A stretch of DNA of 35,398 bases from Candidatus Nanopelagicales bacterium (GTDB lineage: Bacteria; Actinomycetota; Actinomycetes; S36-B12; UBA10799), in NCBI GenBank assembly GCA_018003655.1, contig JAGNDY010000001.1:1-35398 (forward strand), read 5' to 3'. Below, one piece after another: positions 1-35,398 of the stretch (the stretch's first letter is position 1; every line of letters begins with the position of its first letter). A program made the position numbers and the translations under genes. Under the pieces are notes generated by a model that ran no database searches, was not told the origin of the DNA, and was given only the letters and a program-made list of their open reading frames with translations.

Positions 1-66
1 CGCTTGACCGTAAGCAGGTGGCGGCGTTCCACCATCACCCGGGGGCGGGGGGACGTTTTCAGACAT
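1..66 (-). CDS. Pro/Gly-rich protein, N-terminal fragment (partial)
   Basis: Only the first 22 codons are inside the window. Reading leftward from ATG at 66 gives MSENVPPPPGDGG and continues TPPPAYGQA to the edge. An AGAGGA Shine-Dalgarno-like sequence lies about 6 nt before the ATG. A Pro/Gly/Tyr-rich opening like this is typical of actinobacterial small membrane proteins with a disordered cytosolic N-terminus (DUF4870 or DUF4190 type). The gene immediately upstream on the same strand also has a Pro/Tyr/Gln-rich N-terminus, so the two may be paralogues. No membrane segment is visible in the part present, so the family is inferred. Confidence 0.6.
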   Translation of the reverse strand, partial: MSENVPPPPGDGGTPPPAYGQA

Positions 67-84
67 GTTGTGGTCCTCTCTTGG

Positions 85-116
85 GGGATGGCATCGGGTC
101 ACGCGGCTGCCATCCC
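85..116. repeat. 9-bp perfect dyad in the leader of the first gene
   Basis: GGGATGGCA (85-93) and TGCCATCCC (108-116) are exact reverse complements separated by 14 nt. The dyad ends 19 nt before the ATG at 66 of the minus-strand Pro-rich gene. It could be a leader hairpin or an operator. Otherwise the interval 67-301 shows no gene. Confidence 0.5.
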
Positions 117-301
117 TGGATGCTGACGATCCGCAAGATACCGCTCTTTGTCCCATCGCAGTGGAAATCTTGCCAGTAGCGGCGCGTCAGTATCAACGAC
201 CTCGGTCACCCGTTTGTCGAATGTTGCGTCACTCGACCACTTGAAGCCTGCTGACTATTGCCTATTGCCACGACCGACCAGTCCGGCGGCCGGGGATCGA
301 G

Positions 302-934
302 TTACTTAACGAACCGCAGGATTCCTGGGATTCGCCAGACGTCGCCGCTGTTGGCCTTGACGGCGCCGACGACGTTGACGATTAACGAAAGGACGCCGAT
401 CAAGATGCTGGCGAACCACACGATGAGGAACACGATCCCGGCGGCGGAACTGCTGGCGATCGAAACGACCACTGCAACCACTACCGCCGCGATCAACGCA
501 GTGAATGTTGCAATGGCGACGGTTATCTGAAAGTTCAACGATTCCTTGGCGACGTCACGGACAAAAGCCGACCGCTCCTTGAGGACCAGCAGGATGATTA
601 GCGGTGCTAGGAAACCGCCAATGATCGCGAGCAGATACGACATCATCGCCCAGGTTCGCTCGTCTTGTTGCGAAAAGGGGCGAGGGGCGGGTGCTGGATA
701 CGCGTATGGCGGCTGGCCCGCGTAAGGCTGGGCGTACTGCCCTCCTGGCGGATACTGACCCGGCTGGGCGTACTGCCCTGCCGGCGGGTACTGACCGGCT
801 GGTGGATACTGCCCGCGCTGAAAGTAATCCGCGTACCGACCAGGTTGGTCGGACTGGCCGGGGTCACCCTGCGGCGTTGCGTCGGATGGGCCGGTTTCGG
901 CTGGCTCACCGTTGGGCGGTTGATCCTGCGACAT
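302..934 (-). CDS. DUF4870-like membrane protein with Q-Y-P repeat N-terminus
   Basis: This 210-residue protein has an N-terminal low-complexity region (residues 1-90) and a hydrophobic C-terminal domain. Residues 41-80 are built from imperfect repeats of the type GQYPPAGQY / GQYAQP. The C-terminal half opens with DERTWAMMSYLLAIIGGFLA and has about three hydrophobic segments (roughly 98-118, 140-161, 166-192). It ends with WRIPGILRFVK, the pattern of the DUF4870 (Tic20-like) family. The ATG at 934 is chosen because GGAGG lies 4 nt upstream; reading further upstream would run antisense into the next gene. The function of DUF4870 proteins is not established. It is probably an inner-membrane protein with a cytosolic Pro/Tyr-rich tail. 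Confidence 0.8.
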   Translation of the reverse strand: MSQDQPPNGEPAETGPSDATPQGDPGQSDQPGRYADYFQRGQYPPAGQYPPAGQYAQPGQYPPGGQYAQPYAGQPPYAYPAPAPRPFSQQDERTWAMMSYLLAIIGGFLAPLIILLVLKERSAFVRDVAKESLNFQITVAIATFTALIAAVVVAVVVSIASSSAAGIVFLIVWFASILIGVLSLIVNVVGAVKANSGDVWRIPGILRFVK

Positions 935-944
935 GCGTCCTCCG

Positions 945-961
945 TGGGTTGTTTCAACCCA
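945..961. repeat. Perfect 7-bp dyad just upstream of the DUF4870-gene RBS
   Basis: On the minus strand TGGGTTG-AAA-CAACCCA forms a perfect 7-bp stem with a 3-nt loop. It is followed after four bases by the GGAGG ribosome-binding site and the ATG at 934. This geometry suggests a 5'-UTR hairpin or an operator site. No regulator is identified. Confidence 0.5.
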
Positions 962-1011
962 TGCTAGTGCCGACATCCTGGGCAGTTGCTGGGAAATTGG
1001 TACGGGTTGTG

Positions 1012-1977
1012 TCAGGACGTTAGGGAAGTTCCGGACTTGGGACCGTGCGGAAAGCCATGGACCAGCGCCCGACCCTTGACCCACATCCGGTTCGCCAGCA
1101 AGATTCCGATCAGTGCGCAAGCCGTCAGCAGCGCCCAGGAGTACACCGCCACTAGGTGCACTTGACTGGCCGTCGGATCGGGCAACCTGCCAGCCTCCAC
1201 CGCAGGAATTGAGACGGGCTGCCCAATGGTGATGTATGTGAGCGCGACCGCCAAACCAGCCGACGCATCCCAGACCGCGTGCAGCAGGACGACCACGCAC
1301 CACCACCCGAGGACGCTGGCAGATACTCGCAACTTGTCGTTCCTCGCCGCAGCGAACAGTGCACCGCCCAGCAAGGCCGTCCACAATCCGTGCCCCACCG
1401 GCGTGAGTAGTCCGCGGACGAGCTGCGTCTCGATCACAGGCAAGAAGTCGGTGGCGCTCGGCTGAGCCTTGAGCAGCGCGTTGAACGCGTACCCTGCTGA
1501 TTCGAAGGCCGCGAATCCGAAGCCAACGGTGGCGCCGAGCACCATTCCGTCGCGGCGGTGGTAGCTGGTGAAACCCCGTGCCAGCAGCCAAACGAGCACG
1601 ATCTTGACCGTCTCTTCAATGACGGCGACCCCGGGGTAGAAGGCAAGCGGATGGTCGACCAGGAGCACCGTCTCCAGGAGGGCTGACACCACAACGCCGA
1701 GCAGACCAGCGCCGGCAAATGCGGTGACGAGCAAACGCACGCTCAGTTGGGACTCCTCGCCACCGGGGGCAACACCGGAGTACTGCTCGCGTTCGATTGC
1801 CCACAGGGTGAAGGTGACGGGTCCCAGGAAGCTGCCGGTGAATATCGCCGAGGGAATGAGCGAGGTCTCCTCGGTCCACCAGAGCACGGCGATCGTGACC
1901 AGCCACAGCAGAAACCCGAAGACGAGTACCCGCAGCCACAGGCGACGCTTACGGGTCGGCGGTGCGGTTGAGGTCAT
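1012..1977 (-). CDS. PrsW-family intramembrane metalloprotease
   Basis: This 321-residue polytopic membrane protein carries the PrsW (M82 / CPBP-related) signature. A Glu-Glu pair (residues 121-122, IEETVK) is followed by FESAGYAF (158-165), HGLWT (196-200) and HAVWDA (233-238), which supply the conserved Glu and His residues. Hydrophobic segments occur around 15-35, 43-60, 83-105, 112-135, 145-165, 200-212, 222-240 and 275-297. Known PrsW in Bacillus makes the first cut in an anti-sigma factor; the substrate here is unknown and no sigma/anti-sigma pair is nearby. The ATG at 1977 is divergent from hrcA. A TAGGGT hexamer lies 8 nt upstream of the start, so the mRNA may be leaderless or nearly so. 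Confidence 0.85.
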
Positions 1978-2025
1978 GATGGTTCACCCTAGGGTTGGAC
2001 TGCTGAGCCGCGCTAGTTCGACAGA

Positions 2026-2031
2026 TAGAGT
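2026..2031 (+). promoter_or_regulatory. Putative -10 element of hrcA (leaderless)
   Basis: TAGAGT ends 7 nt before the ATG at 2039, placing the expected transcription start at or next to the first codon. There is no Shine-Dalgarno sequence in between. No convincing -35 hexamer at 16-18 bp and no CIRCE or HAIR operator were seen. Confidence 0.4.
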
Positions 2032-2038
2032 CACGAGC

Positions 2039-3082
2039 ATGACGGACGAGCGCAGACCTGGCTCAGATGAGCGCAAACTGGAAGTACTGCGCGCCATCAT
2101 CGAGGACTTCGTCACGACGTCCGAGCCGGTCGGTTCCAAGGCAATCGTCGATCGTCACAGACTTGGTGTGAGTTCGGCGACCATCCGAAACGATATGGCC
2201 CTGCTGGAAGACGAGGGGTACATCGTTCAACCGCACACATCCGCTGGCCGAATCCCAACGGACAAGGGCTACCGGCTGTTTGTCGATCGGCTCTCGAAAG
2301 TCAGGCCACTGAGTCAAGCCGAACGCAAGGCGATTCATCTGTTTCTTGACCGGGCCATCGATCTGGATGACGTCATGGCCAGCACGGTCCGGTTGCTCGC
2401 CCAATTGACCAGACAGGTCGCACTCGTCCAGTACCCGTCGCTGACTCGGTCGTCAGTTCGCCACGTGGAGTTGGTGTCACTTGGCGGGACACGACTGCTG
2501 CTCGTGCTAATTGCCGACACTGGCCGCGTCGAGCAGCGGGTGGTCGAGGTGCCCGTCGGCATCGGCGAGGACTCTGTTGGTCGCTTGCGAAGCGCACTCA
2601 ACGGTGCCGTCATCGGCCGTCAGTTCACAGAGGTGGGTGAGCGCGTCGCCGAGTTGCCAGGTCAGTTCAGCGATCAGGAGCGGTCCGCCGTGGCATCGGT
2701 GATCGCCACCCTGCTCGAAACGGTGGTTGAGCGGCACGAGGAGCGGATCGTCCTCGGTGGCACAGTCAACCTGGCGCGAGCTGGCGGCGACTTCTCCGAG
2801 ACCCTCGAGCCGGTCTTGGAGGCCCTTGAGGAACAGATGGTGCTACTGCGGTTGTTGGGTGAACAGGCGGACGTTGAACAGCAATTGTCCGTCACGATCG
2901 GACATGAGAACTCAGTCGAGGGTCTTGCCGGTGCCTCGGTCATCACTGCGGGATATGGCAGTTCTGGCCAACACATCGCTCGGCTGGGGGTGGTGGGTCC
3001 AACTCGAATGGACTACCCAGGCACCATGGGAGCAGTGCATGCGGTTTCGCGGTACCTCGGTCGCATGATCGAGACGCAGTAA
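2039..3082 (+). CDS. hrcA: Heat-inducible transcription repressor HrcA
   Basis: The 347-residue protein matches the length of HrcA. The N-terminal winged helix contains [17 protein letters not shown] and the wing [18 protein letters not shown]-like middle domain follows, and the C-terminus has a glycine-rich stretch ([10 protein letters not shown]) and [17 protein letters not shown], characteristic of the family. HrcA binds CIRCE operators and represses groE/dnaK-type heat-shock genes, with GroEL as co-factor. It is directly followed by dnaJ, the standard actinobacterial arrangement. The start at 2039 (MTDERRP) fits the family; in-frame starts further upstream would lie antisense to the divergent PrsW gene. 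No CIRCE is visible in this window, so its targets probably lie elsewhere. Confidence 0.95.
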
Positions 3083-3104
3083 TAGTTCCGTCGGCACCAC
3101 CGAG

Positions 3105-3136
3105 CCAACGACAGTGACAACCAACGACAGTGACAA
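3105..3136 (+). repeat. 16-bp tandem duplication between hrcA and dnaJ
   Basis: CCAACGACAGTGACAA occurs twice head to tail (3105-3120, 3121-3136), followed by CC, which continues the repeat phase. It lies in the 84-bp gap before dnaJ and looks like a simple replication-slippage duplication. Confidence 0.9.
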
Positions 3137-3166
3137 CCAACCTCTACACGGCGGGATCGATAGACA

Positions 3167-4291
3167 GTGGCCACGGACTACTACGCAGTGCTCGGCGTTC
3201 AGCGCGATGCCACCGGTGAGGAACTCAAGCGCGCGTACCGCAAGTTGGCCCGCGAACTGCACCCCGACGTGAACCCAGATCCGGCCACCCAAGAGCGGTT
3301 CAAGGAAGTCACCGCCGCCTACGAGGTGCTCTCCGATCCGGCGAAGCGGCAAATGTATGACCTCGGCGGAGATCCTCGCGGCGGTCAGGCTGGTGGATTC
3401 CCAGGTGGCTTCGGCTTCGGCGACATCATGGACGCCTTTTTCTCAGGGGCAGGCGGTGCCGGCGGTGCGCGCGGGCCACGGTCACGCAAGCGCCGTGGCC
3501 AGGATGCGCTGATCCGGATGGAAATCAACCTGCAAGAGGCAGTTTTTGGAACGGTTCGGGACATCACCGTCGACACGGCGGTGGGTTGCACAACGTGCCA
3601 CGGCGAGGGATCTGCACCTGGCACCGGCCGGGTGACCTGCACAACCTGTCAAGGTCGCGGCGAGGTCCAGACCGTGCAGCGGTCGTTCCTCGGCCAGGTG
3701 ATGACGGCGCGTCCTTGCCCGCAGTGCGGCGGCTACGGGGATTTGGTTGCGGTGCCGTGCCCCGAGTGCGCGGGTGATGGCCGGGTCCGCACACGCCGAA
3801 CCCTGACGGTCAAGGTGCCCGCAGGGGTGGACACAGGTACCCGGATCCAACTAACCGGTGAGGGTGAGGTCGGGCAAGGCGATGGCCCACCAGGTGATCT
3901 CTATGTCGAAATCCTGGAAGCACAGGACGAGGTCTTCCAACGGCACGGCGACGACCTGCATTGCACTGTGACCATCCCCATGACAGCGGCCGCCCTTGGC
4001 ACCAGCATCTCGCTGGACACTCTCGACGGCCCAGAGCCGATCGACATTCGATCCGGCACCCAGTCCGGCACCGAGGTGAAGTTGAAGGGCCGCGGTGTGA
4101 CCCACCTGCGTGCCAGTGGTCGTGGTGACCTCTTTGTTCACATCAGCGTCGAGACACCAACCAAAATCGATCCCCAGCAGCAGGCACTCCTCGAGCAACT
4201 TGCGGGTCTGCGCGGCGAGGAGAACCCAACCGGGCAGGTGACCGCCGGTAAGTCGGGGATGTTCTCGCGGCTGCGCGGCGCTTTCCGCTGA
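3167..4291 (+). CDS. dnaJ: Chaperone protein DnaJ (DnaJ2 type)
   Basis: A complete 374-residue DnaJ. The J domain (residues 1-66) has HPD at 32-34, the motif that stimulates DnaK ATPase. It is followed by a Gly/Phe-rich linker (67-105) and four CxxCxGxG zinc-binding repeats with Cys pairs at 141/144, 158/161, 184/187 and 198/201. Two beta-sandwich substrate-binding domains complete it. GTG at 3167 gives [10 protein letters not shown], the usual start. It follows hrcA, and this copy corresponds to the DnaJ2 that actinobacteria keep beside hrcA, separate from the dnaK operon. No dnaK or grpE is present. It is probably co-transcribed with rsmE, which starts 28 bp after the stop. Confidence 0.95.
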
Positions 4292-4319
4292 TGCGCGCCG
4301 AGCGCGCACGAGTGCGCGC
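4292..4319 (+). promoter_or_regulatory. Mutually exclusive hairpins abutting the rsmE start codon
   Basis: The 28-bp dnaJ-rsmE gap consists of three 7-nt arms. TGCGCGC (4292-4298) can pair with GCGCGCA (4302-4308, loop CGA). The same middle arm can instead pair with TGCGCGC (4313-4319, loop CGAG), which ends directly at the rsmE ATG (4320). The second hairpin would bury the translation start region. A switch, attenuator or thermosensor-like role is possible but unproven. Confidence 0.45.
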
Positions 4320-5120
4320 ATGACCCCGGCCCTGTTCGTGATCGCCGAATCCGACTTCGCGCAGCTCACTGTCGGGTCGACGTACACCCTTGCCGGGGAC
4401 GAGGGCCGCCACGCCGTTTCCGTTCGGAGGCTGAACGCGGGCGAGAAGCTGTGGCTCACTGATGGGGTCGGGAATGTGGCAGTGGGGGCTGTCCTGTCGA
4501 CCCAGGGCAAGGATCGCCTCACGGTCGAAGTCTGCTCGCTGGTGACCGAGCAGCCAGCTTCTCCATCGGTCACAGTCGTCCAGGCCCTCATCAAGGGTGA
4601 TCGCATGGACCGTGCGGTCGAGGCGATGACCGAGGCAGGCGTTGACCGGATCGTGGTCTGGGTAGCTGCCAAGAGCATCGCTCGGTGGCGGGTTGAGCAA
4701 GTGAACAAGGCCATGACGAAACTACGTCGACGGATTGTGGAGGCAAGCAAGCAGTCGCGTCGCCGTCACTTCCCGGAACTGTCCGGTCCGGTGGACACCG
4801 CCGCCCTTGCTGCGGGACTCGGCGATGGATCGCTCGTGCCGGGCAGCGGTCAGGTGCTGGTGCTTGTTCTCGATGAGCAGGCGCAGGAGACCATCGCTGA
4901 CGTTGATTTCAGCCTGGCCAACCGAATCGTGCTGGTCGTCGGACCGGAAGGGGGAGTCGCTGCCACCGAACGCGCCCAACTCGCTGCCGCCGGAGCCCGC
5001 CTCGTGCAAATGGGGCCCACGGTTATGCGCGCGAGTACGGCTGGAACGGTCGCGCTCGGCGCGGTGATGGCCGCAGCGGGAAGATGGGCTCCTCCTGACA
5101 TCTCGAACGTGCCAGACTGA
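4320..5120 (+). CDS. rsmE: 16S rRNA (uracil-1498-N3)-methyltransferase RsmE
   Basis: A 266-residue SPOUT-class methyltransferase that methylates U1498 of 16S rRNA in the 30S subunit using S-adenosylmethionine. An N-terminal PUA-like RNA-binding region (residues 1-75, with EGRHAVSVRRL) precedes the knotted SPOUT domain. That domain shows GPEGG (208-212) and MGPTVMRASTA (231-241), the SAM-binding knot loops. The catalytic-domain start KGDRMDRAVEAMTEAGV is also typical. ATG at 4320 is used; no good Shine-Dalgarno is seen, and the upstream gap is filled by the inverted repeats described separately. The HIT gene follows after 4 bp. Confidence 0.93.
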   Translation: MTPALFVIAESDFAQLTVGSTYTLAGDEGRHAVSVRRLNAGEKLWLTDGVGNVAVGAVLSTQGKDRLTVEVCSLVTEQPASPSVTVVQALIKGDRMDRAVEAMTEAGVDRIVVWVAAKSIARWRVEQVNKAMTKLRRRIVEASKQSRRRHFPELSGPVDTAALAAGLGDGSLVPGSGQVLVLVLDEQAQETIADVDFSLANRIVLVVGPEGGVAATERAQLAAAGARLVQMGPTVMRASTAGTVALGAVMAAAGRWAPPDISNVPD

Positions 5121-5124
5121 GACC

Positions 5125-5466
5125 GTGAGTGACTGCCTTTTCTGCGCTATTGCGAGCGGGGACATACCCGCTACCGTCGTGTATTCCGACGACCAAGTCG
5201 TTGTCTTCCGAGACCTCAACCCGCAGGCTCCCACCCACGTGTTGGCAATCCCTCGGACCCACTACACGGACGCCGCCGCTTTAGCGACGGCTGAGCCCGA
5301 ACTGGCCGGGGCACTGCTGGCGGCGGTAGGCAAAGTGGCCCGAGCGGAGGGTCTAGCTGACGGTTATCGCGTGGTATTCAACACCGGTTCACACGGTGGG
5401 CAGACGGTAGACCACGTGCATGCCCACCTGCTCGGGGGCCGACAACTAACCTGGCCACCAGGATGA
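5125..5466 (+). CDS. HIT (histidine triad) nucleotide-binding protein, HINT type
   Basis: This 113-residue protein has the typical length of HINT-branch HIT hydrolases, which cleave nucleoside phosphoramidates and AMP-linked substrates. The active-site triad motif HVHAHLLGG is at residues 97-105, with the middle His of HVHAH as expected nucleophile. The N-terminal DCLFCAIASGDIPA includes the CxxC that binds zinc in many HINT proteins. GTG at 5125 gives MSDCLFC. It lies between rsmE (4-bp gap) and phoH, its usual place in actinobacteria, which suggests co-transcription with the ribosome-maturation genes. The physiological substrate is unknown. Confidence 0.93.
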   Translation: MSDCLFCAIASGDIPATVVYSDDQVVVFRDLNPQAPTHVLAIPRTHYTDAAALATAEPELAGALLAAVGKVARAEGLADGYRVVFNTGSHGGQTVDHVHAHLLGGRQLTWPPG

Positions 5467-5490
5467 CGAACCGACCGAGATTGCGTGCGT

Positions 5491-6471
5491 ATGACGACCA
5501 CTGACACCAAAACCACCATCAAGGTCCCCTCATCTCAGTCGATGGTGTCGTTGCTCGGAGTCGGCGACGAGGTCCTGCGGGCCATCGAGACAGCGCTGCC
5601 GGACATTGAGTTGCAGGTCCGTGGCAACGAGATCACCGCTGTGGGTCCGACCGCCGAAGTGGATCTGGCCAAGCAACTTTTCGGCGAGCTTCTGATGGTG
5701 TTGCGATCAGGTCACTCGGTCACGCCCGATGCTGTGGACCGATCGATCGCGCTGCTCAAGTCCGACGCCGACGTGTCCCCGTCACAGCTCCTGACCGCCG
5801 GAATCCTGAGTAATCGTGGCCGTTCGATTCGACCAAAGACCCTCAACCAGAAGCACTATGTGGACGCGATTGACAAGCACACGGTCGTGTTCGGTATCGG
5901 CCCAGCAGGCACCGGCAAGACCTACCTGGCCGTGGCAAAAGCGGTCCAAGCGCTGCAGTCCAAGGCAGTCAACCGGATCATCCTGACTCGCCCGGCAGTG
6001 GAGGCGGGGGAGCGGCTCGGATTCCTACCCGGGACTCTGAGCGAGAAGATCGACCCCTATCTGCGACCGTTGTACGACGCGTTGCACGACATGATCGACC
6101 CCGATTCCATCCCCCGACTCATGACCAGCGGCACCATCGAGGTCGCTCCGCTGGCGTATATGCGTGGACGGACACTCAATGACGCATTCGTGATCCTCGA
6201 CGAGGCGCAGAACACTACGCCGGAGCAGATGAAGATGTTCCTCACGCGGTTGGGATTTGGGTCGACGATCGTGGTGACCGGTGACGTTACCCAAGTAGAC
6301 CTTCCGGGCAGCACACGTAGCGGACTGAGGGTCGTTCGCGACATCCTCAAGGGTGTGCCCGACGTTGAGTTCTGCGAGTTGACCAGCCGAGACGTAGTGC
6401 GTCATCCATTGGTCGGCCGCATCGTCGACGCCTATGGACAATACGACGAGGATCGGCACAGCCAGTCATGA
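5491..6471 (+). CDS. phoH: PhoH-like ATPase (YbeZ type)
   Basis: From ATG 5491 the protein has 326 residues; an in-frame GTG at 5485 would add two. It has an N-terminal KH-like region (about 25-75), then the PhoH P-loop core with Walker A GPAGTGKT (137-144) and Walker B FVILDEAQN (233-241). GDVTQVDLP is the sensor region. PhoH proteins are cytosolic ATPases related to superfamily I helicases. Their linkage to ybeY, kept here with a 4-base ATGA overlap, points to a role in RNA metabolism or 16S rRNA maturation, although the name derives from phosphate regulation. Confidence 0.92.
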   Translation: MTTTDTKTTIKVPSSQSMVSLLGVGDEVLRAIETALPDIELQVRGNEITAVGPTAEVDLAKQLFGELLMVLRSGHSVTPDAVDRSIALLKSDADVSPSQLLTAGILSNRGRSIRPKTLNQKHYVDAIDKHTVVFGIGPAGTGKTYLAVAKAVQALQSKAVNRIILTRPAVEAGERLGFLPGTLSEKIDPYLRPLYDALHDMIDPDSIPRLMTSGTIEVAPLAYMRGRTLNDAFVILDEAQNTTPEQMKMFLTRLGFGSTIVVTGDVTQVDLPGSTRSGLRVVRDILKGVPDVEFCELTSRDVVRHPLVGRIVDAYGQYDEDRHSQS

Positions 6472-6956
6472 GTATCGACATCGCGAACGAGTCCGGACAG
6501 GACTGCGACGAGGACTCCCTCGTCGCGCAGGCGCGGTTCGTCCTGGCGCGGCTGCGATTGCACCCAGACGCTGAACTCTCACTCGTCCTGGTCGATGAGG
6601 CCACGATGACCTCTCTGCATGAGCGGTGGATGGACGAACCGGGTCCGACCGACGTGTTGTCTTTCCCGATGGATGAGCTGCGGCCCGGACGCGACGACAA
6701 GTCCGCCGATGAGCCCGACGCCGGACTGCTTGGCGATGTGGTTATCTGCCCGTCCGTTGCCGCCAGGCAGGCCGAGGTGGCTCGCCATTCCGAGCGCGAT
6801 GAACTCGGGGTGTTGCTTACCCATGGGATTCTGCATCTGCTGGGCTACGACCATGCCGAACCGGCAGAAGAGCGGCTGATGTTCGGATTGCAGGGCCAAC
6901 TCGTCGCTGAATGGAATCGATCGACTTCCGCCCAAGCGGCTGGCGGCCCATCGTGA
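6468..6956 (+). CDS. ybeY: Endoribonuclease YbeY (rRNA maturation factor)
   Basis: A 162-residue UPF0054-family zinc endoribonuclease involved in 16S rRNA 3'-end maturation and 70S quality control. The zinc motif HGILHLLGYDH places His at 119, 123 and 129. The preceding TDVLSFPMDE is the other family hallmark. Its ATG overlaps the phoH stop (ATGA at 6468-6471), indicating translational coupling. A short acidic insertion (residues 74-86, rich in Asp) precedes the beta strand with GDVVICP. The next gene most likely starts at the GTG overlapping its stop. Confidence 0.95.
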   Translation: MSIDIANESGQDCDEDSLVAQARFVLARLRLHPDAELSLVLVDEATMTSLHERWMDEPGPTDVLSFPMDELRPGRDDKSADEPDAGLLGDVVICPSVAARQAEVARHSERDELGVLLTHGILHLLGYDHAEPAEERLMFGLQGQLVAEWNRSTSAQAAGGPS

Positions 6957-8314
6957 AGGGTGACGGCGAACTGCTGGTCGTGGCGGCCGTCCTGGTCGTG
7001 ATCAGCATGTTCCTGGTGGCTATCGAGCAGGCGATGACCCGGGTCTCCAAGTCCCGTGTGCTGGACATGGTCAGCAATGGGGTTCGCGGTAGCGACCGAC
7101 TCCTGGTCGTGATCAATGACCGCGCTCGGTACATCAACGTCATTCTCATGCTGCGGATGGCAACGCAGACCTTCGCGGTTGTCTTCGTCGCCGTCGAGGT
7201 GCTGCAGGAGTTTCCACAGAACAAATGGCGCGCGATTGCCGTGGCTGGCGTCTGCATGTGGCTGATCGGCTTTGTTGTGTTGGGAGTCGCGGCTCGAACG
7301 CTCGGCCAGCAGCATCCAGTCGGGTTCGCGTTGCGCGGCGCGCGCCTCGCGCGCATCTTGTCTTCCGTGAGCGGGCTATTGGCCAAGGTGCTCATCACCA
7401 TCGGCAATGCCATCACCCCTGGGAAGGGATACCGGGAAGGTCCATTCGCCACCCAAGCCGAACTGCGCGAGATGGTCGACCTGGCGGAGGCCGACGATGT
7501 GATTGAAGCGGACGAACGTCAGATGATCCACTCGGTGTTTGAGTTGGGCGACACGATTGCTCGTGAGGTCATGGTGCCCCGCACCGAGATGGTCTGGATC
7601 GAACGCGACAAGAGCCTGCGACAGGCGCTGTCCTTGGCACTGCGTTCCGGGTTCAGCCGCATCCCCGTCATCGGGGACAGCGTCGATGACATCGTTGGCA
7701 TCGTCTACATCAAGGACTTGGCCCGCCGGTCGTTCGAGCATCACAGTTCGGAGCGATCAGAGAAAGTCAGCAAGATCATGCGATCGGTGGCGTTCGTGCC
7801 GGATTCCAAACCCGCCGATGAGCTGTTACGTGAGATGCAGGCCGACCGAGTTCACGTCGCAATTGTGGTCGACGAGTACGGCGGCACCGCTGGCTTGGTG
7901 ACGATCGAAGACATCGTGGAGGAGATCGTGGGGGAGATCACCGATGAGTACGACGTCGCCGAGACCCCGGAGTCGGAGGAGCTGCCAGACGGTGCCTGGC
8001 GCGTGAGTTCGCGGATGCAACTCGATGACTTGGCCGAGCTCTTGGAACTCGACATCTCCGAAGATGTCGAGGGCGTCGAGACCGTCGGAGGCTTACTCGC
8101 AAGGCGGTTGGGCTTCGTTCCGATTCCGGGATCCCAGATTGACGTTGAGGGTTACCACTTGATCGCAGAGTCGGCCGCAGGTCGACGCAACCAAATCGGG
8201 ACAGTATTGGTGACATCAACCCCCGCGACACCACAGGCCACGTCGCCGTATTCCACATCTGATGAAGTAGCGAGTGACTCTGCTGACGCCACGTCAAACG
8301 CGGAGAGCGCATGA
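6953..8314 (+). CDS. CNNM/CorC (HlyC) family transporter with CBS pair
   Basis: Starting at GTG 6953, which overlaps the ybeY stop (GTGA), the protein is 453 residues. An upstream ATG at 6911 would add 14 residues but overlap ybeY by 46 bp. An N-terminal DUF21/CNNM membrane domain (residues 5-155, about four hydrophobic segments) is followed by a CBS-domain pair (about 205-330, including MVPRTEMVWI and DEYGGTAGLVTIEDI). A CorC_HlyC C-terminal domain follows (about 345-425) and then a Ser/Thr-rich tail. Relatives are implicated in magnesium/cobalt efflux or metal homeostasis; the old 'hemolysin' label is misleading. The typical LEADDVIEADERQMIHSVFELGD segment is seen in part. Neighbouring genes match the actinobacterial ybeY-CNNM-era order. 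Confidence 0.9.
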   Translation: MKGDGELLVVAAVLVVISMFLVAIEQAMTRVSKSRVLDMVSNGVRGSDRLLVVINDRARYINVILMLRMATQTFAVVFVAVEVLQEFPQNKWRAIAVAGVCMWLIGFVVLGVAARTLGQQHPVGFALRGARLARILSSVSGLLAKVLITIGNAITPGKGYREGPFATQAELREMVDLAEADDVIEADERQMIHSVFELGDTIAREVMVPRTEMVWIERDKSLRQALSLALRSGFSRIPVIGDSVDDIVGIVYIKDLARRSFEHHSSERSEKVSKIMRSVAFVPDSKPADELLREMQADRVHVAIVVDEYGGTAGLVTIEDIVEEIVGEITDEYDVAETPESEELPDGAWRVSSRMQLDDLAELLELDISEDVEGVETVGGLLARRLGFVPIPGSQIDVEGYHLIAESAAGRRNQIGTVLVTSTPATPQATSPYSTSDEVASDSADATSNAESA

Positions 8315-8673
8315 GCGTCGTTCGTGAAATCAGCGAGGAAGACAACAAACTGATCGCGCTCGCACGGGGCGCACGGGCCAGGGCCGGATCGCCCGAAGGG
8401 GCAGCCGTTCGCGATGACACCGGGCGGTCCTACTCGGCTGCCACCGTTGACCTGCCGAGCGTGAAGCTCACGGCCTTGCAATTGTCCGTAGCGACCGCGG
8501 CGTCGGCGGGTGCGGCTGGCTGCGAAAGCGCCGTCGTCGTCACCGGCGCCACTGCGGTTGACGCGCTCGACCTTGCTGCCATCCGAGACCTAGCAGGCGA
8601 TGACGTGCCAGTGCTGCTCTGCGATCTACGCGGTGAGGTCATCGCGTCCGTGTCATCAGGGTCCGGCGCGTGA
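8311..8673 (+). CDS. Degenerate cytidine-deaminase-fold protein
   Basis: This 120-residue protein occupies the place, between the CNNM gene and era, where actinobacteria carry a short deaminase-like gene (Rv2365c-type). It overlaps both neighbours by 4 bases (ATGA at 8311, GTGA at 8670). The pattern AAVRDDTGRSYSAATVD followed by ALQLSVATAASAGA follows the strand-helix order of cytidine deaminases. However, the zinc-binding and catalytic C/H-A-E and PCxxC motifs are missing; the only two cysteines (CESA, LLCD) are not in those contexts. Deaminase activity is therefore unlikely. It may have a structural or binding role linked to Era, but this is inference. Confidence 0.7.
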   Translation: MSVVREISEEDNKLIALARGARARAGSPEGAAVRDDTGRSYSAATVDLPSVKLTALQLSVATAASAGAAGCESAVVVTGATAVDALDLAAIRDLAGDDVPVLLCDLRGEVIASVSSGSGA

Positions 8674-9611
8674 GCGTGGAGTCCGGGGCGGGCGCCGGCA
8701 GCTACCGCAGCGGCTTTGCCTGCCTGGTAGGTCGTCCTAATGCTGGCAAGTCCACCCTCATCAATCGGATGGTGGGGACGAAGATCGCGATCACCTCGGA
8801 CCGCCCCCAGACAACCCGGCGAACGGTGCGCGGCGTTGTCACTCGGCCGGATGGTCAACTGATCTTGGTCGACACTCCCGGCCTGCACAAACCACGGACC
8901 CTGCTCGGAGAACGCCTGAATGACTTGGTCCGCACGACCTGGGTAGATGTCGACGCAGTCGGTTTCTGTGTTGCCGCGGATGAGAAGACCGGACCCGGTG
9001 ATCGCAATCTCGCCCGGGAACTCGCGTCGGCCACCCGCAAACCGGTATTTGCTGTGATCACCAAGACCGACATCGCGACGCCGGCACAGACCGCCGAGCG
9101 GCTCGCGACCGTGCAGCAGATGTGCGTCGCGGAGGGTCTTGAGATCGCTCACTTCGTGCCGGTATCGGCGGTCAGCGGCAGCAACGTAGATGAGTTGACC
9201 GAACTGCTGGTGTCCGTTCTGCCGCTGGGACCGAGGCTCTACCCCGGAGACGAAGTGACCGATGAGTCGGAGGAATCGATGATCGCCGAACTCATTCGGG
9301 AGGCATCGCTCGCGGGTGTGGTTGAAGAATTGCCACACTCCATCGCGGTCACCATCGACGAGATGGCGATGCGCGAGGGTCGCTCGCCGGACAAACCGCT
9401 GATGGATATCCACGCCACCATTCACGTAGAGCGAGAAAGCCAGAAACCGATTGTCATTGGCCGACGTGGTTCGCGGTTGAAAGCGATCGGCATGCAGTCG
9501 CGCAAGAACATCGAACGCCTTGTTGGGGTGCCGGTCTACCTGGACATCCACGTTCGCGTCGCCAAGGAATGGCAACGTGACCCCAAGCAGCTACGGCGGT
9601 TGGGGTTTTAG
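8670..9611 (+). CDS. era: GTPase Era
   Basis: A 313-residue Era, the GTPase that binds the 3' end of 16S rRNA and assists 30S assembly. G1 is GRPNAGKS (21-28), G3 DTPG (68-71), and G4 reads TKTD (131-134) rather than the canonical NKxD. G5 lies in SAVSG (166-170). The C-terminal KH domain has VIGRRGSRLKAIG with the GxxG loop at 264-267. A GTG start overlaps the upstream stop. The next gene is convergent, 13 bp after the stop, so Era ends this plus-strand operon. In relatives recO follows closely; here a trehalose operon lies between. Confidence 0.95.
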   Translation: MSVESGAGAGSYRSGFACLVGRPNAGKSTLINRMVGTKIAITSDRPQTTRRTVRGVVTRPDGQLILVDTPGLHKPRTLLGERLNDLVRTTWVDVDAVGFCVAADEKTGPGDRNLARELASATRKPVFAVITKTDIATPAQTAERLATVQQMCVAEGLEIAHFVPVSAVSGSNVDELTELLVSVLPLGPRLYPGDEVTDESEESMIAELIREASLAGVVEELPHSIAVTIDEMAMREGRSPDKPLMDIHATIHVERESQKPIVIGRRGSRLKAIGMQSRKNIERLVGVPVYLDIHVRVAKEWQRDPKQLRRLGF

Positions 9612-9624
9612 ACCACGGTTTGGG

Positions 9625-10938
9625 TCAGTCTCTGGTTGCTGGCGAGGCCGCGTCAGCCGCACCGGAGGCTGGCGGGGAGTTATCTTCCCGCTTGCGCACC
9701 TTTTTCTCGATGGCGTGGTGTTCGAGCAGTTCGTAGCGTCTGCCATAGGTCTCCACGATGGCCAGCAGCATCGCGGCGATCGGAATGCCGATAAGCGCAC
9801 CGATGGGTCCGAACAGCGCTGCGCCAACGATGACGGAGGCGAATGCGACGGCTGGGTGAATGTCCATTGTCTTGGCGCTGATCTTGGGGGCCAGGTAGTA
9901 GTTCTCCAACTGTTGATACACAGTGCCAAAGATGACGATCCAGACAACATCCCACGGATCGTTGAAGACCGCGACCAAGCAGGGCAGGAGCAAACCAAGA
10001 TAGGTGCCGAGGGTGGGAATGAACTGACTGATGACGCCGGTCCAGATTCCCATTGGCAGCCAGTAGGGGATGTCAATCAAGTAGAAGAAGGCCGAACTGA
10101 CGACCGACAGCAGAATCGCCAGGAGGAGTCGGGAGACGACGAATCCGCCGGTCTTGCGAATGGCGATCTCCCACACTTGGTTGAACACCAACTGGCGACG
10201 CTGTGGCAGCCAGGACGCCACGGTGTCACGGATTTTGGGCCCCTCGGCGGCGAAGTAGTAGCCGAACAGCAGCAGCGTGAAGAACTGGAAGATGAAGCCG
10301 ACAAGACTCGACAGGATCCCAAAAGCGCCGCCCGCCAGGTTCGCTGCGATATTGGCGACCTGGGTTGGGGAGACGTTGAGTTGCTGCTGAATCTCGGTCG
10401 CATCGAAGGTGGTGTCGAACGTTCGATTTACCCAGTCGACGATGTCGACCAACGACGATGGCACGGCGGTGATGAGCTGAGTCAGCTGGCTCACCAGCAG
10501 GCTTCCGAATGCCAGCAGGAATCCAACGGCAAAGCCAGCGAACAGGATCAACGTGAGCAGCGTGCCCAGCCGTCGGCCGATCCCACGCCGCTCCAGATAG
10601 CTGACAATCGGATCCATCGCGATCCCAAAGAGCCATGCCAACAGCAGGAGGAAGATGAAGTTGCCGAGTCTGCTGAAGGCCCAATCGCCGATCCAGACGA
10701 CCACGACCAGCAGGAGCACGGTGATCGCGGAACGGCGAATCCAGCGTGGATCCATGGTGATCGACCAGCGCTTGCCGTTCGCGGGGTCCACGCTTGCATC
10801 AGTGGAAGGGCCCCCGTCGCCACCGTCGGAGCTGGTCGAGGGGTCGCTAGGCCCGTCCGACGAGTCCGAGTCGGCCTCCGGATCAGCCACATCGGTGGAT
10901 TCGACGACGGTCGCGACGGGGCTGGAGGTCTCGGACAT
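9625..10938 (-). CDS. AI-2E family (PerM/YdiK-like) membrane transporter
   Basis: This 437-residue protein has a disordered acidic Ser/Asp-rich N-terminus (residues 1-60) and an AI-2 exporter-like core. The core has paired hydrophobic segments near 70-90 and 92-112, one near 125-150, a cluster near 205-235, and several between 265 and 405. The family hallmark is seen in the region with QFIPTLGTYLGLLLP and GALIGIPIAAMLLAI. The C-terminus is charged (EKKVRKRED). Members include autoinducer-2 exporters but also Na+/H+ antiporters and proteins of unknown substrate. It lies 40 bp downstream of the otsB-GH15 gene on the same strand and is likely co-transcribed, so an osmotic or solute role is possible. 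No LuxS is seen in the window. Confidence 0.85.
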   Translation of the reverse strand: MSETSSPVATVVESTDVADPEADSDSSDGPSDPSTSSDGGDGGPSTDASVDPANGKRWSITMDPRWIRRSAITVLLLVVVVWIGDWAFSRLGNFIFLLLLAWLFGIAMDPIVSYLERRGIGRRLGTLLTLILFAGFAVGFLLAFGSLLVSQLTQLITAVPSSLVDIVDWVNRTFDTTFDATEIQQQLNVSPTQVANIAANLAGGAFGILSSLVGFIFQFFTLLLFGYYFAAEGPKIRDTVASWLPQRRQLVFNQVWEIAIRKTGGFVVSRLLLAILLSVVSSAFFYLIDIPYWLPMGIWTGVISQFIPTLGTYLGLLLPCLVAVFNDPWDVVWIVIFGTVYQQLENYYLAPKISAKTMDIHPAVAFASVIVGAALFGPIGALIGIPIAAMLLAIVETYGRRYELLEHHAIEKKVRKREDNSPPASGAADAASPATRD

Positions 10939-10978
10939 GACCCGAGTTTGCCGCAGGCGGCTATCGGCTGAGGGCGTG

Positions 10979-13636
10979 CTAGAGCGGCGTGTCGGCGCTG
11001 TTTTCCAGCAGCATCGCGCAGCGAATCAAACCCAGATGGGAGTACGCCTGCGGGTGGTTGCCCAGACCCCTGTCAGTGCCGGGGTTGTACATCTCCGGCA
11101 GCAGCCCAGTGGTGCCGGCACAGTTGAGGTACTGGGCGAACAGGTTGTGGGCCTCGTCCCACAGGCCCGCCATTGAGTAAGCCTCGACCAGCCAGCTGGT
11201 GCAGATGTTCATGCCGCCCTCGGTTCCGGGCAGTCCGTCGTCATGTCGGTACCGATAGACCGTTGGCCCGTCACGCAGGGAAGCCTCGACGGCTCGGATT
11301 GTGCCGATCGCGCGCGGGTCGCTGCCTTCGATCATGCCGGAGGTGATGACCGCCAGCACGCCGGCATCGACGTCCGTTCGGCCGTAGGCGGAGATGAATG
11401 TATTGAGTTCGGAGTCCCAGCCATTGGTCAGGATGTCCTGGCGGATGAGTTCGCGCAGTGCCACCCAATCGGAGCGCTCTGCCCGAGCCATGGCAATCAC
11501 CTGGATTGCTTGGTCCACGGCCATCCAGCACATGACTCTGGAGTGGACGTGTTCACGGGGAGCATCGCGGATCTCCCAGATGCCGTGGTCCGGTTCGCGC
11601 CACCGTCGAGCGACAGCTTCGACGCAGGCGTTGACGGTCTCGAGGTCTCGGCCAGTCACGAATCCGCGAGCCGCTGCGGTCTCTGCGACCATCGCGCAGA
11701 TGGGCCCAAACACGTCGAGTTGAACTTGGCCTTGGGCTGCGTTACCGATCCGCACTGGGCGACTGCCCGCGTATCCCGGCAGCGTATCGACCACCGCCTC
11801 CGGGCCCAGGATGGTTCCTTCCAGCGTGTAGAGCGGGTGGACCCGATCCGGGGCGGTCGCGACGTCCAAAATCTGGGAAAGCCAATCCATGAACGCATCG
11901 GCTTCCTTGGTGCTGCCAAGTTGGCTAAGCGCGCCCACGGTCATGGCAGCGTCGCGCAGCCAGCAGTAGCGGTAGTCCCAGTTCCGAATCCCGCCAATCC
12001 ATTCGGGCAGGCTCGTCGTTGCTGCGGCCAACGCCGCGCCAGTCGGCTCGTAACACAGGGCTTTGAGGGTTAGGGCCGAGCGCACAACGCTCGCGCGGTG
12101 GTGCTCAGGCAGTTCCAGCGAGCCAACGAATGCCTGCCAGCGGTCGTGGTTGAACTCGCGGCGATCGGACTCAGGCACTGGATGTGGTTCAAGATCGTTG
12201 GTACCCGATCGCAACTCGACGACGTAGGTACCGCCAGCGGGATCGATGATCGCCGATGCGGTGGGGTGCGGCCCGACGTGGCTGATTTCCCAGTCCAGCC
12301 CGGGAGCGAAGAGGACGAGCGGATCGGAGGTGCCCATCACCCGGATGCCATTGTTGGTCGCCTCCAGGCTCACCGGCACCGCACCGAACTGTGGGCGTGG
12401 GGCGAAGGAGATCCACACCGGCGCCGTCCCGGTGATGGATCGGACGAGTCGAAGTTGCGATTCTTGCCCGGCAGTTCGGCGAGACGAATAGTCCAAGTAG
12501 TCGGTGACTGTGACCCCAGCCCACTTTGTCGCCACCGTCATGGTCTTGTTGACATAGTTCTGACTCAATGGCCGACCGGAACGGACGGGTTTGATTGTCA
12601 GATGACCAGCCTCCGGATCGCCCAGCAACCCAGCAAAGATGGCTGGCGCGTCCGGTCCGGGATGGCACAACCAATTGATGCTGCCGTCGGGGGTCAGCAG
12701 TGCGATGTCGATTCCGTCGCCGAGCAGCGCGTGGTCCTCGATTGGGACGGCGCTTGCCCCAGCGAGCCAGGCTTCGCGTTCTTCGCCGAGGACGGCCAAG
12801 GCCTCGATGACGTCCTGGGGACCATCGATGCGGTAGCCAGCCGCAGTCGCGCCCTCACCGACTTTGATACCCATGTCGCCGTCTGTGAGGGTCTCGAACA
12901 CGTGCTCATCGGTCACGTCGTCGCCAATGAACAGGGCAGCGGTGGAGTCGTTGATCTCGCGCAGGTCCCGCAGCGCGCTGCCCTTGTCCGCGTCGACGAT
13001 TGAGATCTCCAGAACCTTCTTGCCGGCCTTGAGAAAAGCCTCTGGATCGTTGTCGAAGTGCTCATGCAAAGCGGCGATGACAGCCTCGCCCGCGTCGTCG
13101 GCGGCACGGCGCACGTGAACGGCAACTGCAGCCGGTTTGAGTTCGAGTTGGACGCCCTTGACGTTTTCGGTGATCGCGACACATCGTTCGGTCACGCGAG
13201 CGAGCCGCTCGTCGGCGTCGTCGCCAGCACCGTGGATAGCACCAAGGTCGAACTCGGCTCCGTGACTTCCGACCAACTGAATCTCGGCCGGGAGTCGAGA
13301 CATCGCGGCGAGGTCTCGCAGCGCCCGACCGGACACGACCACCACGGTCGTTGCGGGCAAGCCCGCTAAGTGGCGCAGGACATTGACCGCCTCCGGCAGC
13401 GGCCTGGCCTGGTTCGGGTCATTGACAATGGGGGACAGCGTGCCGTCGTAGTCACAGCCGATGAGCAATTGACCTGTTCGGGCGATGTCGCGTAGTGCCA
13501 GACGCAGGCCGGGGGCGATCTGCGAGGTGTCGACTCCGGAGAGCTCGTCCTCGGGTATGCCGACGGTGTAGGCAGCGGCCGCGCCGACATGACGTTCGGG
13601 CTCGCTGGTGGGTCCCGGGTCGATTGTCGAACTCAT
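10979..13636 (-). CDS. Bifunctional fusion: trehalose-6-phosphate phosphatase + GH15 glucosidase/trehalase
   Basis: This 885-residue protein joins two enzymes. Residues about 45-285 form a HAD-type OtsB with DYDGT (62-66), VVSGR (100-104), Lys in DKGSALRDL (about 218) and GDDVTDEHVF (238-247), all four HAD motifs intact. Residues about 300-880 form a GH15 (alpha/alpha)6 enzyme. It has DGSINWLC near its start, RNWDYRYCWLRDA (551-563), GIWEIRD with the likely general acid Glu688, and LLPEMYNPGT with the likely general base Glu848. GNHPQAYSHLGLI lies near the end. OtsB releases trehalose from trehalose-6-phosphate. GH15 relatives in mycobacteria are trehalases, though glucoamylase-type alpha-glucosidases share the fold. 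The ATG overlaps the otsA stop (ATGA), indicating coupled translation. A precedent for an OtsB fused to a hydrolase-like module is mycobacterial OtsB1 (with a GH65-like domain). Confidence 0.92.
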   Translation of the reverse strand: MSSTIDPGPTSEPERHVGAAAAYTVGIPEDELSGVDTSQIAPGLRLALRDIARTGQLLIGCDYDGTLSPIVNDPNQARPLPEAVNVLRHLAGLPATTVVVVSGRALRDLAAMSRLPAEIQLVGSHGAEFDLGAIHGAGDDADERLARVTERCVAITENVKGVQLELKPAAVAVHVRRAADDAGEAVIAALHEHFDNDPEAFLKAGKKVLEISIVDADKGSALRDLREINDSTAALFIGDDVTDEHVFETLTDGDMGIKVGEGATAAGYRIDGPQDVIEALAVLGEEREAWLAGASAVPIEDHALLGDGIDIALLTPDGSINWLCHPGPDAPAIFAGLLGDPEAGHLTIKPVRSGRPLSQNYVNKTMTVATKWAGVTVTDYLDYSSRRTAGQESQLRLVRSITGTAPVWISFAPRPQFGAVPVSLEATNNGIRVMGTSDPLVLFAPGLDWEISHVGPHPTASAIIDPAGGTYVVELRSGTNDLEPHPVPESDRREFNHDRWQAFVGSLELPEHHRASVVRSALTLKALCYEPTGAALAAATTSLPEWIGGIRNWDYRYCWLRDAAMTVGALSQLGSTKEADAFMDWLSQILDVATAPDRVHPLYTLEGTILGPEAVVDTLPGYAGSRPVRIGNAAQGQVQLDVFGPICAMVAETAAARGFVTGRDLETVNACVEAVARRWREPDHGIWEIRDAPREHVHSRVMCWMAVDQAIQVIAMARAERSDWVALRELIRQDILTNGWDSELNTFISAYGRTDVDAGVLAVITSGMIEGSDPRAIGTIRAVEASLRDGPTVYRYRHDDGLPGTEGGMNICTSWLVEAYSMAGLWDEAHNLFAQYLNCAGTTGLLPEMYNPGTDRGLGNHPQAYSHLGLIRCAMLLENSADTPL

Positions 13637-15114
13637 TCGGAGGGTTCCGCCTCACCGGTTCCATCGGGGAATTGCGCAGCATGCACATGGTCGGTGTGGG
13701 CCAGGGTCCCGAGGAAGTCCTGCGCCCAGCGCTGGACGTCGTGCTCCTGAACGTGCCGACGCATCGCCCGCATTCGCCGCTGACGCTCTTCCGGGGTCGC
13801 CGAGGCTGCTGCGACGACGGCCTCTTTCACGCCGTCGGCGTCATAGGGGTTGACCAACCACGCCTGGGGAAGTTCCCGAGCCGCGCCGGTGAACTCGCTC
13901 AGTACCAGCGTGCCGTCACCGTCGACGCGCGCGGTGACGTACTCCTTGCAGACCAGATTCATGCCGTCGCGCAGCGGCGTGACGAGCATGATGTCGGCGG
14001 CCTGATACAGCGCCACCAACTCCGCTAGTGGTAGCGAGTTGCGCACATAGTGGATCGCTGGCGCGCCGATCTGGCCGAGTTCGCCATTCGTATGGCCCAC
14101 GATCAATTCGACGTCGTCGCGGATCCGCTGGTATTCATCGACGTTCTCGCGACTCGGTGTCGCAACTTGAACCAGGACCGTCTCATCCGGGTTGAGGCGG
14201 TTCTCCCGCAGGAGTTCGGTGTAGGCATTCAGCCGAACGTCGATGCCCTTCGTGTAGTCGAGGCGGTCAACCCCCAGCAGCATCGTCTTCGGGTTACCCA
14301 AGTCCTCCCGGATCTGCTTGACCCGGGCCGCGGTCGCCTCGTCGCGGGCGATCTCGTCGATGCGACCCACGTCCACGGAGATGGCGAAAGCGCTGACTTT
14401 TGCTTCGCGGCGGCCACCATGCGCGCCGGGCACCTCTACGACGTCGCCCTTTGCCGGCCAACCGAGTAGACGTTCGGTGACTGCTAGGAAGTTCCGGGCA
14501 CCGCCGGTGGTTTGGAAGCCCACAAGGTCCGCGCCCAGCACGCCGAGCACGATGCTTCGGCGCCAGGGCAATTGCAAAAACAGATCAGGAGCGGGAAAGG
14601 GGATGTGCAGGAAGAAGCCGATCTTCAAATCTGGTCGCAACGAGCGCAACATCGCGGGGACCAACTGCAGTTGGTAGTCGTGTACCCAGACCGTCGCGCC
14701 CGGCTGCGCGGCCCTCGCCGCCGTCTGGGCGAACAACATGTTGACTCGCCGGTAGGCGTCAAACTGATGGCGGTGATAGCTAGGCGTGACGATCGCGTCG
14801 TGGTACAGCGGCCAGAGCGCTGAGTTGCTGAATCCGTCGTAGTACAACTCCACATCACGACGGTTAAGCGGCACTTCCAGGACTCGATAGTCGCGGTTGT
14901 CGTCGTACTCGGGAATGGGCGGAAGCTTGTCCTTACCGAGCTCGGCGTAGTGGCCGTTCCAGCCAATCCACGTACCGTCTCGGCCCTTTAACGACGGTTC
15001 GACGGCAGCAACGAGGCCACCCGGTGACGTCTTCCAGGTAGTTGATCCATCTGGCTTCTCAACTGCCTCAATTGGTAGTCGATTGGCAACCAGGACCAGA
15101 TCATCACCAGACAC
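13633..15114 (-). CDS. otsA: Trehalose-6-phosphate synthase OtsA (GT20)
   Basis: A 493-residue retaining glycosyltransferase that joins glucose from a nucleotide sugar to glucose-6-phosphate. Visible motifs are the N-terminal ANRLPIE and the loop [22 protein letters not shown] (143-153) and [21 protein letters not shown] supplies phosphate-binding Arg284 and Lys289, and [14 protein letters not shown] supplies Asp383 and Glu391. The GTG at 15114 is chosen because the family starts at [16 protein letters not shown] hexamer lies 6 nt before it, so the mRNA may be leaderless; a GGAG close to the codon is too near for a normal RBS. It is the first gene of a minus-strand operon and diverges from recO. 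Confidence 0.95.
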
Positions 15115-15120
15115 GACTCC

Positions 15121-15126
15121 AAACTA
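15121..15126 (-). promoter_or_regulatory. Putative -10 element of otsA (leaderless)
   Basis: Read on the minus strand, TAGTTT is followed by six bases and then the otsA GTG at 15114. The 58-bp interval to the divergent recO must carry both promoters. No clear -35 was found. Confidence 0.35.
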
Positions 15127-15172
15127 GCGCGCCGGGTGATGTTCGCGCGAGCGTGAGGGGCAAACTGGCTTG

Positions 15173-15904
15173 GTGCCGACCTACCGAGAGACCGCCCTGG
15201 TCCTGCGTACGCAGAAGCTCGGAGAATCCGATCGGATCGTCTCGCTGCTGACCAAGGGGCGAGGCAGGGTCCGAGTTGTCGCCCGTGGCGTTCGCCGGAC
15301 ATCGAGTCGAATCGGTGCTCGGCTGGAACCGTTCGCTCTCGTTGACGTCCAGTGCTACGAGGGGCGAACGCTGGACTCTGTCACCCAGGTGGAGTCGTTG
15401 GCCAACTACGGAGCGACATTGAGCGGGGACTACGCCCGCTGGACCGCGGGCCAGGTCATGTTGGAGACCGCAGAGCGATTTACCAGTGAGGAAGGCGAAC
15501 CCACGGTCCAGCAGTTCTTATTGCTTGTGGGCGGCCTGCGGTCGTTGGCGGCAGACGAGCATGAGGCAGGACTGATTCTGGACTCGTTCCTGCTGCGGTC
15601 GTTGTCCGTTGCAGGTTGGGCGCCCTCTTTTGAGGTGTGCGCCAAGTGTGGGGAGTTCGGGCCGCACCGGGCCTTCCACCCCGCCGCTGGCGGTGCCCTA
15701 TGCGCGGATTGCAAAGTACCCGGATCATCGATGCCGTCGGCTGGAACGCTTGAGCTCATGGGCTCCCTGTTGGCTGGCGATTGGCAGGCCGCCGAGCAGA
15801 GCACGGCCCGACAACGGCGCGACGCCGCTGGGGTCACCGCCGCGTACCTGCAGTGGCACCTGGAACGCAACCTGCGGTCCCTGCCGCATGTTGAGCGCGC
15901 CTGA
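15173..15904 (+). CDS. recO: DNA repair protein RecO
   Basis: A 243-residue RecO, which with RecR loads RecA in recombinational repair and anneals ssDNA. The N-terminal OB-fold carries MPTYRETALVLRTQKLGESDRIV, the usual opening. A helical middle follows, and then a C-terminal zinc site with Cys156/Cys159 (CAKC) and Cys177/Cys180 (CADC). GTG at 15173 fits the family start; a TTG one codon earlier is possible because GAGGGG lies 9 nt before it. The gene is followed at 40 bp by uppS, the standard actinobacterial pair. Confidence 0.93.
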   Translation: MPTYRETALVLRTQKLGESDRIVSLLTKGRGRVRVVARGVRRTSSRIGARLEPFALVDVQCYEGRTLDSVTQVESLANYGATLSGDYARWTAGQVMLETAERFTSEEGEPTVQQFLLLVGGLRSLAADEHEAGLILDSFLLRSLSVAGWAPSFEVCAKCGEFGPHRAFHPAAGGALCADCKVPGSSMPSAGTLELMGSLLAGDWQAAEQSTARQRRDAAGVTAAYLQWHLERNLRSLPHVERA

Positions 15905-15909
15905 GACCG

Positions 15910-15938
15910 TTGAACAAGCGCGGTACCTGCCACACTAT
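15910..15938 (+). promoter_or_regulatory. Putative leaderless promoter of uppS
   Basis: TTGAAC (15910-15915) and CACTAT (15933-15938) are separated by 17 bp. The -10-like element ends 6 nt before the ATG at 15945, so transcription would start at the first codon. The match to consensus is moderate. Confidence 0.4.
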
Positions 15939-15944
15939 TGACCT

Positions 15945-16727
15945 ATGGGGATGCAGCAGTACCGCACGCCGACACCCCACGTTGAAGGCGTCAAACCACC
16001 GGGCATTGCCCGCGCGGATCTGCCTCGTCACGTGGCGATCGTCATGGATGGCAATGGCCGATGGGCCAATCAACGGGGCCTGCCGCGGACAAAGGGCCAC
16101 GAGGCAGGCGAACAGTCGCTGCTCGACTGCGTGAACGGCGCATTGGAGTTGGGCATCCCATGGTTGTCTGCCTACGCATTCTCGACCGAGAACTGGAAGC
16201 GTTCCCCGGAGGAAGTTCGATTCCTGATGGGCTTCAATCGGGACGTAGTTCACCGGCGTCTCGATGAGCTCGATGCGCTCGGCGTTCGAGTCAAATGGGC
16301 AGGTAGGCCGAAGCGACTGTGGCGCAGCGTCATCAACGAGCTCCAGGTTGCCGAGCAGCGCACCAGGAACAACACCGCGATGACATTGACCATGTGCGTG
16401 AACTACGGCGGCCGGGCAGAGATCGCCGACGCCGTGGTCGCCATCGCAGCACGCGTCAAGTCGGGGGACCTCGATCCTGATCGCATCGATGAGCGAACGG
16501 TCGCTCGCCATCTCTACGACCCGGAAATGCCTGACGTGGATTTGTTTATCCGATCGAGCGGCGAACAACGCACCAGCAATTTTCTGCTCTGGGAGGCCGC
16601 CTACGCAGAGATGGTCTTTCTCGACCACCTCTGGCCGGACTTCGACCGACGTCATCTGTGGTACGCGGTGCAGTTATACGTCAATCGTGAGCGGCGCTAT
16701 GGCGGGGCGAAGGGACCGGCGGTCTAG
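15945..16727 (+). CDS. uppS: Isoprenyl transferase (UppS family, di-trans,poly-cis)
   Basis: A 260-residue cis-prenyltransferase that elongates allylic diphosphates with isopentenyl diphosphate to make the lipid carrier for cell-wall synthesis. MDGNGRWA (34-41) holds the catalytic Asp35. [19 protein letters not shown] and the C-terminal [15 protein letters not shown] are further hallmarks. In this last motif a Glu replaces the more frequent Gln after LLW, probably without effect. In actinobacteria this enzyme makes decaprenyl or undecaprenyl diphosphate; the chain length cannot be read here. ATG 15945 is used, and a second in-frame ATG lies at 15951. The CDF gene follows after 2 bp. Confidence 0.94.
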
Positions 16728-16729
16728 CG

Positions 16730-17641
16730 ATGGGAGCTGGTCACTCGCACGCGAGCGCGGCGCAACGCAACCGAGGATCCTTGGTTCTGGCCTTTGGGCT
16801 CGGCTTGTCCATTCTGGTCGTCCAGCTTGTCGGTGCGTTCGTGTCCGGGTCGCTGGCGCTGCTGGCAGATGCAGTCCATGTTTTTGCCGATGTGTTCGGC
16901 GTGGGACTGGCGCTCATTGCCGTGTCCGTCGCGAATCGGCCGACCAAACCTCGACGAACATTTGGCCTCTACCGGCTGGAGATCCTGGCCACGGTATTCA
17001 ACGGACTGTTGCTGCTCGGACTGTCGATCTACATTCTGATCGAAGCGTACGACCGGTGGTTCCACCCATCAGAAATCAACGCGCCGGTGATGATTGCCGC
17101 TGCTGCCTACGGCCTGGTTGCCAACGCCGTGGCCGTGACCAAGCTGCGTTCCGGTTCCAAAGAGAGCCTGACGCTGCGTGGCGCTTACCTGGAGATGCTC
17201 GCCGACGCGATCGGGTCGGCGGGCGTGATCATCGCGGGCGTCATCATATTGACCACCGGTTGGACGCGTGCCGATTCGCTGGTTTCCGTGGGGATCGCCC
17301 TGTTCATCGTGCCGCGGACGCTGTTGTTGTTGCGCGACTCACTCGGGGTGCTGATGGAGAACGCCCCGCCTGGCCTGGACCTGGATGAGGTCCGGCGACA
17401 CATGCTCGGCGTGCAGGGCGTGGTCGCTGTGCACGACCTGCACGCGTGGACCATCACCAGTGGCATGGCGTCGTTGTCCGCGCACGTAGAAGTCGAACCC
17501 GATCCATACGACGATGGGGCCGGCGCGGAGGTGCTGGGTCGGTTGGGTGTTTGCCTGCTCGACTGCTTCGAGATCAGTCACACGACGTTTCAACTCGAAT
17601 CCGTTGCCCATGCCGAAGGTGAGGAAGGTCGCCACCCATAG
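16730..17641 (+). CDS. Cation diffusion facilitator (CzcD/ZnT-like) metal exporter
   Basis: A 303-residue CDF protein with a His-containing N-terminus (GHSHAS), six predicted membrane segments (about 16-37, 41-62, 83-105, 118-135, 157-177, 180-198) and a cytosolic C-terminal domain with HDLHAWT (about 231-237). The first metal site is HVFAD (His50, Asp54), as in zinc exporters. The second, normally HxxxD, reads EMLAD (Glu155, Asp159). It starts 2 bp after uppS, so it is probably co-transcribed. It faces a convergent Zur-like gene, which supports a zinc or related-metal role, while the altered second site leaves metal choice open. Confidence 0.9.
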   Translation: MGAGHSHASAAQRNRGSLVLAFGLGLSILVVQLVGAFVSGSLALLADAVHVFADVFGVGLALIAVSVANRPTKPRRTFGLYRLEILATVFNGLLLLGLSIYILIEAYDRWFHPSEINAPVMIAAAAYGLVANAVAVTKLRSGSKESLTLRGAYLEMLADAIGSAGVIIAGVIILTTGWTRADSLVSVGIALFIVPRTLLLLRDSLGVLMENAPPGLDLDEVRRHMLGVQGVVAVHDLHAWTITSGMASLSAHVEVEPDPYDDGAGAEVLGRLGVCLLDCFEISHTTFQLESVAHAEGEEGRHP

Positions 17642-17688
17642 CGGGGTGGTGGTGGGCGTTCTGGCCGACTGGATTCGGCCCGCTGGTG

Positions 17689-18084
17689 TCAGCCTGATTG
17701 ACAGGCTGGGCAGATGCCGCTGATCTCGATGGTGTGATTTGGCTCGATGAAGCCATGCTCACCCGCGACGCGTACCGCCCAGCGCTCCACCGTCGGACCG
17801 GCCACTTCAACCGTGGTACCGCACCTACGGCAGACCAGATGGTGATGATGGCCGTCCGAACATGCGCGGTAGCGGGCCTCACCGTCCTCGCCGATGATGA
17901 CGTCGACATCGCCGTCAGCTGACATCGCCTGCAGGGTCCGATACACCGTCGTCAGTCCCACCGCCTGGCCGCGTAGTCGCAGCAGGTCATGGATCTGTTG
18001 AGCGCTGCGAAAGTCGTCCACTTCCGTCATCGCGTTGGCAACGGCCGTCCGCTGACGGGTGGTTCGCCGATTCGGGGAGTTCAT
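17689..18084 (-). CDS. zur: Fur-family regulator, probably Zur
   Basis: A 131-residue Fur-superfamily repressor. The N-terminal winged helix has RRTTRQRTAVANAM and VGLTTVYRTLQAM, the DNA-recognition helix. The dimerisation domain has a run of four His (79-82, HHHHLVCRRCG), Cys85/Cys88 and Cys125/Cys128 (CPAC), which form the structural zinc site. The position between a metal exporter and glyS matches the actinobacterial Zur (FurB) locus, so zinc is the likely signal. The start at ATG 18084 (MNSPNRR) gives the family length; a much longer in-frame extension is low-complexity and unlikely. No Zur box was recognised nearby. Confidence 0.88.
   Translation of the reverse strand: MNSPNRRTTRQRTAVANAMTEVDDFRSAQQIHDLLRLRGQAVGLTTVYRTLQAMSADGDVDVIIGEDGEARYRACSDGHHHHLVCRRCGTTVEVAGPTVERWAVRVAGEHGFIEPNHTIEISGICPACQSG
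17690..17708 (+). terminator. Small convergent hairpin at the CDF/zur junction
   Basis: CAGCCTG-ATTGA-CAGGCTG is a perfect 7-bp stem overlapping the last codons of zur, 49 bp after the CDF stop. It could end transcription of the CDF operon. There is no T-tract, so support is weak. Confidence 0.25.
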
Positions 18085-18131
18085 CGTGGTGTCGCGGGGT
18101 AGTCGCCCGAAGGCGGGCGCTTCACTCTCGT

Positions 18132-18521
18132 CTACTGGTGGCCGGTGAGGCGCCAGACTGCCGCTGCCGCGATGACGATGATGACCACCACGCGCAGCGC
18201 TCGCGCCGACGGCACAATCGCGGGCCAACTCAGCGCGACGAACCAACCGAGAATCGCTGCTAGGGCGACCAGCAGCAAACCGGCCCAACTGCTCGGCAGT
18301 AGCAAGCCGGTGAGCAGGAGTGCGCCCATGACGATTGGAACGATCAACCGGGGCAGTCGGTGGATCACCGTCAGGGGGCGCAGGCTGATGCGTTCGAACT
18401 TGATCCGTGCGGGGCTCTTGGTTGCCGCTGGCACACGCTGCGGTCGGGGACCAAGTGGCCGCGATCCGCTGTTTTTCCGCGGCGAGGACGCGCGGCCGGG
18501 TCCAGTTGAAGTACGAGGCAT
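18132..18521 (-). CDS. Small membrane protein, DUF6703-like
   Basis: This 129-residue protein has a basic, Pro/Ser-rich N-terminus (residues 1-40) and three hydrophobic segments (about 57-77, 79-100, 107-125), ending WRLTGHQ. It lies directly upstream of zur on the same strand (47 bp). Short proteins of this build near the fur/glyS locus in actinobacteria are annotated as DUF6703; I make that link from memory and its function is unknown. The ATG at 18521 is preceded by AGGGGG, which is very close to the start codon, so the exact start is uncertain. Confidence 0.55.
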   Translation of the reverse strand: MPRTSTGPGRASSPRKNSGSRPLGPRPQRVPAATKSPARIKFERISLRPLTVIHRLPRLIVPIVMGALLLTGLLLPSSWAGLLLVALAAILGWFVALSWPAIVPSARALRVVVIIVIAAAAVWRLTGHQ

Positions 18522-18642
18522 ACCCCCTATGGTCGCTCATGACGCCTCGGCGCGGAAGAGTAGGTCTGCGACCCGTTGTCGATTCGGTCTTTGGTGTCGA
18601 CTGATGCGCGCCTGTTTCCACCCTCAGAAAGGGCTTTCCGAC

Positions 18643-19014
18643 ATGTTGGTGATGCTGCGTTTCGGGGTTGACCAGAACGAACTGGATGCGTTCCTGGTCC
18701 AACTGCGCGCGGCCCTCGTGGTGCTGGCCAACCGACCCGGATACATCGAAGGATCAATTGGGCGGGCAACGGATCAACCGGGTCTGGTCCTATTGGCGAC
18801 CCGTTGGCAAGACGTCGGCTCCTACCGGCGCGCGCTGGGCAACTACGACGTGAAGGTTGAGGTTGTGCCGCTGTTGTCGCGGGCGATCAACGAAGCTTCG
18901 GCCTATGAAGTAGTCCACACGCGTGACGAACATGGCGTGCACGAGGCCCCTAGCTCGCTGGCGACGGACGCCGGTTCGGTGCGCTTGGGTGAAGCCGCCG
19001 GGCCCGGCAGTTAG
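18643..19014 (+). CDS. Antibiotic-biosynthesis-monooxygenase-fold (ABM) protein
   Basis: A 123-residue protein with a dimeric alpha/beta ferredoxin-like ABM fold. MLVMLRFGV begins the first strand, FLVQLRAALVVLANRPGYIEGSIGRA the helix and second strand (visible in part), and LVLLATRWQDVGSYRRAL the third strand and the conserved Trp. The remainder (residues about 95-123) is a loose tail. ABM proteins range from heme-degrading enzymes to proteins of unknown function, and the local motifs do not decide. ATG 18643 is preceded by AAAGGG about 11 nt upstream; ATG at 18604 would add 13 residues. It lies upstream of glyS, as in other actinobacteria. Confidence 0.7.
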   Translation: MLVMLRFGVDQNELDAFLVQLRAALVVLANRPGYIEGSIGRATDQPGLVLLATRWQDVGSYRRALGNYDVKVEVVPLLSRAINEASAYEVVHTRDEHGVHEAPSSLATDAGSVRLGEAAGPGS

Positions 19015-19106
19015 GCTTGCCCCGCGCCGGACTCGCGCAGCACCTCGATTAAGCAGCCCCGCAAAGCAACAACATTGGTGAGCAATATCGCCTGGATGGA
19101 GAACCT

Positions 19107-20486
19107 GTGGCCGACCGCGTCGATTCCGTCGTCAACCTGTGTAAGCGGCGTGGCTTCGTCTTTCAGTCGTCAGAAATCTATGGGGGAACCCGGTCGGCCT
19201 GGGACTACGGCCCACTCGGTGTGGAACTCAAAGAGAACATCCGTCGGCAGTGGTGGCAGAACGTTGTGCGCGGCCGCGACGACGTGGTGGGGCTGGACTC
19301 TTCGGTGATCTTGGCCCCACAGGTGTGGGAAGCATCTGGTCACCTGGAGGCGTTCGTTGATCCACTGACCGAGTGCCTCAAGTGTCACCGCCGTTGGCGT
19401 GAGGACCAGTTGATCGAGGCCTACGAAGAGAAGCACGGCCACGCACCAGAGGACGGGCTCGGCTCGATCGTGTGCAGTAACTGCGGGACCCGCGGGCAAT
19501 TCACCGAACCTCGGCCATTCAACGGTCTGCTGCGCACCAACATCGGCCCCGTCGCCGACGACGCTTCGGTCCACTACCTGCGGCCAGAGACCGCACAGGG
19601 CATCTTCGTCAACTTCGCTCAGGTGGTCGAATCCACCCGCAAGAAGCCACCGTTCGGTATTGCGCAAACCGGCAAAAGCTTCCGCAACGAGATCACCCCG
19701 GGCAACTTCATCTTCCGGACGCGCGAGTTCGAGCAGATGGAGATGGAGTTCTTTGTCGAGCCTGGCTCAGATGAGGACTGGCACGAGTACTGGCTCAAGG
19801 CGCGGTGGGACTGGTACGTCGACCTGGGGATGAACCCTGAGAACATGCGGTTCTTCGACCACCCGCAGGAGAAGCTGTCGCACTACTCCAAGCGCACGGT
19901 GGACATCGAGTACAAGTTTGAGTTCGCCGGTTCGACGTGGGCCGAACTGGAGGGGATTGCGAACAGGACGGACTTTGACCTCAAGACCCATTCGCAGCAT
20001 TCGGGCAAGGACCTGACCTACTTCGACCAAGCGAACAACGCGCGCTATACGCCCTTCGTGATCGAGCCCGCGGCTGGCTTGACCCGGTGCGTGTTGGCGT
20101 TCTTGCTGGACGCCTACACCGAAGACGAGGCGCCCAACACCAAAGGTGGTGTTGACAAGCGGACCGTATTGCGATTCGACCCGCGGCTGGCACCTGTCAA
20201 GGCGGCGGTGTTGCCGCTGAGTCGCAACGCCGACCTGTCGCCCAAGGCGCGAGATTTGGCTGCGAGCCTGCGCAAGCGCTGGAACGTCGACTTCGATGAT
20301 GCCCAGGCCATCGGACGCCGCTACCGACGCCAGGACGAGATCGGCACCCCGTACTGCATCACTGTCGACTTCGACACGTTGGAAGACGATGCTGTGACGA
20401 TTCGCGAGCGTGACTCGATGGAGCAGCAACGCATCGGGATCGACGCGGTCGAGGGCTGGCTCAGTGAGCGCCTGCCGTATTGCTGA
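19107..20486 (+). CDS. glyS: Glycine-tRNA ligase (dimeric class II)
   Basis: A 459-residue alpha2-type glycyl-tRNA synthetase. The N-terminal motif 1 region holds [12 protein letters not shown] and [15 protein letters not shown] zinc insertion carries Cys90/Cys93 and Cys123/Cys126 (CLKC, CSNC). Motif 2 is [20 protein letters not shown], and motif 3 is [14 protein letters not shown]. The C-terminal anticodon-binding domain follows (about 350-459). GTG at 19107 has GGAG six bases upstream, which fixes the start. It overlaps the start of dusB by 23 bp. It catalyses charging of tRNA-Gly in the cytosol. Confidence 0.96.
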
Positions 20487-21621
20487 CCCGCCACCCCGGG
20501 TGGTGCTGGCGCCGATGGCGGGGATCACCAATAGCGCCTTCCGCCGGTTATGCCGTGAGTCCGGCGCGGGCCTGTACGTCAGCGAGATGATCACCTCTCG
20601 CGCCCTGGTCGAAGACAACGAACGTACCCGTCAGATGGCCTCGTTCGATCCGGACGAATCGCCCCGCAGCATCCAGCTCTACGGTGTGGATCCGCACACC
20701 GTCGCTGCTGCCGTGCGCATCCTGGTCGCGCAGGATCGGGCCGACCACATTGACTTGAACATGGGATGCCCGGTCGCCAAGGTCACCCGCAAGGGTGGCG
20801 GTGCGGCACTTCCGTGGAAGCTGGACTTGTTCGGCGAGATCTTACGCGGCGCGGTCGGGGCCGCCCGGCAAGAGGCCGAACGTCGCGGTGTTGAGCCGCC
20901 GCCGGTCACGGTCAAGATGCGGATGGGAATTGATGAGGACCATCTGACCTACCTGGAGGCCGGTCGGATCGCGGCGGCTGCCGGCGTTGCGTGGGTCGCG
21001 CTGCACGCCCGTACAGCCGCGCAGCTGTACTCAGGTCAAGCCGATTGGTCGGCGATCAGTCGGTTGGTGGACGAACTTGCCCCAACCGGCGTTCCGGTAC
21101 TGGGCAACGGCGACATCTGGACCGCTAACGACGCGCTGGCGATGGTGGCCCAGACCGGGTGTGCCGGTGTGGTGGTGGGCCGGGGATGCCTCGGTCGACC
21201 GTGGTTGTTCGGGCAACTCGCCGATGCATTCGCCGGCGGCCCAATTCGCCCCGACCCGCGCCTTGGGCAGGTGCTGACCATCATGCGCAGGCACGCGCAA
21301 TTGTTGATTGATTTGTTTGGGGAGGACCGGGGTTGCCGGGACTTCCGCAAACATGTCAGTTGGTACCTCAAAGGCTTCGTCGTGGGTTCGGCCATCCGCT
21401 CGCAGATGGGTATGGTCACTGATCTCGCGGAACTCGATTCGTTGATCGCCCAGATCGACCCCGATCAAGACTTCAACGCCCACGTCGCGGAGCTCCCGCG
21501 TGGCCGCACCAGCGGCGCCCGCCGGGTCGCGTTGCCCGACGGCTGGCTCGATGACCGGCTTCTGCATGGGGCGCAGGCCCGCGAATTGCGCGAGGCGGAA
21601 GTATCGGTGTCAGGCGGCTAA
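20464..21621 (+). CDS. dusB: tRNA-dihydrouridine synthase (DusB type)
   Basis: A 385-residue flavoprotein that reduces uridines in the tRNA D-loop with NAD(P)H and FMN. Motifs are [13 protein letters not shown] (15-27), [18 protein letters not shown] with the active-site Cys102, [22 protein letters not shown] and [24 protein letters not shown] binds FMN phosphate. GTG at 20464 is chosen because GAGGG lies 7 nt upstream and the product opens just before the first TIM-barrel strand. An ATG at 20410 would overlap glyS by 77 bp. The tight overlap with glyS suggests a shared translation-related operon. Confidence 0.92.
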
Positions 21622-21697
21622 GAGGGCTCTGCGAGTAACGTCCGTCACATATTTGGATCAGGAACCTGCAAATCCTGGAGATCACGCGCGTATGAGG

Positions 21698-21725
21698 TTT
21701 ACGGCTTGCGCGTACCTGTAACAAT
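21698..21725 (+). promoter_or_regulatory. Putative promoter of the YdcF-like gene
   Basis: TTTACG (21698-21703) and AACAAT (21720-21725) are 16 bp apart. The -10-like element ends 6 nt before ATG 21732. AGGA also lies 2 nt before the start, so both a leaderless and a very short leader transcript are possible. Confidence 0.35.
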
Positions 21726-21731
21726 AGGAAT

Positions 21732-22430
21732 ATGCCCAATCCGACCATGATGCGCTCTGACGCGCACGTTCGGATCGTGGAGCCTCCCCGACCACGTTCG
21801 CGCGCACCACATTCCGGCTGGCCGTCCGCCTTCGGCATGATGGTTTTTGCCGCGATCGTTTTTCCCATCATCGTGGTGCTGGGGTCGGCCTACTACGTAT
21901 GGAGCACGGGAAAAGTCCACGACGCAACTCCCACAGACGCCATCGTCGTCCTCGGTGCTGCCCAATTCGACGGCACGCCCTCGCCAGTCCTTAAATCTCG
22001 CCTCGATCACTCGCTGGACCTCTACCGCAATGACGTTGCCTCGCAGGTGGTCACCGTTGGTGGCAAGCAATCTGGTGATCGCTTTACCGAGGCCGGCGCT
22101 GGACGCCAGTACTTGATCGAGCAGGGTGTGTCTCCCGACCGGGTCGTCGCTGTCAAAGCGGGCACCGACACCATTGAGAGCCTGTCCGACGTGGCCAAAC
22201 TGGCCGAACAGCGCGGCTGGACGTCAATCACGATCGTTTCCGATCCGGCTCACATGGCCCGGAGCAAAGCGATCGCCAATCGACTCGGCTTCGATGCCCA
22301 CACCAACCCGACAATGAGTGGTGACGGTAGTCAGGTAACCGATTCCTATCTCGCCCGCGAGACGATGGCCTACCTTGGGTTTGAGGTCATCCAGCAGTGG
22401 AAGATCGACCCGATCGTCGGTCAGAGCTAG
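21732..22430 (+). CDS. YdcF/SanA-like DUF218 membrane-anchored protein
   Basis: This 232-residue protein has a cytosolic N-terminus, one membrane segment (about 33-56) and a DUF218 domain. The domain shows DAIVVLGAAQFDGTPSPVL at its start, VVTVGGKQSG, then ITIVSDPAHMARSKAIA and LAYLARE-like features near the end. YdcF/SanA proteins bind nucleotide-type ligands and are implicated in envelope processes, but no firm activity is known for this group. It stands 110 bp after dusB with its own likely promoter and 7 bp before dgt, so the two may be co-transcribed. Confidence 0.8.
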   Translation: MPNPTMMRSDAHVRIVEPPRPRSRAPHSGWPSAFGMMVFAAIVFPIIVVLGSAYYVWSTGKVHDATPTDAIVVLGAAQFDGTPSPVLKSRLDHSLDLYRNDVASQVVTVGGKQSGDRFTEAGAGRQYLIEQGVSPDRVVAVKAGTDTIESLSDVAKLAEQRGWTSITIVSDPAHMARSKAIANRLGFDAHTNPTMSGDGSQVTDSYLARETMAYLGFEVIQQWKIDPIVGQS

Positions 22431-22437
22431 ACCCGTC

Positions 22438-23661
22438 GTGGCGCAGCACTACTCCGAACAGGACTTCGCGCGGTTCGTCGTTGAAGCGCCCAAACGACCC
22501 GCCAGGACAGCGTTTGAGCGCGATCGTGCCCGAGTTCTGCATTCCTCAGCACTCCGCCGGTTGGCCGCGAAGACCCAGGTCGTTGTCGCGGGGGTCGCGG
22601 ACTTCCCCCGCACCAGGTTGACGCACACACTCGAGGTCGCGCAGATCTCACGGGAGATGGGGGCTGCGCTCGGGGCTGACCCCGACTTGACCGACCTCGC
22701 TGGCCTCGCCCACGACCTTGGGCACCCGCCATTCGGCCACAACGGCGAGGACGCGCTGAACGCCATGGCGCACGCGATCGGCGGCTTCGAGGGCAACGCC
22801 CAGAGCTTCCGAGTCCTGACCCGCTTGGAAGCGAAGGTTACTGATGCGGAGGATCATTCTGTTGGCCTGAACCTGACCCGTGCCTCGTTGGACAGTGTGC
22901 TCAAATACCCGTGGCCCCGTCGGGATGGCGAGGGGAAGTTCAACGTCTACGCCGAGGACATCGACCTCTTCGACTGGGTACGACTCAACGCGCCCGTCGA
23001 CGCGAGGTGCTTTGAGGCGCAGGTGATGGATTGGTCAGATGACGTCGCGTATTCGGTCCACGACGTCGAGGACGGGGTTCACGCCGGACATATTCAATTG
23101 GCTTCCATGGAGTCGTCCGTTGAGCGGCAAGCGGTGTGCCTGCTCGCACACGAGTGGTACGCCCAGTGGACTGACGTCGAGGAGTTGTTGCTGGCCCTCG
23201 ATCGGATTCTCGCGCTGCCCTTCTGGCCGTCGGGGTTCGATGGCTCACCATCGTCACAGGTTGCGCTGAAGTCGATGACCAGCGAGTTCATTGGTCGGTT
23301 TGTTCGCGCGGCAATGACCGCCACCCGGGCACGCTCCGGCGAGGAGCCCCTCCATCGATACGACGCTGACCTCGTGGTTCCGCACGAGCAGCGCTGCGAG
23401 GTCGCGGTGCTGAAGGCACTGGCGAACCTGTTCGTCTTCCAGCGTCGCGACGCCGACGCCATTTACCAGCAGCAGCGGGAAGTGATCAGCGATTTGGTTA
23501 CCGCGCTCAATGACCGCGGGGGATCGGCACTTGACCCGATGTTCGCGCCGAGTTGGGCCGCCGCTGGATCGGATGATCAGCGGTTGCGCGTTGTGGTTGA
23601 CCAGGTGGCGTGCCTGACCGACCGGTCGGTACTGGAGTGGCACCACCGATTCTGTGGCTAG
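22438..23661 (+). CDS. dgt: Deoxyguanosinetriphosphate triphosphohydrolase-like protein (HD domain)
   Basis: This 407-residue HD-domain protein hydrolyses dNTPs to deoxynucleosides and triphosphate in characterised relatives. The metal ligands are visible: His63 (RTRLTHTLEVAQI), His92-Asp93 (HDLGHPPFGHNGE) and Asp201 or Asp202 (WSDDVAYSVHDVEDG). The opening ARTAFERDRARVLHSSALRR is typical. GTG at 22438 gives MAQHYSEQDF. An upstream start at 22375 would overlap the YdcF gene and add a low-complexity extension. In related genomes it directly precedes dnaG; here a divergent gene intervenes. Confidence 0.92.
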   Translation: MAQHYSEQDFARFVVEAPKRPARTAFERDRARVLHSSALRRLAAKTQVVVAGVADFPRTRLTHTLEVAQISREMGAALGADPDLTDLAGLAHDLGHPPFGHNGEDALNAMAHAIGGFEGNAQSFRVLTRLEAKVTDAEDHSVGLNLTRASLDSVLKYPWPRRDGEGKFNVYAEDIDLFDWVRLNAPVDARCFEAQVMDWSDDVAYSVHDVEDGVHAGHIQLASMESSVERQAVCLLAHEWYAQWTDVEELLLALDRILALPFWPSGFDGSPSSQVALKSMTSEFIGRFVRAAMTATRARSGEEPLHRYDADLVVPHEQRCEVAVLKALANLFVFQRRDADAIYQQQREVISDLVTALNDRGGSALDPMFAPSWAAAGSDDQRLRVVVDQVACLTDRSVLEWHHRFCG

Positions 23662-23670
23662 GGCGGTTAA

Positions 23671-24897
23671 TCACCCAGCGCCGCCGAGCCTGGTCAGCCC
23701 ATCGACGAGGGCATCGAGGTCCTGTTCGACGTTGTAGATGTGAACCGATGCGCGCAGGACGACCTCTGACTCATACCCGGCGAACACGCCCGGGTTGGTT
23801 GCTGCTCGGACCGCAGTCACCGTCACTCGCATGTCTCGAAGACCGCGCACCAGGGGCGTGGAGTCCTTGCCGACGCACGCGAAAACGACGATGCCACTTT
23901 GCTGCGTACCGGCGTCGAGGACTCGGACTCCGTGGGTGGCTCGCAGCTTGGTGCGCAACTGCTGGGCTAGCCAGTTGACCCGGTAGCGGATCGGCTCAAG
24001 TCCGATGCTCAACGCGTAGTCAGCCGCTGCGCCCAAGCCCAACACATTCGCGTACGACGTCTCGAAGTACTGGTACCGCTTGGCATCGACGGCAAGTCGA
24101 TAACCGAACTTGCCGTCCCACGTCGAGCCGTGCATGTCCGTCGGGCTCGGTTCCAGCGAGAAGAGCGCCCGATCGGACACCGCAAGGAAACCCGTTCCCC
24201 GGGGAGCGCGGAGGAATTTGCGGCCGGTCGTTGACAGGAAGTCGCACCCGATCTCGGCCATATTGATGGGCAGTTGACCGACAGATTGACAGGCATCAAG
24301 TAGGTACCAGGCATCGCTTCCCGACGAACGAAGCGCCGCTCCGAATCCGACCGCATCCACGAGCAGGCCGTTCTGGCTCGGTGCATGGGTGATGGCCAGT
24401 ACTTTGACTCGACCATCGATCAGTGCGTGCAGCGAGGTCGGGTCGGCGGTGCCGTCGGGCCCGTCGGGCAAAAACTCAACGTCGACTCCCTTGCGTGTCA
24501 TCGCCTGCAGCATGGGCAGCACGTTGCTGGCGTACTCAGAACGCGTCGTCAAGATTCGGTCACCGGGCTCCAGCGGGATCGAGCTCAGCGCCCGGTTCCA
24601 GCCGTCGGTGGCGCTGTTCTGCAACGCCACGTGCTCGGCGGTTGTGCCCACCAACGCCCCCGCGGAGGTCGCCGCTGCAGCGATCCGATCAGCTGCCAAC
24701 TCCGCTGCCACATATCCACCGACCTCGGCTTCCAGGCGCAGATGCGCAATGACGGTGTCGAGAACTCCGGCGGTGGGTAGCGCGGACCCAGCGCTGTCGA
24801 GGAACGACTGGTCGACGCAGGTCGGGGTGTCCCGGCGAACCTGCTCGACGTTGATCCCACTGGGGTCGGCGCCGGGATTGGCGAGCTTTTCAACCAT
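23671..24897 (-). CDS. Class V aminotransferase-fold PLP enzyme (cysteine desulfurase/EgtE-like)
   Basis: This 408-residue fold-type I PLP enzyme has DSAGSALP near the N-terminus (34-41), the PLP-binding DACQSVGQLP (Asp201) and THAPSQNG (170-177). Schiff-base Lys227 is in STTGRKFLRAPRGTGFL. These place it in the NifS/CsdA/isopenicillin-N-epimerase group of class V. The segment EVGGYVAAELAADR reminds me of ergothioneine C-S lyase EgtE, but this is recollection and no other egt gene is nearby. No active-site loop Cys typical of NifS-type desulfurases was recognised. ATG 24897 has AGGA about 8 nt upstream. It is convergent with dgt (9-bp gap) and divergent from dnaG (48 bp). Confidence 0.8.
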   Translation of the reverse strand: MVEKLANPGADPSGINVEQVRRDTPTCVDQSFLDSAGSALPTAGVLDTVIAHLRLEAEVGGYVAAELAADRIAAAATSAGALVGTTAEHVALQNSATDGWNRALSSIPLEPGDRILTTRSEYASNVLPMLQAMTRKGVDVEFLPDGPDGTADPTSLHALIDGRVKVLAITHAPSQNGLLVDAVGFGAALRSSGSDAWYLLDACQSVGQLPINMAEIGCDFLSTTGRKFLRAPRGTGFLAVSDRALFSLEPSPTDMHGSTWDGKFGYRLAVDAKRYQYFETSYANVLGLGAAADYALSIGLEPIRYRVNWLAQQLRTKLRATHGVRVLDAGTQQSGIVVFACVGKDSTPLVRGLRDMRVTVTAVRAATNPGVFAGYESEVVLRASVHIYNVEQDLDALVDGLTRLGGAG

Positions 24898-24933
24898 CTG
24901 GCCATCCTGACCCAGGATGTCGGAATCGCCGTT

Positions 24934-24939
24934 TAGGAT
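24934..24939 (+). promoter_or_regulatory. Putative -10 element of dnaG (leaderless)
   Basis: TAGGAT ends 6 nt before the GTG at 24946. The short divergent region to the aminotransferase gene must hold both promoters. GGGG before the GTG is too close for an ordinary RBS. Confidence 0.35.
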
Positions 24940-24945
24940 CGGGGT

Positions 24946-26928
24946 GTGCCGCGCATCAAAGACTCCGACGTAGTGCTGGTGCGCGAGCGGGCCCGCATTG
25001 ATGACGTGATTCGGGAAGTTGTCACGCTCAAGCCAGCTGGCGGAGGATCGCTGAAGGGTTTGTGCCCCTTCCACGACGAGCGCTCACCCTCATTCCATGT
25101 CACCCCCTCGAAGGGGTTCTGGCATTGCTTCGGCTGCCAGGAGGGCGGCGACGTCATTGACTTCGTTCGAAAGATCGACCATCTGAGCTTCGCTGAGTCG
25201 GTGGAAAAGCTGGCAGGCCGCAGCGGCACGACTCTGCATTACGAAGAGGGCGGCGCTGCGCCGGATCGCCAACGCGGGCAGCGCACGCGCCTGGTCGATG
25301 CGCATCGAGCCGCAGCCGAATTCTACGAGTCGTTCTTGACGACACCGGACGCACGTATTGGCCGTGACTTCCTTTCCGAGCGCGACTTCGATCGGGAGGC
25401 AGCGGCGCGCTTCGGGGTCGGGTTCGCTCCCAACGGGTGGAACGGTCTGACCGACCACTTGCGAGGCAAGGGCTTCACCGATCAGGAGTTGATCCTCGGT
25501 GGGCTGGCAGTCGCGGGCAAGCGGGGTGCCTACGACCGATTCCGCGGCCGGCTGGTGTGGCCGATCCGCGATCTGTCCGGGGATGTCGTCGGTTTCGGTG
25601 CGCGCCGGCTGCGCGAGGACGACGAGGGACCCAAGTACCTGAACACCCCTGAGACACCGCTTTACCGCAAATCCCAGGTTCTGTACGGCGTAGACCTCGC
25701 CCGGCGGGAGATCTCCAAACGCCAGCAGGCCGTCGTCGTCGAGGGATACACCGACGTGATGGCCGCGCACCTGTCCGGCGTCGAGACGGCGGTCGCCACC
25801 TGCGGAACCGCCTTCGGCATCGATCACATCAAGGTTCTGCGCAGGCTGTTGATGGATCAGGATGAGTACCGCGGCGAGGTGATCTTCACTTTCGACGGCG
25901 ACGCTGCCGGTCGCAAAGCCGCTCTGCGCGCCTTCAACGAGGATCAGCGGTTCGTCGCGCAGACCTTCGTCGCGATCGAGCCAACCGGCATGGATCCGTG
26001 CGATTTGCGACTCAAAGAGGGCCCCGAGGCCGTTCGCGAGTTGATCGCGCGCCGAGTTCCGATGTTTGAATTCGCGATCAAGGCGACATTGGCCGACTAC
26101 GACCTTGAGACGGCGGAGGGGCGGGTAGCGGCGCTGCGAGCCGTCGCCCCAGTGCTCGGTGGCATACGCGACCAAGCCCTGCGGCCTGAGTACGCGCGCA
26201 CAGTGGCTGGCTGGCTGGGGATGGAGAACGCCACGGTCAGCGATGCTGTTCGACGCGCCTTGACTAAGAACCACGCCAGCACCTCGACCAGTCGCGGCCC
26301 GGGGGACTCCGCGGGCACGCGTGGCCGCCGTGGCAGCGCTTGGTCCGGCACTGCTCCAGGGGCTGGCCCGGCGGGCGCTGGCGCGGGCGCGGATGTGGTC
26401 GATGTTCGCTCCGACTCGTCGGCCCTGCCAGCTCCGAATCCCCGGGGCACGGCATCGACGGTCGAACGCGAGGCACTCAAGTGCGGGTTGCAGATTCCCC
26501 AGCACTGCGCCGCCTGGTACTCCGCGGTTGAGTCGCCAGCTTTCACCGAGCCGGTGTATGCGGCCGTGCACGTCGCAATCACCGCAGCAGGAGCGCCCGG
26601 TTCGGTTGCCGACGGCCACCAGTGGGTCGAGGCAGTGCTCGCACAATGTCAAGACGACGCGTTGCGCGCGTATGTTCGCGAGCTCACGGTCGATCCCATG
26701 CACACCAATGTCGAAGATGACGAGAATGCTCGCGTCTACGCCGCCGCGGTCATCGCGCGGCTGCTGGAGATGGATGCAACACGACGTACCGTCGAGATCA
26801 AGGGCCGGTTGCAACGGACCAATCCCACCGAGGATTCCGCGACTTACGACAAGCTGTTCGCCGATCTACTCGCGCTCGAGCGGTATCGCCGTGACCTGCG
26901 CGAGCGCGCACTCGGTGAGGTCCAGTAG
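24946..26928 (+). CDS. dnaG: DNA primase DnaG
   Basis: A 660-residue replicative primase. The N-terminal CHC2 zinc ribbon has Cys40, His43, Cys61 and Cys64 (CPFH ... CFGC). The catalytic core follows with RFGVGFAPNGW and the TOPRIM motifs VVVEGYTDVMAAH and FTFDGDAAGRKAA. A Ser/Gly/Ala-rich linker (about 440-490) precedes the C-terminal helicase-binding domain (to the end, ERYRRDLRERALGEV). It synthesises RNA primers at the fork. GTG at 24946 gives MPRIKDSDV, the actinobacterial start. The gene downstream begins about 67 bp later on the same strand. Confidence 0.96.
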   Translation: MPRIKDSDVVLVRERARIDDVIREVVTLKPAGGGSLKGLCPFHDERSPSFHVTPSKGFWHCFGCQEGGDVIDFVRKIDHLSFAESVEKLAGRSGTTLHYEEGGAAPDRQRGQRTRLVDAHRAAAEFYESFLTTPDARIGRDFLSERDFDREAAARFGVGFAPNGWNGLTDHLRGKGFTDQELILGGLAVAGKRGAYDRFRGRLVWPIRDLSGDVVGFGARRLREDDEGPKYLNTPETPLYRKSQVLYGVDLARREISKRQQAVVVEGYTDVMAAHLSGVETAVATCGTAFGIDHIKVLRRLLMDQDEYRGEVIFTFDGDAAGRKAALRAFNEDQRFVAQTFVAIEPTGMDPCDLRLKEGPEAVRELIARRVPMFEFAIKATLADYDLETAEGRVAALRAVAPVLGGIRDQALRPEYARTVAGWLGMENATVSDAVRRALTKNHASTSTSRGPGDSAGTRGRRGSAWSGTAPGAGPAGAGAGADVVDVRSDSSALPAPNPRGTASTVEREALKCGLQIPQHCAAWYSAVESPAFTEPVYAAVHVAITAAGAPGSVADGHQWVEAVLAQCQDDALRAYVRELTVDPMHTNVEDDENARVYAAAVIARLLEMDATRRTVEIKGRLQRTNPTEDSATYDKLFADLLALERYRRDLRERALGEVQ

Positions 26929-26995
26929 TGGCGGCACAATCTGACGGTTACCTACTCGTGGTCGTCATCGGGCGCCGGTTGCCGGGTGGCTGGTG

Positions 26996-27502
26996 ATGGG
27001 GATCTTCTCCCGCGACAAGGCAACGTCGGAGGTCAAGGCGCTTGTCCCGAGTGGCGAGCGACTCCTCGGCTGGGCGACGGGTCCTGCGCGTCTGGACGGC
27101 CAACCAACAATCGTCGTGGTGACCGACGCCTCGCTCATCGCGCCGGGCTACCTCGCATCAGTGCCGTGGCAAGTCGTCCTAAGAGCTGCGTGGGACGAGC
27201 CGATCCTGGAGGTCGTCACGCTGCCGGGATCGGGAGGTACCGCGGTCACGCGAATCACCCTCGACCAACCCGGATCTGTTCCGCAGTTGGTGTGGGAACG
27301 GGTCAACTCGACGATCATCATGCAGCGGCACGTGGACCTGGTAGGCAGTTCCGGGGTCACGCTTGTCGCGCGACGAGAAGCCGATTCCGACGACGTCAAC
27401 TGGCAGTTCGTTTTCGACGCCGGACTGGACCCCGCTGACGAGCAGTTACGCGAGCGCGCCGCAGAGGAACTTGCCATCATCCGAGACTCAGCTGGGATCT
27501 AG
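26996..27502 (+). CDS. Conserved-looking protein of unknown function downstream of dnaG
   Basis: A 168-residue soluble protein (MGIFSRDKATSEV start; an in-frame GTG at 26993 precedes the ATG). The sequence is rich in beta-strand-like segments. ERLLGWATGPARL, PTIVVVTDASLIAPGY and VPWQVVLRAAWDEP follow the pattern of a PH-like fold, and a helical C-terminus follows (DEQLRERAAEELAIIRDS). No catalytic motif, membrane segment or signal peptide is visible. I do not recognise the family with confidence. Short proteins of this build follow dnaG in other actinobacteria, as far as I recall. It is likely co-transcribed with dnaG, and a hairpin terminator follows. Confidence 0.75.
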   Translation: MGIFSRDKATSEVKALVPSGERLLGWATGPARLDGQPTIVVVTDASLIAPGYLASVPWQVVLRAAWDEPILEVVTLPGSGGTAVTRITLDQPGSVPQLVWERVNSTIIMQRHVDLVGSSGVTLVARREADSDDVNWQFVFDAGLDPADEQLRERAAEELAIIRDSAGI

Positions 27503-27520
27503 CCGGGCCGTTGTTGGGTT

Positions 27521-27552
27521 CCGGTCACACGGTGGTCGTGTGGGACCGGTTT
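27521..27552 (+). terminator. Hairpin terminator before tRNA-Asn, with nested outer arms
   Basis: CCGGTCACACG (27521-27531) pairs with CGTGT (27537-27541) and GACCGG (27544-27549), with a two-base bulge and loop GTGGT, followed by TTTC. Outer arms AGCCGGG (27501-27507) and CCCGGCT (27557-27563) can extend the structure. It ends the dnaG-linked transcript 19 bp after the stop. The T-tract is short, as is common in actinobacteria. Confidence 0.55.
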
Positions 27553-27610
27553 CAAACCCGGCTGGTAGTCTCGCCCGCGGCGATGTCCTCGTGACGGATG
27601 CCAGCGTTAT

Positions 27611-27683
<73 letters not shown>

Positions 27684-27705
27684 CCCCCCAGCCACCTCCC
27701 TGCCG

Positions 27706-27766
27706 AAGTTACCCGGTGGTATGGCTGTTTCCCGGCAGGTTTTGCAGCCATACCACTGGGTAACTT
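27706..27766. repeat. 22-bp near-perfect inverted repeat between tRNA-Asn and the MoxR gene
   Basis: Arms at 27706-27727 and 27745-27766 are reverse complements over 22 bp with one mismatch (G against T, which would be a G-U pair in RNA). The loop is 17 nt (27728-27744). The loop also contains CGGCAGG (27733-27739), complementary to CCTGCCG directly upstream (27699-27705). No T-tract follows on either strand. The 3' arm reaches the likely -35 region of the downstream MoxR gene. It could be a terminator, an operator or a small mobile palindrome. Confidence 0.85.
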
Positions 27767-27782
27767 TCGCAAGGGGCTGCCA

Positions 27783-27788
27783 TACGAT
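27783..27788 (+). promoter_or_regulatory. Putative -10 element of the MoxR gene (leaderless)
   Basis: TACGAT ends 6 nt before the ATG at 27795 and there is no Shine-Dalgarno sequence. The corresponding -35 position overlaps the 3' arm of the 22-bp inverted repeat, giving a possible operator geometry. Confidence 0.4.
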
Positions 27789-27794
27789 CGCGGC

Positions 27795-28655
27795 ATGAGC
27801 ACCGATGCGCGGCAGGCGGATTTGCAGGACTTCAGCGGCACAACCTCGTACCTCACCAATCCAGCGCTCGAGGCCGCTGTTCGATGTGCGTTGGTGTTGG
27901 AGAAGCCACTGCTGGTCCGAGGGGAGCCTGGCACGGGCAAGACGCTCCTCGCCGAGGCAGTCGCCGAAGCTGAGGGCCTGGAGCTCATCAGCTGGAACGT
28001 CAAGAGCACGACCCGTGCTCAGGATGGCCTGTACCACTACGACACGGTGCAACGCCTCTACGACAGCCGCTTCGGTGACCACGACGTCCGAGACATCCGC
28101 GAGTACATCCATATGGGCGCGGTCGGTCGGGCGTTTCAGTCCGACAAACGCGTGGTGCTACTGATTGACGAGATCGACAAGGCCGATATCGAGTTCCCCA
28201 ACGATTTGCTGCACGAGCTTGACCGGATGCGCTTCACGGTGATGGAGACCGGCGACGAGATCGTCGCCAAGCAACGCCCCATCGTCATCATCACCAGCAA
28301 TGCGGAGAAGGAACTGCCAGATGCGTTCCTGCGGCGGTGTGTCTTCCACTTCATCGACTTCCCAGATCGCGAACTGATGGCACGAATCGTGGAAGTTCAC
28401 CAGCCGGGGCTCAACCAGCAACTGCTCGATCAAGCGCTCGACGCCTTCTACTCAATCCGCGACCTTGATCGCCTGCGTAAGCGGCCGAGCACCAGCGAAT
28501 TGGTCGACTGGATCGCCGTGTTGCTCAGTCGTGGCCAGGACTCGGTGTCGCTGTCGCCGGACACCCCCTACCTCGGGACGTTGCTCAAGAAGGAGCAGGA
28601 CCTGGAGGTCTTCAACGATCACGTCTCCGGTCGCATCCGTCCACGCTTCCGCTGA
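27795..28655 (+). CDS. MoxR-type AAA+ ATPase (CoxD-like)
   Basis: A 286-residue AAA+ ATPase of the MoxR superfamily. Walker A is GEPGTGKT (43-50), Walker B LLIDEIDK (122-129) and sensor 1 IITSN (about 165-169), followed by the arginine pair LRRCVFHF. A helical lid fills the rest. MoxR ATPases act with VWA-domain partners as chaperones for metal-centre insertion or complex assembly, and CoxD/CoxE of CO dehydrogenase is the best-known case. The CoxE-like partner starts 9 bp downstream. No CO dehydrogenase or other obvious client is in the window, so the target is unknown. Confidence 0.9.
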   Translation: MSTDARQADLQDFSGTTSYLTNPALEAAVRCALVLEKPLLVRGEPGTGKTLLAEAVAEAEGLELISWNVKSTTRAQDGLYHYDTVQRLYDSRFGDHDVRDIREYIHMGAVGRAFQSDKRVVLLIDEIDKADIEFPNDLLHELDRMRFTVMETGDEIVAKQRPIVIITSNAEKELPDAFLRRCVFHFIDFPDRELMARIVEVHQPGLNQQLLDQALDAFYSIRDLDRLRKRPSTSELVDWIAVLLSRGQDSVSLSPDTPYLGTLLKKEQDLEVFNDHVSGRIRPRFR

Positions 28656-28664
28656 CTGCGCCCG

Positions 28665-29858
28665 ATGTTTATCGATTTTGTCTATCGGCTGCGGGGCCTC
28701 GGCGTGCCCGTGGGCGCCGGCGATGCACTGACTTTGGCCCAAGCCATGTCGGCCGGGCTGCACGACGATTCGCTCAACGGCTTCTACTACACAGCGCGTT
28801 CGGTGCTCGTTCATCACGAAGGTCACCTCGACGCCTTCGATCAGGCATTCATCGCGGAGTTCGGCGATGCCGATGGCGCGTTGCCACAATTGTCCGAGGA
28901 GCTGCGCAGTTGGTTGGACGAGGCCGCGCAGGCCGCCGCCGAGCGTGATTCCCAAGACGCACCGACCGAACTGCCTGACACCGCTGTGATCGACGAGCTG
29001 CTCCGCGAGTTTGCCGAGCGGATGAAGGAACAGACCGAACGCCACGATGGCGGCAACTACTGGATCGGCACCGGTGGAACGTCCAAGTTCGGCCAGGCGG
29101 GCAAGTCCCAGCAGGGCCTGAGCACGGGCAGCTCCGGAGGCGGGCGGTCGGCGCTGCATGTTGCCGATGCGCGCAACTACCGCCCGTACCGCTCCGATGT
29201 GACGCTGGACATTCGTCAGTTCGAGGTGGCGCTGAAGAGACTGCGCTCATTCGTCCGCGAGGGTGCCGAGTCCGAACTCGACATCGAACGAACAATCGAC
29301 GCGACGGCGGAGAACGCCGGCGACATCGAGATCGTGGTGCGGCCGCCGCGCAAACCCGACACCCACCTGATCCTGATGATCGACGTTGGTGGCTCGATGT
29401 ACCCGTACTCCGAGCTCATGTCGACGCTGTTCAGCGCGACCAAGAAGGCCACGCACTTCAAGGACCTGCGCACGTTCTACTTCCACAACCTGATCTACGG
29501 CAAGGTGTACGAGAGCGACCGGTTCACCGAACCAGTGTGGGTTCACGATCTGATGCGCCAATGCGGCTCGCACTACAAGTTGGTCGTGGTTGGCGACGCC
29601 TACATGGCGCCGTACGAGTTGTTCCACAGTTCGCAACTCAGCGAGCGCAACCAGTCCGCTGTGACCGGCCTGGAGTGGCTGGACATCCTGACCCGTCACT
29701 ATCGCCAAAGCGTGTGGCTCAACCCAGAGCCGGAATCGCGCTGGAAGGGCAACACGATCGCCGACGTTGCCCGGATCTTTGACATGTACCCGATGACGGT
29801 CGAGGGCCTGACCGATGCGATGGCCCGGCTCAACCGCGGCACCACGTCGGTTCGTTAG
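28665..29858 (+). CDS. VWA-domain protein, CoxE-like
   Basis: This 397-residue protein is the partner of the MoxR gene 9 bp upstream. The N-terminal helical region (1-125) is followed by a Gly/Ser-rich linker (about 128-165). It then has NYRPYRSDVTLDIRQFEVAL and a C-terminal VWA (CoxE/DUF-type) domain. The metal-ion-dependent adhesion site reads DVGGS (240-244), so the middle Ser of DxSxS is replaced by Gly. Further conserved elements are TFYFHNLIYGKVYE, LVVVGDAYMAPYEL and WLNPEPESRWKGNTIADV. The role is inferred as adaptor between ATPase and client. A CAT tRNA follows 37 bp downstream. Confidence 0.88.
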   Translation: MFIDFVYRLRGLGVPVGAGDALTLAQAMSAGLHDDSLNGFYYTARSVLVHHEGHLDAFDQAFIAEFGDADGALPQLSEELRSWLDEAAQAAAERDSQDAPTELPDTAVIDELLREFAERMKEQTERHDGGNYWIGTGGTSKFGQAGKSQQGLSTGSSGGGRSALHVADARNYRPYRSDVTLDIRQFEVALKRLRSFVREGAESELDIERTIDATAENAGDIEIVVRPPRKPDTHLILMIDVGGSMYPYSELMSTLFSATKKATHFKDLRTFYFHNLIYGKVYESDRFTEPVWVHDLMRQCGSHYKLVVVGDAYMAPYELFHSSQLSERNQSAVTGLEWLDILTRHYRQSVWLNPEPESRWKGNTIADVARIFDMYPMTVEGLTDAMARLNRGTTSVR

Positions 29859-29895
29859 GACGCCGAGCGCCAGCAGGTAGGGTGCGGGAGCGCAA

Positions 29896-29969
29896 GGGGC
29901 GGTAGCTCAGTTGGTAGAGCAGCGGACTCATAATCCGTCAGGTCCTCGGTTCAAGTCCGAGTCGCCCCA
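29896..29969 (+). tRNA. tRNA with CAT anticodon (elongator Met, or Ile2)
   Basis: A 74-nt cloverleaf. Acceptor GGGGCGG pairs with TCGCCCC (one G-U), discriminator A29969. The anticodon stem is GCGGA/TCCGT with loop CTCATAA and CAT at 29929-29931. T-arm is CTCGGTTCAAGTCCGAG. The stem lacks the three G-C pairs of initiator tRNA. Whether it is elongator Met or lysidine-modified Ile2 cannot be settled by eye. Confidence 0.93.
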
Positions 29970-30037
29970 CTCGCGTTGTAAAGGTTCGATTGATGCTCGA
30001 CACTCTCGATCCATGCTTGTGGAGCTGTCCCATTTGG

Positions 30038-30059
30038 CGGCAGGGGGAGCGTGCTGCCG
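30038..30059 (-). terminator. Weak hairpin after the lipoprotein gene
   Basis: CGGCAG (30038-30043) and CTGCCG (30054-30059) form a 6-bp stem with a 10-nt loop, 4 bp after the minus-strand lipoprotein stop. No T-tract follows on the minus strand. Confidence 0.25.
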
Positions 30060-30062
30060 GAA

Positions 30063-30575
30063 TCAGGAGTCGACCGTGAAGAAGATTTCCTTTGAACTGT
30101 CGGTGTCACCGGAGCGGTACACGCTGAACGTGTGACCTTCCCATTTGAAGGTTCGGGTTTGGTGGACGTCAAAGGTGTAGCCCGAAGCACCTGTTTCGGG
30201 GAAGACATGGATTGCTGCCATGACTGGACCGATTGCGGGGTTCGTCGCGAACGTCGTGACCTTGGAACCGCCGGGGTAGGTGACCCATCCGCTGACCGTG
30301 TTGTGACCGCCGTTGAACGTGGTCTGTTCGCCATTCGGGAGCTGCGTTTCCTGACGTCCGTAGATCGTCTCCTGAAGCGTGTCGATGGAGTGGCCCGTGT
30401 GGTTGATCACCGTCGTTGTCATACCGTGCCAGCCTGTTGCGCTGTCCGCACTAGAACTCCGGACTACCGAATCACTCGTGCTAACGGTGGCCGCGCAGCC
30501 GGTCGCACCAAGGCCAACAGCCAACGCGATCGCCGCGACGGCAGTGCTGGCCGTCTTGGTTCGGTTTCGATTCAT
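30063..30575 (-). CDS. Putative secreted lipoprotein of unknown function
   Basis: This 170-residue protein has a basic N-terminus (MNRNRTKT), a hydrophobic stretch (11-25) and a lipobox-like GATGC with Cys27 as the predicted lipidation site. The mature part is Ser/Thr-rich at first (31-48). It then shows beta-type alternation (TTTVINHTGHSIDTL, WVTYPGGSKVTTF) without a known motif. The pattern resembles proteins whose fold is a small immunoglobulin-like or jelly-roll sandwich, which is only a guess. GGAG lies 5 nt before the ATG at 30575. It diverges from the peptidoglycan-hydrolase-like gene. Confidence 0.7.
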   Translation of the reverse strand: MNRNRTKTASTAVAAIALAVGLGATGCAATVSTSDSVVRSSSADSATGWHGMTTTVINHTGHSIDTLQETIYGRQETQLPNGEQTTFNGGHNTVSGWVTYPGGSKVTTFATNPAIGPVMAAIHVFPETGASGYTFDVHQTRTFKWEGHTFSVYRSGDTDSSKEIFFTVDS

Positions 30576-30709
30576 GATGGCTCCGCTTCAGCTGACTTGC
30601 TCCCAGCCTTCCCTCAACCTGTGATTCCAAACGGATCGCCCCCGTCGTACCGGCGACACCAACATCGAACACGCCCGGCGAGGTCGTCGCTATCGGCCAA
30701 ACACGCGGC

Positions 30710-30715
30710 TAGCGT
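30710..30715 (+). promoter_or_regulatory. Putative -10 element of the RipA/CwlO-like gene
   Basis: TAGCGT ends 7 nt before GTG 30723. There is no Shine-Dalgarno sequence for this start and no recognisable -35. Confidence 0.3.
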
Positions 30716-30722
30716 CGTGCCC

Positions 30723-32075
30723 GTGGCTCGACCTTCGGCCAACTGCCGACCGTTGCTCGACGTGCGCAGCTATGCCCGCCCACTAGTTGGCGGAATTGTT
30801 GTGACATGCACCTTCGCGTTGGCCGCACCGTTGGCGTTGGCTGCCACACCGTCGGCAATTCCCGCAGGACTTCGAGCAGCACAATCCTTTGCCGCTCCGG
30901 GCTCGCTGCAGGACGACGTCGCTGCGGCCAAGCGGCAACTGTCTGCGGCGTCGGATCAAGTGCAGGCCGCAGACGACGCCCTCGACGCGGCGAGCGCCAA
31001 GCTGCCGGCCGCTAACCGCGCGATCCAGCGAGCGCAGGAAGCGCTGGCTGCCGCCAACCAAGCCGTCGAGGTCGCCAAACAAGCCGTTGCGCTCGCTCAG
31101 AAGGCCCAGCAGGCCGCCGCCGCAGAAGCCGCTGCCGCCGCAGCCAAAGTGAAGGCGCAACAGGAGCAGGTGCGGATCGCACAGGAGCAGGTCGACGCGA
31201 TCAAACGCCAGATCGCGATGGTGGCACGGCAGGCTTACGTCTCCGGCAATGAGTCTTCCCAGTTGGCCATTGTGCTGAACACAAGCAGCCCAGATGACTT
31301 CGTCAATCGACTCGAATCGCTGAATCGCATCTCGCGAGGGAATGCGTCGCTGTTCGATTCGCTGAACCGGAAGAAGGCTGCGCTCGCGGCGACGCTTGAG
31401 ACTCTGCAGAATCTCGAAGACGCGGCCGCTGCCAAGGAACAGGAAGCGCAAGACCGCGCCAATCAGCAGCAGGCCAAGGCGCAGATTGTTGTCGAGCGCG
31501 CGCAAGCGGTGGAGCAAGCCCGTACGGCAGCGCAGGCACGCAAGCAGGATGTCGTTCGGCTTATTGCGGCACAGGAGAGCAAACGAGTAGCAGCGTTAGG
31601 CCAACGTCGCAAGCTGCAGCGCACATACGAGTCGCTGCAAGACAAGCTGCTGAATCGATCCGGCGCTGTCCGAACGACTGGCACCCTCCGCACACCGCGC
31701 CAAGCCATCTCGTGGGGAATGAAGTGGCTCGGATCCGGCGCGAGTTATGACGGTTTGTGCCTGGGATTCGCCGATGACATGTATGGCGTACTGCCGGGAC
31801 ATCAACGCCAGGGGTCGGCGATCGAACAGTGGTACGCCGCCAAGCGGGCGGGTAAGGCCCATCCCGGCGACGGCACTCCACCAATCGGCGGCCAAGTCTA
31901 CTGGGACATTCCCGGCTACCCGTACGGGCACGTCGCGACCTATGCCGGCGGTGGGATGTTCCTGACCACCAGCGCATTCAGCGGCAGCCGCGTTGGTCTG
32001 CGGACCTTGGAGTACATCAACAGTTGGCTCGGGGTGCGCGAACTCGGCTGGGCCGAGCCTTACTACCCCCGGTAG
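30723..32075 (+). CDS. Secreted coiled-coil protein with C-terminal Cys/His hydrolase-like domain (RipA/CwlO type)
   Basis: This 450-residue protein has a signal peptide (about 1-41, LAAPLALAATPSA). An Ala/Gln/Lys-rich coiled coil follows (about 62-170). A PcsB/EnvC-like segment SQLAIVLNTSSPDDFVNRLE and a second coiled coil (about 210-310) come next. The C-terminal domain (about 325-450) has Cys346 in YDGLCLGFADD and His403 in YGHVATYAGGG, consistent with a cysteine peptidase of NlpC/P60 or CHAP type. The arrangement matches mycobacterial RipA and Bacillus CwlO, which cleave peptidoglycan stem peptides during division. Start at GTG 30723 gives MARPSANCRP; a GTG at 30717 is possible. The third catalytic residue was not identified. 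Confidence 0.78.
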   Translation: MARPSANCRPLLDVRSYARPLVGGIVVTCTFALAAPLALAATPSAIPAGLRAAQSFAAPGSLQDDVAAAKRQLSAASDQVQAADDALDAASAKLPAANRAIQRAQEALAAANQAVEVAKQAVALAQKAQQAAAAEAAAAAAKVKAQQEQVRIAQEQVDAIKRQIAMVARQAYVSGNESSQLAIVLNTSSPDDFVNRLESLNRISRGNASLFDSLNRKKAALAATLETLQNLEDAAAAKEQEAQDRANQQQAKAQIVVERAQAVEQARTAAQARKQDVVRLIAAQESKRVAALGQRRKLQRTYESLQDKLLNRSGAVRTTGTLRTPRQAISWGMKWLGSGASYDGLCLGFADDMYGVLPGHQRQGSAIEQWYAAKRAGKAHPGDGTPPIGGQVYWDIPGYPYGHVATYAGGGMFLTTSAFSGSRVGLRTLEYINSWLGVRELGWAEPYYPR

Positions 32076-32091
32076 CGACCAGTCCAGACCG

Positions 32092-33363
32092 TCATCCGTC
32101 AGCGGATGTGGAAGGGTCTACGGTTCCTGGTGTAGGCAGCGAATCCACCGCCAGCGCCGGCCACACAGTCGGTGTCTCGGGTAGTCGAGTTCCTGACCAA
32201 GGCGCACGCACGGCATAGATCGACTGAGCCAATGAGATAGCCGATCCGGCGTAGACGCGGCGCATCTCGCTGAACTGTTGCCATGCGACGTCCAAGTCGT
32301 CAACCAGTTCGATTCCGGCGCGGCGCATGATGTCGCAGCCGTGGTCCCATTCGGACCGGGTGAGTCCGACGCCGATGGCGGCCTCATCTTTCGCTGAGCG
32401 CCAGCCCGATCGCTGGCTGTCGCGCGTTATCGCGTCAACGACGGCCCTCTCCTTGGCAGTCGCGTTGGGCCAGACATCCTGGGTCGGCCGAACATCGCGA
32501 GCAATGGTTTCTGTGCGCCGGAGGACGCCGGTCTGCAACTCGTGATGGCGAAGCACCGCGAGGGTCTGCGACCCCTCGGCGAGCCATCGAATAGCCCCTG
32601 ACGTGACCGAAACGCCACGGACCGTCGAGATTCCGAGCGCTGCCGCGTCCAGAATGGCCAGGCAGGAAATCACCCAGTTCCGGCGACTGCTGCCGGATCG
32701 ATATTGGTTCAGGATTGGGTTGGCTGACTGAGTCATCCGAACGTCGCTAGCCCAATCGATCCAATCGTCAAACCGGAACTCCTGTGGTTCGCCATCGGAC
32801 AGCAGCGCCCAGCGACACATGATCTCCGGTCCCCAAGCAGGCTCGCCGGCGATAAGTGACAGCTTGTTGATGGCGCTCTCGCGCTGGGTATAGGCGTTCC
32901 CCAAGGTCAGCAGGTAACCGACCAGGATGGCAATGACGACCAAACCTGTGAATGCGGCGATGATCGTCAACACGACCTGCGCGAAGTTGACCGGCTCGAC
33001 GATGCCGAGGGTCAACAGGGTGGCGCCAGCTTGGTAGAGCGAATCGTCGGTGCCGAGGCCGCTGACCGCAAAGAGCATCATGGCGAGCGCAAGAAGCAAA
33101 GCGATGATGAAGACCAGCAACTGAATGAGGATGGACGCGGGCCCGCTGGCAGCCAACACCACGTCGCGACGCCGGAAGCTGGTCCGACGAATCGCAATGG
33201 CTCGAAAGAGACGGCTGCTGAGCTCGTACGAGATTGACAGCACCCGGGCGTGGGTTGGCCGTGGCACCAACATGCTCGCGATGACGGCCCAGATCGTGGA
33301 ACTGAACAGGGCCAACCCGACGAGGAACAACAGGATGTGGAGGATCAGCTCGTACACGGGCAT
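32092..33363 (-). CDS. Membrane protein with pore-loop-like segment, function unknown
   Basis: This 423-residue protein has an N-terminal membrane helix (about 5-31), a basic linker with RTSFRRRD, then helices about 76-101 and 128-153. Between them lies a short segment DSLYQAGATLLTLGIVEP (107-124). The helix-loop-helix arrangement recalls two-TM ion channels, with TLGIVEP in the place of the TVGYGD filter, but the filter is not conserved. The C-terminal half (about 160-423) is soluble and mostly helical (RWALLSDGEPQEFRFDDW, LVDDLDVAWQQFSEMRRVYA). GGAGGT lies about 10 nt before the ATG at 33363. I do not recognise a named family; the channel idea is inference. Confidence 0.65.
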   Translation of the reverse strand: MPVYELILHILLFLVGLALFSSTIWAVIASMLVPRPTHARVLSISYELSSRLFRAIAIRRTSFRRRDVVLAASGPASILIQLLVFIIALLLALAMMLFAVSGLGTDDSLYQAGATLLTLGIVEPVNFAQVVLTIIAAFTGLVVIAILVGYLLTLGNAYTQRESAINKLSLIAGEPAWGPEIMCRWALLSDGEPQEFRFDDWIDWASDVRMTQSANPILNQYRSGSSRRNWVISCLAILDAAALGISTVRGVSVTSGAIRWLAEGSQTLAVLRHHELQTGVLRRTETIARDVRPTQDVWPNATAKERAVVDAITRDSQRSGWRSAKDEAAIGVGLTRSEWDHGCDIMRRAGIELVDDLDVAWQQFSEMRRVYAGSAISLAQSIYAVRAPWSGTRLPETPTVWPALAVDSLPTPGTVDPSTSADG

Positions 33364-33456
33364 ACGGCCTGGACCTCCGATTCACCCCGACAGGGACAAC
33401 GCCGGGAGCCTAGCGATTTCGCTGCCGGATCGCCTGCGGGGTGGGCGGATGGCAAA

Positions 33457-33486
33457 GGCCCCGTGACCGTCTAGCGGTCCGGGGCC
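33457..33486 (-). terminator. Strong hairpin terminator downstream of the CsbD-like gene
   Basis: GGCCCCG (33457-33463) and GACCG (33465-33469) pair with CGGTC (33475-33479) and CGGGGCC (33480-33486), with one bulged T and loop TCTAG. On the minus strand it lies 19 bp after the stop and is followed by TTT. It may also act on the opposite strand. Confidence 0.7.
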
Positions 33487-33505
33487 TGAGCGGGTTCCTC
33501 AGTCG

Positions 33506-33700
33506 TCAGAGTTTGACGGCCTTGCGAACGGAACTGACAGCGTTCTTCGCCTGATCGCGCGCCTTGTGCAGGTTCGCGGTTATCTCGTCATTCTGGCCGC
33601 GGAACTCAAGGTCGCGGTTGCCGAAAGCAACTCCGACGACCTGCTTCGCCCGGCCGGTGATTCCTAGTGCGGTGTTCTTGGTCGCATCGACGATGCCCAT
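33506..33700 (-). CDS. CsbD-like stress-response protein
   Basis: This 64-residue protein is highly charged and helical, with the CsbD-family pattern (TKNTALGITGRAKQVVGVAF and FRGQNDEITANLHKARDQ). CsbD-type proteins are small, abundant, induced in general stress and of unknown biochemical role. ATG at 33700 has AAGGG about 8 nt upstream. The gene stands alone, with a strong terminator after it and an AT-rich upstream region (33775-33835) that probably carries its promoter. Confidence 0.85.
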   Translation of the reverse strand: MGIVDATKNTALGITGRAKQVVGVAFGNRDLEFRGQNDEITANLHKARDQAKNAVSSVRKAVKL

Positions 33701-33868
33701 GATGGTGCCCTTCTCTCGCGGTTGAGGGCCCTCGTGAGCGCCTCACTGACTGCCTACTCCTAGTGTGCTCGTCCCACTAACTTACTAAACCGTAGGTTTG
33801 TCGAAATCGCAGTGGCCTTGGTCACGAATCAGGTGGAAAATCTTGCATGGAACGGCCGCCGGTCACCG
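33701..33868. other. Intergenic region with AT-rich stretch and small dyad
   Basis: No gene was seen. The interval holds the upstream region of the CsbD-like gene. AAACC-GTA-GGTTT (33787-33799) is a short perfect dyad inside the AT-rich part. A stress-sigma-type GGTTT element is present on the minus strand, but its spacing to a GGG-containing -10 is too short for a normal SigB/SigF promoter. Confidence 0.4.
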
Positions 33869-35239
33869 TCAGTCGGTGATGCCGAGGAGCACCGGGACGT
33901 CGTCGCTGCCGGTATCGCGGGCGTGCCTTAGTGAGGTTTTCAAGTCATGGCGCGCCCGCAAGTAGAACCATGGACCGCGGGCGAATCCCAGAAACTCCGT
34001 GCGGGACAGTTCTTTGGGGTAGTCGTCGGGCACGTGCGTATCGGCTTTGGCCGTGTGTTCCTGGCCGGCGGATCGACGGGCCTTGAAGTACAGGCGGGCA
34101 CCGTCGGGAGCAACCTTGAGGATGCGCATCGCTGCTCCCTTGGTGTGGATAACCTGCTTGACCAAGAAGGCCGACAACCCGACGCCATATCCACGCATCT
34201 GTCTTACGAGTGCGTCGTAGGTCTCCCGGTGGAAGTGCCGGACGATCACCCGCGGTTCGTAGACCAGCACTCCGCCGGCGAGGATGGTCCGGCAGAAGAC
34301 ATCCAAGTCCTCCCCGGTGGTCAGTGCGGGGTCGAATCCGCCAATGTCCAATAGGCACTGGCGTCTGATCGCCATACAGTTTCCCGAGCCGAAGTGCCCT
34401 GCGGAGAAGGGGAAGAGTGGGCCTGCCTCGCCTTTGGGGCCAAGCGCGTAGATCGGGTCGCCAGTGGGTGCCAGCGACCAGACAAATCGTTGGTATCCCT
34501 TGTTGAACCCGCACGCCTGCTCGAACCATTGTTCGGCGCGAGTGGCCAGCGAACCGGCCATGACCAGGCCGTTGACTGCCGCGACTCCCGGCGACTCGGT
34601 GAAGACCGCGATGATGCTGCGAACCCAGGTCCGATCGACCAAGGCGTCGTCGTCGGTGAACAACAGGAGGTCGGTGGCGGCTGCCAGAGCCGCGGCGTTG
34701 CGGGCGTTTGAGACACCCTTGATGGGTTGGGCCAGGTAGCGAACACGTGGGTCGCCGATCGCCTCCACGACAGCCTTGGCGGCGCCGCTGGTTGGGTCGT
34801 TATCGACGACCAGCACGCTGTAGGCACCCTCGTAATCCTGATCGAGCAGTGCTCGGATGCAAGCTGGCAGCAGCGGGTGGGTGCCAAGGGTCGCGACTGC
34901 TGCGGTCGCGGTTGGCAACGGTGGTACGGGCCTCAGCGACCTCGCACACTGCACCTCCGTTGCAAGCGCTTGGGCAAGGGGAAGGGCCGCAAGACCATCG
35001 AGAGTCAGATGGCTGGTAAGAGCATCGGCGAAGGTCGCCGCAGCGATCGAGGTAACCGCGTGAGTGCCCCGGGCGGCGGTGTCCGCATCGATGACGAGGT
35101 CTCCGAGTGGATCACCGTGGATCCGGACAAGCAGTGACAGTGCACTGCCGTCGGCATCGGGCAGATCCGGCGCGCTGAGTTCGTAATCGGCGCAGAACAG
35201 GGGCTCACCGTCAGCCACCCCTGTTGTTGCGCCGTCCAT
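33869..35239 (-). CDS. Family 2 glycosyltransferase with N-terminal extension
   Basis: This 456-residue protein has an N-terminal region of about 110 residues without a recognised fold, then a GT2 domain. In it are SVLVVDNDPTSG (141-152), KGVSNARNAAALAAA and FTDDDALVDRTWVR with the DxD-type Asp196-198. AGHFGSGNCMAIRR and TGEDLDVFCR (the ED motif) follow. These point to an inverting nucleotide-sugar glycosyltransferase in cell-envelope or exopolysaccharide synthesis. The C-terminal part (about 345-456) is helical with basic stretches. A strong GGAGGAG Shine-Dalgarno lies 3 nt before ATG 35239. The acceptor and sugar donor cannot be read from the sequence. Confidence 0.9.
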   Translation of the reverse strand: MDGATTGVADGEPLFCADYELSAPDLPDADGSALSLLVRIHGDPLGDLVIDADTAARGTHAVTSIAAATFADALTSHLTLDGLAALPLAQALATEVQCARSLRPVPPLPTATAAVATLGTHPLLPACIRALLDQDYEGAYSVLVVDNDPTSGAAKAVVEAIGDPRVRYLAQPIKGVSNARNAAALAAATDLLLFTDDDALVDRTWVRSIIAVFTESPGVAAVNGLVMAGSLATRAEQWFEQACGFNKGYQRFVWSLAPTGDPIYALGPKGEAGPLFPFSAGHFGSGNCMAIRRQCLLDIGGFDPALTTGEDLDVFCRTILAGGVLVYEPRVIVRHFHRETYDALVRQMRGYGVGLSAFLVKQVIHTKGAAMRILKVAPDGARLYFKARRSAGQEHTAKADTHVPDDYPKELSRTEFLGFARGPWFYLRARHDLKTSLRHARDTGSDDVPVLLGITD

Positions 35240-35290
35240 GCGCTCCTCCGACTCCCGTGTTGAGTGGTTGGGTTAGATTGGTCAGCCACC

Positions 35291-35398
35291 ATGATCGACT
35301 GGCCTGCTGGAATCCTTCCACGTCGATGGACACGAGGCGCGGTCGTGGCCGACCGACCGGGGGAGTTGCCCTCGTTGCGACGTCGACGCCTGGGATCA
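35291..35398 (+). CDS. Start of a plus-strand gene (partial, unknown)
   Basis: An open frame from ATG 35291 runs through the window end (36 codons, MIDWPAGILPRRWTRG and so on, then Arg-rich). A TTAGAT hexamer lies 12 nt before the start, which could be a -10 element. It is divergent from the glycosyltransferase gene (51 bp). The piece is too short to assign. Confidence 0.4.
   Translation, partial: MIDWPAGILPRRWTRGAVVADRPGELPSLRRRRLGS

Follow-up and report, generated by a model that had tools for sequence, protein, structure and literature searches.

Introduction

Can a single polypeptide both complete the synthesis of trehalose and break the sugar down again? This question is raised by an open reading frame at positions 10,979 to 13,636 of the stretch of DNA analyzed here (35,398 nucleotides from the genome of a Candidatus Nanopelagicales bacterium; hereafter, the window), in which a first-pass annotation had recognized a trehalose-6-phosphate (T6P) phosphatase of the OtsB type joined to a GH15 hydrolase. 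Our analysis suggests, with a probability of roughly 0.6, that the encoded protein takes part in trehalose turnover with two activities, that of a T6P phosphatase and that of an inverting alpha-glucosidase, the latter most likely a gated trehalase.

Domain composition of the fusion protein

The frame comprises 885 codons, opens with ATG, and has no internal stop. An uninterrupted frame of this length had been described previously, and the present analysis adds that it lies on the minus strand. Three Pfam models scored above their cut-offs (Table 1): Trehalose_PPase (PF02358; 111.4 bits versus 27), TREH_N (PF19291; 260.5 versus 23.1), and GH15 (PF00723; 181.6 versus 22). The claim that OtsB and GH15 share one chain was thus correct with respect to the fusion itself, but it overlooked the TREH_N domain that occupies the stretch between the two halves. 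An AlphaFold2 model of the protein based on a 43-sequence alignment had a mean pLDDT of 86 and a pTM of 0.74, and a Foldseek search with this model matched both T6P phosphatases and GH15 enzymes. The genome is a single draft (2.36 Mb, 96% complete, 167 contigs), in which a frameshift or an assembly artefact might have joined two genes. Identical architectures in genomes of the same family and in 65 independent loci nevertheless rule this out, leaving a negligible probability for such an artefact.

Table 1. Features of the window at and around the fusion gene.
Feature	Coordinates	Strand	Evidence
OtsB-TREH_N-GH15 fusion protein, 885 aa	10979..13636	-	single ORF; three Pfam domains above cut-off; AlphaFold2 model
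Trehalose-6-phosphate phosphatase (HAD) domain, residues 62-258	12863..13453	-	PF02358 (4.8e-32), TIGR00685, solved-phosphatase matches
TREH_N domain, residues 285-500	12137..12784	-	PF19291 (1.1e-77); alignment with 1lf6
GH15 (alpha/alpha)6-barrel, residues 513-874, E688 (acid) and E848 (base)	11015..12100	-	PF00723 (3.2e-53); VIA-align; catalytic Glu alignment
otsA, trehalose-6-phosphate synthase (GT20), 493 aa, upstream	13633..15114	-	PF00982 (1.5e-140); only GT20 in genome
AI-2E family transporter, next downstream, 40 bases away	9625..10938	-	PF01594 (5.6e-61)

The phosphatase half and its coupling to otsA

All HAD motifs were confirmed in the translated frame at the residues named by the first-pass annotation (D62-Y-D-G-T66, S102-G-R104, K218, and G238-D-D-V-T-D243), and the catalytic residues D62, D64, R104, K218, D239, and D240 are all present. 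The phosphatase family model TIGR00685 returned 124.6 bits against a curated cut-off of 68.05, and the N-terminal half matched solved phosphatases in sequence and in structure. The start of the fusion gene overlaps the stop of otsA by four bases (ATGA), as expected from the earlier proposal that the two are translationally coupled. The window protein is the sole phosphatase of the OtsB family in the genome, just as otsA encodes the sole GT20, and is the only candidate of its family to finish trehalose synthesis there. Given that this only family member stands beside the only OtsA, that neither TreS nor TreY scored above the model cut-off in the genome, and that the HAD motifs are intact, we consider it near certain on these genomic grounds that the N-terminal half is a T6P phosphatase. 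The same situation recurs in five genomes, two mycobacterial and three other, in each of which the fused protein is the sole member of the phosphatase family and is accompanied by OtsA.

The downstream AI-2E transporter gene, which has no known link to trehalose, is possibly co-transcribed with the fusion gene; a scan for promoters and terminators gave no signal above that of shuffled sequence. Divergent from otsA on the plus strand (15170-17641) are genes for RecO, undecaprenyl diphosphate synthase, and a cation efflux protein, and three ORFs of similar size are arranged in this way at a locus from a genome of the same family (L141). The plus strand at 5485-9611 carries an ordinary housekeeping run that encodes a PhoH-like protein, a CNNM/CBS transporter, and an Era-like GTPase with a KH domain.

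Catalytic residues and fold of the GH15 half

The two glutamates put forward as catalytic in the first-pass annotation, E688 (within GIWEIR) and E848 (within GLLPEM), hold up by motif position and by alignment to the isomaltose glucohydrolase of Kribbella (PDB 5z3a). In a profile alignment they correspond to chain residues 198 and 355 of that enzyme, which are E178 and E335 if a 20-residue tag is assumed; mutant structures are 5z3c (E178A) and 5z3e (E335A). VIA-align comparisons of the AlphaFold2 model yielded a Z of 36.8 over 522 residues for the bacterial glucoamylase 1lf6 and a Z of 38.5 over 328 residues for 5z3a, with 1lf6 aligning in one stretch from about residue 297 onward, TREH_N included. 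A PDB sequence search with the GH15 half alone returned merely a weak glucoamylase match, and the repeat-protein matches in a PDB profile search were rejected as spurious. The GH15 and TREH_N models above cut-off, the (alpha/alpha)6 barrel, and the acid and base glutamates together place this half in family GH15.

Taxonomic distribution and evolutionary history of the fusion

The mapping of HAD-GH15 fusions onto taxonomy that the first-pass annotation had proposed revealed that 65 of the 80 best related loci in the genome collection are fused. These belong to Actinomycetota, Planctomycetota, and Chloroflexota, and include Pseudonocardiaceae, Nocardiaceae, some Mycobacteriaceae, Micromonosporaceae, Nocardiopsis, Arthrobacter, Acidimicrobiia, Phycisphaerales, and one Chloroflexota MAG. 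With this count and an entry in a printed table (PMC8171050), the rarity implied at first was mistaken. In a 149-genome sample of the phylum, 115 genomes encode a phosphatase and, besides the genome of the window, the fusion was confirmed only in G086 and G045 by re-examining long frames with TREH_N; this indicates that the fusion, although widespread, is the less common arrangement. Within the family, five other genomes have the phosphatase in frame with a high-scoring TREH_N (260, 259, 256, 255, and 255 bits), and another (G014) has a plain otsA-otsB pair and GH15 only of the low-scoring kind.

Maximum-likelihood reconstruction of the GH15 domain grouped all fused rows into one clade (SH-aLRT 96) in which four standalone rows are nested. 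Three changes between fused and standalone are needed on this tree, which would most simply reflect one gain of the phosphatase fusion and two losses. The tree was built by a quick method and has several long branches, such that the unfused operon proteins and the presumed mycobacterial trehalase are firmly placed only as outside the clade. The nested standalone GH15 rows (L059, L060, L069, and L073) have apparently lost the phosphatase secondarily. Separately, a standalone GH15 encoded by G017, a genome of the same family, has an almost identical counterpart in an Actinomycetota MAG, which makes Actinomycetota the probable phylum. Two records look mislabelled or contaminated: "Melainabacteria" L017, nested in Pseudonocardiaceae, and "Glycomyces fuscus" L051, nested in Nocardiopsis.

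Decay of the phosphatase half in two lineages

The signature D62-D64-T66-R104-K218-D239-D240 was exact in 55 of 66 fused proteins, differed only by T66->C in two, and was degenerate in nine. Six of the degenerate proteins (five from Nocardiopsis and the record named Glycomyces; L049, L051, L053, L064, L066, and L067) have a deleted cap region and GG in place of the metal-binding DD, and the other three, from Arthrobacter (L045, L062, and L071), carry D62->N, D64->G, and D240->A. The nine represent two lineages rather than nine independent events, although the direction is the same in both. Degenerate fusions can still pass the Pfam Trehalose_PPase cut-off, and their annotation as trehalose-phosphatase is probably wrong.

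A second, separate phosphatase was found in all six degenerate-fusion genomes searched (three Nocardiopsis and three Arthrobacter), and in both of those searched for otsA this gene is near the second phosphatase gene. Conversely, five of ten intact-fusion genomes have no other phosphatase, and all five encode OtsA. An adjoining otsA was found for none of the nine degenerate fusions versus 32 of 53 intact ones with sufficient upstream sequence. These observations suggest that cells retain the phosphatase half if they depend on it and the GH15 half regardless.

E688 and E848 are invariant across the fused and standalone rows with coverage of these positions, and the motifs of the -1 subsite are likewise retained in all rows that include them. 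What is new here is that the GH15 glutamates are retained wherever covered while phosphatase residues were lost in two lineages (9/66). Since the catalytic GH15 residues persist in all covering rows while the phosphatase half decays in some relatives, the GH15 half is very likely catalytically active, as a predicted inverting alpha-glucosidase. The same pattern argues against the suggestion in the first-pass annotation that this half might be a regulatory domain. A non-catalytic GH15 half with a regulatory or scaffolding role would make the problem of a futile cycle (see below) vanish, but no computed result favors it, and the retention, in all covering rows, of the catalytic glutamates and -1 subsite motifs beside a decaying phosphatase renders it very improbable.

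Association of GH15 genes with otsA and otsB

The gene directly upstream is otsA in 32 of the 62 fused loci for which sufficient upstream sequence was available. Related associations occur among unfused genes: Paracoccus yeei (L143) has individual otsB, GH15, and otsA genes that overlap by 4 bases; otsB and GH15 are neighbors in Sulfitobacter; and in Parabacteroides an OtsA-OtsB fusion precedes GH15, after which comes a Na/H antiporter, and kdp genes lie close by. For Herbaspirillum, the genome paper groups otsA, otsB, and a gene for a glucoamylase into one trehalose system (PMC3093359). The repetition of this association across phyla argues for a shared metabolite.

In a genome of the same order (G029), GT20, phosphatase, TREH_N, and GH15 domains are encoded in one 1325-codon frame (L139:287-4261), an apparent OtsA-OtsB-TREH_N-GH15 triple fusion on a 4.6-kb contig, where one indel across overlapping ORFs could have produced the frame. 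A second candidate, in G021 (L138), was rejected on finding that its open frame extends backward across otsA but not in the otsA reading frame. The neighborhoods of fusions without otsA (Arthrobacter, Nocardiopsis, Rhodococcus, and Mycobacteroides) hold an aldo-keto reductase, an SDR, LacI, GntR, and TetR regulators, and ZnuA, and gave no hint of a substrate.

Substrate of the GH15 half

The best-scoring NCBIfam glycosidase models were those of archaeal trehalases, TreH1 (320.8 bits) and TreH2 (258.5 bits), scores that indicate a relative rather than a member of these families (NF041084 and NF041085), whose equivalog cut-offs are 820 and 1000. Amylase-type models scored far lower (oligosaccharide amylase, 35 bits; glucan glucosidase, 22). 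A 669-aa GH15 protein of Mycobacteroides and Mycobacterium genomes, presumed by genus and length only to be orthologous to the M. smegmatis trehalase that has been assayed, behaved similarly, scoring 342, 305, and 27 bits in the same models and likewise falling below the equivalog cut-offs. Collectively, these results support calling the GH15 half trehalase-like, although not a proven trehalase, and make trehalose its likely substrate. The earlier description of a protein that makes and may destroy trehalose is therefore plausible in view of the trehalase models (321 bits versus 35 and 22); its second part is unproven, given a score below 820 and a separate clade.

Trehalases share family GH15 with glucoamylases, glucodextranase, and isomaltose glucohydrolase (PMC12446779). 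The GH15 half might instead be an alpha-glucosidase of other specificity (e.g., for maltose, isomaltose, kojibiose, or short alpha-glucans), in which case the tie to otsA and otsB would reflect a common stress or storage regulon rather than a shared substrate. Several observations are in line with this: profile searching retrieved isomaltose glucohydrolase and glucoamylase as the solved GH15 relatives; the fused clade is apart from the presumed mycobacterial trehalase (L100/L101, identified by length and genus); the fusion coexists with this presumed trehalase, a standalone GH15, in Mycobacteroides chelonae and Mycobacterium sp. D16R12; and the fusions of Rhodococcus and Nocardia are located away from otsA. 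The weak scores of the amylase models relative to the trehalase model, and the recurrent link to otsB in operons and fusions alike, which points to trehalose, count against it. We consider a different specificity unlikely, yet the alternative that deserves most weight. The assignment as a trehalase is further weakened by three other TREH_N/GH15 proteins in the genome that could serve as trehalase.

The GH15 half might also act, or have first acted, on T6P itself, releasing glucose and glucose-6-phosphate, and the two halves would then be two exits from a toxic intermediate. Toxicity makes T6P removal essential in M. tuberculosis (PMC6879718), and the unmodified terminal glucose of T6P could conceivably fit the -1 subsite of a GH15 enzyme. 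In the literature searched, however, no GH15 T6P hydrolase was found, and the T6P hydrolases that are known are GH13 enzymes, TreC (PMC3518184), which makes this explanation improbable.

Proposed role in trehalose turnover

If trehalose is the substrate of the GH15 half, OtsA would produce T6P, the N-terminal HAD half would strip its phosphate to yield trehalose, and the TREH_N-GH15 half would hydrolyze this trehalose to glucose whenever the pool has to shrink, as upon stress relief, a hypo-osmotic shift, or exit from rest. With synthesis and breakdown on one transcript and one chain, the net direction would have to be set at the level of the enzyme, for example by a latent GH15 half. Each turn of an ungated cycle would waste the glucose carried by one UDP-glucose together with the phosphate group from one glucose-6-phosphate, and we therefore assume that the GH15 half is gated, as the cycle would otherwise be futile. 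The M. smegmatis trehalase, to which the GH15 half is related, offers a precedent for gating of this kind: it is reported to be latent, ATP-sensitive, and activated without new synthesis (PMC5371599). No gate for the GH15 half was found in the sequence of the fusion protein, and a trehalase tied to the only trehalose-making phosphatase would be wasteful unless gated, which counts against the reading that we favor. One speculative possibility, to which we assign low odds, is that the phosphatase half itself provides the gate: T6P or phosphate bound to the HAD domain would restrict trehalose breakdown to periods of idle synthesis, and a pseudo-phosphatase HAD domain would have been kept for gating or structure where a separate OtsB took over.

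Should the GH15 half be a trehalase, many actinobacteria (Rhodococcus, Nocardia, Amycolatopsis, Micromonospora, and some mycobacteria) would make and break a main protective sugar on one chain, and how futile cycling is avoided could be studied with one purified protein. The intact sole-phosphatase fusion, the pseudo-phosphatase fusion with a separate OtsB, the nested standalone GH15, and the apparent triple fusion constitute a natural comparison series. There is also a warning for annotation: such proteins are labelled trehalose-phosphatase in some cases and GH15 in others, and for some lineages the former label is probably incorrect.

Comparison with known systems

The glycosidase module of the OtsB1-type protein Rv2006 of M. 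tuberculosis, which we take to be GH65, distinguishes it from the window protein, whose module is GH15 and which has no GH65 match in Pfam. Rv2006 (1327 aa, of unknown function; PMC11046441) and an OtsB-GH65 protein in an Arthrobacter table (PMC8171050) do resemble the window protein in pairing a phosphatase with a glycosidase module of clan GH-L. M. tuberculosis also has OtsB2, which is essential, whereas the window phosphatase is the only one in its genome. The fused protein is likewise the only OtsB candidate in a Mycobacterium sp. (G001, L044) and in Mycobacteroides chelonae (G002, L023), which, unlike M. tuberculosis, have no second phosphatase of the OtsB family.

The architecture itself is already in print. 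The CAZymes tabulated for Arthrobacter sp. PAMC25564 include a GH15 entry named "trehalose-6-phosphate phosphatase" (943180-945807, 2628 bp; PMC8171050), which at about 875 aa has by its listing the same architecture and receives no comment there; the three Arthrobacter fusions described above differ from the window protein in their lost phosphatase residues. In the literature searched, with many subscription papers outside its reach, we found no characterization or assay of the fusion or of any member of the fused clade, and the passages retrieved from reviews on trehalose and GH15 enzymes do not mention the fusion.

The operon of otsB, GH15, and otsA in Paracoccus yeei, and the otsA, otsB, and glucoamylase genes that are named together in Herbaspirillum, encode the same three functions as the window locus but as separate polypeptides, and the unfused GH15 proteins examined (L107 and L108) are outside the fused clade, on long branches. 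The GH15 trehalases (M. smegmatis MSMEG_4535, PMC5371599; TreH1/TreH2) share the catalytic glutamates of the window protein, and the presumed mycobacterial orthologue shares TREH_N as well; the window protein differs in its separate clade, its scores below the equivalog cut-offs, and its junction to a phosphatase. With the OtsB phosphatases (TIGR00685; PDB 6upb, 6qj6, and 5gvx) it has the HAD fold, the motifs, and the family score in common, and only the window protein carries a C-terminal TREH_N-GH15 enzyme.
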